Assembly (NCBI GenBank): GCA_937918935.1
Contig: CAKZSI010000036.1
Span: 1 to 64,000, forward strand
DNA from: an uncultured Chloroflexales bacterium
GTDB lineage: Bacteria; Chloroflexota; Chloroflexia; Chloroflexales; Chloroflexaceae
Direction: 5' to 3'
DNA length: 64,000 nt
Part shown: piece after piece, positions 1 through 64,000 of the stretch
Layout: the number at the start of each line of letters is the position of its first letter
Position numbering within the stretch: position 1 is the first letter of the stretch
Notes under the pieces: model-generated
Seen by the model: only the letters and a program-made list of their open reading frames with translations
Databases searched by the model: none
Told to the model about the DNA's origin: nothing
Translations under genes and position numbers: made by a program

Positions 1-417
1 CGTGATCAGCCCCAGTTCGAAGCTGCGCCCGTAGCTCTCCACGTGATCGACGAAAGTCTGCGCGAACCCCGGCGCTCTGGGCGCGGTGGTCTGCGCGCTG
101 TAGCCGGCCTTGATGGCCATGCGTTTCAGGGTGTACATCACGTCAGTGATGCGGATCTCCTGGGGACAGCGTTCCATGCAGTAGTAGCACGACACGCAGT
201 ACCAGGGCGTATTGCTGCGGAGCACGGCATCACGCATCCCGGCGGCGATCATGGCAAAGAGCGCCCGCGGGGTGTGGTCCATATCTGGACCGGAGGGGCA
301 AGAACCTCCACACGTGCCACATTGCAGACATGCCTCAAGATGGGGATCAACCGGGGCCTCGGCAACAACTTCGCGGAAAAAGTCAGAGGTGCGCGACAGG
401 GATGCGGATGTCGCCAT
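1..417 (-). CDS. Heterodisulfide reductase subunit C-like iron-sulfur protein (partial)
   Basis: Reading from an ATG at 417, 139 codons stay open to the window edge, so the C-terminus is missing. Two classical four-cysteine clusters are visible: Cys30, 33, 36 and 40 followed by Pro, and Cys74, 77, 80 and 84 followed by Pro. That CxxCxxCxxxCP pair binds two [4Fe-4S] clusters and is the hallmark of HdrC and related soluble electron carriers, which pass electrons to an HdrB-type subunit. The start is supported by a GGAGG about six bases upstream. The partner subunit, if present, would lie beyond position 1. It could also be a clostridial-type 4Fe-4S dicluster subunit of a succinate or glycolate oxidase complex; the carrier role is firm, the exact complex is not. 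Confidence 0.85.
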   Translation of the reverse strand, partial: MATSASLSRTSDFFREVVAEAPVDPHLEACLQCGTCGGSCPSGPDMDHTPRALFAMIAAGMRDAVLRSNTPWYCVSCYYCMERCPQEIRITDVMYTLKRMAIKAGYSAQTTAPRAPGFAQTFVDHVESYGRSFELGLIT

Positions 418-714
418 GAACGCCTCCTCACTGAGTATGCCCGATTCGCCGTTGAAACGGAGTTCAAGGCAAACGGTGCCATGCGCCTGTCCACAGGGCG
501 GATTCCGGCGCACGAGCGGGCCACAACCAGCGTCTGGACAGATTTAACGAGGCCAGCTGCACGACGCAGCGCGACGATGAGCTAATGTCAACGCTTCGGG
601 GTGTAGCCGAAGATTACGATATGTCACGAATGGATATGGGTTGCAAGGAATATAGCACGTTCCGTTATAGGTACCAGGGATGGCTTGATAACTTAACGCG
701 ACGTTCTATTAACC
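418..714. other. Gene-free stretch upstream of the HdrC-like gene
   Basis: About 300 bases without a convincing gene on either strand. It holds the ribosome binding site of the HdrC-like gene and presumably its promoter, but I see no clear -35/-10 pair. Open frames here are antisense shadows. Confidence 0.5.
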
Positions 715-1215
715 ATTGGGGGCGTGGGATCACCCGGTGGGTGGCCCCACGCCCCTGCTCTATGGGGACGCGGCCGGCGCGCCACCACTGCCTGCGGAAG
801 AGCGGGGAAACCAGGTTTCCCCGCGCCCCTCCTCGATGGGGACGCGGCCGGCGCCCCATCACTGCTTGCTGCAGGGCGGGGAAACCAGGTTTCCCCACGC
901 TCCTGCGCGATGGGGACGCGGCCGGCGCGCTGGCGTCGCTCCTGGGAGGACGGGGAAATCGGGTTTCCCCACACCCCTGCTCAATGGGGGTGAGGCTGGC
1001 GCCTCGGCACCGCTTGCGGCAGGGCGGGGAAACCAGGTTTCCCCACGCCCCTGCGCGATGAGGACGCGGCTGGCGCGCCACCGCTGCCTGCGGCAGGGCG
1101 GGGAAACCAGGTTTCCCCGCGCCCCTGCGCGATGGGAACGCGGCCGGCGCGCCACCGCTGCCCGCGGAAGAGCGGGGAAACCAGGGTTCCCTACGCCCCT
1201 GCCAGAGGGGTTCGG
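715..1215. repeat. Tandem array, 74-bp period, of GGGGAAACCAGGTTTCCCC palindromes
   Basis: Six 19-bp palindromes begin at 804, 878, 952, 1026, 1100 and 1174, each exactly 74 bases from the last; a degenerate seventh unit sits near 730. The 55 bases between palindromes are also conserved (a GGGGACGCGGCCGGCG core), so this is a tandem repeat and not repeat-plus-unique-spacer. The copies at 952 and 1174 carry point changes. Frames crossing the array give repetitive pseudo-peptides such as GKPGFPALP and are not genes. Confidence 0.95.
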
Positions 1216-1239
1216 AACAAGGGAATGGCAAACCCGCTC

Positions 1240-2451
1240 TTACGCCCCCCGCCGCGCCTGGAACTCGGCCGCCTGGTACATGAAGGCTTCGAGACGGGTG
1301 GTGAGGTTGGTGCCGCCCTGGGCGTCGAAGGCAATGTCGAGCCAGGGGAGCTGATCGAGGTCGAGCCGCAGCCGCGGGGCGATGGCTGCGGTAATGATCC
1401 CCGGCATGCACGAGAAGGGCATGACGTTGATCACCCCGCATACCCCGTGCCGGGCCAGTTCTACTGTCTTGCCCATTGATAGCAGGCACTCATTGCCCAG
1501 GTCGGTCGAGTAGTACGGCTCGACGTAGCGCATCAGCCGGGCGACGGGGGTCTCGTAGGGGTGGTCGAGCAGGTGGGCCACGGGGCGCGCCAGGCGGCGT
1601 TCGAGCAGGCGCTGGTAGCGGTCAACCAGGGCCATACGGGCGCGGGCCAGGGGCTGCCCGCGCACGCGACAGGTGTCGTCGTAGCGCCAGTTGGCGTAGT
1701 AGAGCCATTCGATGATCGGCGCCAGGTCAACTTCGCCGCCGAGGGCTTCGACCCGGCGCACCAGGTCGAGGTTGCCGTAGCGGTTGTGGCGCAGGTAGAT
1801 TTCGCCGACGATGCCGATCAGTGGGCGGCGTTGGCGGCGCTCCGCCGGCAGTTCCTCAAAGGCCCGCGCGGCCTGTTCCATGACCGTTACCAGCGCCCGC
1901 CCGCCGCCGGCCTCGGTGGCGGCCACCACCTCTTCCAGGCAATGCTGGTAGATCGCGTCGGCGGCCCCCGGCTCGCGTTCGTAGGGCCGGTAGCGGTGTA
2001 GCAACTTCTGCAACAGATCCACCGCCACCGCCCCCTCCCAGATCAGGCGTCGCATGCGCAAGGGGTTCTTGCCCAGCCCCTGGTAGGCATCGTTAACCGT
2101 CGGGCCGGTGATCTCCATCTCCTGCAAACCCAGCCGGTCGAGCGTATACCGCAGCAGGGTGACGTACTGCCCGAAGCGGCAGGAGCCGCTGCTGGTGACC
2201 ATGAACAGCACCGCCCGCGCCGGGTCGAAATCGGGCTGCCGGGTCAGGCACACCAGGTCGCCGCTGATCAGCACGCAGGGGGCGCACTCGCGCCCGCCGC
2301 ACTGGGCCAGCCCCAATGCCAGCGTCTCGTCCGTGGAGGGCGGCAGCATGACCGCTGGCTGCCCCTCGGCGCGGAAGGCCGCGGCCAGGATGAGGGCGTG
2401 GTCGCACATGAAGGGGAAGTAATAGGTCTTCGGGAGCGCGGATATGCTCAT
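1240..2451 (-). CDS. 2-hydroxyacyl-CoA dehydratase D-component-like protein (HgdB/CoA-enzyme activase C-terminal half)
   Basis: A 403-residue protein resembling the C-terminal section of the long fused CoA-substrate-specific enzyme activases, which is homologous to the D subunit (HgdB family) of 2-hydroxyglutaryl-CoA dehydratase and benzoyl-CoA reductase. Recognisable elements are the opening YFPFMCDHA (Cys16), GGRECAPCV (Cys56 and Cys59), SGSCRFGQY (Cys91) and a late FSCMPG; these cysteines probably ligate an iron-sulfur cluster. It lies downstream of the two-ATPase-domain activase on the same strand, separated by 229 bases of palindrome-rich DNA. Together the two products (991 + 403 residues) add up to about the length usually found as one polypeptide, so this looks like a split version. 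The substrate is unknown. Confidence 0.8.
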   Translation of the reverse strand: MSISALPKTYYFPFMCDHALILAAAFRAEGQPAVMLPPSTDETLALGLAQCGGRECAPCVLISGDLVCLTRQPDFDPARAVLFMVTSSGSCRFGQYVTLLRYTLDRLGLQEMEITGPTVNDAYQGLGKNPLRMRRLIWEGAVAVDLLQKLLHRYRPYEREPGAADAIYQHCLEEVVAATEAGGGRALVTVMEQAARAFEELPAERRQRRPLIGIVGEIYLRHNRYGNLDLVRRVEALGGEVDLAPIIEWLYYANWRYDDTCRVRGQPLARARMALVDRYQRLLERRLARPVAHLLDHPYETPVARLMRYVEPYYSTDLGNECLLSMGKTVELARHGVCGVINVMPFSCMPGIITAAIAPRLRLDLDQLPWLDIAFDAQGGTNLTTRLEAFMYQAAEFQARRGA

Positions 2452-2680
2452 AGGTCCGGCGCCTTTCCACTCTCAGGCGCTACACGGTCGCCTCCCGACG
2501 GGGCGGTGTGAAGGCCGCTGGTCATCCACGAACCGGGGCCAGGGGAGAGACGTAGCCTCCCCTCCTCGCCTCGGAGGAGGGCGTGGCCCCCCTCCCAGCC
2601 TCCCCCCGGCTGAGGGGAGGCGCCGGACGCCATCCCTCTCAGGGTGCGGATAGGCGAAGTGCTCACCTGAAAGGCATTGC
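2452..2680. repeat. Palindrome-rich gap between the two activase genes
   Basis: The 229-base gap carries GC-rich inverted stretches (a CCTCCCCTCC/GGAGGAGGG type arm near 2557-2581 and CCTCCC...GGGGAGG near 2595-2620). It resembles the hairpin repeats found in other gaps and separates two halves of what is normally one protein. Confidence 0.5.
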
Positions 2681-5656
2681 TCATAGGCTCTGCCTCATAC
2701 GGAGGCTATCAAAAAACGCCTCGCAGCGGGTGATGATACCGGCGTCGGCGGTGTGTTCGTCAATTTCCAGCTCCAGGAACGGTTTGTCGCCCATGATCCG
2801 CTTGAAGTAGCCGAGGAGGAAGGAGTCGGGGCCGCAGCCGAAATTGGTGATCACAATCGCCTGGAGGCGCGGATCGTCGCGAATGAGGCGCCCGGCGGCG
2901 AGGATCTCCTGTCCGCCGCGCCAGTACATGTGCGGAAACTCGTCGGACAGATCTACCCCGCGCACCGGCAGGTAATCGAGGGGCAGGGGCACAACGCCGA
3001 GCTTGCGGAGCTTGTAGGGCAGGTCGAGGCACAGGCGCGGGTCATTGGTATTGTAAGGATGCCCGACCAGCACTGCTGCCGGACGGTCGGGCGGCAGGGC
3101 GGCCAGGGCGGCCCGGCCCCGTTCCTCCAGCGCGGCGTAGAAGGTGTGCTGGGCGCCACTGCCCGCCGCGTCCGCAGCTTCAACCGCCGCCCACGAGACG
3201 CCAAGCTGCCGGGCCAGGCGTTGCAGGTCGTGGCGCTTGAAGGCCGGATCGTGGTAGCGTATGGCGCCGAGGATGGGTCGCGCCTCCCGACCGTGCAGCG
3301 ACAGATGCGCGGCGACCATGTAGGCCGTGGCGGGGATGAAGGGGCAATAGTTGCTCTCGTGCTGACCCGGCTGGGGGTCCTCGCGACTGACGACCACGGG
3401 CACGAAGAGGCGATCCACGTCTCTGTCGAGGAGATCGAGCACGTGGCCGAAGGCCAGCTTGACGGGGAAGCAGGTCTCGGCGGCGGCATGCTCGAGGGCG
3501 CGGCGCACGAGGGCCGGGTTGGTCGGCTCGGAGAGCACCACGTCTATTCCCAGATGGGCGAAGAAGGCCCGCCAGTAGGGAAACATATCGTAGACGATCA
3601 GGCTGCGGGGCAGGCCGATGCGCAGCCGTCCAGGACGGCGCTCCGGCTCATGGTAGTCGCCCAGCCACAGGCGCTGCCGCTCGGCGAAGTGATCGGGCAG
3701 ATCGGCCCCGCGGGAGCGGGTGCGCCCGGCCTCCTCGAAGCGATCACAGAGCGCGCCGTAGAAGATCGGCGGCTCGCTGGCGATGTTTACCCGGTTGACC
3801 TCGCAGAGGTTCGGGCAGGCCTGGCAGACGAAGGTGCTGGTCGCGTAGCACCGGTCGGAGAGGTCGAAGCCCCGAAAGCGCGTCGGCGGGGCGGCCCCGT
3901 TCGCCTGGCGGGCCAGCTCCTCCCGCGCCAGCAGGGCCGCCCCGATCGCCCCGGTGACATCGTGGTGCGGCGGCACGGTGATGGTCCGCCCGGTGAGGGC
4001 CTCGAAGGCCGCCACCACCGCCTGGTTGGCGGCCACCCCGCCCTGGAAGAAGATCCGTGCACCCAGGGGCCGCCCGGCCACCACCCGGTTGAGGTAGTTC
4101 TGCGCCACAGCGTAGGCCAGCCCGCCCACCAGGTCGGCATGCCCCGCCCCCTGCTGCTGGTGGTGCACCAGGTCAGACTCCATGAACACGGTGCAGCGCT
4201 CGCCGAGGGCGGCGGGTTGCGCGGTGGCGAAGGCCAGCTCGCTGAACTCGCGGCGCACGTTGATGCGCAGCCGGTCGGCCTGTTCCTCGAGGAACGAGCC
4301 GGTGCCGGCGGCGCAGGCGCTGTTCATAGCGAAGTCCACTACGGCCCCGTGGGCCAGGCGGATGTACTTGCTATCCTGCCCGCCAATCTCAAAGATCGTA
4401 TCCACCGTGGGGTCGAGGGCCATAGCGGCGCGAGCCTGGGCGGCGATCTCGTTACGCACCACGTCGGCCCCAACGAAGTCGGCGGTCAGGTAGCGGCCCG
4501 AGCCGGTCGTCCCCACGCCGCGCACCTCCACCCGGTCGCCCACCTCGGCCTGCAACTCGCCCAGCCCCTGCCGTACCGCCTCCAGCGGCCGTCCGGCGGT
4601 CAACAGGTAGCGTCGGGCAACCACCTGGCCACTGGCCTCGACCAGCACCAGGTTGGTGCTGATCGAACCGACGTCGATCCCCAGGTACACCGGGAGGCGA
4701 CCGGCGAGGGCGCTGACGCAACAGATGGGCGACGTAGCCGACCCGGCGACGACTGGGCGGAGGGGCGGCATAGCGCGTCGCGGGGCCGGGGCCTGCAACA
4801 CCGCCTCGAGGCGCTCAAGCTCGGGCAGGCGCGCCGTCTGGCCGCGCTCGGCATCGTCGCGGGCGATCAGCGCCGCGCCCAGGGCCGCCATCACCTCGTG
4901 GCGTTCGGGTACAATCAACTCGCCAGGGGCCAGCTCCAGCACCGTCTCGAAAGCCCGCACCACCGCCTGGTTGTAGGCTACCCCGCCCTGGAAGAGGATG
5001 GGCGGCGTAAAACGTTTGCCCCGTGCCACCACACTCTTGAAATTGCGCGCCAGCGCCAGGCAGAGACCGGCCAGGATGTCGGGCAACGGGCGGCCCTGCT
5101 GCTGGAGATGGATCATGTCGGACTTGGCGAAGACCGTGCAGCGCCCGGCGATGCGGGCCGGGCTGCTCGACTGCAGGGCCAGCCGCGCGAACTCGCCCTC
5201 GATGTTGATGCCCAGGCGCTCGGCCTGCTGGTCGAGGAACGAGCCGGTCCCGGCGGCGCAGAGGGAGTTCATGGCGAAATCAACCAGGCGCATCTGGTTC
5301 GTGGTCACGTCCCAATCGAGGGTGAGAAACTTACTGTCCTGCCCGCCGATCTCGATCACCGAGCGCGCCTCGGGATGTAGCGCGCCCACCGCGCGGGTCT
5401 GGGAGATCAACTCGTTGACGTGACGGCAGCCGATCAGCCGGGCGATGGCCTCGCCGCCCGAACCGGTCAGGCACACCCCGGCGATGGCCGCGGGGTCATA
5501 CGCGGCGGCCAGATCACGCAGGCAGGCGATCAAGGTAGCGCGGGGCCGTCCATTCGAGCGGCGGTAGCGATGGGTGAGGAACGCGCCGGTCTCGTCGAGC
5601 AAAACTACCTTGACCGTGGTTGAGCCGACATCGATCCCGAGGAAACGTTCACGCAT
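2681..5656 (-). CDS. Two-domain acyl-CoA dehydratase activase (BcrAD/BadFG ATPase) with DUF2229
   Basis: A 991-residue ATP-dependent activator that would inject a low-potential electron into a 2-hydroxyacyl-CoA dehydratase or related CoA enzyme. Two ASKHA ATPase domains are seen. Domain 1 has GIDVGSTTVK at 7-16, EIGGQDSK near 102 and cluster cysteines Cys133 (CAAGTGSF) and Cys173 (RCTVF). Domain 2 repeats this with GIDVGS near 326, EIGGQDSK near 423, Cys448 and Cys488. A DUF2229 region follows from about residue 600, with Cys603, 611, 614 and 618. The ATG at 5656 is chosen because the 38 in-frame residues upstream are translated palindrome repeat; the true protein begins just before GIDVGS. 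The usual HgdB-like C-terminus is encoded separately downstream. The family is firm; the target enzyme is unknown. Confidence 0.88.
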   Translation of the reverse strand: MRERFLGIDVGSTTVKVVLLDETGAFLTHRYRRSNGRPRATLIACLRDLAAAYDPAAIAGVCLTGSGGEAIARLIGCRHVNELISQTRAVGALHPEARSVIEIGGQDSKFLTLDWDVTTNQMRLVDFAMNSLCAAGTGSFLDQQAERLGINIEGEFARLALQSSSPARIAGRCTVFAKSDMIHLQQQGRPLPDILAGLCLALARNFKSVVARGKRFTPPILFQGGVAYNQAVVRAFETVLELAPGELIVPERHEVMAALGAALIARDDAERGQTARLPELERLEAVLQAPAPRRAMPPLRPVVAGSATSPICCVSALAGRLPVYLGIDVGSISTNLVLVEASGQVVARRYLLTAGRPLEAVRQGLGELQAEVGDRVEVRGVGTTGSGRYLTADFVGADVVRNEIAAQARAAMALDPTVDTIFEIGGQDSKYIRLAHGAVVDFAMNSACAAGTGSFLEEQADRLRINVRREFSELAFATAQPAALGERCTVFMESDLVHHQQQGAGHADLVGGLAYAVAQNYLNRVVAGRPLGARIFFQGGVAANQAVVAAFEALTGRTITVPPHHDVTGAIGAALLAREELARQANGAAPPTRFRGFDLSDRCYATSTFVCQACPNLCEVNRVNIASEPPIFYGALCDRFEEAGRTRSRGADLPDHFAERQRLWLGDYHEPERRPGRLRIGLPRSLIVYDMFPYWRAFFAHLGIDVVLSEPTNPALVRRALEHAAAETCFPVKLAFGHVLDLLDRDVDRLFVPVVVSREDPQPGQHESNYCPFIPATAYMVAAHLSLHGREARPILGAIRYHDPAFKRHDLQRLARQLGVSWAAVEAADAAGSGAQHTFYAALEERGRAALAALPPDRPAAVLVGHPYNTNDPRLCLDLPYKLRKLGVVPLPLDYLPVRGVDLSDEFPHMYWRGGQEILAAGRLIRDDPRLQAIVITNFGCGPDSFLLGYFKRIMGDKPFLELEIDEHTADAGIITRCEAFFDSLRMRQSL

Positions 5657-5746
5657 AGACGGTCCTTGCACTGATCGGCACACTGCCAGCAGGGTGTTTT
5701 CCTGGGAGGGCAATCCGTCCCGGAGCCTCCCTCCGGACAGGGACGT

Positions 5747-5765
5747 GGGCAAACCTGGTTTCCCT
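5747..5765. repeat. Copy of the 19-bp palindrome family
   Basis: GGGCAAACCTGGTTTCCCT, one mismatch pair away from the consensus, lies just upstream of the activase start and inflates the open frame there. Confidence 0.8.
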
Positions 5766-5944
5766 GCCATCCTCCAACCGATGGAGAGAACCCTCCGAGT
5801 TGCACCCGCAGCCGACTGACCGGCCAGCCGGGGAGAAGCCAGGGTTTTGTCGCCAGCACCTGTTCATATAAGTCAATTTCAGTAAATGAACAACCGGCGT
5901 AGAATTGAGAAGCGCGAACCTCAGAGGAAGGAGCGACAATCGTG

Positions 5945-6247
5945 ATGCGCGATCGCAGCATCCTGCTCACCGGGGCGACCAGCGGCAGCGGGCTGGAAAC
6001 GGCCCGCAGCCTGGCCCGGCAGGGCGCGACGCTGATCCTGGCCTGCCGCAACCTGGAGCAGGCCTACTTTGTGCAACAGCACCCGCGGCGCGTCGCAAAA
6101 CTCGCCACCGACCGGCGGCTGCCCGCGCTTCTGCGTATTTATCGCGCTTCTCTAAGGCGCGTCGCAAAACTCGCCACCGACCGGCGGCTGCAGCGCGATC
6201 TGTGGCGGGTCAGCGCAGAGCTTACGGGAGCGATTGTGGACTTTTGA
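5945..6247 (+). pseudogene. Truncated short-chain dehydrogenase/reductase
   Basis: The first 35 or so residues are a good SDR N-terminus: beta strand, then TGATSGSG, the Rossmann dinucleotide-binding glycine motif, then the ACRNLEQA stretch that follows beta-2. An AGGAAGGAG ribosome site precedes the ATG at 5945. After about residue 46 the SDR fold stops and the frame runs through two copies of a 36-bp direct repeat, ending at residue 100. The catalytic Ser-Tyr-Lys part (normally near residues 140-160) is missing, so the product cannot be an active SDR. I read it as a gene decapitated by repeat insertion plus deletion. Confidence 0.75.
6087..6191 (+). repeat. Pair of 36-bp direct repeats with 33-bp spacer
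   Basis: Identical 36-base copies at 6087-6122 and 6156-6191 (starting GGCGCGTCGCAAAACTCGCC). Because 36 + 33 = 69 is divisible by three, the frame is kept and the peptide RRVAKLATDRRL appears twice. It sits where the SDR homology ends. Confidence 0.9.
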
Positions 6248-6345
6248 TTCTGGATCTGGCGCGGTACATCTTGAGGCAGGGCGGTGTGGCAGAGGCAGTT
6301 CGCGCACCGCCCCTGTAGAGGTCCGAGGAACGCTCGCAGCCCACC

Positions 6346-6645
6346 TCACACTGGCGTGGATGCGGGCTGCGAACCGCCACGCCGGGCCTCGCGGGCCAGA
6401 CGTTCGCGGGCCATTTGCAGCACGGCGCAGGTCCCCCCGCGCCGATCGCAATGCGGGCACCCCGCGACCATGCGCTGCTCGTGCAACTCGATAATCGCGT
6501 GGGCCGAACTCCAGAAGATATTCCTCGGCCCCACCAGGTCGAGCAGGCCGGTACGCCGGAACATATCCATCACACTCGGTTGCAGGGCCGTGAACATCAC
6601 CTCGCCGCCGCGGGCGTGGTGCTCCTCCACAATCTGCCGCAACGC
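6346..6645 (-). pseudogene. C-terminal part of the SulP STAS domain beyond an in-frame amber codon
   Basis: In the same frame as the upstream SulP gene, and directly after its TAG codon (6646-6648), reading continues ALRQIVEEHHARGGEV and then about 85 more residues to a stop at 6346. The continuation matches what a SulP STAS domain needs next: helix 2, the following strand, and a tail with CPHCDRRGGTC that may bind metal. There is no ribosome site or good start codon for separate translation. It is either a broken end, a sequencing error (CAG or GAG read as TAG) or a readthrough product. Confidence 0.75.
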
Positions 6646-8121
6646 CTAGACGCCCATAGCGTCAATCAGCGGCACGCCGCGCATACTGATGACGAGGCTG
6701 TGGTAATCGCCCGCCGTCTCGAAGGCCTCCAGCACCGTGGTCACGCTGCCAAAGAAAACCGGCCCGGTCAGGTAGTAGACATGGATGCTCGGGCAACTGG
6801 CGGTGATCGGCATCCCCTGGGCCTGCAGGAACTCGGGATTCACGGGCGCACTGGTGACAGCCGTGCTGGAAGCCGACTGGCGCAGGTAGATGAGCGCCGA
6901 GATCGCCAGGCCGATAAGGATGGCCTGGGTCAGATCGAGGGCCGCAGTAGCGAGCATCGTAATCAGGAAGCCGGCGATGGCGTGTTTGAGGCGGGCATTG
7001 ACAAAGAAATGGATGCTCTCCCACTCATTCATGCGCCAGGCCGTGACCAGCAGCACCCCGCCCAGGGCCGACAGGGGCACGTAGCGAATCGCCGGGGCCA
7101 GAATGAGCGCGCTGAGCAGCAGCAAGACCGAATGCACCAGACTGGTCACACGGGTTACGGCGCCGCTCTTAATGGCTACACTGGTGCGGGCAATCGCCGC
7201 CGTGGCCGGCACGCCGCCAAAGAAGGGAATAATCAGGTTGCCCACGCCCTGGCCGATCAACTCCTGGTTGCTATCGAAGGGCTTCCCGCTCATCGTCGCA
7301 CCCACCGAACCGCAGAGCAAGCTCTCGATGGCCCCCAGGGCGGCGATCGAGACCGCCGGGGCCAGCAACTCGCTCAGATGATCCCAGGGGATGCCGGCCC
7401 AGGTCAGCCGGTGATCGAGCAGGATGGTGCGGGGTATATCGCCAATGATCGGCACCTGCCAGCTCAGGGCCAGGCTCAGGCCAGTGGCCAGGATGATACC
7501 GACCAGGGAGCCAGGGATGGCTCTGGTAAAGCGCGGCAGGACGATCATCGTCGCCATTACCACTGCGGCCAGCGCAAGCGTGTGCCAGTCGGGAACCAGG
7601 GGATGGGTAAAGTAGTGGATGAGCTTCTCGATGGCATTCTCGGCCTTCGGAGTGGTTACACCAAGGACATTATCGAGCTGTCCGATGGCAATAATCAGGG
7701 CGATGCCACTGGTGAAGCCAGCGATCACGGGGGAGGGAATGAAGGCGATGTAGCGCCCCATGCGGAACAATCCCAGCAGGATCAGCATGATCCCGGCGAG
7801 CAGGGTAGCGATCCAGACCCCTTCGAGACCGTAGCGACCGGCCAGGCCGATCAACACTGCCGACATCGCCCCGGTGGGACCACTGATCTGGTAGGCGGCC
7901 CCGCCCAGCCCGCCGATGATCACCCCGGCGAGGATCGCCGTCACCAGGCCCGCCGGGGCATCGGCCCCTGAAGCGACGCCAAAGGCGAGCGCCAGGGGCA
8001 GGCTGACCGCGCCAATGGTGATGCCGGCGAGCAGATCCTGCCGGAACTTCGTCGGCGAGTAGCCTTCGAATTCCCGGCGCAGCAGGGCAAGCAGAGGCAG
8101 ACGGTCGAGCAGGGTTTGCAT
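6646..8121 (-). CDS. SulP family anion transporter, STAS domain interrupted by TAG
   Basis: A 491-residue inner-membrane transporter of the SulP/SLC26 family (sulfate, bicarbonate or other anions). The typical start, LLAGITIGAVSLPLALAFG, is followed by 10-12 membrane segments, the GPTGAMS motif near residue 80 and the GGVPATAAIARTSV signature near residue 295. The cytoplasmic STAS domain begins near residue 435 and stops inside its conserved core (GVPLIDAMGV) at a TAG, with the remainder in frame downstream. It is divergent from an ArsR-type regulator, and an AT-rich palindrome lies in its promoter region, so repression by that regulator is likely. A bicarbonate role is possible in an autotroph, but the substrate cannot be read from sequence. 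Confidence 0.85.
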   Translation of the reverse strand: MQTLLDRLPLLALLRREFEGYSPTKFRQDLLAGITIGAVSLPLALAFGVASGADAPAGLVTAILAGVIIGGLGGAAYQISGPTGAMSAVLIGLAGRYGLEGVWIATLLAGIMLILLGLFRMGRYIAFIPSPVIAGFTSGIALIIAIGQLDNVLGVTTPKAENAIEKLIHYFTHPLVPDWHTLALAAVVMATMIVLPRFTRAIPGSLVGIILATGLSLALSWQVPIIGDIPRTILLDHRLTWAGIPWDHLSELLAPAVSIAALGAIESLLCGSVGATMSGKPFDSNQELIGQGVGNLIIPFFGGVPATAAIARTSVAIKSGAVTRVTSLVHSVLLLLSALILAPAIRYVPLSALGGVLLVTAWRMNEWESIHFFVNARLKHAIAGFLITMLATAALDLTQAILIGLAISALIYLRQSASSTAVTSAPVNPEFLQAQGMPITASCPSIHVYYLTGPVFFGSVTTVLEAFETAGDYHSLVISMRGVPLIDAMGV

Positions 8122-8139
8122 AATGCGGGCACCTCACTA

Positions 8140-8169
8140 AATATTCAAATACCTTCATATTTGTATATT
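8140..8169. promoter_or_regulatory. Probable ArsR operator upstream of the SulP gene
   Basis: Imperfect palindrome AATATTCAAATA - six bases - TATTTGTATATT (one mismatch in 12-bp arms), 19 bases upstream of the SulP start codon. AT-rich palindromes of this shape are typical ArsR/SmtB sites, and it stands out from the GC-rich surroundings. Confidence 0.7.
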
Positions 8170-8331
8170 CACACAGTGCAGTGTAACAGGGATGCCGGTC
8201 GCTGTCAATCCCGGCAACAAGGGAAGACAGAGAAAGCGGGTTGGTCCATACCCGTACCCGGGCAACCCGGAGGTTGACGCAACCCTCCGCCTTGCGCCAG
8301 GAGAAAGCCAGCTTCTCCCGGCTCCTACCCG

Positions 8332-8354
8332 CCGGGAGGGCGCGGCCCTCCTGG
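8332..8354. repeat. GGGAGGGC-type hairpin repeat
   Basis: CCGGGAGGGC, three-base loop, GCCCTCCTGG. This is a member of the second dispersed palindrome family of the window. Confidence 0.7.
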
Positions 8355-8384
8355 GAATACCCCAACCAGGCTCAGGGCGCACTA

Positions 8385-8412
8385 TTGACAATGAGCCAGA
8401 AATTCGTATAAT
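8385..8412 (+). promoter_or_regulatory. Sigma-70-type promoter of the ArsR gene
   Basis: TTGACA at 8385-8390, a 16-base spacer, and TATAAT at 8407-8412; both hexamers are perfect. The gene start is 55 bases downstream of the -10. Confidence 0.85.
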
Positions 8413-8415
8413 ATC

Positions 8416-8433
8416 AAAATATATAAATATTTT
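8416..8433. promoter_or_regulatory. Probable autoregulatory operator of the ArsR gene
   Basis: Perfect inverted repeat AAAATAT-ATAA-ATATTTT immediately downstream of the -10 box, covering the expected transcription start. Binding here would block initiation. Confidence 0.65.
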
Positions 8434-8466
8434 CAAATCACTCCGCCCAGCTCCAAAGGGGGAGCA

Positions 8467-8817
8467 ATGCAACAACCTATTCATCGCTTCACGTCCGAGT
8501 TCTTCAAGGCCCTGGGTCACCCGGCGCGCCTGGTGATCCTGGGGCAGTTGCGTGGCGGCGAACGGAGCGTGCAGGAACTCCAGCAGGCGCTGGAGATGGA
8601 CCAGTCGAGCGTCTCCCAGCAACTGGCCGTTTTACGCAACAAGAACATCGTTGATACGCGCAAAGAGGGTACAACGGTGTACTACCGCGTTCGCGACCCG
8701 ATGATCTTCCAACTCCTCGACGTCGCCCGCGAGATCTTCAACAACCACCTGATTGATACGCAAACGATGCTCGCCCAGCTCGGCGAGGAGCAGAGCGAAG
8801 CAACACCGCACGCCTGA
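8467..8817 (+). CDS. ArsR/SmtB family transcriptional regulator
   Basis: A 116-residue winged-helix repressor. The family layout is clear: a FFKALGHPARLVIL opening helix, then VQELQQALEMDQSSVSQQLAVLRNKNIV as the helix-turn-helix (about residues 38-65), then the DTRKEGTTVYYRV wing. No cysteine occurs in the recognition helix (ArsR itself uses a CVC there), and the chain contains no cysteine at all, so a metal sensor built on thiols is unlikely; it may sense another ligand. It is divergent from the SulP gene, with a perfect promoter and AT-rich palindromes on both sides, indicating autoregulation and control of the transporter. It is not linked to other metal-resistance genes here. Confidence 0.9.
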   Translation: MQQPIHRFTSEFFKALGHPARLVILGQLRGGERSVQELQQALEMDQSSVSQQLAVLRNKNIVDTRKEGTTVYYRVRDPMIFQLLDVAREIFNNHLIDTQTMLAQLGEEQSEATPHA

Positions 8818-8819
8818 AG

Positions 8820-8895
8820 AGACAGCCCGGCGTAGGGACAGCCCGGTGTAGCAATGGCCCGGCGTAGCAATGGCCCGCCGGGCTGTCGCTACGCC
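8820..8895. repeat. Hairpin-forming repeat after the ArsR gene
   Basis: Repeated GTAGCAATGGCCCG units followed by an inverted copy; GGCGTAGC (8861-8868) pairs with GCTACGCC (8888-8895) around an inner GCCCG/CCGGGC stem. It may end ArsR transcription, but no T-run follows. Confidence 0.6.
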
Positions 8896-9043
8896 GCTGG
8901 CAACAGTGAGGCGTACACCGATGCTCTACAACGAGACTTCGTTGGCAGTAGCGGGAACTTCGCTCCTCTGCCCCACTGACAGACGCCGTTTCGTTGCAGT
9001 GCCAGAGCAACCCTCCACAACCCCTGGAAAGGGAAGGTCCTTC

Positions 9044-10756
<1,713 letters not shown>

Positions 10757-10769
10757 ACAACGCCCGTAG

Positions 10770-10797
10770 GTAGGGGCGAAAGGTGTTTCGCCCCTAC
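10770..10797. terminator. Perfect hairpin after malic enzyme gene
   Basis: GTAGGGGCGAAA, four-base loop, TTTCGCCCCTAC: a 12-bp stem 14 bases after the stop codon. The position suits a terminator, but there is no T-tract, so it may equally be a dispersed palindrome. Confidence 0.5.
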
Positions 10798-10827
10798 TCC
10801 CTCGCCTGCCTTTCACCTCCATCGGCC

Positions 10828-10983
10828 AACAATATTCCCAGGCTGCTCGATCTGTACCGCGACGGCCAGCTCAAGCTCGATACACCGGTGACGCGGCGCT
10901 ATCGCCTGGAGGAGATCAACCAGGGCTATGACGATCTGCTTGCCGGGAAGAATGTGCGCGGCGTGATCATCCACGAGCACTGA
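10828..10983 (+). pseudogene. C-terminal remnant of a zinc-type alcohol dehydrogenase (MDR)
   Basis: About 52 residues, from NNIPRLLDLYRDGQLKLD to NVRGVIIHEH, match the very end of medium-chain dehydrogenases, where LEEINQGYDDLLAGKNVRGVI is the conserved last helix and strand. The catalytic and NAD-binding domains (about 300 residues) are absent upstream, where malic enzyme and a hairpin lie instead. It is a stub left by deletion. Confidence 0.8.
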
Positions 10984-10991
10984 CACCGCCC

Positions 10992-11014
10992 GTGGGAGGG
11001 CTTCGCCCTCCCAC
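10992..11014. repeat. GGGAGGGC-type hairpin repeat
   Basis: GTGGGAGGGC-ttc-GCCCTCCCAC, a perfect 10-bp stem, just after the dehydrogenase stub. Confidence 0.8.
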
Positions 11015-11030
11015 ACTCAAGGGCCGCCTG

Positions 11031-11153
11031 ATGCAGTTTCCCACCGAACAGCTCTTTGAACGCCTCGAACAGACTATCGTCGGGCTGCGCCGCGAGGCCG
11101 AAGTGCTGGGCGTGGCCCTTGCCACCGGTCGCCACATCGTCCTCGAAGGGCCA
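11031..11153 (+). pseudogene. N-terminal remnant of a MoxR-type AAA ATPase
   Basis: Starting at ATG 11031, about 41 residues resemble the beginning of MoxR ATPases: EQLFERLEQTIVGLRREAEVLGVALATGRHIVLEGP. The match ends just before the Walker A lysine that should follow (GPPGTGKS). The frame continues about 25 residues in unrelated sequence. Without the P-loop the product would be non-functional. Confidence 0.75.
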
Positions 11154-11290
11154 CACCTCCCCACCTCCCCACACCGGTGCGACGCTGTTGTGACGCGATC
11201 TTCCAGCCAGCACGTCATGGTACTATAGACCCTGCTCACGCAGGTGCGCCAGACACCATAGTCTCTCCGTGTTCACCTCAGAGGCGCCTC

Positions 11291-11431
11291 ATGGCAACAA
11301 ACACTGTCTGGACGGCGGCGGCTGAGCCGGTAACTGAACTTCGCGGCCTTTCGGAGGCCGAGGCCCGTGAGCGCCAGGGGTTGGGCAACCGTCCGATTGG
11401 AAGGCTATGGGGAAACCGGGTTTCCCCATAG
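11291..11431 (+). pseudogene. N-terminal remnant of a cation-transporting P-type ATPase
   Basis: About 33 residues from ATG 11291, with GLSEAEARERQGLGN, resemble the cation-ATPase N-terminal helix hairpin that opens P-type ATPases. The frame then runs directly into a 31-bp palindrome and ends. The membrane and phosphorylation domains are missing. The short match limits certainty. Confidence 0.6.
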
Positions 11432-11433
11432 CC
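11403..11433. repeat. 31-bp perfect palindrome extending the 19-bp family
   Basis: The family core GGGGAAACCGGGTTTCCCC (11409-11427) is flanked by GGCTAT and ATAGCC, giving 15-bp arms around one central base. It lies at the truncation point of the P-type ATPase stub. Confidence 0.95.
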
Positions 11434-11578
11434 CTGCCTGGAGAGAGGCGCGTGGAGAAAGCGGGTTTCCCCACCCCGTTTTCGTGGAAAGGTCCAGGAG
11501 GGCCTTGCCCTCCCAGGATATCCCTCGAAGAACCCCTGGAGGGTCATCCTGCCCGGTGGGAGGATTTGCGAGGTCCCG

Positions 11579-12613
11579 ATGCTACAGATTACCGCCCGGA
11601 CGTGGTTCGCGTTGTTTGCTCTCGGGGTAGCGCTGATTCTGGTGGGGCCGTTGCTGCCGCTGATCCGTTCGGTGGCCCTGCTGGTGTTCCTGGCGGCCCT
11701 GTTGAGCATGCTCCTCTACCCGCTGGTGACGCGCCTCGGGCGGCGCGGGGTGCCCGGCGGCGTCACCGTTGCCGGGGTGCTGACGCTGATCGTGGTGCTC
11801 TTTCTCTATCTAGGAGTGCAGGTGCTGCCGCTCTTCGCCACGGCGCTCGACGGCCTCGCGCGGCTGCTGGTGGCGCTCGGGCCGCGGCTTGAAGCCGGCG
11901 TAGTGCAACTGCCCATAACGACCATCCTCAGCACCATAAGCGGGCTGATGGGGGGCGTGTCCAGCGCCTTGCTGGGCGCAGCAGCACAAGTGGGGGCGCT
12001 GTTCTGGACCCTGTTCGTGCTGGTGGTGCTGGTGTTCACCCTCGTCACCAGCAGCGGTACACGCCTCTGGTTGCTGCACTTCTTCGTGCCGGCGGCCTAC
12101 CGGCCCCGGGTGGTCAGCCTGCTCGGCGCAGTAAGCGAGGGGCTGTCGCGCTGGTTCATGGCACAACTGGCGATTTCAGGCTACTACATCATCGGGTATA
12201 CTATCGCCGGCCTGGTGGTAGGCATTCCCTTCGCCGTCCCCATTGCCGTCATTTCGGGCCTGCTCGAGTTCATTCCCTACCTGGGCGGTCTGGTCGGCCT
12301 GGGACTGGCGGTGCTGGCGGCCTCGACGGTGAGCCAGTCCGCGGTGGTCTGGATCATCATTGCCGAGACGATTATCGGCATGGTGGCAGTGTATGTAGTA
12401 GTGCCCTTTTTCTTCGCCCGGGCGATCAAAGTGCCCCCAGGGGCGGTGCTGTTCGGGCTCTACGTTGGTGGGCTGGTCGGCGGCTTCTTCGCCGCGCTGC
12501 TTACGGTTCCAGTGGTAACGATTATCACTATTCTTATTCGCGAGTTACGCCCGGTGACCATCACGCCCCCCGAGGAGCGGTCCATCGCTGGTCCGGCCTC
12601 GCGGGACTCCTGA
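11579..12613 (+). CDS. AI-2E family transporter (PerM/TqsA-like membrane protein)
   Basis: A 344-residue polytopic membrane protein of the AI-2E/PerM exporter family. Seen features: two N-terminal membrane segments (residues 10-50), a further segment near 65-85, an amphipathic stretch near 95-125, then a dense membrane half containing the family's most conserved block, near IPFAVPIAVISGLLEFIPYLGGLVG (about residues 218-243), and a charged C-terminal tail. Some family members export signalling molecules and others act as ion antiporters, so the substrate stays open. The ATG at 11579 follows GGGAGG and GAGG stretches. It begins after the region of gene stubs and is the first intact gene there. 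Confidence 0.88.
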   Translation: MLQITARTWFALFALGVALILVGPLLPLIRSVALLVFLAALLSMLLYPLVTRLGRRGVPGGVTVAGVLTLIVVLFLYLGVQVLPLFATALDGLARLLVALGPRLEAGVVQLPITTILSTISGLMGGVSSALLGAAAQVGALFWTLFVLVVLVFTLVTSSGTRLWLLHFFVPAAYRPRVVSLLGAVSEGLSRWFMAQLAISGYYIIGYTIAGLVVGIPFAVPIAVISGLLEFIPYLGGLVGLGLAVLAASTVSQSAVVWIIIAETIIGMVAVYVVVPFFFARAIKVPPGAVLFGLYVGGLVGGFFAALLTVPVVTIITILIRELRPVTITPPEERSIAGPASRDS

Positions 12614-12700
12614 GGCACAACGTTCGCCCCTGACCTGCCCTGCCGATGGGCATCCACCGGGCACTGAGGCCGTCCGCGCCCGTCGAGCAGGCAGGGGCGT

Positions 12701-12719
12701 GAGGAAACCCGGTTTCCCC
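12701..12719. repeat. Copy of the 19-bp palindrome family
   Basis: GAGGAAACCCGGTTTCCCC between the AI-2E gene and the next gene. Confidence 0.85.
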
Positions 12720-12754
12720 ATACCCTTCAATTATTATTGTAGAAAGGCGCACCT

Positions 12755-13762
12755 ATGATCGAGGCCCACCACGACCCGCGGCTGCTGGTCCAGGTGCTGC
12801 ACCGGCGCCCGTTACGCTACACCGCCGGCGCCGACCCGTCCCTTGACCGCCCGGCCCACGTGCGCGCGGCGTCGAGCCTGGTTCGCGTCGGGGATTTCAT
12901 GCTCGCCATTCAGGACGACGCGCATTTTGTAGCACTGATTGACCCTGATTCCTGGGAGGTGCGCGCGATAACCCTGCCCCCCGGCCCCGGCGGGAAGCGG
13001 CAGTTCGATGAACTGCGGGGCGCCAGGGCCCTGAAGCTCGATCTGGAAGCCTGCGTGGTGGTGCCAGAGGCCAGCGGTGCGACGCTCATCGCCTTCGGCT
13101 CCGGCTCAACGCCACAGCGCGAGCGCGTCCTGGTGATGCGCAACATCACAACCCCGGCGCCAGACATTCGCCTGGTGGAGGCCACGGCCCTCTACGCAGC
13201 CTTCCGCGCTCCGGCTTTCGCCGGCAGCGAACTGAACCTCGAAGGTGCGGTGCTGCTGCCCTCAGGCGAGACGCTGCGGCTCTTCCAGCGCGGCAACGGC
13301 GCACCCCGCGGAGAGTTGCAACCGGTTGACGCCACCTGCGACATTGCCTGGCCGGACCTGGCCGCCTATCTGGCCGACCCCGCAACCGCTTCACCGCCCC
13401 CGCTCCAGGCCATTACCCGGTACCATCTCGGTCTGCTCGACGGCGCGCGCCTGACCTTTACCGACGCCACCCTCTGCCCCGGCGGCGTCCTCTACTGCGC
13501 CGCCGCCGAACGCTCGCCCAATGCCGTGGACGACGGCGAGGTCGCCGGCTCGGCCATTGGTCTGCTGCCGCCCGCGGGCGCGCCACGCTACGCGCCCATC
13601 GTTGACCTCGACGGCGAATTGCTACCCCTCAAGGTCGAGGGCCTGCTGCTCGACGAGCATGATCCCACCCTGGTCTTCCTGGTCGCCGACGCCGACGATC
13701 CTCTGGTTCCCAGCGAATTGCTGACGGCGCGGCTCATCGGTCCCTGGTTCGACCAGGGCTGA
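12755..13762 (+). CDS. Conserved hypothetical protein, probable beta-propeller
   Basis: A 335-residue soluble protein without signal peptide or membrane segment. It is built of alternating short strands with repeated 'DxxGxLLPLKVEGLLLDEHDPTLVFLVADADD' style blocks, of which the last is broken here as LKVEGLLLDE and LVFLVADADD. This pattern resembles DUF6929/SdiA-regulated-like propeller proteins, which often bind a metal and may have esterase or phytase-like activity. It begins 36 bases after a palindrome copy and ends in a small hairpin (13742-13758) overlapping the stop region. No neighbour hints at a pathway. The propeller reading is inference; no specific function is claimed. Confidence 0.7.
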   Translation: MIEAHHDPRLLVQVLHRRPLRYTAGADPSLDRPAHVRAASSLVRVGDFMLAIQDDAHFVALIDPDSWEVRAITLPPGPGGKRQFDELRGARALKLDLEACVVVPEASGATLIAFGSGSTPQRERVLVMRNITTPAPDIRLVEATALYAAFRAPAFAGSELNLEGAVLLPSGETLRLFQRGNGAPRGELQPVDATCDIAWPDLAAYLADPATASPPPLQAITRYHLGLLDGARLTFTDATLCPGGVLYCAAAERSPNAVDDGEVAGSAIGLLPPAGAPRYAPIVDLDGELLPLKVEGLLLDEHDPTLVFLVADADDPLVPSELLTARLIGPWFDQG

Positions 13763-13770
13763 TGGATACG

Positions 13771-13813
13771 CTATAGACGGCAATCCAAAATCCAAAATCT
13801 AAAATCCAAAATC
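13771..13813. repeat. AAAATCC heptamer repeat
   Basis: Four near-perfect AAAATCC/AAAATCT heptamers next to a CGGCAATCC end. On the minus strand this reads (GATTTTG)n followed by GGATTGCCGTCTAT. Related tails occur near 55050 and 62488. Confidence 0.8.
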
Positions 13814-13816
13814 GCA

Positions 13817-16009
13817 TCACATCTGCCGCAGCACCAGCACGCGCCGGTCCCCATCGGTCCATTCCTGCACCACGTAGCCCTTGCCGCCCGCCGCTCCCGG
13901 CACGGCCGCAAGGGTCGGCAGGATAGCCGGGAGGTGGTTGGTTTCCACGAAGCGGTAAGGGCCAAGACTGATGACGTGGTTGAAGCGTCCTGGCTGCCGT
14001 TTGACCACCAGCAACCGCTGTGCCTCCGCAGGGGAGAAGGGCCGGGCGGCCAGGATGTAGACGTAGGGCTCGGCGATGCTGTCAGCGCTGACCCAGACCT
14101 CAGCGTAGCCGGGCGCCAGTTCCACCGCGCGGCGCACCGCCTCGGCAAGGCCATCGTGGTTCAGACCGGCCTGGAGCGGCGGATACGTCTGAGTGTAGAA
14201 ACGCCACCACCCCGCGCCTTGCCAGAGTAACGCCGCCGCCAGCGCCAGGACGCTTAGCCAGCGCGCCCACCACAGCGCGGCCACCCCGGGCGCCAGAGGG
14301 CCACGTGGCAGGAGCAGGGCCGCGCCCCATCCCACCAGCAGGGCATAGAGTGGCGCCAGCGGCGCGGCGCGGAAGGCATGCGGGCTGGGCGTGGTCAGGC
14401 TCGCCGGCAGCGCCGCAATACCCACTGCTCCGAGGATGAAGATCGCCAGGAACGGCCCGCCCAGGGCGTACTTCCACCGGGGGCGAACCAGGCTGCTGAT
14501 CGCGCCCCCCAGGCCCAGCAACAGCAGCGGCAGCGTGGCCCACCACTCCAGGCCAAAGCCCGGCAAACTCGACGTCGAACTGCCATCGCCGCGGCGGTAG
14601 TAGAAGTCGGGCTGGAAGTAGACCGCGTAGCCCGCCCACCAGGCGTTGAACCAGGCCCCCCACGAGTCGGCTCGCAGAGCCGCCTGGTTCAGGCGCGTGG
14701 AACTGGCGGGGACGAACAACGTCACGTACACAAAGGGCGCCCACAGCAGCGCCAGCACCAGCCCCGCCAGAATCAGGGGATGCTGCGCGATGGCCATGGG
14801 CCAGGCCGTGCCGCCCGGCCACCGGCGGGCCAGAGGATGGCCTTTGCCCATCTCCATCCGGCCCTTCAGCAGAGCCAGGGCCACCGCCAGAACCGTCAGC
14901 AACGGCACGGCGAGCTTGAGCGTGGGATAGGCATACAGCGCCACCCCCGCCGCCAGGGCCAACCCCAGGGCCGCGCGCCGGTCACCGCGCTTGATGAAAT
15001 GCACCCCGGCCAGCAGGCAGAAGGTCCAGACGGTCGGCACCAGAGAAGGCGGCATGGCAACCCGACTGACGAAGACCTGCCAGGGCGACAGGGCCATCAT
15101 CAGCCCCGTCGCGAACGCGCCGAGCGGCCCCAGGCCCAGGGCGCGGGCCAGGGCGTAGCCGAGGGGCGCGGCCAATGCGCCGGCCACTGCCGTCACCAGG
15201 CGGCCTACCATGCGTTGCGGACCAACGAGGGCCACGAAGGGCAGTTCCAGGTAGGTCAGCAGGGGCGAGATCCAGTCACCCAGGGCCTCGAAGGCCCCCA
15301 GGGGCAGCAGGTGGCCCAGATGGTCACGCCCGGTGCGCGAGAGGTGCCAGGCGTCAACCAGGCTGATCACCTCGTCAACGCGCCAGCCTGGCGGCGTACT
15401 CTGGAGCTGGAAGACGCGCAGGCCGAGCGCCAGGCCGAAGAGGGCGAACGGCGCTGCTAACCCGCGCCGGGCGCTCCAGACAAAGGCCGCGGCCACCCCC
15501 AGGTAGACCGGCAGGAGCGTGAGGCCGCGGAAGAGCGCGTCCACGGGCCAGCCACGGGGGTGTACGCTCAGACTGAAGAGCTTGAAGCCCACCCAGCGGG
15601 GATCTCTGGCCGGGGGACGATCGACGGTGGAGGTGATCGTCAACTCGGCGGCGCCCGGCGGCAGGTGGAGATGGTAGTTTCGCGGCCCCGCCGGCGCGGC
15701 GAAACGGGCCAGCAGGCCCTGGTCGTCGCGCAGGGAGAGATACGGCGTGGAACGGCCCTCCCAGCGGGCAGCGGCGAGCCGCAGGCGCACCTCGACTGGC
15801 CCGCTGTGCCGGGCAATAGGGATCACCACCCGGTCGCCACTCCAGCGGTACGTGCGGCCATCCACCTGCTCCGGGGCGTAGAGGCCGCTGGTCGTCTCCA
15901 GACTGGCCGCGGGACGGGTAAGCAAAAACGCAACGCTGGCAACCCACACGCACAGGGCGACGAGCAGGGCACGGCTCATTGCCTGTTGGCGCAAGCGCGT
16001 TTGAGGCAT
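13817..16009 (-). CDS. GT39-like membrane glycosyltransferase
   Basis: A 730-residue integral membrane protein with the build of GT-C glycosyltransferases (ArnT/PMT_2 group), which use lipid-linked sugars at the outer face of the membrane. An N-terminal membrane segment (12-31) is followed by an extracytoplasmic beta-rich domain (about 40-155), then roughly ten membrane segments. The first large loop holds WRVDEVISLVDA (near residue 215), where the acidic DE pair corresponds to the catalytic/metal-binding motif of the family. A further outer domain lies at the C-terminus (from about 600). The insertion of a beta domain before the transferase core is unusual. It stands alone between convergent and divergent genes, so the acceptor is unknown. 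Confidence 0.8.
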   Translation of the reverse strand: MPQTRLRQQAMSRALLVALCVWVASVAFLLTRPAASLETTSGLYAPEQVDGRTYRWSGDRVVIPIARHSGPVEVRLRLAAARWEGRSTPYLSLRDDQGLLARFAAPAGPRNYHLHLPPGAAELTITSTVDRPPARDPRWVGFKLFSLSVHPRGWPVDALFRGLTLLPVYLGVAAAFVWSARRGLAAPFALFGLALGLRVFQLQSTPPGWRVDEVISLVDAWHLSRTGRDHLGHLLPLGAFEALGDWISPLLTYLELPFVALVGPQRMVGRLVTAVAGALAAPLGYALARALGLGPLGAFATGLMMALSPWQVFVSRVAMPPSLVPTVWTFCLLAGVHFIKRGDRRAALGLALAAGVALYAYPTLKLAVPLLTVLAVALALLKGRMEMGKGHPLARRWPGGTAWPMAIAQHPLILAGLVLALLWAPFVYVTLFVPASSTRLNQAALRADSWGAWFNAWWAGYAVYFQPDFYYRRGDGSSTSSLPGFGLEWWATLPLLLLGLGGAISSLVRPRWKYALGGPFLAIFILGAVGIAALPASLTTPSPHAFRAAPLAPLYALLVGWGAALLLPRGPLAPGVAALWWARWLSVLALAAALLWQGAGWWRFYTQTYPPLQAGLNHDGLAEAVRRAVELAPGYAEVWVSADSIAEPYVYILAARPFSPAEAQRLLVVKRQPGRFNHVISLGPYRFVETNHLPAILPTLAAVPGAAGGKGYVVQEWTDGDRRVLVLRQM

Positions 16010-16145
16010 GGTTCACACCTGCGTCACCGTTGAGAGGGGCGTCAAGAGGCGTAGCCTCCTGGCAACTCCCGGTACCGCCCGTGGCAGGTGCACGCCCAGG
16101 CGAAACCAGGACAAGCCTGCCGCCGGGGGCGGAACAAGCAAGATC

Positions 16146-16166
16146 GCGGAGGGCATGGCCCTCCGC
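16146..16166. repeat. GGAGGGC-type hairpin repeat
   Basis: GCGGAGGGC-atg-GCCCTCCGC, in the 262-base gap between the glycosyltransferase and DUF2237 genes. The rest of this gap shows no gene. Confidence 0.75.
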
Positions 16167-16271
16167 AATTCCCCGGAACGGTTGCGTGCAAGGCTGCCCG
16201 GTCAAACCATTGCTTCACCCGCGCCGCAGCGACATAGATGTTCTCAGAAGAGCTTCGCCCTCCCAGATCGA

Positions 16272-16691
16272 TCACATGCCGGCCACATCAAGCGCGTGGC
16301 GCAGCAGATCCTCGCGCCGCACGATGTCAAGGGCCGCTTCGTGGGTGGCGGTGAGCACCACCGGCGGCGCAACGCCGGCCTCCAGAGCCTCCCGCCAGCG
16401 CGTTGCGCACAGGCACCAGCGGTCGCCCGGGCGCAGGCCGGGAAACCCGTACTCGGGCCGCGGGGTGATCAGGTCATTGCCCCGCGAACGGCTGAAGGCC
16501 AGAAACTCTGCGGTGACCTGGGCGCAAACCACATGGACGCCCACATCGTCCGGACCGGTGTCGCAGCAACCGGTCCGGTAGAAGCCGGTGAGCGGATCGG
16601 CGCTACAGACGGCTAGCGGCCCGCCCATAACGTTGCGGGCCACCGGGGCGGGGGAGCGGCCATTCGTGCTGACGTTTCCGTTGGTGCTCAT
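16272..16691 (-). CDS. DUF2237 family protein
   Basis: A 139-residue soluble protein. The family core is clear from about residue 20: NVMGGPLAVCSADPLTGFYRTGCCDTGPDDVGVHVVCAQVT, then FLAFSRSRGNDLITP, PGLRPGDRWCLCATRW and TATHEAALDIV. Several cysteines are conserved (the GCC pair and WCLC), suggesting metal or redox chemistry, but no function is established for the family. The ATG at 16691 has GAGGAG only three bases upstream, which is short; a GTG at 16715 would add eight residues and is the alternative. The N-terminal 20 residues are low-complexity Asn/Ser/Thr. Monocistronic as far as can be seen. Confidence 0.85.
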   Translation of the reverse strand: MSTNGNVSTNGRSPAPVARNVMGGPLAVCSADPLTGFYRTGCCDTGPDDVGVHVVCAQVTAEFLAFSRSRGNDLITPRPEYGFPGLRPGDRWCLCATRWREALEAGVAPPVVLTATHEAALDIVRREDLLRHALDVAGM

Positions 16692-16886
16692 ACGCTCCTC
16701 TCTTTGTGCTGCCACTTACGAGGGGGGGCATACCCGTATAGTATCATAGGCGCACCTGACGCGCGGCGCCCATACGCCCATGCCGGGGTCCGTGCAAAGT
16801 CCATCTCCCACAAGAGATTACGAGATTAGAACGCCGCGTAATGAGACTTCAATCGCAATCCCCTGCCCGACCGTCGCCCGAGGATG

Positions 16887-16892
16887 TATAAT
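16887..16892 (+). promoter_or_regulatory. Possible -10 box (TATAAT) upstream of the small membrane protein gene
   Basis: A perfect TATAAT, 40 bases upstream of the ATG at 16933. No good -35 hexamer is seen at the right distance. Confidence 0.45.
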
Positions 16893-16932
16893 CCAGGGTA
16901 GTGGGTGACGGTTCAGTGTGAAGGAAACACCT

Positions 16933-17274
16933 ATGACTCTTAAATATCGCAAACCAGGTCAGACGATTCCAACTCGATCGCTGCCCCTCACCGCGCCAGA
17001 TACCGGCACTGCGGGACAGTGGATGGGCTACCTGGCCATGGTGATCAGCATCGTGCTGGCCGTTACCGTCTGGTTCGCGCCCAACCCGATCCTGCAGATC
17101 ATCGTTCTGGTCGCGCTGGCAGCGCTACTGGCCAGCGTGGTCGTGAAGGGCGTCCGGGTGCTCCAGGCAAGCGCCGGCGCAGCCGAACTCCCGGCGCAGG
17201 TGTGGCCCCTGCTCGCAAGTACGCTGGTGGTCGCGGCATCCCTGGGTGTCGTTGTGGCCCTCTGGCTGAGGTGA
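16933..17274 (+). CDS. Small membrane protein, unknown function
   Basis: 113 residues with three predicted membrane helices: about 30-48 (MGYLAMVISIVLAVTVWF), 52-72 (ILQIIVLVALAALLASVVV) and 90-110 (LLASTLVVAASLGVVVALW). The first 25 residues are polar and hold KYRKPGQTIPTRSLP. The ATG at 16933 is preceded by AAGGAAA; the frame could open five codons earlier at a GTG. It lies 62 bases before the flavoprotein gene on the same strand, with a hairpin repeat between them. I do not recognise the family. Confidence 0.7.
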   Translation: MTLKYRKPGQTIPTRSLPLTAPDTGTAGQWMGYLAMVISIVLAVTVWFAPNPILQIIVLVALAALLASVVVKGVRVLQASAGAAELPAQVWPLLASTLVVAASLGVVVALWLR

Positions 17275-17336
17275 GAAGATCGCGAGGATTGGGGGAGGGT
17301 CCGGGAGGGCGCAGCCCTCTCAAGAAATGACGAGCC

Positions 17337-18608
17337 GTGAAAACTCCAACACTACGACTGGTCATCATCGGAGGTGGGCCGGCGGGGGTGGAAGCCGCAC
17401 GCACGGCGGCGCCCCACGCCACGGTTACCCTGGTAAGCGCCGAGGCGCCGGGGCTGTGGCGCCCGCTGGCTGGCCGGGTCTGGCTGGCCGCCGCCGCAGC
17501 GGGCGAACGGGCCACTCAGGTGATCGCAGAACGCGCCGCTCGCACGGTCGCCGCCTGGCAGGAACAGTGCACCACCCTGCTCGCGGGGTTGGAGGTGCAG
17601 ATGCTCGCCGGGCGCGCCCGACTCACCGGCCCCGGACAGGTTGTCGTCGAACCGCCCGATGGCGCGCCCGAACAGCGCCTGGCCGCCGACGCGGTGATCA
17701 TCGCTACCGGCGCGAGGACGGTTTTCCCCCCCGGCCTTGAACCCAACCACGTGCGCATTCTCGCCGATACCGAACTGGGCGCCCTGGAGGAGACGCCCCG
17801 CCGGGCGCTGGTGATCGGCGATGGGACGAGTGGATTCGAACTCTGCCACATTTTGAACCTGCTCGGCGCCGAGGTGACCTGGCTTGTGCCCGAGGAAGCG
17901 CCCCGCACCCGCCTGGCCTCCGAGGTGGATGGCTACCTCACGCGCCTGCTGGAGCGCCGGGGTGTGACGGTGGCGCCCGAGGCCAGTGTGCAACAACTCG
18001 TCGCTGGTGAGCGCGAGGTGATGGCCATCACCTCGGACGGTGAACGTCACCTGGCCGACGTTGCCATGGTTGTGGGTAGCTACCGCAGCGATCCCGAGGC
18101 GGTGGGGCTGCCGGCGGACCAGGCGAGCGTAGATGTCTATGGACAGACCAGATGGCGAGGGGTCTACCTGGTGGGCGATGCGTTGGAGCCCTGCGCCGCG
18201 AGCGTGGCCATGGCCCAGGGCCGGGCAGCGGCCCTGCACGCGGTGCGCCGCTCCTCTGGCCCGGCGGATACGCGCCACATCGTGCTGACGTTCATGGAAC
18301 GGCCCCAGGTAGCCAAACTCGGCCGCCTCACCACCGAGGGTGCCCACGGCAGCGTGACCGCAGCGCTCACCGAAGGTCTGGCGGCCCATATCCACGAAAC
18401 GCCCGAGGGCTTCCTGACCCTGGCCTGGGATCAGGCCGGGCGGATCGCCGGCGCGGTGGCAGTCGCTCCAACCGCGGCGGATATGCTCGCCCCGGTGGCC
18501 GTGGCGATGCGCATGGGTATGCGTCTGGAGGATCTGGCCTCGAGCTACGGCCCGCACCCCTCGCTCAGCGAACTGGCCGCCCTGGCCGCCCGTAAGATGG
18601 AGCGGTAA
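17337..18608 (+). CDS. FAD/NAD(P)-dependent oxidoreductase of the disulfide-reductase superfamily lacking the redox cysteines
   Basis: A 423-residue flavoprotein. It has two dinucleotide folds: GGGPAGVEAAR at 11-21 (FAD) and VIGDGTSGFELCHILNLLG near 160 (NAD(P)H), with the second FAD signature VYLVGDALEPCA near 278. The C-terminal section from about 320, ending HPSLSELAALAARKM, looks like the dimerisation domain of mercuric/lipoamide reductases. The stretch after the first glycine motif reads PGLWRPLAGRVWL where relatives carry the GTCLNxGC active disulfide, so thiol-disulfide chemistry is unlikely; an NADH dehydrogenase or quinone reductase role is more plausible. Translation starts at GTG 17337. 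No partner subunit is adjacent. Confidence 0.8.
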   Translation: MKTPTLRLVIIGGGPAGVEAARTAAPHATVTLVSAEAPGLWRPLAGRVWLAAAAAGERATQVIAERAARTVAAWQEQCTTLLAGLEVQMLAGRARLTGPGQVVVEPPDGAPEQRLAADAVIIATGARTVFPPGLEPNHVRILADTELGALEETPRRALVIGDGTSGFELCHILNLLGAEVTWLVPEEAPRTRLASEVDGYLTRLLERRGVTVAPEASVQQLVAGEREVMAITSDGERHLADVAMVVGSYRSDPEAVGLPADQASVDVYGQTRWRGVYLVGDALEPCAASVAMAQGRAAALHAVRRSSGPADTRHIVLTFMERPQVAKLGRLTTEGAHGSVTAALTEGLAAHIHETPEGFLTLAWDQAGRIAGAVAVAPTAADMLAPVAVAMRMGMRLEDLASSYGPHPSLSELAALAARKMER

Positions 18609-18625
18609 CGGTTCGGCAGGGCCAC

Positions 18626-18716
18626 GGGGAAACCCGGTTTCCCCATCTCCCCCACCCGGCGCCGGGGCCGCCGGTCTCCCCCGCTGGCAGGGGTAGGGGG
18701 GAAACCCGGTTTCCCC
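18626..18716. repeat. Two copies of the 19-bp palindrome in a convergent intergenic gap
   Basis: Perfect GGGGAAACCCGGTTTCCCC at 18626-18644 and again at 18698-18716 (72 bases apart), filling the gap between the convergent flavoprotein and acyl-CoA dehydrogenase genes. The spacing is close to the 73-74-bp period of the two arrays. Confidence 0.95.
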
Positions 18717-18720
18717 ATGT

Positions 18721-20445
18721 TCACTCCAGCGGCGCAACCCTCCGGGTTGCACCACTACCCACCGGCAGCGGCGTATCATCAGCCAGGGCCTGGTCGTCGT
18801 AATCAGCATCGCTGATCAGATCAACGGGCGTCCTGGCAAAGCGCAGCGCGGCAGCGCGGGCGCGCCCGTCGCCCTCCACGGCCAGCGACCAGCCCGCGTG
18901 ATCCACCAGCAGGGCGAGTTGCAGCGCGCGCCCAAGCGTCAGCCCCAGCCGCCGGGCGCCCCGCTCCAGCCACGGGCGCGCGCCGGCCACGCCGGCATGC
19001 CAGCGCCGGGCATGGTCGAGCGCCGCGCACGCCTGGCGCCCCGCCAGGCTCAACTCCTCATCGGCGGCGCCGGCGGTGAGACGCTCAACCAGACCGCACA
19101 GGGCCTCCCAGGCCCCCGGCTGGGCCAGGGCGCGGAGCGTATCCAGCGCCAGCACGTTGGTGGTACCTTCCCAGATCGGCAGTACATGGGCATCACGCAG
19201 GAGGACGGGCAATCCGGTGTCCTCTACATACCCTGCACCGCCAAAGGCTTCGATGACCTCGCTGAGCACCTCCACCGCCTGGCGCCCCGTCGTCAGCTTG
19301 GCCACCGAGGTGAGTACGCGCACCAGGTGAGCCTGCATGGCATCGGCCTCGCCGGCCTCCTCGGCCCCGAGAAGCGCGGCCACCAGAAAGCTCAGGTGAA
19401 AAGCGCCCTCGAACTCGGCCTGTAGCCCCGCCAGGGTCTCGACGTGAAGTGGCTGCCGGTTCAGCGGCGCGTCGAAAGCCACCCGGCGCCGGGCATAGTC
19501 GCGCGCCAGGGCCAGGCCCCGGCGCATGAAGGCCGCAGCCATCACGCTGTTCCAGGTGCGAGTCACCTGCAACATCGGCACAATCGCGCGCACTCCCTCG
19601 CCCGGCGGGCTGACCATACGCGCCGGCGCCCCTTCCAGGCTCAGTTCGGCGGTTGGCACCTTGCGCGTACCCAGCTTGTCCTTGAGCCGGTTCACGCGAA
19701 TGCCCTGCAAACGCCCCTCGGCATCGCGCAGTTCCAGGTAGAACAGGGCCAGGCCCCGGCTGCCCGCCGGGGCGCCCTCGGGCCGGGCCAGTGCCAGAGT
19801 CATCTGGCCGGTGGTCGCCGAGGTGAACCATTTGCGGCCATATAGCCGCCAGAGACCCTCGGGGCCGGGGCGAGCGACCGTCTCGGTGCGGCTCACGTCG
19901 GAGCCACCGGGAAGCTCGGTCATCCACTGGCCGCTGGTCCAGCAGCGATCAGGGTCGCGGCTGGCGAGGCGCGGCAGCGCTCGCTCGATAAGGGCCTGGT
20001 CGCCAGCGCGCAGCAGGGTGCGCGCCGCGCCGTCGCTCATCGCCAGGGGACAGGTGTACACGTCGGTAGAGGGATGAAAGAGGTAGGCCAGGGCAAACTG
20101 CACCAGACGCGAGGCGGCGCCATAGGGCTGCTCGTAGGGCAGGGCCACCAGGCCGTACTCGGCGGCGAGGCGCGCGGCGCGCTGCCAGAGCGGCGAAAGC
20201 TCGATCTGGTCAATCCGCTCGCCCCAGGCGTCCCACTGGGTGAGCAGCGGCTCGTTGCGCCGGTCGGCAAGCTGTAGACGGTACAACTCGCCACCGGCCA
20301 GTTCGCCCATGCGCTCCAGGGCCGGCGCCGCCGCCGCGAGCGCGTCGGGCGCGAGCGCGCGCCGCAGGAACGAGCGCAACACGCGGTCATCAGCATACTG
20401 GTTGCCCAGGGTGGGGGCCGGCTGCTGAAAGAGGTCTGGCATCAT
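18721..20445 (-). CDS. AidB-like acyl-CoA dehydrogenase family protein
   Basis: A 574-residue flavoprotein of the acyl-CoA dehydrogenase superfamily, longer than the usual 380-400 residues and laid out like E. coli AidB. Seen: an N-terminal helical extension (1-150), the middle beta domain with GQWMTELPGGSDVS (near 185; AidB-type flavin-binding loop), RLYGRKWFTSA, KLGTRKVPTAEL, and the helical FAD domain with EAFGGAGYVEDTGLPVLLRDAHVLPIWEGTTNVLALD (near 435-470). Then comes about 100 residues of C-terminal extension. AidB binds DNA and protects against alkylation, but other members act on acyl-CoA, so the substrate is open. The two consecutive ATGs at 20445 and 20442 are the best starts; the 38-residue extension upstream is unsupported. 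Confidence 0.88.
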   Translation of the reverse strand: MMPDLFQQPAPTLGNQYADDRVLRSFLRRALAPDALAAAAPALERMGELAGGELYRLQLADRRNEPLLTQWDAWGERIDQIELSPLWQRAARLAAEYGLVALPYEQPYGAASRLVQFALAYLFHPSTDVYTCPLAMSDGAARTLLRAGDQALIERALPRLASRDPDRCWTSGQWMTELPGGSDVSRTETVARPGPEGLWRLYGRKWFTSATTGQMTLALARPEGAPAGSRGLALFYLELRDAEGRLQGIRVNRLKDKLGTRKVPTAELSLEGAPARMVSPPGEGVRAIVPMLQVTRTWNSVMAAAFMRRGLALARDYARRRVAFDAPLNRQPLHVETLAGLQAEFEGAFHLSFLVAALLGAEEAGEADAMQAHLVRVLTSVAKLTTGRQAVEVLSEVIEAFGGAGYVEDTGLPVLLRDAHVLPIWEGTTNVLALDTLRALAQPGAWEALCGLVERLTAGAADEELSLAGRQACAALDHARRWHAGVAGARPWLERGARRLGLTLGRALQLALLVDHAGWSLAVEGDGRARAAALRFARTPVDLISDADYDDQALADDTPLPVGSGATRRVAPLE

Positions 20446-20647
20446 TGGCGTTACCGTTGACTGTATAACTCTACTTTGCCAGTTTCCCCTGGCTGGAGTT
20501 ACACGGGCATGCAGCCTCCGAAGGTCATCCCGTCCTGATGCGGCGCGGCTTCGCCGCACCGAATCGGGAAGAGGAAAGCTCGGAGGAGCGTAGCCCCTCC
20601 GAACCTCCTCGCAGCGGAAACTGCCGCAAATGACAACGTAGAGATAA

Positions 20648-20712
20648 GAGCCTGACCGGATAACCGGGTTATCCGGTTATGTTCCAGGAGGGCTGCACCC
20701 TCCCCGACACTC
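20648..20712. repeat. Composite repeat element with a 23-bp perfect palindrome
   Basis: AGAGCCTG leads into the palindrome ACCGGATAACC-g-GGTTATCCGGT (20655-20677) and then a CCAGGAGGGCTGCACCCTCC hairpin. The same order of modules occurs at 25729-25787 and 50806-50865. The remaining bases of the 499-base gap (20446-20944) hold no gene; a palindrome-family copy lies near 20907. Confidence 0.75.
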
Positions 20713-20944
20713 CTATGGTACGGTATTGTACCGCCTCCGCGGGGCACATGCCAGCACGCCTTGAGCGTCGGCGGCGAATCTGGTACGATAGCCAGCATGG
20801 AACGCTCGGCGTCCTTCCACGGGCAGAGGTACGGGCAAACCCTATCTCCCCGATGCGCGTAACCTTGCAGATCGCGCTACAGGGTTTTTCTCACGGGCAG
20901 GGGCATGAGGAACCCGGTTTCCCCATATTCACACAGGGAGAGTC

Positions 20945-21697
20945 ATGGACGGGCGAGGACAGGCAACGCTGGAACATCTGAAACTCCTGGCCGATGAGAC
21001 GCGCTGGCGACTCTTGCTGCTCCTGCGGTGCAGCGATTATCAGGTGGGCGAACTGGTGGAGCAAACCGGGTTGGCCCAGAACCTGGTCTCGTACCATCTG
21101 AACGTGCTGCGCCAGGCCGGTCTGGTGCGCGTGCACCGTAGCGATGCCGACGCACGGGCGAATTACTACAGCGCCAACCTGCCGGGCCTGATCGCCCTGC
21201 ATCAGGGCCTCGCCGCCGGGCTGGCCCTGCCCACTTCCGCTCCGATCCCGGAGCGCATGCCCCCGGTGGTGTTCCTCTGCCGGGCCAACAGTGCCCGCTC
21301 GCAGATCGCCGAGGGCTGGCTACGCGCCCTCAGCGGCGTGCGGATCACGGTACGCAGCGCCGGCACCCATCCGGCCCCGCTGCACCCCCTCGCCGTGCAG
21401 GTGATGGCCGAGGCGGGCATTGATATCGGCTACCAGCAGGCCAGGCACGTGGATACGCTGGCCGATCTGGACTCGGCGGTGGTGGTGACGGTGTGCGACA
21501 TCGCCCGCGAGGAGTGCGCGGTATGGCTGCGGGCCGCGACGCAGCTTCACTGGAGCATCGCCGACCCGGTGGCCGTCGAAGACGAAGCGGAGCGGCTGCG
21601 GGCCTTCCGCGCCGTCCGCGACGAGGTGCGCGAGCGGGTCAACGGCCTGCTGCCACTGTTGCCATCACTCGTGACGGCAAGCGAAAAACAAATGTGA
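20945..21697 (+). CDS. ArsR-type repressor fused to a low-molecular-weight phosphatase (arsenate reductase-like)
   Basis: A 250-residue fusion. Residues 5-95 are a winged-helix ArsR domain (LLADETRWRLLLLL, then GELVEQTGLAQNLVSYHLNVLRQAGLV). Residues 107-240 are a low-molecular-weight protein-tyrosine-phosphatase/ArsC fold opening with VVFLCRANSARSQ: the catalytic CX5R loop Cys112 to Arg118, with the acid WSIADPVA near 200. The enzyme would be cytoplasmic and reduce arsenate or dephosphorylate a substrate, while the front half senses and regulates. Such ArsR-ArsC fusions are known. No arsenite pump (ArsB/Acr3) is adjacent, so an arsenic role is inferred only from domains. The ATG at 20945 follows AGGGAGAG. 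Confidence 0.9.
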   Translation: MDGRGQATLEHLKLLADETRWRLLLLLRCSDYQVGELVEQTGLAQNLVSYHLNVLRQAGLVRVHRSDADARANYYSANLPGLIALHQGLAAGLALPTSAPIPERMPPVVFLCRANSARSQIAEGWLRALSGVRITVRSAGTHPAPLHPLAVQVMAEAGIDIGYQQARHVDTLADLDSAVVVTVCDIAREECAVWLRAATQLHWSIADPVAVEDEAERLRAFRAVRDEVRERVNGLLPLLPSLVTASEKQM

Positions 21698-21764
21698 GTT
21701 ATCCTGGGAGGGCTTCACCCTCAAAAATCCTCCCATCGGGAAGGGGCAACGTGTCTTTCCAGGG

Positions 21765-23036
21765 CTATGCTCGGCTAAGCATAACCACCGTCTCAACGTG
21801 AGGGGTCTGCGGAAAGAGGTCAAGCGGCTGCACCTGCTCAAGGCGGTAGCCGGCGGCTAGGAGCGGGGCCAGGTCACGCCCGAGGATGCCCGGATGGCAG
21901 GAGATATAAACCACCCGCGGCGGCGCCAGGCGCGCCAGGGTTTCCAGCACGGCGGGATGGCAACCCCGGCGGGGCGGGTCGAGCAGCACGCCATCGAAGG
22001 GACCGGCGAGGCCCGGTAGGATCCGCTCCACTGCGCCCTGGACGAACCGAACGCCCCCGATGCCATTGAGGGCGGCGCTGCGCTCGCCGTCGGCCACGGC
22101 GGCCGCGTGCTCCTCCACCGCGATCACTTCGGCCCCGGCGGCGGCCAGTGGCAGGGCGAAGGCCCCGGCGCCGGCGTAGAGGTCGAGCAGGCGCATACCC
22201 GGGGCCGGACGAAGGGCCGCGCGGGCCAGGTCGAGCATGCGCGCGGCCTGCGGCAGGTTGACCTGGAAGAAGGTGGTTGGCGCCAGTTCGAAGATAACAC
22301 CCTGGAGTTCCTCCAGCAGGCTGGCAACCCCCGAGGCCGCGCCGCGCCAGTCGCGGCCCTCGACCACTACGCCGGCCAGTGAAGGCACATGGGCGCGCCA
22401 GGCCTCGGCGAGCAACAGCAGATCCAGCGAGGGAACCTCGCGCGTGGGACGCAACACCGCCAGGGCATAGCCAGAGGCCGCGCTGGCCCGCAGCGTAACA
22501 CCGGTAAGTACACCTGCGGGCAGGATGGCCCGCAGGCCCGCCAGGGCCTCGTTAAGCGCCGGCAACAGCAGCGGATCCTCCGGCAGATCGGCCACTGCGC
22601 GGGTACCGGCCACGTGATAACCCACCTGGCGATCCTCCACGTGCAGGTGGGCGCTGTTGCGGTAACCCCAGGGACGCGGCGCGGCAATCACCGGGGCCAC
22701 GGGTGGATCGGACAGCCCGGCAAGCTTGACCAGTTGCTCGCGCACAATCGTCGCCTTGAGGCGCAGTTGCGCCGGGTAGGCGATATGCTGCCATGGCGCG
22801 TGGTCGCCGTCGGCCAGGCGTGGGGCAACCCGTTCGGGTGAGGGCTCGAGCACCGTGTCCACCTGGCCACGGGCGTAGCTCGGATGGCGCTCGTAGAGCC
22901 GCACCCGTACCCGTTCGCCCGGCAAGCCCCCGCGGGCAAAGACCACCAGACCCTCGTGGCGGCCCACCCCATCGCCGCCCTGGGCCACCGAATCGACCAC
23001 TAATTCGAGCGTCTCATCACTGGCCATCGTTGTCAC
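21765..23036 (-). CDS. TrmA/RlmD-family RNA (uracil-5-) methyltransferase without iron-sulfur cysteines
   Basis: A 423-residue S-adenosylmethionine-dependent methyltransferase that forms 5-methyluridine in rRNA or tRNA. Seen: N-terminal TRAM (DSVAQGGDGVGRHEGLVVFARGGLPGERV, 12-45), a central RNA-binding part, FFQVNLPQA (near 252), the SAM motif LLDLYAGAGAFALPL (near 278), DPPRRGCHP (near 345), and the catalytic nucleophile in YISCHPGILGRDL (near 375) with the late base in PHVETVV. In RlmD/RlmCD relatives the stretch before QHIAYPAQL carries CxxxxxCxxC for a [4Fe-4S] cluster; here it reads LADGDHAPW, and the chain has only two cysteines, so the cluster is lost. Start ATG 23036, or 23027. Confidence 0.88.
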   Translation of the reverse strand: MTTMASDETLELVVDSVAQGGDGVGRHEGLVVFARGGLPGERVRVRLYERHPSYARGQVDTVLEPSPERVAPRLADGDHAPWQHIAYPAQLRLKATIVREQLVKLAGLSDPPVAPVIAAPRPWGYRNSAHLHVEDRQVGYHVAGTRAVADLPEDPLLLPALNEALAGLRAILPAGVLTGVTLRASAASGYALAVLRPTREVPSLDLLLLAEAWRAHVPSLAGVVVEGRDWRGAASGVASLLEELQGVIFELAPTTFFQVNLPQAARMLDLARAALRPAPGMRLLDLYAGAGAFALPLAAAGAEVIAVEEHAAAVADGERSAALNGIGGVRFVQGAVERILPGLAGPFDGVLLDPPRRGCHPAVLETLARLAPPRVVYISCHPGILGRDLAPLLAAGYRLEQVQPLDLFPQTPHVETVVMLSRA

Positions 23037-23126
23037 GCGCCTGTCGCTTCGCTGTCCCCGGGAACGCCGCAGCTTTCTGAACCATTCTGGTTCGGCAGGG
23101 CCAGGGAAAACCCGGTTTCCCTGTTC

Positions 23127-24572
23127 TCAGCGCAGTTCGAAGACCTCCTTCTCGACCAGTTCGATCTGCACCGGGTACTTGCCGGTAAAACAGCCCTTGC
23201 AGAACTCGCCGGGGGCCTGGCGGGTGGAGCGGATCAGGCCCTCCAGGCTGAGGTAGGCCAGACTGTCGGCCCCCAGATGGGCGCAGATTTCGGGGATACT
23301 CATACGGTGGGCGATAAGCTCAGGGTAGGTGGCCATATCCACGCCGAGGAAGCAGGGGTGGCGGATGGGCGGCGAGGAAACTCGAATATGGACCTCCCGG
23401 GCGCCGGCTTCGCGGATCAGGCGCACAATCGGGCCGCTGGTGTTGCCGCGCACGATACTATCATCAACCAGCACCACCCGCTTGCCGGCCAGGTTATCAG
23501 GCAGGGCGTTGAATTTCAGGTTAATGCCTACTTTTCGCACATGATCATCGGGCTGGATAAAGGTGCGTCCAATGTAGCGATTCTTGATCAGCCCCTCTGA
23601 ATATGGAATACCCGACTCCTGGGCATAGCCAATCGCGGCGGGGGTGGCGCTATCGGGCACCGCGATGACCACATCGGCGTCGGCGGGGGCTTCGCGGGCC
23701 AGTTCGCGGCCCTGCGCGACGCGCACGGCGTGCAGGGCCGTTCCATGGAGCATACTATCCGGGCGGGCGAAGTAGATGTATTCGAAGAGACACTCCGCCC
23801 GGTGCGGAGCGGGCATCAGCGCCACGGTGCGGGGACCGTCCTCGGTAATCGCCACAATCTCCCCGGGTTCGATCTCGCGCACAAACTCGGCGCCAATCGG
23901 GCCAAAGGCGCAACTCTCCGAGGCCGCCACCCAGCCCCGCTCGCCCAGCCGCCCCAGGCAGAGCGGGTGCAACCCCAGCGGGTCGCGCACGGCATAGAGC
24001 GTTTCGCGCGTAAGCACGGTCAGACAGTAGGCGCCCTGCGCGCGGACCATGAACACACGCAGTTTTTCCTCCCAGGTGCGGCCCTCCCCACCGGCGAGCA
24101 TCTGCGTAATCACTTCGGAGTCGCTGCTGCTGGTCAGGCCGACGCCACGGTTGAGCAACTCGCGGCGCAGGGCGGCGGCGTTGGTCAGATTGCCATTATG
24201 GCCCACGGCCAGCGGGCCAAGGGCGCTCTCCACCACAAAGGGCTGAGCGTTCTCGAGACGCGAGGAGCCGGTGGTCGAGTAGCGGGTATGGCCGATCGCC
24301 ATAAAGCCGGTGAGCGGGCGCAGTTTCTCCTCGTTGAAGACCTGGGCCACCAGGCCCATCTCCTTGTGGTAGCGGATCGAACGCCCATTGGATACGGCGA
24401 TCCCCGCGCTCTCCTGCCCGCGATGCTGCAAGGCGTAGAGGCCGAAAAAGGTCAGCCGCGCGACATCGGCATCAGGATGCACAATGCCAAAGATGCCGCA
24501 TTCGTGACCGGGTTTATCATCAGACTGGTCATTCTCAGACGGTTCAGAACCCAGATGGGCAGCAGCGGTCAT
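23127..24572 (-). CDS. purF: Amidophosphoribosyltransferase
   Basis: The first committed step of purine synthesis: PRPP plus glutamine to 5-phosphoribosylamine. The 481-residue protein has a propeptide of about 24 residues ending at HECGIFGIV, whose Cys becomes the N-terminal nucleophile after cleavage. Then come GHTRYSTTG, AVGHNGNLTN and SSSDSEVI of the Ntn glutaminase domain (about 25-255), and the phosphoribosyltransferase domain with VVLVDDSIVRGNT (PRPP loop, near 365). Cysteines in RAECLFEY, RHPCFLG and EFCKGCFTG match the four [4Fe-4S] ligands of the Bacillus-type enzyme. ATG 24572 is chosen; a GTG at 24590 is possible. It sits alone, not in a pur operon. Confidence 0.95.
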   Translation of the reverse strand: MTAAAHLGSEPSENDQSDDKPGHECGIFGIVHPDADVARLTFFGLYALQHRGQESAGIAVSNGRSIRYHKEMGLVAQVFNEEKLRPLTGFMAIGHTRYSTTGSSRLENAQPFVVESALGPLAVGHNGNLTNAAALRRELLNRGVGLTSSSDSEVITQMLAGGEGRTWEEKLRVFMVRAQGAYCLTVLTRETLYAVRDPLGLHPLCLGRLGERGWVAASESCAFGPIGAEFVREIEPGEIVAITEDGPRTVALMPAPHRAECLFEYIYFARPDSMLHGTALHAVRVAQGRELAREAPADADVVIAVPDSATPAAIGYAQESGIPYSEGLIKNRYIGRTFIQPDDHVRKVGINLKFNALPDNLAGKRVVLVDDSIVRGNTSGPIVRLIREAGAREVHIRVSSPPIRHPCFLGVDMATYPELIAHRMSIPEICAHLGADSLAYLSLEGLIRSTRQAPGEFCKGCFTGKYPVQIELVEKEVFELR

Positions 24573-24878
24573 GGTTCCATGTTCCTCCACGGGCGAACAG
24601 GCCCGTTGGCGCCGGTACGATCCAGGACGCTCGCGGCAATGGCATGCGGCGCGTTCCTGGCATTGGCAAGCAACATTGCTTCGATGGTCTAAATAAAGTA
24701 TAACACAGGCCGAAGGTAAGGAAAAAATCAGGGGGTGGGAAACAGGAGTGTTCCAACGTCTTCAGGGCGAGCTCTGAAGACGTCGCATCAACCCTGGAAG
24801 TGGGGAACCGGGTTTCCCTGTTCCCTATCTGACAGGTCCTGACCCGCAATGATTTCGCCGGCTTGTGGTGCGACGGTT
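24573..24878. other. purF upstream region with a palindrome copy
   Basis: A 306-base gap without a gene. It contains a degenerate palindrome-family copy (GGGGAACCGGGTTTCCCT at about 24802-24819) and, on the minus strand, a TATACT about 120 bases upstream of purF that could be its -10 box. No purine-riboswitch-like structure was recognised. Confidence 0.45.
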
Positions 24879-25124
24879 TCACATGCTATCAGGTGTTCCC
24901 CCCCCTTGCGGCGCCACTGCCAGCGCAATGTCTTCTAATATAACGCGCCGAAATACATTCGGCTCACCGAAGCGTTTGCGGGCATCCAGGATTTCAATGC
25001 CGGCAATCCGGCCATCGGCAGCATAGTCCACCGCGATCCCCTCGGCCACATGCTGCGTGGTCACGGTCGCCTCTAAGAAGCGAATATAGAGCGCGTCCAC
25101 TTCGCTATCGTAGGTGATGCGCAT
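24879..25124 (-). CDS. DUF2283 domain protein
   Basis: An 81-residue protein with the complete DUF2283 pattern: MRITYDSEVDALYIRF, then VAEGIAVDYAADGRIAGIEILDARKRFG. These small proteins usually follow a DUF4258 gene and are thought to form a toxin-antitoxin-like or regulatory pair, though this is not proven. GGAGG lies nine bases before the ATG at 25124, right after the TGA of the DUF4258 remnant, so the pair was once translationally coupled. The partner is now headless, which leaves this gene an orphan. Confidence 0.85.
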   Translation of the reverse strand: MRITYDSEVDALYIRFLEATVTTQHVAEGIAVDYAADGRIAGIEILDARKRFGEPNVFRRVILEDIALAVAPQGGGTPDSM

Positions 25125-25138
25125 GACGTTTGGCCTCC

Positions 25139-25206
25139 TCAGAAAAAGTACACGTAAACGGTGACCACAACAATCTCGTTGTCTTCTTCAGCGAAAATGT
25201 GCGCCG
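25139..25206 (-). pseudogene. C-terminal remnant of a DUF4258 protein
   Basis: Reading toward the TGA at 25139-25141, the last 22 codons spell RTAHIFAEEDNEIVVVTVYV plus YFF: the acidic 'E-D-N-EIVVVTVY' ending typical of DUF4258 proteins, placed just upstream of DUF2283 as in intact pairs. Further upstream the homology stops at about 25206, where a hairpin-bearing segment begins; the first 60 or more residues are gone. Confidence 0.7.
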
Positions 25207-25244
25207 TCCTCGGCGCAAGCAGGGCCGAAGCGTCGGCAGCGCCA

Positions 25245-25287
25245 TTGCATGAGCCCTGCACCCGGAAGGGTTGCAGGGCTCATGCAA
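25245..25287. repeat. 16-bp-stem hairpin at the DUF4258 break
   Basis: TTGCATGAGCCCTGCA and its exact reverse complement flank an 11-base loop. It lies inside the non-homologous segment (about 25207-25400) that replaces the front of the DUF4258 gene, suggesting a mobile or repeat insertion. Confidence 0.85.
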
Positions 25288-25421
25288 AGTCTTTGGGGGA
25301 AGCCCCAGACTCCACATGGTTCGTTGGTTCTGGCAGGGTAGCCGCCTCAACCCCCGCCGGAGGCGGAGGTCGCATCGGCCTGCTTCCGGCTGCGCCTCTC
25401 GATCAGCAATGGTGCATGGCA

Positions 25422-25430
25422 TGGTACAAT
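25422..25430 (+). promoter_or_regulatory. Extended -10 promoter (TGGTACAAT) upstream of secG
   Basis: TG-n-TACAAT, 81 bases upstream of the secG start; no -35 hexamer is visible, as is common for extended -10 promoters. Confidence 0.5.
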
Positions 25431-25510
25431 AGTGCCCTGTGGCTGCACCGCACAACAATCAGGCTACACATGAGCGGTGGGCTTTTTGCACTTCAGAGAG
25501 GAAAGATCTC

Positions 25511-25729
25511 GTGGAAATCGCGCTGTACATCGCCATCATCGTTATCAGCGCGGCGCTGATCGGCCTCGTCGTACTACAGGCCCGCAGCCCGGGGATGGCC
25601 AACCGCGACACCAGTTCGATCTACCGCACTCGCCGCGGCCTGGAAAAGACCCTCTACCAGGCCACCCTGGTCCTGAGCGTGTCATTTTTGCTGCTCTCGC
25701 TGATCGCCAGTCTGCCGATTTTTGGTTGA
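25511..25729 (+). CDS. secG: Preprotein translocase subunit SecG
   Basis: A 72-residue membrane protein, the accessory SecYEG channel subunit. Two membrane helices (about 3-23 and 49-69) are joined by a short polar loop holding VVLQARSPGMANRDTSSIYRT, which matches the conserved VLLQ(x)GKG...GSS loop of SecG in diverged form; LEKTLYQATLVLSVSFLLLSL begins the second helix. GTG 25511 follows AGAGGAAAG. Earlier in-frame starts run through non-homologous sequence. The stop codon overlaps a composite repeat element, after which a solute-binding protein gene follows on the same strand. Confidence 0.88.
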   Translation: MEIALYIAIIVISAALIGLVVLQARSPGMANRDTSSIYRTRRGLEKTLYQATLVLSVSFLLLSLIASLPIFG

Positions 25730-25787
25730 GAGCCTGCCCGGCTACCCAGGGTATCCGATGACCCTCTGGGAGGGCTGCGCCCTCCCG
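25729..25787. repeat. Composite repeat element after secG
   Basis: Same modules as at 20648: AGAGCCTGCCCGG, a degenerate GGCTACCC/GGGTATCCG part, then the perfect hairpin GGGAGGGC-tgc-GCCCTCCC (25768-25786). It starts at the last base of secG and may serve as its transcription end. A palindrome-family copy follows at 25812-25830. Confidence 0.75.
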
Positions 25788-25917
25788 GACCCTCCCCTCT
25801 GGCAAGGGCGCGGGGAAATCTGGTTTCCCAAGCCTCCTCTGACCGAGCGAAGAACGAGGATTACCGGGAGGGCCTGGCCTTCTCAGAACCTCCCATCTGT
25901 GAGGGGCGCGTAAGCCC

Positions 25918-27585
25918 ATGGCCCGTCGCATTCGCTGGCAAATTGTCATCGCCGTGGTGAGCATCATGCTGATCGCCGGCTTGCTTGGCGCGGTGGCCCT
26001 GCGCAACGCCTCGGTGGCAACGCCCCTGGTCGGCGGCGCCTACGTCGAAGCGGTGATTGGCGCACCGGAACGCCCCGTCCCGCTGCTTAACGACCCGCTC
26101 GCCGACCCGGTGGGCCGCGACCTGATCGCGCTGATCTTCGACGGTCTGGTGCGTATCGGCGCCGATGGGCTGATCGAACCGGCCCTGGCCGAGTCATACG
26201 AGGTTGACGCCAGCGGCACGGTGTACCAGTTCAACCTGCGACGTAATGTCGCCTGGCACGATGGCCGGCCCTTCACCGCCGATGATGTGGTCTTTACCCT
26301 GCGCACCCTTCAGGTGGCCGACCAGCCCGGTGAACCGGCCCTTGCCGCCGTCTGGCAGGATGTACTGGTGGACCGGCTGGACGCCTACACTGTTCGCGCC
26401 ACCCTGACCGCGCCGTTCGCGCCGTTCCTCAGCATGGCTCGCGTGCCCATTCTGCCCGCCCACGTGTTCGCCGGCAACCCGCCCGAAGCCTGGATCAGTG
26501 GATCAATCACCGACCGTCTGGTGGGCACCGGTCCTTACCGCCTGGTTGAACTACGTGAGGACCGCGCCGTGCTCGCAGCAAATGAGGGCTATTTCGGTGG
26601 CCGGCCCTACATCGAGCGCCTCGAGTTGCGCTTCATCGCCTCGCCCGAAGCCGCCTTCGGCGCCCTCAGCCGCGGCGACGTGACGGCCTTCGGCGCCCGC
26701 CTCACCGGAACCGCCGCGATCGACGATCTGCCGGCCGGGGTCCGCGGCGCGGTGGCGCCTCTCGATGAGTACACCACGCTGAGTTTCAACCTGCGGCGCC
26801 CGCCGCTCAACAATCTCAACCTGCGCCGCGCCCTGGCCTACGGCCTGAACAAAGACGCGCTGATCGAACGCGCCCTGAACGGCACGGCAATGCCCCTCAA
26901 TACGCCCATCCTCCCCGGCTGGTGGGCCTATGACCCCGAAGCGCGCTGGTACGCCTCCGACCCTGCCACCGCCGGGCGTATCCTCAGCGAATCAGGTTTC
27001 GACCGTGGCGCCGATGGTACGCTCGAGCGCGACGGTCGCCCGCTGGCTCTGGAGTTGCTGGTTGACAATGAGCCAAAGCGCCGCGCCGTCGCCGAGGAGA
27101 TCGCCCGCCAGTGGGGCGAACTGGGGCTGCGTATCAGTGTGGTCGAACTCGATGGGCCGGCGTTGCAGGCCCGGCTGCGCGCCCACGACTTCGACATAGC
27201 CCTGCATACCTGGACGCGCCTTGGCCCTGACCCCGACCCCTTTGCCCTCTGGCACTCCAGCCGCGCCGACACGGGGTTGAACTACGCCGGCCTGGCCGAT
27301 AAAGAGATTGACGATCTCCTCGCCAACGCCCGCGTCGAGAGCGAACTCGCCGCTCGCAGCGCCGATTACGCCGCTTTCCAGCGGCGCTGGATCAGCCTGG
27401 CGCCGAGCATTACCCTCTACCAACCGCTGTATCGCTTCGCCGCCATCCAGGCCCTCGACGGCACCGGTCTCGACGACCCTGAGAGCAGCCTGCACCACTT
27501 GCTCATCGGGCGCGAGGATCGCTACCGCAGTATAACGCGCTGGTTCCTCAAGAGCTACCGCGAGATACAGGGCGAGGTACGCTGA
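25918..27585 (+). CDS. Family 5 extracellular solute-binding protein (peptide/nickel ABC type)
   Basis: A 555-residue exported or membrane-anchored binding protein. Residues 8-28 (WQIVIAVVSIMLIAGLLGAVA) form a hydrophobic N-terminal anchor; there is no lipobox cysteine. The SBP_bac_5 layout follows: LIFDGLVRIGADGLIEPALAESYEV (near 70), FNLRRNVAWHDGRPFTADDVVFTL (near 105), GTGPYRLVE (near 203), LNNLNLRRALAYGLNKDALI (near 300) and DFDIALHTWTRLGPDPDPFALWHS (near 425). It would deliver oligopeptides, nickel or another solute to an ABC permease, yet no permease or ATPase gene is adjacent. The ATG at 25918 is the first after a hairpin repeat. Substrate unknown. Confidence 0.88.
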   Translation: MARRIRWQIVIAVVSIMLIAGLLGAVALRNASVATPLVGGAYVEAVIGAPERPVPLLNDPLADPVGRDLIALIFDGLVRIGADGLIEPALAESYEVDASGTVYQFNLRRNVAWHDGRPFTADDVVFTLRTLQVADQPGEPALAAVWQDVLVDRLDAYTVRATLTAPFAPFLSMARVPILPAHVFAGNPPEAWISGSITDRLVGTGPYRLVELREDRAVLAANEGYFGGRPYIERLELRFIASPEAAFGALSRGDVTAFGARLTGTAAIDDLPAGVRGAVAPLDEYTTLSFNLRRPPLNNLNLRRALAYGLNKDALIERALNGTAMPLNTPILPGWWAYDPEARWYASDPATAGRILSESGFDRGADGTLERDGRPLALELLVDNEPKRRAVAEEIARQWGELGLRISVVELDGPALQARLRAHDFDIALHTWTRLGPDPDPFALWHSSRADTGLNYAGLADKEIDDLLANARVESELAARSADYAAFQRRWISLAPSITLYQPLYRFAAIQALDGTGLDDPESSLHHLLIGREDRYRSITRWFLKSYREIQGEVR

Positions 27586-27693
27586 CCGCGGGGCGGGAGA
27601 GCGCCCGTCCGGCAGGGGCCTGGAGACCCCTGATTTCTCTATGCGCCTTCAACCGGCGTGGAGCTGCTCCGCCTGCCCATCCGGCAGGGGCGT

Positions 27694-27712
27694 CAGGAAA
27701 CCCGGTTTCCCC
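27694..27712. repeat. Copy of the 19-bp palindrome family
   Basis: CAGGAAACCCGGTTTCCCC in the convergent gap between the solute-binding protein and the PyrK-like gene. Confidence 0.8.
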
Positions 27713-27721
27713 GTGTTTATG

Positions 27722-28519
27722 TCAAAAGCGCAACTCGCGCAGGTCGAAGACTGGCCCATCCTTGCAACCGAGGCGGGCGCCATCGCGGGTCTCGACCAGG
27801 CAACCCTGGCACGCGCCCACCCCGCAGGGCATCACCCCGGGCAGGGCAACCTGCGCGAAGCCCCGTTCCCAGCGCAATGTGCCCGCGCGCACCATCTCGA
27901 CCACAGGCGGCAACAGGTGCGCCGCCAACCCCAGACAGAATTGATCGGCCCACCCGAGCGGTCCTCGACTCAGCGTGGGGCCGCCCGGCCGGGTCGCGGC
28001 CAGCAGCGCCGGCAGATCGGCCTCGCCGGTCGCGCTCGTTAGATACTCGACATCGGAGGGCAACAAGAAGGGTGGCGGCAGCATCTCGGCGCCAGTGGCG
28101 GCCACCAGCAGCACCACAGCGACACCTCGCGCCACGGCGATACGGGCCAGGTGCAGCAGTCCCGGCACGGCGGAACCGGCTCCGGCCAGCAGCAGGTTGC
28201 ACGTCGGCTCGGCAAGGGTGAAGCCGTTGCCCACCGGACCGTAGACATCAAGCCGCGCCCCCGGCGGCTGCGCCGCCAGCCAGGCCAGGCCGCGCTCTTC
28301 GGGGGCCAGCAACACCTCGACTACCCCGGCGTGCGGGTCGGCGCCAGCGGGAAAGAGCGTCCGCCGCAGGAGCGGATCATCGCTGTCGGGGGGCGCACAG
28401 CGCGTGAGCAGGGCCTGCCCGGGGCGCACGGCATGCGCCAGTTCCGGGGCAAGCCAGCGCGCCAGGATCAGGGCGCCGAGTTCGCGCCGCTCCAATACAA
28501 CGGGTTCATGGTATGGCAT
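27722..28519 (-). CDS. Dihydroorotate dehydrogenase electron-transfer subunit-like protein (PyrK type)
   Basis: A 265-residue iron-sulfur flavoprotein of the ferredoxin-reductase fold. Seen: an N-terminal FAD-binding barrel with DPLLRRTLFPAG (near 47) and GARLDVYGPVGNGFTL (near 90), NAD-binding start LLLAGAGSAVPGLLHLAR (near 110), and the C-terminal [2Fe-2S] cluster CGVGACQGC...GCKDGPVF (near 230-255). In type 1B dihydroorotate dehydrogenase this subunit passes electrons from the PyrD flavin to NAD+. No pyrD lies beside it, so it may work with a distant PyrD or another oxidoreductase. The ATG at 28519 is preferred; a 26-residue upstream extension is unsupported. Divergent from priA. Confidence 0.85.
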   Translation of the reverse strand: MPYHEPVVLERRELGALILARWLAPELAHAVRPGQALLTRCAPPDSDDPLLRRTLFPAGADPHAGVVEVLLAPEERGLAWLAAQPPGARLDVYGPVGNGFTLAEPTCNLLLAGAGSAVPGLLHLARIAVARGVAVVLLVAATGAEMLPPPFLLPSDVEYLTSATGEADLPALLAATRPGGPTLSRGPLGWADQFCLGLAAHLLPPVVEMVRAGTLRWERGFAQVALPGVMPCGVGACQGCLVETRDGARLGCKDGPVFDLRELRF

Positions 28520-28620
28520 AGGTGTGCGCCGGCCTGTACGCGGTGCGCCGTTGCCGGCAAAACGCGGGGCCGGCACGTAATTGTAACATGCCGGCACGAT
28601 ATACCGTTTTCATCCCGCGC

Positions 28621-28661
28621 CGGGCGGTAGAGACGGCCCGCCGGAGCGTCTCTACCGCCCG
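28621..28661. repeat. 15-bp-stem hairpin upstream of priA
   Basis: CGGGCGGTAGAGACG and its exact reverse complement around an 11-base loop. A TATACT (28669-28674) follows directly and could be the priA -10 box, so the hairpin lies in the promoter region. Confidence 0.85.
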
Positions 28662-28777
28662 GTGGTGGTATACTCTGCCTGTTACCGGCCCGGGCAGCCG
28701 TCTTCGCATTTACGGATGCGGCCATGGCATCCGCAAGCGCCGCGGCACAACGACAATCCGCAATCCACGATCAGGTT

Positions 28778-31348
28778 ATGCCAGCCGAAGTCATCGCCGA
28801 GGTCGCCCTGAGCGCCGGCGGAGGAGCGCCACCGGTGCTCTCCTACCGCGTCCCGCCCCACCTCCAGGGCCTGGTGCGCCCGGGGCAACTGGTCTGGGCG
28901 CCGCTGCGCAACAACCAGGTGCAGGGGGTGGTGCTGCGCCTGGCAGCGTCCGCCGCGCCCGTGGAGCGCCTGCGCGATCTGATCGGCCTGGCCGATCCCG
29001 AGGCGGTGATCACCGAAACCGGGCTGCGTCTGGCGACGTGGGTCGCCACGACCTACCGCGCGCCGCTCTACGCAGTGTTGAGCCTGCTCTTGCCCCCCGG
29101 CACGGGCCAGAAGAGCGCAACCACCTGGCGCGCCACCCCTGCGGGGCTCAATGCTGACCTCCGCGCGCTCCCCGAACGCGAGCGGGCGATCCTGTACTAC
29201 CTGCGCACCCGCGGCGAACTGGAGGAAGCAGCGTTGCGTCGGGCGCTGCGCGGCAGCGACGCCGAGTTGCGCACCGCCTACGCCGCCCTGGCCGAGCGCG
29301 GGCTGATCGTCGCCGGCGCCGCCACAACACCCCCCAGGGCGCGTCCCCGCCTTGAGCGGCTGGTGCGGCTGGAGGCGCCTCTGGCGACGCTGCCCGAGAT
29401 CCTTGAGACCCTGCGGCGCGCGCCGCGCCAGCGCGCCGTGCTGGAATGGCTGGCCGCGCGCAACGGCGAAGGGCACGAGGTGACGCCCCGTGCCCACCCC
29501 CTGGCGGAACTCTACGCCGCGACCGGGGCGAACGCCGCACTGCTGCGCGCCCTGGAGCGGCGGGGCCTGGTGGCCCTCGAAACCCGCGAGGTGCAGCGCG
29601 ATCCGCTGAGTGTCGCCGTGCCGCCCGACCAGCCTCCGCCCCTGACCCCGACGCAACGCGCGGCCTACGAGGTCATCATCCAGGCCCTCGAAGCGGCCGC
29701 GCGCCGCGAGGAACCGGCCAGTGCAGACCCCGCCGACGCGCCGGTTTTCCTCCTCCACGGCATTACCGGCAGCGGTAAGACCGAGATCTATCTGCGGACG
29801 ATCGCCCGCGCCCTGCGACTGGGCCGCCAGGCCCTGGTGCTGGTGCCCGAGATTGCCCTGACGGCGCAACTGGTGCGCCGCTTCGCCGCCCGCTTCCCGG
29901 GCCAACTGGCCGTGCTGCACAGTGGCCTGGGCCTGGGCGAGCGGTACGACGCCTGGCGTCGCCTGCGCCGCGGCGAGGCGGCGGTGGCGATCGGCTCGCG
30001 CTCGGCAGTCTTCGCGCCGCTGGAACGCCTGGGGCTGGTGATTGTTGACGAGGAGCACGAACTGAGCTACAAGCACGAGGGCGGCCCCCGCTACCACGCC
30101 CGCGATACGGCGCTGCAACTCGCCGCCCTGAGCGGCGCGATCACCCTGCTGGGCAGCGCCACCCCGGCAGTGGAGATCTATCAGGCCGCACGGGAGGGCC
30201 GCTACCGCCTGCTGGAACTCCCCGAGCGCGTCGGCGGGGCCATTGGCGCCGACGGCCTGCCGCGCTCGCGCCCCCTGCCGCTGCCGCCGGTACGCATCGT
30301 GGATATGCGTAACGAACTCCAGCAGGGCAACGCTTCGATCTTCAGCCAGCCCTTGCAGCAGGCCCTCGCCACCACCCTGGCGCGGGGCGAGCAGGCCATG
30401 CTCTTCCTCAACCGGCGCGGGGCGGCCTCTTTCGTCATGTGCCGCGATTGCGGTTATGTGCCGACCTGCAACGCCTGCTCCAGCCCGCTAACAGTGCACT
30501 ACGAAGCCGGGGACATCGGCGACGGCCAGACGACGGTGCTGATCTGCCACGCCTGCGGGGCGCGGGCCGCGCCGCCGGTGATCTGTCCGCGCTGCCTGAG
30601 CGCACGCGTGCGCAGCTTCGGCATCGGCACCCAGCGCGTGGCCGAGGAGGTGCGGGCGCTCTTTCCGTCCGCGCGGGTGCTGCGCTGGGATCGCGACAGC
30701 GCCGGTGGCAAGGGCGCCCATGAGCGGCTGCTCGACGCCCTCCTCCGCCACGAGGCCGACGTGATCGTCGGCACGCAGATGATCGCCAAGGGCCTCGATT
30801 TGCCCCTGGTCACCCTGGTCGGCGTCGTGGCCGCCGACACCGGCCTGCACCTGCCCGATTTTCGCAGCGGCGAACGGGCCTTTCAACTGCTCACCCAGGT
30901 GGCCGGGCGCGCCGGCAGGCGCTTCGAGGGCGCCCAGGTGCTCATTCAGACCTACAACCCCGAACATTACGCCCTGCTCGCCGCCCAGGAGCATGACTAC
31001 AAGCGTTTTTTCACCCAGGAGATTGCCTTTCGTCGCACCGCCGGCTACCCGCCCTTCAGCCGTCTGGTGCGCCTGGTGCACGCCGCGGAGAACCGCCGCG
31101 CCGCGCAGCGCGAAGCCGAACGCCTGGCCGAACGCGCGCGCGCCCTGCTCCAGCGGCGCGAACTGGCGGGCTGGAGCCTGATCGGTCCCGCACCCGCCTT
31201 CATCCAGCGCGCCCGCGGGCGCTGGCGCTGGCACCTCATTCTGCGCGCTGCGCCCCCCGCCGACGAGCGCACCATCAACGCCGCCCTCGATGCCCTGGAG
31301 CCGCTCTATGGCTGGAGCGTGGATGTTGACCCGGTGCACGTGTTGTGA
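28778..31348 (+). CDS. priA: Primosomal protein N' (replication restart helicase)
   Basis: An 856-residue superfamily 2 helicase that reloads the replisome at stalled forks. The 3'-DNA-binding domain opens with AEVIAEVAL...LSYRVPPHLQGLVRPGQLVWAPL (3-45), a winged-helix region follows, then the helicase core with LLHGITGSGKTEIYL (Walker A, near 335), LVIVDEEHELSYKHE (DEEH, near 425) and LLGSATPAVE. Zinc cysteines appear in pairs: CRDCGYVPTCNAC and ICHACG...CPRCLS (near 555-615). Late motifs are VGTQMIAKGLDLPLVTLVGV and QVAGRAGR. ATG 28778 fits the usual N-terminus but has a weak ribosome site; ATG 28724 would add 18 residues. Single gene. Confidence 0.95.
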   Translation: MPAEVIAEVALSAGGGAPPVLSYRVPPHLQGLVRPGQLVWAPLRNNQVQGVVLRLAASAAPVERLRDLIGLADPEAVITETGLRLATWVATTYRAPLYAVLSLLLPPGTGQKSATTWRATPAGLNADLRALPERERAILYYLRTRGELEEAALRRALRGSDAELRTAYAALAERGLIVAGAATTPPRARPRLERLVRLEAPLATLPEILETLRRAPRQRAVLEWLAARNGEGHEVTPRAHPLAELYAATGANAALLRALERRGLVALETREVQRDPLSVAVPPDQPPPLTPTQRAAYEVIIQALEAAARREEPASADPADAPVFLLHGITGSGKTEIYLRTIARALRLGRQALVLVPEIALTAQLVRRFAARFPGQLAVLHSGLGLGERYDAWRRLRRGEAAVAIGSRSAVFAPLERLGLVIVDEEHELSYKHEGGPRYHARDTALQLAALSGAITLLGSATPAVEIYQAAREGRYRLLELPERVGGAIGADGLPRSRPLPLPPVRIVDMRNELQQGNASIFSQPLQQALATTLARGEQAMLFLNRRGAASFVMCRDCGYVPTCNACSSPLTVHYEAGDIGDGQTTVLICHACGARAAPPVICPRCLSARVRSFGIGTQRVAEEVRALFPSARVLRWDRDSAGGKGAHERLLDALLRHEADVIVGTQMIAKGLDLPLVTLVGVVAADTGLHLPDFRSGERAFQLLTQVAGRAGRRFEGAQVLIQTYNPEHYALLAAQEHDYKRFFTQEIAFRRTAGYPPFSRLVRLVHAAENRRAAQREAERLAERARALLQRRELAGWSLIGPAPAFIQRARGRWRWHLILRAAPPADERTINAALDALEPLYGWSVDVDPVHVL

Positions 31349-31488
31349 CTGGGAGGCGCAGAGAAACCCGCGTTCCCCGTCCTCCAACCGGCAGAGGAGG
31401 GGGAAAGCAGGTTTCCCCCTCCTCCAACCCGCCCCAACCGGCAGGGGCACGGGGAACCCTGGTTTCGCCGATCTTCGTATCAAGCATA

Positions 31489-31497
31489 TGTTATAAT
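31489..31497 (+). promoter_or_regulatory. Extended -10 promoter (TGTTATAAT) upstream of def
   Basis: A consensus TG-n-TATAAT, 49 bases upstream of the deformylase start codon; no -35 hexamer at standard spacing. The preceding 31370-31470 stretch holds three degenerate palindrome-family copies. Confidence 0.7.
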
Positions 31498-31545
31498 CTT
31501 TAGCGTGGAGCAATCTTCATCCTCCACCAGAAGAAAGCATAACCT

Positions 31546-32106
31546 ATGGCCATACGGCGCATTTTCCGCATTGATAACGAAGAGGACAAGAAGATCCTCA
31601 AGACAAACTGCCGCCCGGTCAAGTTGCCCGACCCGGGCCTGAAGCGTCTCGTGGCGGACATGTTCGAAACCATGCACGCCAACAACGGTGTGGGATTGGC
31701 GGCGCCGCAGGTCGGGCTGCCCATTCGCCTGTGCATCGTCGAACTGCCCCCGGAAATCGAGGAGCGCGAAGACGGGACCACCGTCGTAGTCGCCCCGGCA
31801 GAGCAGTTTGTGCTGATTAATCCAAAAATTGTGAAGAGCAGTGGTGAAGAGGTGCTGCGCGAGGAGGGCTGCCTGAGCCTGCCCGGCTGGTACGGCCAGG
31901 TACCCCGGCAGACCTGGGTGACGGTGGAGTTTCAGGACCTCAACGGCAAATGGCTGCGGCTGCGGCGCGCCGATGGCCTGCTCGGCTGGGCCATCCAGCA
32001 CGAAGTTGACCATCTGAACGGCATTCTGTTCACCGAACGCATTCGCGATCTCTCCACCTTGCGCGAAGTGAACCGGACCCCCGAAAGCAACGAAGTAGCT
32101 GCATAA
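31546..32106 (+). CDS. def: Peptide deformylase
   Basis: A 186-residue metalloenzyme that removes the formyl group from nascent protein N-termini at the ribosome. The three family motifs are intact: GVGLAAPQ (48-55), EEGCLSLPG with metal ligand Cys109, and QHEVDHLNG with ligands His152 and His156 and catalytic Glu153. A loop between motifs 1 and 2 (EEREDGTTVVVAPAE) is slightly longer than in E. coli. Two bases separate its stop from the next ATG, indicating an operon with the metallophosphoesterase. An extended -10 promoter lies upstream. Essential housekeeping function; no formyltransferase gene (fmt) is adjacent here. Confidence 0.95.
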   Translation: MAIRRIFRIDNEEDKKILKTNCRPVKLPDPGLKRLVADMFETMHANNGVGLAAPQVGLPIRLCIVELPPEIEEREDGTTVVVAPAEQFVLINPKIVKSSGEEVLREEGCLSLPGWYGQVPRQTWVTVEFQDLNGKWLRLRRADGLLGWAIQHEVDHLNGILFTERIRDLSTLREVNRTPESNEVAA

Positions 32107-32108
32107 CG

Positions 32109-32963
32109 ATGAACATCGCGGTCCTCGCCGATATTCACGCCAACCCCGCAGCGCTGCACGCCGTCATCGAAGATGTTGAGTCCTGGTCTCCCGATCTGGT
32201 GATCGTCGCCGGCGATATGGTCGGTCGCGGTCCCCTGTCGCGGATTTGCCTCGAACTGGTTCTGCGCATGCGCGACGAGCGCGGCTGGCGCGTGATCCGC
32301 GGCAACCACGAACGCTACGTGCTGCTCTATGAGCAGGAACGCCAGCGCCCCGATTTTCCCACCAGCGGCCCGCAGTTTGAAGTCAGCCGCGTGGCGGCCT
32401 GGACCCACGGCCAGGTTGCCGATATGATCCCCCGGATCACTGCCCTCCCCGAACACCTCACCCTCGACCTCGACGGTGAACGCCTGGCGATTTACCACGC
32501 CTCGGTGCGCCACGACCGCGACGGCATCTACCGCGGCGCGCCCCTGGACGAGGTGCGCGAGCAGATCGATCCCTCGGCGGCGGTCTTCTGCGCCGGGCAT
32601 ACCCATACCCCGCTGGTGCGGCAGGTGGACGCAACCCTGGTCGTGAATACTGGCTCGGTAGGGTTGCCCTTCGATGGCGATACCCGCGCCTCCTACGCCC
32701 GGCTCACCCGTGGGCCGCGGGGCTGGCAGGCCCGCATCAGGCGCGTGCGCTACGACGTTGGCGCAACCGAACGCGCCTTCGCCGAGAGCGGCATGCTCGA
32801 GGCGGTGGGTTCCTACGCTCACCTCATGCTACGGGAACTCCGTACCGGGCAGTCGTTCCTATTCGATTTCATCCCCGCCTATCACCAGCGCATCCTCTCC
32901 GGCGCCATTAGCCTGGACGAGGCCGTGCACGATTTCCTCACCAGGGTTGACCGGGCCGCCTGA
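32109..32963 (+). CDS. Metallophosphoesterase (YfcE/MJ0936-like)
   Basis: A 284-residue calcineurin-like phosphoesterase with the full metal-binding set: DIHAN (Asp8, His10), VAGDMVGRGP (near 35), RGNHE (near 63), IYHASVRHD (near 125) and FCAGHTHTPLV (near 160), followed by NTGSVGLPFDG. These coordinate two divalent metals for phosphodiester or phosphomonoester hydrolysis in the cytoplasm. The C-terminal 100 residues form an added alpha/beta part seen in long members. It is cotranscribed with def (two-base gap). Members include cyclic-nucleotide phosphodiesterases and nucleotide phosphatases; the substrate cannot be read from sequence. Confidence 0.88.
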   Translation: MNIAVLADIHANPAALHAVIEDVESWSPDLVIVAGDMVGRGPLSRICLELVLRMRDERGWRVIRGNHERYVLLYEQERQRPDFPTSGPQFEVSRVAAWTHGQVADMIPRITALPEHLTLDLDGERLAIYHASVRHDRDGIYRGAPLDEVREQIDPSAAVFCAGHTHTPLVRQVDATLVVNTGSVGLPFDGDTRASYARLTRGPRGWQARIRRVRYDVGATERAFAESGMLEAVGSYAHLMLRELRTGQSFLFDFIPAYHQRILSGAISLDEAVHDFLTRVDRAA

Positions 32964-33018
32964 GATGGTGTGGAGATGTGAGTAGAGTCAGCGCCCCTCC
33001 ACATCTCCACACCTGCTC

Positions 33019-33939
33019 CTACCCCACCCGCTGCCCGGCGGTCGCCTCCAGGGCCTCGATGAGGCTGGCAAGCAGGGCATTAACCGGCGTCGGCACACCT
33101 ACCCGCACCCCTTCACGGGCCACGGCGCCGTTAATCGCAGTGATCTCCGTCGGCGCACCCCGCAGCACATCTTGCAGGGTTGAGGAACGATTGGCGCCCG
33201 TGGCGCGGGCCACATCCAGCACATGTTCCACCGGGTCAGCATAGGGAAGTTGCACATCCAGCGCGACGGCCACGTTCGCGGCCTCGCGCGCCGCCGCCGC
33301 CAGCAACTCGCGCGCGGCGGGCGCATCGGCCAGCGCGCCGTTCGGCACCCGCAGCAGCGCCGTCAACGCATTGATCCCCGCGTTGACGATCAGTTTGCCC
33401 CACACCAGCCCCGTGACATCCTCCTGCACCTCCGCAGGCAGACCGGCCCGCATAAACAGGTCGGCCAGCGCGGCGGCCATCACCCGGTCGGGGGCGGCGC
33501 CGAAGAGCGTCGGCCCCATCCCGGCGTGGCGCACCCGCCCCGGCCCGAGCAGCGTGCCCCCCAGCGCGGTGACCCCCTGGCCCACGCGCTCCTCGCCCAG
33601 CGCCTCGGCCAGGATCTCCCGATTGCCCAGGCCGTTCTGGAGTGTGTAGGCCACCCCGGCGCCAGCGAGCACCGTTCGGGCCACCGTGGCGGCCCAGGGC
33701 GTCTGCCGCGACTTGACCAGCACCAGGGCCACCTCAACCGGGCCGGCCAGCGCCGGGTCGCTCACGGCGCGCACGGGGCGGATCGTCTCGACACCGTCGC
33801 GCTCACAGCGCAGACCATGGGCGGCCATAGCCGCCACGTGCTCGACCCAGGGATCTACCAGCACCACCTCGGCGACCGCCGAGAGATAAAAGCCGATCAC
33901 CCCGCCCAGGGCGCCGGCGCCGATGAAAGCTATACGCAT
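33019..33939 (-). CDS. panE: 2-dehydropantoate 2-reductase
   Basis: A 306-residue NADPH-dependent reductase making pantoate from ketopantoate. Seen: the nucleotide-binding IAFIGAGALGGVIGFYL (3-19), LVLVKSRQT (near 72, with the Lys that contacts substrate in the family), YTLQNGLGN (near 98), and the helical C-domain with GLVWGKLIVNAGINALTALLRVPNG (near 183-207; the catalytic Lys is in WGK). GTL and late STLQDVLRGAPTEITAINGAV match ketopantoate reductases. The ApbA/PanE family includes paralogues with other substrates, but panC and panB nearby support the pantothenate role. Divergent from the aminotransferase gene. Confidence 0.88.
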   Translation of the reverse strand: MRIAFIGAGALGGVIGFYLSAVAEVVLVDPWVEHVAAMAAHGLRCERDGVETIRPVRAVSDPALAGPVEVALVLVKSRQTPWAATVARTVLAGAGVAYTLQNGLGNREILAEALGEERVGQGVTALGGTLLGPGRVRHAGMGPTLFGAAPDRVMAAALADLFMRAGLPAEVQEDVTGLVWGKLIVNAGINALTALLRVPNGALADAPAARELLAAAAREAANVAVALDVQLPYADPVEHVLDVARATGANRSSTLQDVLRGAPTEITAINGAVAREGVRVGVPTPVNALLASLIEALEATAGQRVG

Positions 33940-34233
33940 GGATGAACCTCCAGGGTTTTCAAAGGGGGCCTTCTGAGGGGCAAAGCTCCGCCAACTTCCT
34001 CTAGAGGGAGAAGTCTCGTTGTCATACTATGTACTGGCGTCCCACACCCTATCGTCGGTATCAAGAGAGCCCGCCGACCTGTCTTGCGCGCCGGTTCGAA
34101 GTCGGGTAGAATCAGCGCCATCCCGCCCTGGCCCTCAGGGTGAAACACATGCCTGCAACCCCCTGATCCCAGGCTCTGGCGACTCCGGCACGGGAGACGG
34201 CGTGCCGCGTCCCTGCAAGCACGAGGAGGCTTT
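33940..34233. other. Divergent promoter region between panE and the aminotransferase gene
   Basis: A 294-base gap without a gene. On the plus strand TTGCGC (34085-34090), 17 bases and TAGAAT (34108-34113) form a reasonable promoter for the aminotransferase. The GGTTCGAAG stretch resembles a tRNA T-loop, but no cloverleaf can be built. Confidence 0.55.
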
Positions 34234-35577
34234 GTGTCCATCGAAAGCGACATCATCCACGCCGATCACGAGCACCTGCTCCATCCGCTCTACCACCCCA
34301 GCGCCCACAAGACGCCAATCGTCTGGGTTGAGGGCCGCGGTGCTATTGTCAAAGACATCACCGGCAAGGAGTACATTGATGGCCTGAGCGGCCTCTGGAA
34401 CGTCAACGTGGGCCACGGGCGCGAGGAACTCGCCGAGACCGCCGCGGCCCAGATGCGCCAACTGGCTTTCTACTCGGGCTACGTCGGCTCGACCAACCTG
34501 CCGGCAATCCATCTGGCCGAGAAACTCTCCGAACTCTTTTACCCGTCGATCAACACGTTCTTCTTTACCAGCGGCGGCGCTGAAAGCACCGAGACCTCGT
34601 TCAAGACGGCGCGCTTCTACTGGAAGGCTGTCGGCAAGCCCGAAAAGGTCAAGTTTATCGCGCGCATGAAGGGCTATCACGGGGTGACCATGGCCGCCAT
34701 GGCTGCCACGGGACTGCCGGCCTACTGGCCCATGTTCGAGCCGCGTATGCCCGGCATGCTCCACATCGAGTCGCCCTACCCCTATCGCTTCGTGAACAAG
34801 ACTCCCGGGGTGAGCGACGGGGTGGCTGCGGCCAATCTGCTCGAAGAGGCCATTCTGCGCGAGGGTCCCGAGACGGTCGCCGCCTTCATCGCCGAACCGA
34901 TCCAGGGCGCGGGCGGGGTCATTCCGCCGCAGGACGACTACTTCCAGCGCATTCGCGAGATCTGCGATACCTACGAGGTGTTGCTGATCGCTGACGAGGT
35001 GATTACCGGCTTCGGGCGTACCGGGCGCTGGTTCGGCCTGGAGCACTACGGCATCGAGCCGGATATTGCGCAGTTCGCCAAGGGGATCACCTCGGGCTAC
35101 GTTCCCCTGGGAGGCATCGGGGTCAATGATAAGATCCGCGAGGTGATCGAGAGCGTGCCGCCGGAGAAGCGCTGGATGCACGCCTTTACCTATTCAGGGC
35201 ATCCCACGGCATGCGCTGTGGCCCTGGCGAACATCGCCATCATCGAGCGCGAGAGGCTGGTCGAGCGAGCCGCAGAGGTCGGGGCGCACCTCAACGCCGC
35301 ACTCAAGGAACTGGAAGAAATGCCCATCGTCGGCAACGTGCGCGGCAAGGGCATGATGGCGGCAGTGGAACTGGTCGCCGACAAGGCCAGCAAAGACCCC
35401 TTCCCCCCATCGGCCAACGTCGGCGCGCGCGTGCAGCAGGAGATGACCGCCCGCGGGTTGTTCACCCGCGTCATCGGCGATACGATCTGCATCGCCCCGC
35501 CCCTCGTCACCCCCGTGGAAACGATTGATCGCCTGGTGCAGATCGTCGGCGAGTCCATCGCTGCCGTGTCGCCGTAA
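34234..35577 (+). CDS. Class III (omega) aminotransferase, possibly beta-alanine:pyruvate type
   Basis: A 447-residue PLP enzyme. Motifs: GLWNVNVGHGREELAE (near 50), FFFTSGGAESTETSFKTAR (near 110), KGYHGVT (near 147), AAFIAEPIQGAGGVIPP (near 215), LLIADEVITGFGRTG (near 250) and the Schiff-base lysine in FAKGITSGYVPLGG (near 287). This pattern fits omega-amino acid:pyruvate aminotransferases. Translation starts at GTG 34234 after GAGGAGG. Its place between panE and panC/panB suggests it could form beta-alanine, the second precursor of pantothenate, from malonate semialdehyde; that is inference. Putrescine or other omega-amines are alternative substrates. Confidence 0.85.
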   Translation: MSIESDIIHADHEHLLHPLYHPSAHKTPIVWVEGRGAIVKDITGKEYIDGLSGLWNVNVGHGREELAETAAAQMRQLAFYSGYVGSTNLPAIHLAEKLSELFYPSINTFFFTSGGAESTETSFKTARFYWKAVGKPEKVKFIARMKGYHGVTMAAMAATGLPAYWPMFEPRMPGMLHIESPYPYRFVNKTPGVSDGVAAANLLEEAILREGPETVAAFIAEPIQGAGGVIPPQDDYFQRIREICDTYEVLLIADEVITGFGRTGRWFGLEHYGIEPDIAQFAKGITSGYVPLGGIGVNDKIREVIESVPPEKRWMHAFTYSGHPTACAVALANIAIIERERLVERAAEVGAHLNAALKELEEMPIVGNVRGKGMMAAVELVADKASKDPFPPSANVGARVQQEMTARGLFTRVIGDTICIAPPLVTPVETIDRLVQIVGESIAAVSP

Positions 35578-35629
35578 GGGCAAGCAGCCCACCGGTCCAT
35601 GGCAACGTCTCGAAACTCGGAGAAATGCC

Positions 35630-36472
35630 CTATAAGCTCGCCCCGAGCACCACATTATCAATGAGGCGCACGCTGCCAAGACGCACCGCCAGCGACACCA
35701 GCGCCCCCTGCTCACCAACGCGCTCAAGCTCGCGCAGGGTGATCGGGTCAGCGACGCTGACATACTCGGGGCGCAGCAACGGCTCGGCGTCAAGCACGGC
35801 GATCACCGCCTGGCGCAGCGCCTCGGCGTTGCGTTCACCCGCCAGGTAGCGTTCCTTCGCGGCCCGCAAGCCCCGGTAGATCGCCGGGGCTACTTGCCGC
35901 TCCTCGGGCGTTAGATAGGTGTTCCGACTACTCATCGCCAGACCATCCGCCTCGCGCACCGTCGGCAGCACCACAATCGTCGTGGGGATGTTCAGATCGC
36001 GCACCATCTGGCGCACCACGACGGTTTGCTGGGCGTCTTTCTGGCCGAAGTAGACCCGCGTCGGCTGCACGATGTTCAGCAACTTGCACACCACCGTCGC
36101 CACACCCCGAAAATGCCCCGGACGCGCGGCACCCTCGAGCACTTCGTCGGCGGCGGGCAGCACTACATACGTGCCATACCCCTCGGGGTACATCTCTGCC
36201 CGCGTGGGGGCAAAGACCAGGTCAACCGCCTCGCGCTCGAGCATAGCCAGATCACGGTCCATGTCGCGGGGGTAACGCTCAAAATCCTCGCGCGGGCCGA
36301 ACTGGGTCGGGTTGACGAAGATGCTCACTGCCACCGCCGGGCACTCCGCGCGGGCCTGGCGGATCAGGCTGAGGTGCCCTTCGTGCAGATAACCCATAGT
36401 GGGCACGAAGCCCAGGGTGTCGAAGGCGGCGCGGGTCTGGCGAAAGGCGGAAACGGTGGTTATGACCTGCAT
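35630..36472 (-). CDS. panC: Pantothenate synthetase (pantoate-beta-alanine ligase)
   Basis: A 280-residue ATP-dependent ligase joining pantoate and beta-alanine. The HIGH-type signature is in FVPTMGYLHEGHLSLIRQAR (near 23-42), followed by VSIFVNPTQFGPREDFERYPRD (near 55), GAARPGHFRGVATVVCKLL (near 118), QPTRVYFGQKDAQQ (near 142), and SSRNTYLTPEER (near 188), all standard for PanC. ATG 36472 matches the usual MQxITT start; a GTG five codons upstream is possible. It lies 159 bases downstream of panB on the same strand, so the two are likely one transcript. Confidence 0.95.
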   Translation of the reverse strand: MQVITTVSAFRQTRAAFDTLGFVPTMGYLHEGHLSLIRQARAECPAVAVSIFVNPTQFGPREDFERYPRDMDRDLAMLEREAVDLVFAPTRAEMYPEGYGTYVVLPAADEVLEGAARPGHFRGVATVVCKLLNIVQPTRVYFGQKDAQQTVVVRQMVRDLNIPTTIVVLPTVREADGLAMSSRNTYLTPEERQVAPAIYRGLRAAKERYLAGERNAEALRQAVIAVLDAEPLLRPEYVSVADPITLRELERVGEQGALVSLAVRLGSVRLIDNVVLGASL

Positions 36473-36631
36473 GGGAGTGGCCCCCACTGTACCCGGCGTG
36501 CGCCCGGTTCAGACCCGGGCGTCCGGCCTGACAATCGCTCCAAATCTCTTCTGTGGAGATGTAGAAGTGCAGGGCGCCCCTTTCAGTTCCACACCTCGAT
36601 ACCTCCACACCTCCACACACCGAACCTGGCC

Positions 36632-37474
36632 TTAACCCTGGCGCCTGAGCTGCTCGAGGGCGGCGCGCAGAGCGGCCTCGTCCATGGTTGAACTATGCTC
36701 GGCGGTGGGAAAGCTCCCCGCGCGCACCTCGGCGACGTAGCTCGCAAGGGCGGCGCCGATGGTCTCAGCGAGGGAGGCGTAGCGTTTGGCATGCCGGGGC
36801 ACGAAATCGCTGTAGAGACCGAGGAGATCGTGCCACACCTGCACCTGCCCATCACAGTCAACACCCGCGCCAATGCCAATGGTGGGGATGCGCAACCGGC
36901 CAGTAATCTCCCGGGCCAGGGGCGCGGGCAGCAACTCCAGCACAATCGCGAAGGCTCCGGCAGCTTCCAGCGCCAGGGCATCCTCGATCAGGCGCGCGGC
37001 CTGCTCGGCGCTGCGGCCCTGCACCCGCGTGCCGATCTGGTGCACCGACTGCGGCGTAAATCCGATGTGCCCCATCACCGGCACGCCCAGCTCCACCAGG
37101 CGCGCCACAATCGGCGCCACCGCGACACCCCCCTCCAGCTTGACCGCCTGCGCCCCGGCCTCCTGGATCACCCGGCGCGTCGCAGCAATGGCCTCGTCTA
37201 CGTTCGTGTAGGTCAGAAACGGCAGATCGCCAATCACCAGCGCCCGCTCACTGCCCCGCACAACCGCCCGAATATGGTGCACCATTTCATCCAGAGTGAC
37301 CGGCACGGTCGAAGAGTGACCGAGCACCACCATCCCCAGCGAGTCGCCGACCAGGAGCAGGGGCACACCGGCGCGATCGGCAATCTGCGCCGATGTATAG
37401 TCGTAGGCCGTTACCATCGGGATGCGCTCGCCACGGGCCTTCATCTTCTGCACGTCAAGGATCGTGATGCGCAC
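36632..37474 (-). CDS. panB: 3-methyl-2-oxobutanoate hydroxymethyltransferase
   Basis: A 280-residue enzyme making ketopantoate from 2-oxoisovalerate and methylene-tetrahydrofolate, the first step of the pantothenate branch. Motifs: [30 protein letters not shown] (20-49, with metal-binding Asp), [15 protein letters not shown] (near 117), [16 protein letters not shown] (near 133-148) and [25 protein letters not shown] (near 197-220, catalytic Glu region diverged to Asp/Cys context). SD-like GGAGG precedes the ATG at 37474. First gene of the panB-panC pair. Confidence 0.95.
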
Positions 37475-37535
37475 GGGCGCCTCCTTTGTACACGCTGCGC
37501 GGCCACCGGACCCGTATGGTTCGCGTCCGAGGGGA

Positions 37536-37544
37536 ATTGTAGCA
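37536..37544 (-). promoter_or_regulatory. Extended -10 promoter (TGCTACAAT) upstream of panB
   Basis: TG-n-TACAAT on the minus strand, 61 bases before the panB start codon. No -35 match. Confidence 0.55.
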
Positions 37545-37765
37545 CATTGCCACCCTGACGATGGGGAAACGGTTCCCCCACACCCGGGGGCGAAGCAACG
37601 TTTGCCTCCAGCGGCGGGGTTTGGGGCAGCTACACCGCCACCACCACCGAAAAATCAGGGGGCGAGGCAGGGCCGTTGCAGCCCCCGGCGATACTGGCCC
37701 GCACCCCCTGTCTCCTCTCCCCCCGCAGGAACCGGCGCCCCGGCGTCAGTGGGGACACCTAAGGC

Positions 37766-38773
37766 TCACCCGCCGCGGGCATTGTAGAGCAATGCCGTCG
37801 TGAGCACGTAGATCGCAATGATTCCCAGCGAGTCGCGGGCGACCAGGAAGGCTTTTCGCTCGAGACGGTAGACCAGGCCAACCACGGCGATCGCCGTCAT
37901 CGCAATGGCGGCGATTGCGGCAAGCATATGACTCGCAGAGACGGCGGCCAGCAACGGGCCGGGGGTGAAAAACAGATCGTCAAGGGCCAGGATCAGCCCG
38001 ACGTTGAACAGGTTGCTGCCGAAGATATTCCCCACGGCCATATCCACTGCGTTCATCCGCAGCGCGGCGACTGCGACGACCACCTCGGGCAGCGACGTGG
38101 TCAGGGCGACAAACATTGTACCGAAGAAAGTCTGACCCAGGCCGGTCATGGCCGCCAGTTCCGCGCTGAGACCGGGCAAATAAGTGGCGGCGACAATCAC
38201 CAGCAGCGCGTTAAGGCTGAAGCGCGTCAGGGCGTAGCGGAAGGAGACGTGCTCGTAGTTGACGACCTCGGCCACTTCCTCGACGAAGGCCGCGATGCGG
38301 CGCCGCTCATAGATGAAAATGGTTCGCATCGCAAAGAGATAGATCACAAAAAACCCAATGCTGGCCATGCTGACCCGGCCAATAGCCGGGATACTTCCTG
38401 CGGCCACGATGCTCATGCACACCAGCGCCAGCGCCAGAATGCCGAAAGCCGCGGTCAACACCTGGCCCTGGTAGACCCGCGCAGTGATCGGTGCCGAACC
38501 ACCGAGCGCGTCGAGGAGGGCGATGATTAAAATGTTGAACATGCAACTGCCCAGGATGTCGCCCATGGCGATGTCGGGAACCCGGTAGACCGCCACGGCA
38601 CTGAATCCAGTGAAGAGTTCTGGCAATGAGGTCACCGAGGCCAGCAGAATGACCCCGATCCAGGTCCGGCCCATGCCGGTCTTCTCTGCAATAATGTCAC
38701 CATACTTTGAGAGTTGCACCCCGCCGACGAGCACAGCCGCGCTACTGAGGATGAACAACAGCCAGGTGAGCAT
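37766..38773 (-). CDS. Calcium/sodium antiporter (CaCA family, YrbG-like)
   Basis: A 335-residue inner-membrane cation exchanger with ten or so helices. The two inverted alpha-repeats of the family are clear: GVILLASVTSLPELFTGFSAVAVYRVPDIAMGDILGSCMFNILII (near 39-84) and TFFGTMFVALTTSLPEVVVAVAALRMNAVDMAVGNIFGSNLFNV (near 205-250), each carrying the S-LPE and G(D/N)I-GS ion-binding motifs. It would exchange Ca2+ (or K+) for Na+ or H+. The ATG at 38773 follows AAAGGT; a TTG ten codons earlier is rejected. Stand-alone, divergent from the CAP-protein gene. Confidence 0.9.
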   Translation of the reverse strand: MLTWLLFILSSAAVLVGGVQLSKYGDIIAEKTGMGRTWIGVILLASVTSLPELFTGFSAVAVYRVPDIAMGDILGSCMFNILIIALLDALGGSAPITARVYQGQVLTAAFGILALALVCMSIVAAGSIPAIGRVSMASIGFFVIYLFAMRTIFIYERRRIAAFVEEVAEVVNYEHVSFRYALTRFSLNALLVIVAATYLPGLSAELAAMTGLGQTFFGTMFVALTTSLPEVVVAVAALRMNAVDMAVGNIFGSNLFNVGLILALDDLFFTPGPLLAAVSASHMLAAIAAIAMTAIAVVGLVYRLERKAFLVARDSLGIIAIYVLTTALLYNARGG

Positions 38774-38969
38774 CGAGGACCTTTCAACTTCGGTGTGAGG
38801 CAAGCTGGGCGCCTATCGTCAGTGGACCCCTTCGGCCCCGCAGGCCACCCCGCCCATAGACGCCATGGAGAGACCCCGCGCCGCGCCGATCGTTGTCCAC
38901 ACCCATGAGCATAACCGGCGCCAGTGGACTATGCGCGCAAGGACGCCGTCACACATACGTGTCCCACCT

Positions 38970-38998
38970 TGCGACCCATTGGCAGAGACGCTATACTT
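38970..38998 (+). promoter_or_regulatory. Promoter of the CAP-domain protein gene
   Basis: TTGCGA (38970-38975), 17-base spacer, TATACT (38993-38998); the start codon is 37 bases downstream. Confidence 0.65.
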
Positions 38999-39034
38999 GC
39001 CAGCGTCGCATTCTCTCACATCCAGGGAGGACTT

Positions 39035-40000
39035 ATGCAGCGACTCAAACGTCCGACCCTCATGGTGACCGGATTCTTCCTGGCTTTGCTTGCATTGTCC
39101 TCAACATTACAAAGTAGCGCCGTTTTCGGCACGGCGGGTCTCTCCTCCTCAACCCCCGTGTATCTGCCACTGGTGATCCGGCAGCCATCACAGGCCGGGT
39201 GGCTTGATTACGTCAATTACTACCGGGCCATGGCCAGACTGCCCCCGGTCACCGAGAATACAAGTTGGAGTTACGGCAACACCCTGCACGCGCGTTACAT
39301 GGTCAAGAACGATATCGTCGAACACGCCGAGGACCCGGGCAACCCGTGGTACACTCCTGAAGGCCTGGCTGCTGCCCAATCGAGCAATCTCGTCGGTCAT
39401 TATGACGCCAACACACCCGATGAGTGGGCCATTGATATGTGGATGCAGGGCCCGTTTCACGCTATCGGCGTCATTGACCCCCGATTGCTACAGGCGGGCT
39501 ATGGGAGCTATCGCGAGGCCGATGGCGGTCTGCAAATGGGCGCCGGACTGGATTTGATCCGCGGGCTGGGCAGACTTCCCACATCCCTGGCCTTCCCCGT
39601 GCAATGGCCGGCTGATGGCGCAATTGTCTCACTGACCGCGCATCGAGGCGAGTACCCCGATCCGCTCACCAGTTGTCCGGGCTACAGCAGCCCGAGCGGG
39701 CTACCGATCATCCTGCAACTCGGCCCTGGAGATAGGACGCCCAGTGTTACCGGCTCGGCGTTTCTGCAGGGCAGCACTCCGCTCCCACATTGTGTGTTCG
39801 ATGAAGTGAGTTATGTCAACTCTGATCCCGCGCAACAGGCCCTGGGGCGTGTTATTCTCGACTCGCGGGATGCTGTCGTCGTGATCCCCCGCAGCCCGCT
39901 TACGCCAGGAACACGCTATACTGTGTCCATTACCGCAAATGGCGAAACGTACACCTGGTCGTTTACGGTCTCAAGCAGCGCCACGATAGTTGGAGAGTAA
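39035..40000 (+). CDS. Secreted CAP/SCP-domain protein
   Basis: A 321-residue exported protein. Residues 10-30 are a signal peptide (MVTGFFLALLALSSTLQSSAVFG). Next comes VYLPLVIRQ, a motif common in secreted Chloroflexota proteins, then the CAP fold from about residue 52: WLDYVNYYRAMARLPPVTEN, LHARYMVKNDIVEHAEDPGNP with the His/Glu that form the CAP cavity, DEWAIDMWMQGPFHAIGVIDPRLLQAGYG with the second His. A C-terminal 90-residue beta domain ends TRYTVSITANGETYTWSFTV, like a Big/SwmB domain. ATG 39035 has AGGGAGG upstream. Sixteen bases separate it from the Rieske gene. Function of bacterial CAP proteins is mostly unknown. Confidence 0.85.
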   Translation: MQRLKRPTLMVTGFFLALLALSSTLQSSAVFGTAGLSSSTPVYLPLVIRQPSQAGWLDYVNYYRAMARLPPVTENTSWSYGNTLHARYMVKNDIVEHAEDPGNPWYTPEGLAAAQSSNLVGHYDANTPDEWAIDMWMQGPFHAIGVIDPRLLQAGYGSYREADGGLQMGAGLDLIRGLGRLPTSLAFPVQWPADGAIVSLTAHRGEYPDPLTSCPGYSSPSGLPIILQLGPGDRTPSVTGSAFLQGSTPLPHCVFDEVSYVNSDPAQQALGRVILDSRDAVVVIPRSPLTPGTRYTVSITANGETYTWSFTVSSSATIVGE

Positions 40001-40016
40001 GGAAGGAGTCAAACCC

Positions 40017-40379
40017 ATGCGCGTCAAAATTGGCACGTCGGCTGATTTTCCCGAGGCGAGGCTGGTGGAGGTGACCGGCAAGAACATCAACCTGGTAGCT
40101 GCGCGGATCAACGGCAAGATCTACGCCGCCTACGGCATGTGCCCACACCTCAATCTCCCACTGAACCGCAGCCATCTCGAAGGCAACACGCTGACATGCT
40201 CCTGGCATGGTTCACAGTTTGACCTGACCACCGGAAAGAACCTTGACTGGGTGCGTGGCCTCGGCGGCCTGCCCCTCCCCGGATGGTCGCGCGCGCTGAT
40301 AGCCCTGGGCAAGGAGCCTACACCCCTGACCACCTACCCGGTCACCGAGGAGCAGGGTGAAGTATTCGTGGATCTGTAG
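40017..40379 (+). CDS. Rieske [2Fe-2S] ferredoxin-like protein
   Basis: A 120-residue soluble iron-sulfur protein. Cluster motifs are CPHLNLPL (Cys44, His46) and CSWHGSQFDLTTG (Cys64, His67), giving the C-x-H...C-x2-H pattern with 17 residues between. There is no N-terminal anchor, so it is a cytoplasmic Rieske ferredoxin or nitrite-reductase-small-subunit type and not a cytochrome bc subunit. The residues after the second motif, 'NLDWVRGLGGLPLPGW', replace the usual 'DGxxxxGPA' text. The start at 40017 has GGAAGGAG upstream. Likely cotranscribed with the CAP gene; partner oxidoreductase unknown. Confidence 0.88.
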   Translation: MRVKIGTSADFPEARLVEVTGKNINLVAARINGKIYAAYGMCPHLNLPLNRSHLEGNTLTCSWHGSQFDLTTGKNLDWVRGLGGLPLPGWSRALIALGKEPTPLTTYPVTEEQGEVFVDL

Positions 40380-40507
40380 CGTGTAAGGATGGACCCCACG
40401 AGTCTGGCGGACCCTCAGGAAAGGGCCGCCCGTTGATCCAGGCGGGCGCGCCAGGGGAGGGCTCCTGAGCGAAGTTTTTGAGGCAAATCCCAGACCCTGG
40501 TTTTTTA

Positions 40508-40540
40508 GATGGTTCTGGCGGCTAGACCGCCAGAACCATC
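40508..40540. repeat. 14-bp-stem hairpin
   Basis: GATGGTTCTGGCGG-ctaga-CCGCCAGAACCATC, perfect. It lies in a 340-base gap without a gene (40380-40719), together with a GGAGGGC-tgc-ACCCTCC hairpin near 40645. No T-run follows, so it is a repeat and not a clear terminator. A related TGGTTCTGGC stretch occurs near 25320. Confidence 0.85.
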
Positions 40541-40719
40541 CAGATAGCAACCCCTGGAGCGGCTATGTCTGCCCGCACCTCACTGCGCGAGGTAGACTTT
40601 GCACAAGCTCTGGTGAGTCGTTCAGCCAACGAGTGCCTCGACAGGAGGGCTGCACCCTCCGAGAAATCTTCTTCCTGGACCTGGCGTCCGGGTGTTCTGT
40701 AAGGTCTATGGAGTAAGGT

Positions 40720-41100
40720 ATGAACATCGCCCTGGTAAGCAACGACGGAACCCGGATAAGCCGTCACTTCGGGCGCGCGCGGAGCTACGTGGTGGTAAAC
40801 ATCGAGGAGGGGCGCGAAGTGGCCCGCGAGATACGCGCCAAACCCGCGCATCACGGCCACAGCCAGCACATTCACGGCCCCGATGAGGACGAGCATCAGC
40901 ATGGGCACGACCACGACACCATGCTTGCGCCAATTGCCGATTGCGCGGTCGTCATCGCCAATGGCATCGGCGCTCCCATGAGCCAGCGCCTGCGCCAGGC
41001 GGGACTGCAACTCATCTGCACGCCCATCCTCAGCGTGGATGAGGCCATCGCCGCCTACCTGGCAGGGACACTGGACGACCATCCGGAGCTGGTTCACTGA
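40720..41100 (+). CDS. NifX/NifB-C-like dinitrogenase iron-molybdenum cofactor family protein
   Basis: A 126-residue protein of the NifX/NafY fold: MNIALVSNDGTRISRHFGRARSYVVV at the start, then ADCAVVIANGIGAPMSQRLRQAGLQLICTPILSVDEAIAAYLAG. The family binds iron-sulfur or FeMo-cofactor precursors in nitrogen fixers, but many members lie outside nif clusters and their role is unknown. Between the two halves (about 44-66) sits a loop with nine histidines and four acidic residues, probably a metal site. No nif gene is near. The ribosome site is weak (AAGGTAT region); this start gives the standard N-terminus. Confidence 0.85.
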   Translation: MNIALVSNDGTRISRHFGRARSYVVVNIEEGREVAREIRAKPAHHGHSQHIHGPDEDEHQHGHDHDTMLAPIADCAVVIANGIGAPMSQRLRQAGLQLICTPILSVDEAIAAYLAGTLDDHPELVH

Positions 41101-41220
41101 TGATGGGGAAACCTGGTCTCCCATGCCCCTACCCACCGGGAACACCAGCTTTCCCCATCCCCTGCCTCCCGGGGAAACCTCTGGAGGGCGCCTCCTCTGG
41201 CCCCACCGGTTGTCCCAGGG

Positions 41221-42429
41221 TCAGACTGACTCCACCCCTGCGTCAACCGGAGCGACGGCGCTGGCAGGCGGGAACCCCGGTCGCAAGATGGCCGCACAAC
41301 CCTCGTCACCCGGCGCTTCACTGGCTGGCGCCGCATAGACCGTTCCACCGCATTGCATAGACAGCACCGCGGCCACATTGAGCAGATCGTCGTCGCCGAT
41401 CTCCTGCGTCTCATGAAGCTCCATCGCGCCGGTCAGCGGATCGTAGCGTCCCCACTGCTCGCGGTCGAGGGCCACGAACAGCGTATCCACCTGACCGGCG
41501 GCGGCAGCAGGAAGGACGAGGCTCAGCGTCGCGGCAACGCGGTGGTTGTTGCGCGCCGCGAGAGCTTCGTAGCGTTCGCGCGCCGCACGCCGCTCCTCCG
41601 TGGGGTTGGGGCGGGCGATCTTCCAGGCCCGCGCCCCCAGCTCAGCAAGGGTTAGCCGGGCCGGGCTGCCGACTATCGCCTCGGCACTGATCGCCGGATA
41701 GCGGCTGACAGCGCGGTAGATGGCCAGCACATAGGCCGTGCCGCAGAGGACCAGCGGCGCCCGCGTCTCGGGCAAGGCGCGCAGGAGCGCCCGGTCAATC
41801 TGCTGGCAATAGCGCTGGAGCTGCGACTTCAGCTCATCGGCGGCGCCGCCTTGCCCGTGGAACACCGGCCCGCGTTCGCCACCGGCCCCCGGCACACCGG
41901 GGTGCAACTGCCGCTGCGGCTCGAACTCATCGTACTGCAACAATTCATCAAGCCCGGACGGCGCGCCAGGCAGTTCGCGCGGCTCAAGCGCGGCGCCCTC
42001 GCCGGCGAACAACCGCACGCCCGCCTTGCCCAGGCTGAGCACGTAGTACGTGGCGTGATCGGTAACCAGGGGCATGAGCGGTTTCAGATGGGGCCACTGG
42101 CCCAGCACCACCAGCTCCGGCACGGGACCGGGGACGCGATAGGTGACTGCGCGATCGGGCCAGGCGAGCAACACGCACGCGGCGTGATTGTTGATCTGGT
42201 GCGCCAACTCCTCTACCAGCTCCCAGGCCGCGCGCAACTGATTGGCAACCGTCGCCGGAGCAACACCCCGGGCCGCGAGGTGTTCTTCACATCCACGCAA
42301 GATCTGTCGCAGACGATTGGCCGCGGCCCGCCCGCCCGCGTCACCCACCGGCACATAGATCGAGAGGCACCCTTCAGCCGCCGGTCTGGCGAGATCCAGG
42401 AACATTTCGCGCGTCAGATACTCCAGCAT
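41221..42429 (-). CDS. Bacterial archaeo-eukaryotic release factor (BaeRF)-like protein
   Basis: A 402-residue soluble protein resembling BaeRF family 3/7 proteins, which are built like the middle and C-terminal domains of eukaryotic release factor eRF1. Seen: LSIYVPVGDAGGRAAANRLRQILRGCEEHLA (22-52), a central RNase-H-like part with ATYYVLSLGKAGVRLFAG (near 145) and LVLCGTAYVLAIYRAVSRYP (near 250), and a C-terminal part with GQVDTLFVALDREQWGRYD (near 320), DDLLNVAAVLSMQCGGTVYA. These proteins are proposed to act on ribosomes or stress RNAs; this is not demonstrated. The ATG at 42429 follows GGAGG. Alone, next to no ribosome genes. Confidence 0.7.
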   Translation of the reverse strand: MLEYLTREMFLDLARPAAEGCLSIYVPVGDAGGRAAANRLRQILRGCEEHLAARGVAPATVANQLRAAWELVEELAHQINNHAACVLLAWPDRAVTYRVPGPVPELVVLGQWPHLKPLMPLVTDHATYYVLSLGKAGVRLFAGEGAALEPRELPGAPSGLDELLQYDEFEPQRQLHPGVPGAGGERGPVFHGQGGAADELKSQLQRYCQQIDRALLRALPETRAPLVLCGTAYVLAIYRAVSRYPAISAEAIVGSPARLTLAELGARAWKIARPNPTEERRAARERYEALAARNNHRVAATLSLVLPAAAAGQVDTLFVALDREQWGRYDPLTGAMELHETQEIGDDDLLNVAAVLSMQCGGTVYAAPASEAPGDEGCAAILRPGFPPASAVAPVDAGVESV

Positions 42430-42589
42430 CAGGCCCTCCTTTCGTTTCATGCCGCCTTGTGGCCGCAGCGCCGAACGGCCCGACCGTGGCCGTTGCCCGC
42501 TGCGCGGTCCGGTAGCGCAAGGCATGCAACCAGACCGCCTCCACCTCCGCAAGGCGGCCAGAGAGCCGTCATCCTGACGGTGTCACGCC

Positions 42590-42598
42590 AGTATAGCA
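42590..42598 (-). promoter_or_regulatory. Extended -10 promoter (TGCTATACT) upstream of the BaeRF-like gene
   Basis: TG-n-TATACT on the minus strand in the 473-base divergent gap (42430-42902). The rest of the gap shows no gene. Confidence 0.5.
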
Positions 42599-42902
42599 GA
42601 AAAGAGGTCCGAATAGCGTAATGTTCTCGCTACGCTCCGTAAGGAGATCGAGACCGGCGGTGCGCTGCGGTGCGTGCCTGGAGACCGCAGCAGGGATTGC
42701 AGGGAGGCCGCGCTTTTCCACAACAGTAACGGGGATGTGAACTACGTCCGGGGTTACAGTATGGTAAGCTATCAGGTATACACTACTTGAGTCGTGCACT
42801 GAAGAGTCCGGCAGGGTTGTACCCCCTGGAAACCCTCTTCCTCGACCATACGTGTACAGGAACTTGCCGGATGCGCCAATTTGCGAGCACCTGAGGAAGA
42901 GC

Positions 42903-43838
42903 ATGTTTCAACTGACCCAGCGTCAGATTAATTACGGCGTGTTTGGGCTGACGACAGGATTGACAGCCATCACGCTGGTGTTCGTTTTCTTTGTACATCC
43001 GAGCTGGAATGTGCTTGGGCAGGCGATTGTGGCGCTTGCGTTCAGCGGTGGTCTCTGGTTTGCCTACTGGCGCGGCTGGGATCAGGCTCGCTACGCGCTG
43101 CTGGTTCTGATGACCCTGGTCGTCGCCATCGGAACGGGCGATGAGTTTTTGCGCGACCACTTCAACCATATGATCTACGCCGTTCCGGCGATGGCACTGG
43201 TGCTTGCCGGCCCCCTCTGGGTGCTGGGCAGCGCGCTGGCAGTACTGGGGACGTTTGTGTACCGCATCGGCGCACTCTATCTGAACCCCCTTGATCTCAT
43301 CACCTTTTTCCTCATCATCGGCGGGATGATCTTCAGCCGCCTGGCTGTTGACAATGCATGGCGGCTGGAAGCGGCAAAGCGCGAGGCAGAGGCAGCCCGC
43401 GCACAGGCCGAACAGCGTGAACGAGACCTGGCTACCCAGGCCGCCGAACTGGCTCGACGCAACGCCGAGCAGCAGCGTCTGCTCGAACTGGTCGCTATCC
43501 TGGAGACCCCGACCATCCGGCTCGCTGATGGCATCCTGCTGGCGCCGCTCGTCGGCGCGCTCGATGAGCGCCGCGCCCAGACGCTTACCACGCGCCTGCT
43601 CCACGATGTCAACGCACAACGGGCGCGCCGGGTGATCCTCGACATCAGCGGGGTTGCAACCGTGGACGACCAGGTGGCCCGTGGGCTGGTCAATACCACC
43701 CACGCCCTGGAACTGCTCGGCTGTCAGGTCCGGCTTACCGGCGTCTCGGCTGGCGTGGCGCTGACCCTGACCCACCTGGGTGTCACCCTTGAGGGCGTGA
43801 CGATTGCGCGCTCGCCACAGGAGGCGCTGGAGGGGTGA
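42903..43838 (+). CDS. Membrane-anchored STAS-domain protein (RsbR-like)
   Basis: A 311-residue protein. The N-terminal part (15-145) has about five membrane helices; a coiled-coil rich in Ala, Glu and Arg (about 155-200) joins it to a C-terminal STAS domain (205-305) opening LLELVAILETPTIRLADGILLAPLVGALDERRAQ and RVILDISGVATVDDQVARGLVNTTHALELLGCQVRLTG in two halves. This matches the STAS part of RsbR/RsbS stressosome proteins. The residue that is Thr/Ser (phosphorylated) in many relatives after VVD is Asp here (VDD). It may relay a membrane signal to a sigma-factor or cyclase pathway; partners are not adjacent. ATG 42903 follows GAGGAAGA. Confidence 0.8.
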   Translation: MFQLTQRQINYGVFGLTTGLTAITLVFVFFVHPSWNVLGQAIVALAFSGGLWFAYWRGWDQARYALLVLMTLVVAIGTGDEFLRDHFNHMIYAVPAMALVLAGPLWVLGSALAVLGTFVYRIGALYLNPLDLITFFLIIGGMIFSRLAVDNAWRLEAAKREAEAARAQAEQRERDLATQAAELARRNAEQQRLLELVAILETPTIRLADGILLAPLVGALDERRAQTLTTRLLHDVNAQRARRVILDISGVATVDDQVARGLVNTTHALELLGCQVRLTGVSAGVALTLTHLGVTLEGVTIARSPQEALEG

Positions 43839-43947
43839 TACGGAATCTCAAAGGCTTTTACCACCATGCGGCATAGTCTGCCGCCGCCACCCGGTGCAAG
43901 GGCTGGGCTGACTACCCGGGATGCCGGCCCGTCCATTACACACAGAT

Positions 43948-45258
43948 CTAAACCTCCCCTTGATAGGGCTGGCTTTTCAGGTCCTTCTGCGCGCCCCGGC
44001 GTCTGGCTGCCTGGTACCAGCCGAAACCGCCAACGAGCCGGTAGGCCCAGACGGGGATGAGCGGCTTGCTCAAGAGGTCTTGCGCCGCCAGGGGGATGGG
44101 TTGCCCCCGGGCAAGGTCCTCGGCAGCCAGGGCGAGCGCGCGTTTCAAGGGCCTGGCGCGCCCGTCCAGTTCGGTCAGCGGCGTGCGGTGAACCACCCCT
44201 TCGCCTCCGCCAGGGGCCAGCCCGCCCCGCCACGCGAACCCGGCGCTGCGGGCAAACTCGGCGCAGACAGCGAGGGCATTGGCGTTGTGCTGCGGTTCGG
44301 GGAAGCCGCAGTTGACCAGGGCGGCAAACCCCGCGCCAGGGGCCGGACGCGCGGCGCGGTGAGCGGCGAGACGCTCCAGCAACAGGATGACCGGCGCGGG
44401 CAGGGTGTCGATATAGAGAGGGAAAGCGAGCACCGTAAGGTCAGCGCGCTCGATCTGGGCGAGAAGCTGTTGCATCTTCTGCGGGTTGCTGAGCGTCGTG
44501 TAGAGATAAACAGTTTCGGTCTGTACGCCACGCGCACCGAGTTGCTGCATAAGGTAGTCGCCGAGGGCGTGCGAGGTGCTGGTGCGGGTGCGCGGGCTGC
44601 CAACGAGCAGCAGCGCGCTGCGCAGAGCGGCGCCATCCTGGTCCGGGTGGATCGGCGCGGCCGGCAGGGTCGGCCTGGGATCAGACTCGTGACGTGCCAT
44701 CACGTCCAGGGCGAAGGCGATCTGCGAGGCGAGCGCCGCTTCCGCGGGGTCGCCGCTCACAATCTCGCAATGCCAGGTCCGGGCGTACAGGTTGAGGCTG
44801 TTGCGCCAGACAAGGTGGCGGAAGATGGCCGCGGTGGCGGGGTTGCGCTCGGGCTGCCAGCCAATGACGAGCAAGTCGGCGTAGCGGGCGTAACGTCTGG
44901 CGTGGTGGGTCTCGCCGTTGAGGGTGACGAAAAAGGGCGAGATATTCTGGATCTGGTGGTCCACGGCCTTTTTGAGGGTGGAACTGTACCCGCCAAAGGT
45001 GATGGGGGTGAGGCAGATCAGCAGGTCTGCATTGGCAATAGCGGCGGCGATCTCACGGTTGTCATCGGCGACCATGCACTGCCCGGGGCTGCGCACCCAG
45101 CAGAAGAAATCGCCGGCGCAATTGCCAATGTTGCTCTCGCGCAGGGTAAAGGTTCGCACGCTGTGGTTCTGCGTTGCCAGTTGGGCGAACAGGGCGCGTT
45201 CGATGCGCCCGCCGAGGGTATCGTCGGCGGCGGCGCCGTTCAGGATCACGATGCGCAT
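43948..45258 (-). CDS. Tandem flavodoxin-fold protein (two NAD(P)H-dependent FMN reductase-like domains)
   Basis: A 436-residue protein with two flavodoxin-like domains. Domain 1 (1-190) starts MRIVILNG, has cysteines in NCAGDFFCWVRSPGQC (near 47-62; the pattern of iron-sulfur-flavoprotein relatives) and LICLTPITFGGYSSTLKKAVD (flavin loop). Domain 2 (about 212-400) starts ALLLVGSPRTRTSTSHALGDYL and has VLAFPLYIDTLPAPVILLLERL. The second half resembles flavodoxin/ISF enzymes without cysteines. Fusion of two such units is uncommon. The start overlaps the end of the TetR gene by 13 bases, so it is the regulator's target. Preceding AGGAGAA supports ATG 45258. Substrate unknown; quinones or azo compounds are possible. 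Confidence 0.82.
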   Translation of the reverse strand: MRIVILNGAAADDTLGGRIERALFAQLATQNHSVRTFTLRESNIGNCAGDFFCWVRSPGQCMVADDNREIAAAIANADLLICLTPITFGGYSSTLKKAVDHQIQNISPFFVTLNGETHHARRYARYADLLVIGWQPERNPATAAIFRHLVWRNSLNLYARTWHCEIVSGDPAEAALASQIAFALDVMARHESDPRPTLPAAPIHPDQDGAALRSALLLVGSPRTRTSTSHALGDYLMQQLGARGVQTETVYLYTTLSNPQKMQQLLAQIERADLTVLAFPLYIDTLPAPVILLLERLAAHRAARPAPGAGFAALVNCGFPEPQHNANALAVCAEFARSAGFAWRGGLAPGGGEGVVHRTPLTELDGRARPLKRALALAAEDLARGQPIPLAAQDLLSKPLIPVWAYRLVGGFGWYQAARRRGAQKDLKSQPYQGEV

Positions 45259-45962
45259 GGCGATTCTCCTTCTCCGGGAACAATAAACTGTCGTTCGATG
45301 TTCTCCAGTTCGCAATCGTAGAGTGCGGCGCCATCCGCTCCCAGGGGCGGGAGGTGGTTGCCAGTTTCGAGCGAAACCATCCCGTGCACCCGCGCCCAGA
45401 TCAGCACCGCGACCAGCAGGCTCTGTTCGTCGTAATTGCCGCCGTAGGCTTTCCACTGCTCAAAGACAGGTTGGCAGGCGGAAGGAATGGCGGGCAAATC
45501 GGGCGCCCGCAGGCGCCCCGCCAGGCGCAGGGCATCCACCACGCTGACCAGGGCGCTGAGGGCCCGCGCCGCGACCGGCAGCACCTGGTCGAGGGGCGGC
45601 GCGTAGCCGGGGATAGGCGTGCCGAAGATGAGCTGATACCGCTCCGGGTAGGTAATGGCCCACTGGCGGTAGGCGACGCCTATGGCGCGCAGCCGGCCCA
45701 GGAGGTCGTCGGGGGGAAGGGCGCTGCGGGCGGCCAGTTGCGCGTCGCCGAAGGAGGTGTAGGCATCAATAATGAGCGCGGTAACGAGTGCGTCGCGGTC
45801 AGGGTAGTAGTTGTAGATCGCCGGGGCGGTGATACCAAGGGCGCGGGCAATGGCGCGCAGGCTGAGCGCGGGCGCCCCCTGTTCCGCGATCTGTTGCCAG
45901 GCAGCCTGTTTGATGCCCTCGCGCAGGTTGGAGGTGTGCCGGGATTTGACGGGGCGAACCAT
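45246..45962 (-). CDS. TetR/AcrR family repressor
   Basis: A 238-residue regulator. The N-terminal DNA-binding domain is canonical: LREGIKQAAWQQIAEQGAPALSLRAIARALGITAPAIYNYYPDRDALVTALI (14-65), followed by a C-terminal ligand-binding domain resembling the TetR_C_33/WHG group (VAYRQWAITYPERYQLIFGTPIPGY near 95-120). It is cotranscribed with the tandem flavodoxin gene (13-base overlap). A 51-bp perfect palindrome upstream (46050-46100) is the obvious operator. The ligand is probably a redox-active or toxic small molecule, inferred from the flavoprotein neighbour. Confidence 0.92.
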   Translation of the reverse strand: MVRPVKSRHTSNLREGIKQAAWQQIAEQGAPALSLRAIARALGITAPAIYNYYPDRDALVTALIIDAYTSFGDAQLAARSALPPDDLLGRLRAIGVAYRQWAITYPERYQLIFGTPIPGYAPPLDQVLPVAARALSALVSVVDALRLAGRLRAPDLPAIPSACQPVFEQWKAYGGNYDEQSLLVAVLIWARVHGMVSLETGNHLPPLGADGAALYDCELENIERQFIVPGEGESPCAS

Positions 45963-46004
45963 ACGCTGTCCGTTTCTGTGAGGCGGCGTTACCAGGTGTT
46001 TTCC

Positions 46005-46026
46005 CCGGAGGGCGCAGCCCTCCCGG
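46005..46026. repeat. GGAGGGC-type hairpin repeat upstream of the TetR gene
   Basis: CCGGAGGGC-gca-GCCCTCCCGG, between the TetR start codon and the 51-bp palindrome. Confidence 0.7.
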
Positions 46027-46049
46027 ACTCGCCCCTCGAGCCGGAGCTT

Positions 46050-46100
46050 AAAGCATAAACACCGTATACTTACACTGTAAGTATACGGTGTTTATGCTTT
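46050..46100. promoter_or_regulatory. 51-bp perfect palindrome, probable TetR operator
   Basis: 25-bp arms around one central C (46075), core TACTTACA-C-TGTAAGTA; no mismatch. TetR-family operators usually have such a core but are 15-20 bp long. The AT-rich composition and location 88 bases upstream of the TetR start support an operator; it may also contain the promoter (GTATACTTACA). Confidence 0.85.
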
Positions 46101-46194
46101 GCTGTCAAGAGGTTACCTGCGTCGAGGGACGCTACCCCTGGCGGGGCTGGTTTGCCGCGTCTGGCGGCGTTACTACGTTCACCCGGTTTCGCCC

Positions 46195-48357
46195 TCAGCC
46201 GGCAGGCAGGTAGATGACAAACTTCGTCCCGCGCCCCACTTCCGACTGGAGCGTAATCGCCCCCTGCATCTGCTTGATCAGGCTGTAGCTGATCGCCAGA
46301 CCCAGACCGCTGCCCTTACCGGGACCTTTCGTCGTGAAGTACGGCTCGAACATGCGTGCTGCAACCTCGGGGGCGATCCCGCTGCCGGTGTCGCGAACCG
46401 TCAATTGCACGTATCTGCCCGGCGTCAGCTCAGGCACATCAGGATGCTGCCGGACAATCTCGCAACGGCCAGTGCTGATCGTGATCCGCCCGCCTGACGG
46501 CATCGCATCACACGCATTCTTGACCAGATTGACCAGGACTCGCTCGAGCTGGGTCGGTTCAACCTGACAAAAAAGATTATCATAATTCAGATCGTAATTG
46601 ATCTCGATGTTCTTCCCCAATAAAGATCGCAATAACAGATCAGCTCGCCGCACCAGTTCATTCAGGTCAAGGCGCTGCATCGACATCTCGTCACGCTGAC
46701 CGATGAGCTGCAGTTCGCGCACCAAAGCCTGGCCCCGTTTCAGCACCGACAGGATGGCATCGAGATCGGTCCGCGCCGGGTGGTTGCCTTCCAGATTCTC
46801 CAGTGCCAGTTCACTGCGTGCTTCGACAACCGTGAGCAGATTGTTGAAGTCATGGGCGATACCGCTCGCCATCTGACCTATGGCCTCAAACCGGTCCAGA
46901 CGGGCCAGTCCAGTGGATAATCGAGACGTGAGGAGGGCCTGAGCCAGCCGTTCGGCAAGTTCCTGTACCGTTTCCGGATCAATACGCTGACAGATCCCCG
47001 CCGGGTGCCTGCTAAACAGCAACAACGCGCCAAGGGGTTGATCCTGGACGATCAGCGGCGCCGCGATGAGCATGACTGGCCGTATGGCCGCCCATGGCCC
47101 CTCGCGCGCTCCGCCGGGAGCGATCCGGACCGCCAGCTCCTGCCCTTTGAGATCAAACAATATAAGGGGTTGGCGCTGCTGGAGCACCTGGGCAAGCAGG
47201 TACGGTTCAGCCGGGTCAGCGGTGATCTGGCGCAGCACGGCGAGGTGCGGCGCGCAGCGCGGGTCAACGCAGGCGGCGGCGCCAGTCTGTAGCCGTCCAT
47301 CGCCATCGAGGAGATCGATGCAACAGCCATCAACCCGGGCAGCGATGCGCCTGGCGACGGCGTTCAGCCTCTGCGCCTGGTCAGCGTCCTGTGTCAGAAT
47401 ACTCCCGACATCGGCCAGAAGCCGCGTGGCATACAGCCGGCGCTCCCGCTCGGCAACCAGGGCGCTCATGATCAGCCCGGTTACAACCAGAACGGCCAGG
47501 AAGGTCTGTAGAAAAAACAGGCCGTTGTCGAAAGCCGCAACGACGAACGGCCCGTTCCCCAGCCTGGTCAGCCCGATCGTCAGGATAGAGATGACGCCAA
47601 TCGCGACAGCGGCGCCGTGGGGTCTGAACCGCAGGGCGGCCCAGATGACGAAGACGAAGAGCACGTAGGCGTAGTTTAACTCGAAACGCATCACGATGCC
47701 GGTGACCGTGATGAGCAGGCCATACATCACGACCACCTCGACGATGCGATTCCAGCGAAGGTAACGAATCCGCAGCCGCTGGAACGCAACCAGCGCCGGC
47801 GCAACCGTCAGGACGCCCATGACGTCGCCGATCCACCAGACGCGCCAGAAGTGCCAGGCTTCGGCGCCAGGAACCCCCTGGCTGAGCATAAATAACACCA
47901 CCACCCCGGTGGCAGCAAGCGGAACGCTGACCAGTATCGTGACCGCGATGAACGCCAGTATTTCCTTGAGCGAGTCGAGTTCAAACGGGGAAGCAAGCAG
48001 CGGCCGGAGCAACGCCACGCCAATGACCGCCTCCAGCGTGGAAAACACTGCGATTCCAATCTCTATGGGGATCGGAATACCTATCCATATTCCGGTAATC
48101 ATTTCACCAACGAACACGCCCGGCCAGAGCCACAGGCCTTCCTGGAACAGGGCCAGGAAAACAACCCCGGACAAGGGCCAGACCGGCGAGAACGGGTTCG
48201 GCGCAGTGGCAAAGAGCAGCCCGAGCGATGCTATGGCCACGTACACTCCGCAGAGGAGCGCATTGAGGATGACCAGGCGAACCAGGCGTGTTTGTGAGAA
48301 GTGGCCGAAGGCGGACACGGGTTGGACGGATCTGGCAGGCTGCCACTCGCTGCTCAT
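46195..48357 (-). CDS. MASE1-type sensor histidine kinase
   Basis: A 720-residue membrane kinase. The N-terminal 300 residues form about eight membrane helices of a MASE1 sensor (ASLGLLFATAPNPFSPVWPLSGVVFLALFQEG split across helices 2-3, WWIGDVMGVLTVAPAL near 185). A GAF-like domain follows (about 315-480) with SSILTQ, cysteines CCIDLLD, and LIVQDQPLGALLLFS. Then HisKA with GIAHDFNNLLTVVEA (phospho-acceptor His near 508) and the HATPase domain: NLVKNACDAMPSGG, DTGSGIAPEVAARMFEPYFTTK, GKGSGLGLAISY. The GIAHDFNN box is typical of hybrid or NtrB-like kinases. No response regulator is adjacent, so the output is unknown. An extended -10 lies upstream. Confidence 0.92.
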   Translation of the reverse strand: MSSEWQPARSVQPVSAFGHFSQTRLVRLVILNALLCGVYVAIASLGLLFATAPNPFSPVWPLSGVVFLALFQEGLWLWPGVFVGEMITGIWIGIPIPIEIGIAVFSTLEAVIGVALLRPLLASPFELDSLKEILAFIAVTILVSVPLAATGVVVLFMLSQGVPGAEAWHFWRVWWIGDVMGVLTVAPALVAFQRLRIRYLRWNRIVEVVVMYGLLITVTGIVMRFELNYAYVLFVFVIWAALRFRPHGAAVAIGVISILTIGLTRLGNGPFVVAAFDNGLFFLQTFLAVLVVTGLIMSALVAERERRLYATRLLADVGSILTQDADQAQRLNAVARRIAARVDGCCIDLLDGDGRLQTGAAACVDPRCAPHLAVLRQITADPAEPYLLAQVLQQRQPLILFDLKGQELAVRIAPGGAREGPWAAIRPVMLIAAPLIVQDQPLGALLLFSRHPAGICQRIDPETVQELAERLAQALLTSRLSTGLARLDRFEAIGQMASGIAHDFNNLLTVVEARSELALENLEGNHPARTDLDAILSVLKRGQALVRELQLIGQRDEMSMQRLDLNELVRRADLLLRSLLGKNIEINYDLNYDNLFCQVEPTQLERVLVNLVKNACDAMPSGGRITISTGRCEIVRQHPDVPELTPGRYVQLTVRDTGSGIAPEVAARMFEPYFTTKGPGKGSGLGLAISYSLIKQMQGAITLQSEVGRGTKFVIYLPAG

Positions 48358-48525
48358 ACAGTCGTATGTGCGCGCACCTGGACAGCGGCTCGGGCCCAGG
48401 TATCACAGGCTATGAAGGAATGACACCTCGACTTTTCCAGGAAGTCAGAGGTACATGTTCACACAGCTTCTACCCCGACGCCGAACGCATACGTCAGAGA
48501 GGGCTTGACTGGCGATGACTACGGA

Positions 48526-48534
48526 ATTATAGCA
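48526..48534 (-). promoter_or_regulatory. Extended -10 promoter (TGCTATAAT) for the histidine kinase gene
   Basis: Consensus TG-n-TATAAT on the minus strand, 169 bases upstream of the ATG at 48357. The long leader between them shows no recognised riboswitch. Confidence 0.6.
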
Positions 48535-48568
48535 CACGGCAGAAACCCTACCCCCAGCAATGCTCCTG

Positions 48569-48730
48569 CTAGCCCGGCTGTAGTGTGAGGGCTTTGATGC
48601 CTGTTGCGCCGCTTGCTTCGACCGCGGCCTTGAGCCAGATCCGGCCCTCGCCGCGTTCGATGTGCGCCAGACACCGGCGCTCCTCAAGGACCTGGCCCAC
48701 CGTTACGGTCTGCCCGGTGATCCGAGGCGG
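48569..48730 (-). pseudogene. Unrecognised C-terminal protein remnant
   Basis: Reading the minus strand to a TAG at 48569-48571 gives a protein-like ending: RITGQTVTVGQVLEERR, CLAHIERGEGRIWLKAAVEA, then SGATGIKALTLQPG. Codon use is coding-like, but upstream the frame has no plausible start within this gap. I do not recognise the family; it may be the tail of a deleted gene. Confidence 0.4.
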
Positions 48731-48818
48731 CCTCGTCCAGATCCTTGACGTAATTCCTTAGAATGCTGGAGAGTCATCACCATGGCCGGGAACCGCTCGC
48801 TGTCACGTCGCCCCCGTA

Positions 48819-49202
48819 GTGATCATTGACCAACGCCTGGTTGGAACGACCTTGCACCAGATTGCCTTAGAGATGCAGATCAGTTACTATACGGCTACTC
48901 ATACGGCGCGCACTGTCCAGGCCAATCTGCAGCAGGCGTTCATGCAGCGGGGCTTGCCGGTGGCCATGCGCATGGTATCGGGAGGCGATGTTGGCAGGAA
49001 GCACGCGGCTGGCGAGCCGGACGCGCTCCTGTCGAGGCTGATTGACCCGGGCGTGGGACTGAACGTCAGTCGGCCCTATCGGTTCACCGAGCAGGCAATC
49101 ATGGGCGGACGTGTTACCCAGAACCGGAATCGGGGCAATCCCGGTGAACACGACCGGGTTCCTCAGACCCCTGTCTCAACCGAACGGATATCTGATGATT
49201 AA
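48819..49202 (+). other. Doubtful open frame with helix-turn-helix-like start
   Basis: A 127-codon frame whose first 50 residues (IIDQRLVGTTLHQIALEMQI, then SYYTATHTARTVQANLQQAF) resemble a helix-turn-helix of a transposase or regulator, but which then passes into uncharacteristic sequence and overlaps the proC start. No ribosome site. The 837-base gap 48358-49194 therefore probably contains decayed DNA, possibly a transposase remnant. Confidence 0.3.
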
Positions 49203-50013
49203 AGACCTGCACATTGGCGTGATCGGCCCCGGGGCGATGGGCGAGGCGATCATTGGCGGGTTGCTGCGCCAGGAACTGGTGGAATCTGAGCAGATCCTGG
49301 TAAGCCATCCCCGCGAGGACCGCCGCCGGGAACTGGCAGCTCGCTACGGGGTGCACACCAGCCACGACAACCTCGCCGCCGCCGAGTGGGGCCGGGTGGT
49401 GATTTTTGCCGTCAAACCTCAGCAACTCAAGCGCGTGCTCCCACCGCTACGCGGCGCCCTGCGCGGCGAAGACCTGGTCATCTCGGTGGTCGCCGGGGCG
49501 ACTATCGCCACCTTCGCCCAGGCCCTCGAGCATCCCGCCATCGTGCGGAGCATGCCCAACACCCCGGCGATCATCGGCGAGGGGATGACCGTCTGGACGG
49601 CGGGACCCGAGGTCAACGAGAACCAGCGCGGCTGGGCGCGCACGGTGCTCGGCGCCCTGGGCCACGAACTGTTCGTTGACACCGAAGCTTACCTGGATAT
49701 GGCCACAGCGATCAATGGCACCGGTCCGGCCTATTTCTTTCTGATGATGGAAGCGATGATTGACGCCGGCGTACATCTGGGCCTCTCGCGGCGCATCGCC
49801 GAAGAACTGGTGCTCCAGACCATGCTCGGCTCGGTGCGCTACGCCTTGCAGAGCGGCCTGCACCCGGCCCAACTACGCAACGCCGTGACCTCGCCGGGCG
49901 GCACCAGCGCCGCGGCCCTGGCCGAACTGGAGCGGGGCGGCATGCGCACCGTCCTCGCCGACGCCATCTGGGCCGCCTACCGGCGCTCCGTTGAACTGGG
50001 CAAGCAGCAGTAA
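49195..50013 (+). CDS. proC: Pyrroline-5-carboxylate reductase
   Basis: A 272-residue NAD(P)H-dependent enzyme completing proline synthesis. Seen: IGVIGPGAMGEAIIGGLL (7-24, dinucleotide binding), VIFAVKPQQL (near 70), VVAGATIATF (near 98), RSMPNTPAIIGEGMTVW (near 118) and the C-terminal signature GTGPAYFFLMMEAMIDAGVHLGLSRRIAEEL with LQSGLHPAQLRNAVTSPGGTSAAAL (near 222-247). ATG 49195 gives the standard N-terminus; the upstream 28 codons are not homologous. The stop lies 13 bases before the next gene's ATG, so both are probably cotranscribed. Confidence 0.95.
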   Translation: MIKDLHIGVIGPGAMGEAIIGGLLRQELVESEQILVSHPREDRRRELAARYGVHTSHDNLAAAEWGRVVIFAVKPQQLKRVLPPLRGALRGEDLVISVVAGATIATFAQALEHPAIVRSMPNTPAIIGEGMTVWTAGPEVNENQRGWARTVLGALGHELFVDTEAYLDMATAINGTGPAYFFLMMEAMIDAGVHLGLSRRIAEELVLQTMLGSVRYALQSGLHPAQLRNAVTSPGGTSAAALAELERGGMRTVLADAIWAAYRRSVELGKQQ

Positions 50014-50026
50014 CTCGAGCACGCCA

Positions 50027-50806
50027 ATGATCACCTACAGTCGCCCGCGCCTGATCACCGAAGACGACAAATACTACCGCGCCTACGTCGAGAGCTTCAA
50101 GCTGCAGCGCAAGAATCAGAAAGCTATGCGCCCGCCGCGCCAGCGCGACCTCTTCGGGGCCGAGGCCGAGGCCGCCCTGCGCGCATGGCTCGGCGAGCGT
50201 CTCGAACTCGACGAGCGGCGCATCCTGGCCTACGAAGAGCGGCGCAACAAGCGCGGGGTGATCAAGTATCGTGAACTGGACGCCCTGCACCTCGCCGATC
50301 GCAGCGCATGGGTCTTCGAGATCAAGGCCAGCCGCACCGCCAGCGCCCTGCGCCGGGCGGCCGGGCAACTGCAAGAGACCCGCGCCATCCTCAAGCTGCT
50401 CTACCCCACGGTGCGGGTGACGATCCTGCTGGTGGACACCGGCATCCCCGCCAGCGTCGAGGAGGTCGAGGCGCTGATGGCCTCCGACCGGCCGCCACCC
50501 CGCCGCCCGGAATTGCTCAGCGAGGTCACCACCGCCGTGCCCGAACTGCGGCTGGTCGAGAGCCTGGAGGGCGAACCCGACGCCGAGCGCATCGACGTGC
50601 TGCGCTTCGGCGTCGAGGATATCATCGCCATCACCGGGGCAGAAAACCTGTCGCTCGACTGGGAAGCCGACGACGAAGAGCCCGAGGAACCGGGCGAGGC
50701 GCGCCCGGCCTCCTCGCTCTACGCAACCAGCGCCGAGGAGGCCACGGATCAGGACGACGACGACAACCCGCTCGCTGCGGCGCTGCGCAAGGCCGGGCTA
50801 CGTTAA
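50027..50806 (+). CDS. Hypothetical protein with a PD-(D/E)XK nuclease-like core
   Basis: A 259-residue soluble protein. Its middle (about 55-140) reads EAEAALRAWLGERLELDE, then YRELDALHLADRSAWVFEIKAS, then RRAAGQLQETRAILKLLYP: an ExD...EIK pattern with flanking helix and strand, as in restriction-endonuclease-like folds (catalytic acids near Glu82/Asp84 and Glu97-x-Lys99). The C-terminal third is acidic and low in structure (DDEEPEEPGEA, DQDDDDN). It lies 13 bases after proC in the same direction. I do not recognise a named family; nuclease activity is inferred from the motif only. The stop overlaps a composite repeat. Confidence 0.6.
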   Translation: MITYSRPRLITEDDKYYRAYVESFKLQRKNQKAMRPPRQRDLFGAEAEAALRAWLGERLELDERRILAYEERRNKRGVIKYRELDALHLADRSAWVFEIKASRTASALRRAAGQLQETRAILKLLYPTVRVTILLVDTGIPASVEEVEALMASDRPPPRRPELLSEVTTAVPELRLVESLEGEPDAERIDVLRFGVEDIIAITGAENLSLDWEADDEEPEEPGEARPASSLYATSAEEATDQDDDDNPLAAALRKAGLR

Positions 50807-50865
50807 GAGCCTATCTGGAGAACCAGCTTATCCGATTACTTTCTGGGAGGGTTTCGCTCTCCCAG
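50806..50865. repeat. Composite repeat element after the nuclease-like gene
   Basis: AGAGCCTATCTGG, GAACCAGCTTATCCGATTAC, then a TGGGAGGG-tttc-GCTCTCCCA hairpin. Same module order as at 20648 and 25729, and again starting at a stop codon. Confidence 0.7.
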
Positions 50866-50920
50866 AACCGCACCTCCAACTGGCAGTTCGTGGCGCATGG
50901 CGCCCCTTCGATCAGCAGCG

Positions 50921-52354
50921 ATGTCCTTCCGCACGCCTCTGGCCATTGTAACGGGCAAAGTAGCCGGCACACTCTCGCGGCAGTTCCGCCTGGGGGGTGG
51001 TACGACCCTGCCCGGCAGCCTGGCGCGCCGCCTGGCCCCGGACGTGCTGGGCACACTCGCCGCCGCGCTGCCCCACGGCGTCCTGCTCCTCTCCGGCACC
51101 AACGGCAAAACCACCACCAGCCGCATGCTGGCCGATATGTTGAGCGCCAGCGGCGAGCACGTGCTGCACAATCGCGCCGGCGCCAACCTCATCGCTGGCC
51201 TCACCGCCACGGCCATCGCCAACGCTGACTGGCGTGGGCGCCCGCGGGCCACCATCGGCCTGTTCGAGACCGACGAAGCCGCGCTGCCCCGGGCGATCGC
51301 CGAAACCCGCCCGCGGCTGGTGCTGATCCACAACCTCTTTCGCGATCAACTCGACCGCTACGGCGAGGTGGACACGGTCGCCACAGCCTGGCGCGCGGCC
51401 CTCACCGAACTGCCCGCCGAAGCCACGGTGGCCCTGAACGCTGACGACCCCGCCGTAGCCGACCTGGGCGCCAACCTACGCGCACGGGTCGTGTACTACG
51501 GGCTCGACGATCCGCAGCACGCCACGGGCGCAGGGGCGCACATTGCCGACTCACAGTTCTGCCGAGGCTGCGGGCAGCGGTACGTGTACGATCTGGCCTT
51601 CTACGCCCACATCGGCCACTACCACTGCCCGGAATGCGGGCGCCGCCGGCCAGAACCGCAGGTACGGCTCGTCCGGCTGCGGCTGCGGGGAACGGCGGGG
51701 AGCAACCTCTGCCTGCTCTACCCCGGCGGCGCGCTGGAGGTAGACCTGCCCCTTCCGGGCCTGTACAACGCCATGAACGCCACCGCTGCCCTGACCGCCG
51801 CCCTGGTGCTGGGGGTGACGCCATCCAGCGCCCGCGCAGCCCTCGAAAGCTTCCGCGCCGCCTTCGGGCGCATCGAGCGCCTCACCGCCGGCCCGGGTGG
51901 CGCGCCCATGCTCATCGCGCTGATCAAGAACCCCGTCGGCGCCAGCGAGACAGTGCGCATGCTCGTGGACGGCAGTGAACCCACCGACACCAGCGTCAAT
52001 GATCAGGCAGGTGATGCCGGATTGCACCTGCTTATCGCCATCAACGACCGCTTCGCCGATGGCGCCGACGTCTCGTGGCTCTGGGACGCCGAGTTTGAGC
52101 CGCTGGCCGAGCGCCTGGCGCGGGTCACCCTGAGCGGCACACGCGCCGAAGACATGGCCGTACGGCTCAAATATGCCGGCGTGCCCGAAGCGCAGATGCG
52201 TCTCGAACCCGATCTGGGGCGTGCCGTAGACGTGGCTCTGGCCAGCCTGCCCACTGGAGGGACCCTCTTCGTTCTGCCCACGTACACGGCGATGCTCGAC
52301 CTGCGTAACATCCTCGCTCGGCGCGGCTGGGTGCGACAGTTCTGGGAAGTATAA
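50921..52354 (+). CDS. murT: Mur ligase family protein, lipid II isoglutaminyl synthase subunit MurT
   Basis: A 477-residue ATP-dependent ligase of the MurT type, which with the glutaminase GatD amidates the D-glutamate of peptidoglycan lipid II. Seen: SGTNGKTTTSRMLADML (P-loop, near 62), FETDEAALPRA (near 117), LIHNLFRDQLDRYGEVDT (near 140), NADDPAVADLG, and a MurT-specific zinc ribbon: CRGCGQRY and CPECGRRR (near 213-245), then LPLPGLYNAMNATAALTAAL and the C-terminal DUF1727 domain with LIALIKNPVGASE (near 335). ATG 50921 is chosen for the usual start. GatD is not beside it here, which is unusual because the pair is normally an operon. Confidence 0.9.
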   Translation: MSFRTPLAIVTGKVAGTLSRQFRLGGGTTLPGSLARRLAPDVLGTLAAALPHGVLLLSGTNGKTTTSRMLADMLSASGEHVLHNRAGANLIAGLTATAIANADWRGRPRATIGLFETDEAALPRAIAETRPRLVLIHNLFRDQLDRYGEVDTVATAWRAALTELPAEATVALNADDPAVADLGANLRARVVYYGLDDPQHATGAGAHIADSQFCRGCGQRYVYDLAFYAHIGHYHCPECGRRRPEPQVRLVRLRLRGTAGSNLCLLYPGGALEVDLPLPGLYNAMNATAALTAALVLGVTPSSARAALESFRAAFGRIERLTAGPGGAPMLIALIKNPVGASETVRMLVDGSEPTDTSVNDQAGDAGLHLLIAINDRFADGADVSWLWDAEFEPLAERLARVTLSGTRAEDMAVRLKYAGVPEAQMRLEPDLGRAVDVALASLPTGGTLFVLPTYTAMLDLRNILARRGWVRQFWEV

Positions 52355-52531
52355 TGTTTCTCTGTTGGGGAGGGACAGGGGGAGGCTCTGCCTCCCCGCA
52401 ACCACTTGATGGATCGCGGAGGGCCGCGCCTCCCCTGGCCGGGAAGATCTGGGAGGGCAACGCCCCCCAGGCCTTCACTAAAGGAAAGCATCGGGGCAAC
52501 CAGATTGCCCCGCACTCCAGGAGCAAGACCC

Positions 52532-53041
52532 ATGGGACACGAGGAGCACGAACGGCGCGCCCGTGAGGCCGCCACGGCCATTCGTTGTGGCGTGCTGACA
52601 ATCAGCGATACCCGTACCCCCGAAAGCGACGAAAGCGGCGCCATCATCCGCTCCCTGCTCACACAGGCAGGACATGATGTGGTAAGATATGCGGTAGCGC
52701 GCGATGAACCGGCGGAGATCGCCAGCCTGGTACGCGACTATGCGGCGGAAGGGTGCAAACTGATTATCACCAATGGCGGCACGGGCATCGCCCGCCGCGA
52801 TAGCACCTTTGAGGCGATTGACGGTCTGCTGGCAAAACGACTGCCAGGGTTTGGCGAGTTGTTCCGCATGCTTTCCTACGGAGAGATCGGCCCGGCCGCG
52901 ATGCTCTCGCGGGCCACGGCTGGCGTCTACGGTGAAGCGTTAATCTTTTGTTTGCCCGGCTCCACCAATGCTGTTCGCCTGGCGATGGAACGGCTCATTC
53001 TGCCTCAACTGGCCCACCTGGTCTGGGAAACGGTGCGCTAG
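52532..53041 (+). CDS. moaB: Molybdenum cofactor biosynthesis protein B
   Basis: A 169-residue MoaB/MogA-fold protein, which binds molybdopterin or activates it with ATP. Seen: RCGVLTISDTRTPESDESGAIIRSLLTQAGHDVVRYAVARDEP (split around residue 20-60), CKLIITNGGTGIARRDSTFEAIDGLL (near 80, the TGGTG motif reads NGGTG), RMLSYGEIGPAAMLSRATAGVYG (near 115) and FCLPGSTNAVRLAMERLILPQLAHL. The ATG at 52532 follows CCAGGAGC. The 42 in-frame codons upstream cross repeat DNA. No other moa/moe gene is adjacent. Fold firm; exact adenylation activity inferred. Confidence 0.9.
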   Translation: MGHEEHERRAREAATAIRCGVLTISDTRTPESDESGAIIRSLLTQAGHDVVRYAVARDEPAEIASLVRDYAAEGCKLIITNGGTGIARRDSTFEAIDGLLAKRLPGFGELFRMLSYGEIGPAAMLSRATAGVYGEALIFCLPGSTNAVRLAMERLILPQLAHLVWETVR

Positions 53042-53063
53042 TGCCGCAGTGGTAGCAGTCGTC

Positions 53064-53072
53064 TGGTATACT
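53064..53072 (+). promoter_or_regulatory. Extended -10 promoter (TGGTATACT) for the V4R gene
   Basis: TG-n-TATACT, 64 bases upstream of the start at 53136; directly followed by a small GCTGCGTCGCAGC hairpin. Confidence 0.6.
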
Positions 53073-53135
53073 GTGCTGCGTCGCAGCGTCAATACTGCCG
53101 TTCTCTGCATAGCTGTGTAAGGAGCCAGAGAGCCC

Positions 53136-53771
53136 ATGACGTCAGTAGAAGAATTCCGTGGCCTGCATTACCCCAATAAAATCGGACGGCTCACGTTCAT
53201 TTCGCTTGAAGAGGTTATGGGCCAGAATGGAGTGAAGGCGCTGCTCCGCCTGGCTGATCTCCCGCAGTACCTCGATGCCTATCCACCGAACGATTTGAAG
53301 CGCGAGTTCCCCTTCGAGGCCATTTCCGCTACTTCAGTCGCATTAGGCACGATGTACGGCCCGCGGGGGGCACGCGGCCTCGAGTTGCGCATGGGTCGCG
53401 TGGCCTTCACCCTCGGGCTGAAGGAATTTGGCCCCCTTCTGGGGATGGCTGACCTGGCCCTCAAACTGATGCCGATCACCATGAAGCTGAAAATCGTGCT
53501 GAACGCCACGGCGCAGACGTTTGACCGCTTCAGTGATCAGTCCAGCCACGTCGAAGAGGAACGCGGGCAGTTCATCTACCATATTACGCGGTGCTCGAAC
53601 TGTATTACGCGCCCCGAACCCGGGCCGGTGTTCTACATGGCGCGGGGGATCATCGAAGAGGCGACGGCCTGGGTCTCCGGTGGCCGCCGGTTTGCCGTCG
53701 AACAGTGCTCGTGCATCGGGCAGGGCGCCTCATCGTGCAGTTTCACCATTGGTAAGGAACCCCTCGAGTAA
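53136..53771 (+). CDS. V4R-domain protein (BchJ/4-vinyl reductase-like)
   Basis: A 211-residue protein with a C-terminal V4R domain. The second half has [42 protein letters not shown] split at EQC, with cysteines in RCSNC (near 149), EQCSC and SSC arranged like the metal/hydrocarbon-binding 4-vinyl reductase domain. The first part (35-130) holds helices around [20 protein letters not shown]. The family includes BchJ of bacteriochlorophyll synthesis and hydrocarbon-binding sensors. A photosynthetic role fits the host but no bch gene is adjacent, so this stays open. GGAGC region precedes the ATG and an extended -10 promoter lies upstream. Confidence 0.8.
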
Positions 53772-53908
53772 TCGTCGCGTTGACCGCCCGGCAACCCACC
53801 TCTCCGCCAACGGGCAGTGTGCCGGGTAGCGCGGCTGTCGGTCATCGAGAAAATGGTACCGCTCGTTTGAACCTTTCTGGCAGTAAACGCCACCCATCAC
53901 CAGATTCT

Positions 53909-54121
53909 ATGCTTCGCTGGCTTGCTATCAAGTTCATCCGCTTCTATCAACTGGCGATCTCCCCGTGGTTGCCGCCGAGCTGCATCTACACGCCAACCTG
54001 CTCGCAGTATGGCATCGAAGCCATCAGCAAGTACGGCGTGTTCAAGGGCGGCTGGTTGACCCTGAAGCGCCTCCTGCGCTGCGCCCCCTGGGGTCGCGGC
54101 GGGTATGATCCCGTCCCCTGA
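53909..54121 (+). CDS. yidD: Membrane protein insertion efficiency factor YidD
   Basis: A 70-residue protein with the whole family signature: [31 protein letters not shown] split at SCIY, then [30 protein letters not shown]. It associates with the inner membrane through an N-terminal amphipathic helix and assists YidC. Cys residues in SCIYTPTCS are conserved. ATG 53909 gives the standard [14 protein letters not shown] start. Usually yidD lies by rnpA-yidC; here it is isolated, between the V4R gene and the sigma factor. Confidence 0.93.
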
Positions 54122-54366
54122 AGACCCTGCAACCCTGTCCGCCGGCTGCTCGTCATACTCTTCGAGCAGGCGCCCCTATGACGAAAGTCGGGGATGCCGC
54201 TCCGCCCGCGGAGTGATGCTCGGAGGCACGATCTGTGCCATACTGGGCGCAGTGCAGAAGTGACGATGGCGCCGCAGCGCCCGCCAGACAGATCGCCCCT
54301 CCGGGCCAGCGCCCTAGCCGGTGGCTCAGATTGCCGCAGCGGGTTGCAGCGCCAGGAAGGTCAACG

Positions 54367-55044
54367 GTGGCAGAACCAACGCGTGAGTTGATCGCCCGGG
54401 CGCAAGAGGGTGACCCCCAGGCACTGACGCAGATCGTCCTGGGCCAGCAACATTATGTCTACAGCATTGCGATGAGCGTGCTGAAGAACCCCGAAGACGC
54501 CGCCGACCTGACCCAGGAGGCGTTTATCAGGCTGTTTCGCGCGTTGCCGCAGTACAACGGCGAGAGTCGTTTTACCACCTGGCTGTACCGGCTGGTGGTA
54601 AACCTGTGTCGTGACGAGTTGCGCCGGCGTGGGCGCCAGGCGCCCATCGCTCCCTCGGCGTCCGAAGACGAAGAAGCCGACCAGATTGCCAGTATCGCCG
54701 ACGACGACCGCTGGGCCAATCCCGCCGAGGCCCTCGATACCCGTGAACTGCGTGATCAGGTGCGCCAGGCGCTCGGACAACTTGAGGAGCACTACCGGCT
54801 AGTGCTGACGTTGTACTACTTCGAGGACCTGAAGTACACCGACATCGCGGAGATCCTCGATATTCCGCTGAACACGGTGAAGAGCCACATCCGGCGCGGC
54901 AAGGAACGCCTGGCGGCTATTCTGGAGGCTCAGGAGCACCCTCCGGCCACGCGCACGGTAGCGCAGCCGCGCCGTGAGGACCGCCGGGACCAGTTCCCCG
55001 GCCCCGTGCCGCTGAGCCTGCTGGCGGGCGCAGTCGGAAGATAA
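54367..55044 (+). CDS. ECF-type RNA polymerase sigma factor
   Basis: A 225-residue sigma-70 factor with only regions 2 and 4. Region 2 (12-90): ELIARAQEGDPQALTQIV, NPEDAADLTQEAFIRLFRALPQY, FTTWLYRLVVNLCRDELRRR. An acidic linker (SEDEEADQIASIADDDR) follows, then region 4 (130-185): LRQALGQLEEHYRLVLTLYYFEDLKYTDIAEILDIPLNTVKSHIRRGKERL in two parts. A basic tail (185-225) is extra. The GTG at 54367 follows AGGAAGG and gives the usual N-terminus. The next gene, 78 bases on, encodes a membrane protein that probably is its anti-sigma factor. The sortase/LPETS genes lie beyond; control of them is only a hypothesis. Confidence 0.92.
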   Translation: MAEPTRELIARAQEGDPQALTQIVLGQQHYVYSIAMSVLKNPEDAADLTQEAFIRLFRALPQYNGESRFTTWLYRLVVNLCRDELRRRGRQAPIAPSASEDEEADQIASIADDDRWANPAEALDTRELRDQVRQALGQLEEHYRLVLTLYYFEDLKYTDIAEILDIPLNTVKSHIRRGKERLAAILEAQEHPPATRTVAQPRREDRRDQFPGPVPLSLLAGAVGR

Positions 55045-55045
55045 T

Positions 55046-55068
55046 TTCTGGATTGCCGTGTATGGCCT
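55046..55068. repeat. GGATTGCCGT repeat tail
   Basis: TTCTGGATTGCCGTGTATGG matches the tail of the GATTTTG heptamer repeat seen at 13771 (reverse strand) and 62488, here between the sigma and anti-sigma genes. Confidence 0.55.
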
Positions 55069-55122
55069 CCTCATGAGACCTGGCGATGATGCGCATGCAG
55101 TCCATTCAACAGGAATAAGACG

Positions 55123-55596
55123 ATGCGTGACCCTCTGGAACCAACCCCGCGTGGCCCGGATGACGCCCTCGATCAGGTTCTGCGTCAGGAACTGCGCTGG
55201 GAAGCGCCGCCGGAAGTTACCGCATTCCTGCTGGGGCTGATCCCCAACGGAACCTTGTGGGCCGAGACGCTCCAGCGCCCGCGCCCACAGCCGTGGTACA
55301 GCACGCTCGTGCTGATCCTGACCGCTGTGGCGGTTGGCCTCTCGCTGGCCGTGGCCTGGCAGGTCATCGGCTCGCTCAGCGCCGAACTGGGCCTTATCGC
55401 CATCGTGGAACAACTCCGCGCCGCACCCGAGATTGGCCTCCAGCGGTTGTATGATGCGCTGCCAGTCTCACGCCATATCGTGGCCGTGCTGGTGATCGTG
55501 CGCGAACAACTCCACTGGCTCCTGCTCGCGATTATGCTCTGGCTGGCCCTTGATGGCTGGCAGCCGCAGCGCCTCTCCACGCGCCAGACGCGGTAG
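55123..55596 (+). CDS. Membrane protein, putative anti-sigma factor
   Basis: A 157-residue protein with a 50-residue polar N-terminal part (DPLEPTPRGPDDALDQVLRQELRWEAPPEV) that would face the cytoplasm, a membrane helix at about 60-83 (STLVLILTAVAVGLSLAVAW), an outer loop, and a second hydrophobic stretch at about 125-142 (LHWLLLAIMLWLAL). There is no zinc-finger HxxxCxxC motif of classical anti-sigma domains, so the assignment rests on position directly after the ECF gene and on topology. AATAAGACG precedes the ATG; the ribosome site is weak. Unknown family otherwise. Confidence 0.6.
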   Translation: MRDPLEPTPRGPDDALDQVLRQELRWEAPPEVTAFLLGLIPNGTLWAETLQRPRPQPWYSTLVLILTAVAVGLSLAVAWQVIGSLSAELGLIAIVEQLRAAPEIGLQRLYDALPVSRHIVAVLVIVREQLHWLLLAIMLWLALDGWQPQRLSTRQTR

Positions 55597-55634
55597 TTTC
55601 CCCTTGCGGCCGCGCCGCGTCCTCTCAAAGAATT

Positions 55635-56001
55635 GGGGAAACCCGCTTTCCCTACACTCCTGCCCGTGGGAAGACCGCGGGCGCGCCAGCGCCGGGGGGA
55701 AAGCGATGCAGAAACCCGCTTTCCCCACACCCCTGTTTGCCCACAACTGACGGAAACCCGCTTTCCCTACACTCCTGCCCGTGGGAAGACCGCGAGCGCG
55801 CCCGCGCCAGGGGGAAAGCGATGCGGAAACCCGTTTTCCCCACGGCCCCTGTTTGCCCACAACTGACGGAAACCCGGTTGCCCTCAGCCACTGCCCGTGG
55901 GAAGACCGCGGGCGCGCCCGCGCCAGGGGGAAAGCGATGCGGAAACCCGCTTTCCCCACGACCCCTGCTTGCCAAAGGCCGTGAGGAAACTCGGATTCCC
56001 C
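55635..56001. repeat. Second palindrome array with alternating 73/43-bp spacing
   Basis: Seven palindrome-family copies start at 55635, 55708, 55750, 55823, 55866, 55939 and 55983, so steps are 73, 42, 73, 43, 73 and 44 bases. A 115-117-bp higher-order unit is thus repeated three times (it holds CCCGTGGGAAGACCGCG and CTGTTTGCCCACAACTGACG modules). The array fills the convergent gap 55597-56065 between the putative anti-sigma and surface-protein genes. Confidence 0.93.
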
Positions 56002-56065
56002 ACGGCCCCTTCCGTCCAGAAACCAGGCGGTGGCGCAACCCGGTATGGATTGCGCCACCGGGCAT

Positions 56066-58012
56066 TTACAGCCGGCTCCTGGCCCGATGCAGGCGAATGG
56101 TGCGCGTGAGGAGCGTGCCGCCGAGGAGCATGATACCGAGGAGCGGCACACCGGCGCTGGTTTCGGGCAAGGGCGCGGGCGGGGGTGACGGCGGCGGCGC
56201 CGGGGCGATGGTCGGCAACGGCGTGGCCGTCGGGGCGCTGGTCGCGGTGCGGACCGCAGTCGGGCTGCGGGGCGGCGGGTAGGGCGCGGTGGTGGGCGTC
56301 ACCTGTTGTGCGATCGGCGCCGTCGGCGGCTGAGCGGCGCCCACGACCTGCACCGAGACGATATTCGAGAAGAGCGGGGCCGGAGTGAAGCCATCGTAGA
56401 ACAACTGGCCCTGAACAACGATCAAGGTGCCTACAGTAACATCGGGCCTGATGCGAGTCGGGATCGTAATTTCGACCCCCTCACCAGGCTGGAGCTGGTC
56501 GAGGCTGTAGTTCACGTCATTGCCGCTGACAGTGGGGTCAACCCCGCGATCGGCCCGTGCCCCCAGCACCTCCAGGTTGGCGGGCAGGGCGCTCCGCACC
56601 GTAATATTACGCAGCGTATTGGCCCCATCAGCGGCAGGCGGGCGCGTGTTCCGCACCACCAGGGTGAAGTTGACCTGCTGGCCAGGGTAGGCGCTGCCCC
56701 AGTCGCTCGCCAGGCGGAAGAAGACATCGGTCGTGACGCCGGGGGTAGTGACCGGCGCTGCGGTGCTGGTACCAATGGGAACAAGCGGTGCCGGGGTATT
56801 GGTCGGACCGAGCGGCGCGCGCGTCGGGCGTACAGCCGCGGTAGGACGCACAATCGGGCGAGAGGTGGGCACGATCGCCACCGTAGGCGGCTCGGTGGGC
56901 AGTTCAGGGATTACCACCGGCGGAGGCGGCGGAGGCGCAGGTGGCGCGGGCGGAACCTGGGTGGCCGCAGGAGGTTCCGGCTCCTGTTCGCTAGACGGCG
57001 GCGGAGGCGGCTCCGGTGGAGGAGGGCTGGTTGGTGGCACGCCGGGAGGAGGCGTCGGGGGGACGCCCGGCGTCGCTGTCGGGCCGCCCGGCGTCGCTGT
57101 CGGGCCGCCCGGCGTCGCCGTCGGGCCGCCCGGCGTAGGCGAAGCGACCGGCGCGCCACTGACCCGCACCACCACCGTGCCCGAGCTTTGCCCGCCGGCG
57201 GTGGCGCTATTGGCAATGCTTGTACCCGCGGCGACGGTAGTGCGCACTCGCACCTGTATGGTCACCGTCGCTGGATTGCTATCATTAATGGTCAGGGTAC
57301 ACTGCACCGTCTGACCGGCATTACAATTTCCGGCACTCGAACTGGCGCTCAGCACCTCCAACTCACTGCTGATCGCGTCCTCCATCGTGACCTGTTGATC
57401 GGCGGTGCTATCCGTAACTACGGCGACGCTGTAACTGAACTGCTGCCCCGGCGCCGCCTCAGAGACCGAGGCGACCTTGAAGACCCTGATGCCAGTCACG
57501 GGAGCAGGAGTGTTCGTCGGCGCGACCGTACTGGTTGGTGTGTCTGGCCCCACCGTATTTGTTGCCGGCTCAACCGTGTTCGTCGGGGTAGCCGCCTCGA
57601 CCGTGCCGGTCGGCGTGGCCAGGCCAACGGTATTGGTAGGCGTCGGCGGCTCCGGGGTACTGGTAGGCGGGGTCGGAATGCTGGTCACCGTGACGATCTG
57701 TTGGGGACCGCCGGTATCGGTTGGCGTGGGCGCCTGGGTATCGGTAGGGAGCGGGACCAGGGTATCGGTAGGAATCGGCACGGCAGTTGGAACAACTGTC
57801 GGCGGCAGGACGGGATCAACCGTGGGCGCCTCGGGCGTGCTTTCCTGGGCGGGCGCCGGCGGCGGAAAGACGAAGCGCATCATCCCCGCGTAGAGCGGGA
57901 AGGCGATCATCACCACGCTGAGCAATATCAGCGCCAGTTCCAGCTTCGTCCAGCGGGCGGGTGCGCGGCCACGGCCAGGGGATGATGGACGACCTCGTGC
58001 AGGCGGCTGCAT
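56066..58012 (-). CDS. DUF11 surface protein with LPETS sorting signal
   Basis: A 648-residue exported protein. Residues 25-47 are a membrane segment (LELALILLSVVMIAFPLYAG). A long Pro/Thr/Val-rich stalk follows (50-165), a DUF11 domain (about 168-285: VFKVASVSEAAPGQQFSYSV), a second stalk with four GGPTATP units and poly-Pro (290-425), a second DUF11 domain (about 430-565: FFRLASDWGSAYPGQQVNFTL), another Pro/Thr stretch and the C-terminus LPETSAG, a hydrophobic helix (VPLLGIMLLGGTLL) and a basic tail RTIRLHRARSRL. That is a sortase signal, with Ser in place of the Gly of LPxTG. The sortase gene lies 14 bases upstream on the same strand. Confidence 0.85.
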   Translation of the reverse strand: MQPPARGRPSSPGRGRAPARWTKLELALILLSVVMIAFPLYAGMMRFVFPPPAPAQESTPEAPTVDPVLPPTVVPTAVPIPTDTLVPLPTDTQAPTPTDTGGPQQIVTVTSIPTPPTSTPEPPTPTNTVGLATPTGTVEAATPTNTVEPATNTVGPDTPTSTVAPTNTPAPVTGIRVFKVASVSEAAPGQQFSYSVAVVTDSTADQQVTMEDAISSELEVLSASSSAGNCNAGQTVQCTLTINDSNPATVTIQVRVRTTVAAGTSIANSATAGGQSSGTVVVRVSGAPVASPTPGGPTATPGGPTATPGGPTATPGVPPTPPPGVPPTSPPPPEPPPPPSSEQEPEPPAATQVPPAPPAPPPPPPVVIPELPTEPPTVAIVPTSRPIVRPTAAVRPTRAPLGPTNTPAPLVPIGTSTAAPVTTPGVTTDVFFRLASDWGSAYPGQQVNFTLVVRNTRPPAADGANTLRNITVRSALPANLEVLGARADRGVDPTVSGNDVNYSLDQLQPGEGVEITIPTRIRPDVTVGTLIVVQGQLFYDGFTPAPLFSNIVSVQVVGAAQPPTAPIAQQVTPTTAPYPPPRSPTAVRTATSAPTATPLPTIAPAPPPSPPPAPLPETSAGVPLLGIMLLGGTLLTRTIRLHRARSRL

Positions 58013-58026
58013 ACCAACTCCTCGCT

Positions 58027-58929
58027 TCAGGAGCGCGGGCGCGCGTCGGCAAGGTCGGCGACGACCACCAGACGCTGCGTGTCCCAGTTTGTACAGGTGA
58101 TCAGGGTAAGCACCGGCGTCGAGGTGGGACCCATGACCTCGACCTGGGTGGGCCAGACGTGCAGCGTCTCACGCACACGGTAGACATAGCGCCAGCCGCC
58201 GGTTTCGACGATGACCTCGTCTCCCGGTCTCAGCCGGCCGATGTCCTTGAACACCGCACCACGCAAACCGGCATGCCCCGAGAAGACCGTGTTACCGGTG
58301 GTGCCGGGCAGGGCGCTGCCGTTGTGGTAGCCCGCGGCATACTCGGCCACTTCCCATGCTCCATTGATAATGAAGACTTCGTATACCGGCATATCGGCGC
58401 CGATGCCGGGCATTATCAGGCGTCGCGGACGCGGATCATCGCTCAGGGGCAAGACCGCCGGAACGGCCTGCGGCACCATAAAGGCTTCACGGGGCGCACG
58501 CTGCGATGGCGGGTTAAGGGCGGCCTCCTCGGGGCGGGTAAATGGCAGGGGCGCACTTGCAACCTGACCGGCAACCGTCGGCACCACGAGGGGTGGCGTC
58601 GGCGGCGGGGCCATGGCCTGCGCCCGCGAGGCGCCCGAATTGTTTCGCACGTGCAAGAAATCGCGCACCGGGCCATCAAACAGCCAGTAGCCAAAGGCGA
58701 TGACCGCTGCCGCTACCAGCGTCCGCTCGAGCAGCGTCAGCACGTGATCAACCCGGTTGCGCAGGCGGAAACCGCTCAGGGCGATGCGTTGCTGCTGCGA
58801 GGCCGACCGCAGGCGAGCCGGACGGATCTGGTCCTCCCGGCTCGGCAGTTCGCTCGCGAGCAGTTCGCGCAGCAGATCGTCATCATCATGCCCGGCGTCG
58901 TCACCAGGCGCGCGCGGTGTGCGTTTCAT
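58027..58929 (-). CDS. Class D/E-type sortase
   Basis: A 300-residue membrane-anchored transpeptidase. A polar N-terminus (1-60) precedes one membrane helix (about 63-85: LERTLVAAAVIAFGYWLF), a Pro-rich linker, and the sortase barrel (about 165-295). Catalytic residues are in VFSGHAGLRGAVF (His, near 222), LTLITCTNWDTQRLVV (Cys, near 278, and Arg, near 286). The W-D-T-Q-R form after the Cys is typical of non-A classes. It would cut between T and the next residue of the LPETS protein made by the following gene and fix it to the cell surface. ATG 58929 has no clear ribosome site; further upstream codons are repeat DNA. Confidence 0.88.
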   Translation of the reverse strand: MKRTPRAPGDDAGHDDDDLLRELLASELPSREDQIRPARLRSASQQQRIALSGFRLRNRVDHVLTLLERTLVAAAVIAFGYWLFDGPVRDFLHVRNNSGASRAQAMAPPPTPPLVVPTVAGQVASAPLPFTRPEEAALNPPSQRAPREAFMVPQAVPAVLPLSDDPRPRRLIMPGIGADMPVYEVFIINGAWEVAEYAAGYHNGSALPGTTGNTVFSGHAGLRGAVFKDIGRLRPGDEVIVETGGWRYVYRVRETLHVWPTQVEVMGPTSTPVLTLITCTNWDTQRLVVVADLADARPRS

Positions 58930-59737
58930 CAGGCGGCTCGGTTGTTCAGGCGGCTGCGCCGCGCACCACCGGGATTGAATACCAGCCCATCCGAATAACT
59001 CCTGGAGGAAGGTGGGGAAACCTGGTTTCCCCACGCCCCTCCCCTCAGAGGGGGGCTGGGAGGGCAAAGCCCTCCCGGAAAAGGGATGGGACAATCGGGT
59101 TATCCGGATAGGCGCTACGTGTTTACTCGAGGTGAACCCGGTTTCCCCGGGCACGCAACCCTCCGGGTTGCGCCACACCCCATTGTTCATTGCAGATGAC
59201 CATGGATCATTATACAACCGGCTCTGCACCATTGCAATAGTCTCATGCCTACAGAATGAGGGATTCGGCTTCGATCTGGGTGAGAAGTGTAAAGCGATGT
59301 GGAAAGAGCATCGCCCTCCGACCGGCGCCTATACGTGACCCGCACGTCCAAAGGGCAGACTGTCCTCCGAACCTTTCGGCACATGGGGACGAGCGAGAGC
59401 GACCGGCCGGTCGTCCCTGCCGATACGCGAAAGGATGGGAAGGGAACAGCCGGCGCCAGGCCACCACTGTCTGTTACTCACTATCAGTAATCCTGCCGTC
59501 ATGCGCTTATGGCATACTTGTCGTAACTCCTCCGGCGGTTTGAATCTGCGCCACGGCTACGTCCCGACCGCCGCACGACGGGCCGGGGCGTTGATCCCGC
59601 CACGGTCAGCCTGGAAACGAGTTGTCCGGCAACCTTGCTGCCCATCCCCCACTTGAACGCCCGCCCCTGCTTGCCGGTCCAATCATGTCGCTCATCGGTC
59701 GTCTGTACCTCGTTGCTGTACATCGGAAAGGAAGATC
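58930..59737. other. Gene-free stretch with repeats upstream of the sortase and repeat-protein genes
   Basis: About 800 bases without a convincing gene. It holds a perfect palindrome-family copy (59014-59032), a GGGAGGGC-aaa-GCCCTCCC hairpin (59058-59076), an ATCGGGTTATCCGGAT stretch like the composite element, and a degenerate palindrome near 59133. From 59200 to 59737 I see nothing but presumed promoter DNA. Confidence 0.55.
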
Positions 59738-61000
59738 ATGCGCATTAGAACCTGGACCATCACGCTCGTTTTCACCCTCAGCGTTCTCTTTGGCGGCGTC
59801 CGCGTCACGGCCCAGCCGCCGCAGCCGGGCGAAGCCCCCGCGCCCGATGCCACCCCTGTGGAGACCCTGCTCAACCCCGACGGCACCCTGCGGCTCGACG
59901 GCTCGTTCAGCGGCGCGCTCGACGCGAGCGGCTGGCAGGTGTCCCTCGACCCCGAGCGGGGGCCGATCTTCCAGCCCCAGGCCGGCGCGCCCCGGTGGAC
60001 CAATCTGGGGTCCGTGCCCAATGGCGCGCTCACCAATCCGGTCCGCGCCCTGGCGGTGAGCGGCAGCGACCTGTACGTGGGCGGCGACTTCCAGAATGCC
60101 GCGGGCATTCCCGAAGCCGACTACGTGGCCCGCTGGAACGGCAGCGCCTGGAGCGCCCTGGGCGGCAGCGGCGACGGCGCGCTCACCAATCCGGTCCGCG
60201 CCCTGGCGGTGAGCGGCAGCGACCTGTACGTGGGCGGGGCCTTCCAGAATGCCGCGGGCATCGCCGAAGCCGACTACGTGGCCCGCTGGAACGGGAGCAG
60301 TTGGAGCGCCCTGGGCGGCAGCGGCGACGGCGCGCTGACCAATCCGGTCCGCGCCCTGGCGGTGAGCGGCAACGACCTGTACGTGGGCGGCTACTTCCAG
60401 GATGCCGCGGGCATCGCCGAAGCCGACTACGTGGCCCGCTGGAACGGCAGCGTCTGGAGCGCCCTGGGCGGCAGCGGCGACGGCGCGCTCAACGGCTCGG
60501 TCTGGGCCCTGGCGGTGAGCGGCAACGACCTGTACGTGGGCGGCTACTTCCAGAATGCCGCGGGCATTCCCGAAGCCGACTACGTGGCCGCCTACGCTAC
60601 GCCGCCGTCGGTCAGCGCCATCACGCGCCTCGACCCCAACCCCGCCAGCGCCGCCAGTGTGCAGTTCCAGGTCGCCTTCGATGAGCCGGTTGTGGGCGTG
60701 GCTGCCAGCGACTTCACCCTGACGACCACCGGCGGCATCAGCGGGGCCGGCGTCACCGGCGTCAGCGGCAGCGGCGCGACCTACACGGTCACCGTCGCTA
60801 CCGGGACCGGGGACGGCACGCTGCGCCTCGATGTGCCCGCCGGGGCGACCATCGCCGACCTGGCCGGATTGAACGTGAGCAACCTGCCCTTCACCAGCGG
60901 GGAGGCGTACACCGTGAATAGGGGCGGGGGCAGCCCGACCCCCACCCCGCCCGGCGGGGGCGCGCAGGTCAGGGTCTACCTGCCGCTGGCGCAACGCTGA
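59738..61000 (+). CDS. Secreted tandem-repeat protein with Ig-like domain
   Basis: A 420-residue exported protein. Signal peptide: residues 1-27 (TLVFTLSVLFGGVRVTAQ). From about 95 to 285 there are four 51-residue repeats of the form LTNPVRALAVSGSDLYVGG, then FQNAAGIPEADYVARWNG, S-W-SALGGSGDG, resembling kelch/beta-propeller blades; they are almost identical also in DNA. Next is an Ig-like beta domain (about 290-395: VSAITRLDPNPASAASVQF, DFTLTTTGG) and a Pro/Thr linker ending in VYLPLAQR at the C-terminus, the secreted-protein motif also present in the CAP protein. AAAGGAAG precedes the ATG. A clear hairpin terminator follows. Four blades are too few for a closed propeller alone. Surface adhesion is a guess. 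Confidence 0.82.
   Translation: MRIRTWTITLVFTLSVLFGGVRVTAQPPQPGEAPAPDATPVETLLNPDGTLRLDGSFSGALDASGWQVSLDPERGPIFQPQAGAPRWTNLGSVPNGALTNPVRALAVSGSDLYVGGDFQNAAGIPEADYVARWNGSAWSALGGSGDGALTNPVRALAVSGSDLYVGGAFQNAAGIAEADYVARWNGSSWSALGGSGDGALTNPVRALAVSGNDLYVGGYFQDAAGIAEADYVARWNGSVWSALGGSGDGALNGSVWALAVSGNDLYVGGYFQNAAGIPEADYVAAYATPPSVSAITRLDPNPASAASVQFQVAFDEPVVGVAASDFTLTTTGGISGAGVTGVSGSGATYTVTVATGTGDGTLRLDVPAGATIADLAGLNVSNLPFTSGEAYTVNRGGGSPTPTPPGGGAQVRVYLPLAQR
60023..60590 (+). repeat. 153-bp tandem repeats inside the secreted protein gene
   Basis: Units start at 60023, 60176, 60329 and 60482 (GGCGCGCT marks each), exactly 153 bases apart and nearly identical, so they arose recently by unequal exchange or slippage. 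Confidence 0.93.
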
Positions 61001-61028
61001 GCGCCGGTTCGGATAGCGGTTCTGCGGG

Positions 61029-61059
61029 GTCCGGGAGCATACAACGCTCCCGGACTTTT
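61029..61059 (+). terminator. Intrinsic terminator after the secreted repeat protein gene
   Basis: GTCCGGGAGC, seven-base loop, GCTCCCGGAC, then TTTT: a perfect 10-bp stem 29 bases after the stop codon. The best terminator in the window. The 61060-61345 stretch after it shows no gene. Confidence 0.85.
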
Positions 61060-61345
61060 CCTACTACCCGCCTGTCGCTGCGCGGCGCACACGCGGTTCC
61101 GCAGGAGCGCGTCGCGAGGCCGGATACGGCGGCGGGGCAGATTCGGCCCCCGGGGCGCTGGCGGAGAACGTGGCGGGCTAAAGCCCTGGCTGAGGGCGTG
61201 CAAGCCCCTGCGGGGCTGCTGCGTCCGGAGCAAGCAGCGCACCGCCACTGCAACGATTCAGGTATATCGGATTCTTTGCTTAATCTTTATATGAAACCAG
61301 TGGCGGCGGGCCAGCGGCTCTTTTCACCGCAGGGGCGGTTCCCCC

Positions 61346-62485
61346 TCAAAGCGCCTGAACCAGCCGCTCGAGGCCCGCGGCAAAGGTCGCCGGTTCGGTC
61401 AGCGCGGAGAGCATCAGGTGCGTGCCGGGGACGTCACCGTAAAAGTAGCCCGGATGGACCAGAATGCCCTCATCGATAAGACGCAGCGCGAGGGTCTCTT
61501 CGTCGTCCCAGCCGCTGACAGCGGGGAAGAGATAGTACCCGCCGTCGGGCGGACGAACACGCAGGCGCGGGTGACCGGCCAGACGTTCCAGGGCCAGATC
61601 GAGGTTGGCCCGCACCCGGGCGGCCATCCGGGCGACGAAGGGCATACCCAGAGCAAAGAGGTCCGGCAGGAGGTGCTGGCTCAAGCTGTTGGCGCCCAGG
61701 AACGTATCGTTGAGCACTTCGAGGCGCGGGCCAAAGGGGCGAGCCGCGGCATTGAGGGCGATCCAGCCCAGCTTCAGGTCAGGCAGGGCGAAGAGCTTGG
61801 AGATGCCATTGAGGGTAAAGACGGGCAGATCGGCATGCAGGGCGCCGAGAGGCGGCACGTGCGGCACGCCGTAGGTGAAAGCGGCAAACACCTCATCACA
61901 GATGACCGGCAAACCCAGGCGGCTGAGGGCCGCGAGGGGCGCCGAGACGACCACCCCGGCGGGGTTATGGGGCGAAACGATCAGCACAGCGCGGGTGCAG
62001 GCGTCGGCGGCGGCGTAGAGGGCGCGTTCATCAATCGCCCATCCGTCCTCCTCACGCAGCGGATAGGGGCGCAGTTCAAGTCCGCGGAGGGCGGCCAGGT
62101 ACTCGAAGAGCGGGTAGGTGACATTGGGCGCCAGCAGGTTGTCACCCGGATCAGCCAGGAGAGCGAAGAGCAGGCTGTAGGCCTCGCTGGTGCTGGCGGT
62201 GAGGAACACATCATCGCTCTCCAGGGGCAAGGGAGGCTTGCGCCCGGCATAGTAGCCCACGACGGCGGCGCGGGCCGCCTCGCTGCCGCGAGGGTCGGGC
62301 TGGTAGCGCCGGGTGTCCCAGAAGCTATCGGCGGCGGCACGCAGGATGTCGGGTGGAAAGAGCAGGCCCTGGAGGGTCGGGTTGCTGCTGGTCAGGTCGA
62401 GGTAGCCCCCGGCGGCAAGGCGCCGCCGGCGGGCCAGTTCGAGGGGGTTGGGGCTGAGATCGAGGTCACTGAAAACGCCGGGCAT
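61346..62485 (-). CDS. Class I/II PLP aminotransferase
   Basis: A 379-residue fold-type I enzyme. Seen: a start FSDLDLSPNPLELARRRR, YLDLTSSNPTLQGLLFP (near 30-46), FLTASTSEAYSLLFALL (near 95-111), LLAPNVTYPLFEYLA, VLIVSPHNPAGVVV (near 165, NP motif), VICDEVFAAFTYG (Asp for PLP, near 190) and the Schiff-base lysine in TLNGISKLFALPDLKLGWI (near 223), plus a late PPDGGYYLFP. The pattern fits aspartate/alanine-type or histidinol-phosphate-like aminotransferases; the substrate is not clear. ATG 62485 is preceded by the heptamer repeat tail, not a good ribosome site. Stands alone. Confidence 0.88.
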   Translation of the reverse strand: MPGVFSDLDLSPNPLELARRRRLAAGGYLDLTSSNPTLQGLLFPPDILRAAADSFWDTRRYQPDPRGSEAARAAVVGYYAGRKPPLPLESDDVFLTASTSEAYSLLFALLADPGDNLLAPNVTYPLFEYLAALRGLELRPYPLREEDGWAIDERALYAAADACTRAVLIVSPHNPAGVVVSAPLAALSRLGLPVICDEVFAAFTYGVPHVPPLGALHADLPVFTLNGISKLFALPDLKLGWIALNAAARPFGPRLEVLNDTFLGANSLSQHLLPDLFALGMPFVARMAARVRANLDLALERLAGHPRLRVRPPDGGYYLFPAVSGWDDEETLALRLIDEGILVHPGYFYGDVPGTHLMLSALTEPATFAAGLERLVQAL

Positions 62486-62716
62486 AGGATTTTGGATTGC
62501 CGTATATGGTGGTCTGTGAACTACGTTTCCTTCCACAGCCTGCCCCCGTTGGAGGGAGGCGCCGGGCGCTCTCCCCCGGCAGGGGAGGGTGGGGGGTTAG
62601 CGAAAAACGTTGTGTACAGACTATGCAACGGGAACTGGCATTCCACGGCCTGTATCGCTGCCCTCCTCCGCGCGCCCTGTGCTAACAGCGAACAGGCGTC
62701 TGCCGGCAGGCCTCTG
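62486..62716. other. Gap with heptamer repeat tail
   Basis: 231 bases without a gene. At 62486-62510 GATTTTGGATTGCCGTATAT repeats the motif found at 13771 and 55046; a CCTCCAACGG/CCTCCCC inverted stretch of the hairpin type lies near 62548-62590. Confidence 0.5.
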
Positions 62717-63739
62717 CTACCCGCTGACGTCACGCACCAGGCGGCGCCAGAACTCGTCCATCTGGCCGGGCACGAAAGGCATGTACAGGCTGATGCGGTC
62801 GAGCAGGCCAGCGTAGCGCTGGCGCAAAGCGGCGCCCAGCTCGCCGGGGGCGGCTTCGACGGCGAAGGCGGCCAGCATCTCATCACTCACCAGGCCGGGC
62901 ATGTCGGCCCAGCGTTGCTGGGCGGCCAGTTGCGAGAGCCGCTCGCCAATCTCGCCCCAGCCGTGGCACTCCAGCACGGGCCGGTAGGTGGGGGTGGCGC
63001 CATAGAAGGCGATCTGCTGGCGAGCGAAGGCGCGCATGCGCTCGGTGCTCTCACGGTCGGGACCGGTGATGACGAGGGGGCTGCCGGCCATGACGCAGGC
63101 CGCGGGATCGCGCCCGGCCTTGCGGGCGCCCTCGGCGATGTGGGGGCGCAAATGTTCGCGCAGGTACTTCGCGCTGTTGAGCGGGTGGGCGTGGAACCCG
63201 TCGCAGAGTTCGCCGGCCAGCTGGGCCAGACGCTCATTGACCCCGGCGATGTAAATGGGAATGTTGGGATGATCGATCTTGCCGGGGTTGAAGAAGGGCA
63301 ACATCAGCGTATGCTGGTAGAACTGGCCCCGATAATTGAGGCGGCCATTGCCCTGAAAGCTCTGCCAGATCGCCCGCAGGGCCAGGATGTAATCGCGCAG
63401 CCGTTCGACCGGATGCTCGAAGCTGGCGCTGAAGCGACGCTCGATGTGGGCACGGACCTGGGTGCCCAGGCCCAGGATGAAGCGCCCCCTGGAGAAGGCG
63501 GCCAGATCCCAGGCGATCTGGGCGGTCACCATCGGGCTGCGGGGGAAGGCGATGGCGACCGCGGTGCCGACACTGATGCGGCTGGTATGTTCGGCGGCGA
63601 TGCCCAGGGGCAGGAAGGGATTGTGGGCAGTCTCAGGCGCCCAGAGGGCGGCGAAGCCCAGGGCCTCGGCCGAGCGGGCCACCTCGGCGGCGACGGGCAA
63701 GGGGTTGGCATCCACCATGAACCCGACATCGAGCAGCAT
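62717..63739 (-). CDS. Luciferase-like (LLM) F420/flavin-dependent oxidoreductase
   Basis: A 340-residue TIM-barrel oxidoreductase of the bacterial luciferase superfamily. Seen: LDVGFMVDANPLPVAAEVARSAEALGFAALWAPETAHNPFLPLGIAAEHTSRISVGTAVAIAFPRSP in successive strands (3-70), AWDLAAFSRGRFILGLGTQVRAHIERRF (near 76-103, the G-LG-G cofactor motif) and PNIPIYIAGVNERLAQLAGELCDGFHAHPLNS (near 165-196). It matches members that prefer F420 but a flavin cofactor is possible. AGGAGGAACCT precedes the ATG. It follows another gene (stop at 63752) by 12 bases, so the two share a transcript. Substrate unknown. Confidence 0.88.
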   Translation of the reverse strand: MLLDVGFMVDANPLPVAAEVARSAEALGFAALWAPETAHNPFLPLGIAAEHTSRISVGTAVAIAFPRSPMVTAQIAWDLAAFSRGRFILGLGTQVRAHIERRFSASFEHPVERLRDYILALRAIWQSFQGNGRLNYRGQFYQHTLMLPFFNPGKIDHPNIPIYIAGVNERLAQLAGELCDGFHAHPLNSAKYLREHLRPHIAEGARKAGRDPAACVMAGSPLVITGPDRESTERMRAFARQQIAFYGATPTYRPVLECHGWGEIGERLSQLAAQQRWADMPGLVSDEMLAAFAVEAAPGELGAALRQRYAGLLDRISLYMPFVPGQMDEFWRRLVRDVSG

Positions 63740-63751
63740 AGGTTCCTCCTC

Positions 63752-64000
63752 TCACGGCCGGATGCGGTGCAGCAGCGCCACGAGCCGGTCGTGGTCATCT
63801 TTGAGCAGGCCGGCGAGATCGCGCCCGGCCCGCACCAGGTAGTCGTGACGATCGGGGCGCGCCTGCGCCACGGTGCGGATGGCGGCGGCGAGCAGTTCAT
63901 CGCCGGGGATATGCGTGGCGAAGAGCACGGCGCGGAAGAAGTCGTTCTTGGCGGAAAAGCGCAGCAGTTCGTCCGCGTCGCAGGCGTAGACCGAGTAATG
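63752..64000 (-). CDS. Protein of unknown function, C-terminal part (window edge)
   Basis: The last 82 residues of a protein whose front lies beyond the window: YACDADELLRFSAKNDFF, RAVLFATHIPGDELLAAAIR, HDYLVRAGRDLAGLLKDDHD, RLVALLHRIRP. It is helical and soluble, with no recognised motif. It sits immediately upstream of the LLM oxidoreductase gene on the same strand and is probably cotranscribed with it. Confidence 0.65.
   Translation of the reverse strand, partial: HYSVYACDADELLRFSAKNDFFRAVLFATHIPGDELLAAAIRTVAQARPDRHDYLVRAGRDLAGLLKDDHDRLVALLHRIRP

Follow-up and report, generated by a model that had tools for sequence, protein, structure and literature searches.

A 74-bp palindrome array in an uncultured Chloroflexales bacterium, probably a dispersed REP-like sequence amplified locally in tandem

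Six 19-bp palindromes (GGGGAAACCNGGTTTCCCC) start at steps of exactly 74 bp (804, 878, 952, 1026, 1100 and 1174) in contig CAKZSI010000036.1 of an uncultured Chloroflexales bacterium, raising the question of whether so regular a layout marks phased sites for a protein or a repeat multiplied in place. Coordinates are those of the window, the whole 64,000-nucleotide stretch analysed, unless another locus is named. Both readings come from a first-pass annotation of this DNA, whose positions for the palindromes were borne out; its description of a perfect palindrome in each unit applies to four of the six (804-822, 878-896, 1026-1044 and 1100-1118), while 952-970 has one mismatch and 1174-1192 has two. 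TRF reported a tandem repeat at 745-1202 (period 74, 6.2 copies, 81% matches), and direct repeats with 74-bp spacing were also detected in the array; none of these features has a strand. The left end of the array (719-803) comprises a degraded half-palindrome, TCACCCGGTGGGTGGCCCC, and one full spacer, forming a seventh, degraded half-unit (approximately 730-803), and an inverted repeat (719-735/739-755) lies at the same end.

Mean column identity over the six units is 96% in the palindrome and 79% in the spacer; the DNA between palindromes is conserved, as had been claimed, but less so than the palindromes themselves. Pairwise, the spacers are 65-89% identical, that is 11-35% different, and no indel separates the six units. 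Spacers so alike are not unique, which rules out CRISPR, a distinction that the annotation had also drawn. One unit with two palindromes, folded as DNA, gave z = -5.4. A coding array was also rejected, since a 74-bp unit is not divisible by three and no gene was predicted there.

The array sits between two co-directional genes, both on the minus strand. The upstream gene (1240-2451), which has no Pfam family, ends in a stop codon some 50 bp from the right end of the array; its orthologue, whole or in pieces, was found in three of four congeners and served as an anchor for locating the orthologous site. The partial downstream gene (1-417) encodes a 4Fe-4S dicluster protein, and its conserved leader (approximately 560-715) borders the left end of the array. 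Searches found no tRNA or tmRNA and no Rfam family at gathering thresholds; a lax Rfam search gave sub-threshold matches only, mostly to eukaryotic microRNA families. Terminator and promoter scans over 400-1300 found none.

The palindrome is far from confined to this locus. The whole window contains 29 matches to GGGGAAACCNGGTTTCCCC at up to three mismatches, against 0.01 expected by chance; 23 of these lie outside the 745-1202 array, including five in a second array built from this palindrome family (55637-55973, no strand; TRF period 116 bp, 2.9 copies). The whole genome (4.6 Mb in 85 contigs; here G000, with G001-G004 for four other species of the genus) has 959 such places, the reversed-pattern control giving 0, and 718 at up to two mismatches. 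Genes were predicted with a simple home-made codon-usage finder, on which their boundaries depend; coding sequence makes up about 80% of the DNA, yet only 2 of 196 copies in G000 (829 kb sampled) and 0 of 160 in G004 (270 kb) fall within predicted genes. A short palindrome (19 bp) at high copy and an extragenic location are both marks of REP sequences. Nearly all half-sites in G000 (232 of 240) lie within palindromes, leaving 8 outside in 829 kb; this rarity indicates that the unit is the whole palindrome, and it rules out a DNA uptake sequence. The usual left flank is GGCAGGGGCGT, and variants such as GGGGAACCCNGGGTTCCCC recur. The palindromes are weakly biased to the sense strand of flanking genes (68 vs 43 in G000, 51 vs 30 in G004, clustered copies included). 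Tags were sought within 12 nt: GTAG accompanies 12 of 194 palindromes (control 7) and CGTC none, which excludes the tagged REP superfamilies. GGGGAAACCNGGTTTCCCC is a dispersed extragenic palindrome, REP-like and untagged.

Other repeats occur in the window. A second dispersed repeat of approximately 180-250 bp (20463-20713) matches G003 at about 30 places with 75-88% identity, and a 153-bp tandem repeat (60023-60589; 3.7 copies, 92% matches) possibly lies within a protein, 153 being a multiple of three. Further palindromes, GGAGGGC...GCCCTCC and GCAACCC...GGGTTGC, occur between genes in this genus (23104-23122 and 25812-25830, with the orthologous sites in G002-G004), and palindromes seem to take each other's place at orthologous sites.

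Changes in the palindrome are matched on the opposite arm more often than expected. Among 317 sites, one per cluster, 39 arm-pair changes are compensated where 13.7 would be expected of independent arms, most commonly at arm pairs 5 and 7, which suggests that the symmetry of the sequence is maintained. Descent of subfamilies can add to this count, given recurring variants such as the one above, and either selection on the hairpin or hairpin-templated repair would yield compensated arms.

Draft MAGs were used for all genome comparisons. At up to two mismatches the four congeners have 15, 438, 726 and 2458 copies of the palindrome, and genomes elsewhere in the family mostly 0-20, with one at 220; the family is expanded in this genus. 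The orthologous gap was found with flanking genes as anchors, and each comparison spans what the relative in question and the window have in common. Where this genome has six palindromes, G003 has one (L009, 677-695) and G002 (L052) and G004 (L011) have none; as a feature kept among relatives the phased array did not hold up, being reduced to one unit or absent. The first-pass annotation had named random unit lengths or absence of the array in related strains, together with lack of protein binding, as evidence against its protein-site reading, and the unit counts and periods in relatives, variable or with no array, supply the genomic half of this. A second locus (31400-31469, up to four mismatches) has three palindromes here and five in G003, with a single decayed trace in G002. 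Between this genome and its nearest relative the flanks differ by about 10%, less than the 11-35% among array spacers, so the array may predate their split, and units may have been lost from G003 rather than gained here. Nine presence/absence comparisons were searched for a clean insertion with target duplication, and none was convincing.

Other arrays in the genus keep the palindrome, while their spacers and periods are specific to the locus (approximately 44, 69, 70, 83 and 54+69 bp). Runs in G000 have steps of 70, 70 and 70 (L108) or 121, 134 and 124 (L106), one in G002 has 44, 44 and 38, and G004 has 10-copy runs with steps of about 68-69 or alternating 54/69 and another run at 82-84; array periods at other loci thus range from 38 to approximately 134 bp. 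Read by eye and unscored, spacers are alike within a run and mostly unlike between runs, as expected of duplication in place. Outside the genus, a variant palindrome, GGGGGAACCCGGTTCCCCC, forms a 51-bp array in G007, and a genome of another genus of the same family (G026:C295:15563-16229) has well over 12 close copies of the variant GGGGAAACCGTGTTTCCCC with steps of 30, 45 and 76 bp.

From these comparisons we conclude that the array is probably a local tandem amplification of the dispersed REP-like extragenic palindrome. The suggestion of a minisatellite derived from a dispersed palindrome is supported by the 6, 1, 0 and 0 units at the orthologous site and by the locus-specific periods. The other suggestion, that steps of about seven helical turns place a dimeric protein on one face of the DNA as at nucleoid or partition sites, we consider very improbable, also with a regulatory protein in that place. 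It would account for steps that are exact and free of indels, for a near-perfect dyad at every site and for the better conservation of palindrome than spacer; indeed, six units without an indel despite spacer differences of 11-35% indicate a period better kept than a neutral minisatellite suggests. However, three congeners have a single copy or no array, and a range of 15 to 2458 copies within one genus is unlike a fixed architectural site. Nor is helical phasing significant at other loci: neighbouring palindromes elsewhere are 39 to 199 bp apart (limit applied, 200 bp), and 10.5-bp phasing in pooled first spacings was not significant (R 0.19, p 0.08).

Repeated self-insertion of a non-autonomous element, moved by some transposase, is an unlikely origin for the array. 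High, lineage-specific copy number and presence/absence differences between orthologous loci fit such an element, but insertion of the palindrome by itself would not explain why the spacers within an array share one sequence; moreover, the four copy-rich genomes have no Y1 transposase, and clean target duplications were not seen. Less improbable, though still unlikely, is a terminator or mRNA 3'-end stabiliser that serves the gene ending at 1240 and was multiplied to strengthen its effect. Such a role could coexist with an origin by tandem amplification. The hairpins are strong, the array lies just past a stop codon, and palindrome density in G000 is highest between convergent genes (2.31 per kb, against 0.79 between divergent genes), a trend that is weak in G004. 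Against it, the share of intergenic regions with a copy is similar for divergent and convergent pairs (29% and 29% in G000, 46% and 42% in G004), 400-1300 holds no terminator-like site, and a T-run stands beside only 5 of 175 and 5 of 122 palindromes, near background. An intrinsic terminator, a stem-loop with a T-run, was rejected on these last two counts. REPs favour unidirectional and convergent regions over divergent ones; on that comparison the density per kb points to convergent regions in G000, while the share of regions with a copy does not differ.

Amplification in place would have proceeded as follows. The starting material is observed: GGGGAAACCNGGTTTCCCC, mostly after GGCAGGGGCGT, occurs at hundreds of sites between genes and is expanded in the genus. 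Replication slippage or unequal recombination, aided by the hairpin, would then have turned two adjacent copies, or one copy and its flank, into a head-to-tail series in which each unit holds the palindrome and any DNA that happened to lie in between, and the 74-bp period would be the length of the local founding unit. The spacers have since diverged by substitution while the palindrome stays symmetrical, perhaps through selection on the hairpin or hairpin-templated repair. A present function, if there is one, would be that of a REP within a 3' untranslated region, forming RNA hairpins between two co-directional genes, and a REP-like effect on RNA stability or DNA topology is possible.

A GTAG or CGTC tag and a RAYT gene are hallmarks of the REPIN system and of most REP families described. 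Pseudomonas fluorescens SBW25 has hundreds of REPs, some in evenly spaced tandem arrays with 72- and 112-bp steps in which flanking DNA is repeated along with the REPs (PMC3116915). The present family likewise has hundreds of short extragenic palindromes with a subset in tandem arrays, but it lacks the tags, no RAYT gene was found, its palindromic core is symmetric about a single central base, and its neighbour spacing is far more varied. The Neisseria dRS3/NIME arrays (20-bp inverted-repeat units, ATTCCC-N8-GGGAAT, approximately 700 copies, with 30-160 bp repeats between; PMC3898611, PMC9778887) share the layout of clusters in intergenic arrays. Their sequence is unrelated, and dRS3 is a phage integration site, whereas a search of viral contigs found no copy of the exact palindrome described here. 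The GTAG-23 REPs of Thermomicrobium roseum are tagged and clustered in large blocks at few loci (PMC3733652); the present family is also clustered, but untagged and dispersed. Minisatellites or VNTRs likewise have head-to-tail units, a locus-specific period and unit numbers that vary between species, but here the unit includes a palindrome dispersed genome-wide. By this analogy the array works like the P. fluorescens REP and Neisseria dRS3/NIME arrays, and is not a tagged REP or REPIN. T. roseum is a species of Chloroflexota; a literature search on palindromic repeats in Chloroflexus and Chloroflexi found no paper.

The array is ordinary in kind, and the interesting part is the absent mobiliser. 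The search for one covered a single transposase family, Y1_Tnp (PF01797), by which RAYTs are recognised; none was found in G000, G002, G003 or G004, the copy-rich genomes, which speaks against a REPIN/RAYT system, and G001, with only 15 copies of the palindrome, has one partial match. It is conceivable, and we put it forward tentatively, that an untagged palindrome without a RAYT multiplied between genes within a single Chloroflexota genus, reaching up to 2458 copies, by another mobiliser or by hairpin-templated copying that also keeps the arms complementary. The REP-like repeats thereby gain a highly abundant palindrome family that seems to have no RAYT, and its range of 15 to 2458 copies among congeners offers a comparative test of how repeats of this kind propagate when no dedicated transposase is present. 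The array is also a caution on inferring helical phasing from a single locus, and it exemplifies the capacity of dispersed palindromes to seed minisatellites.
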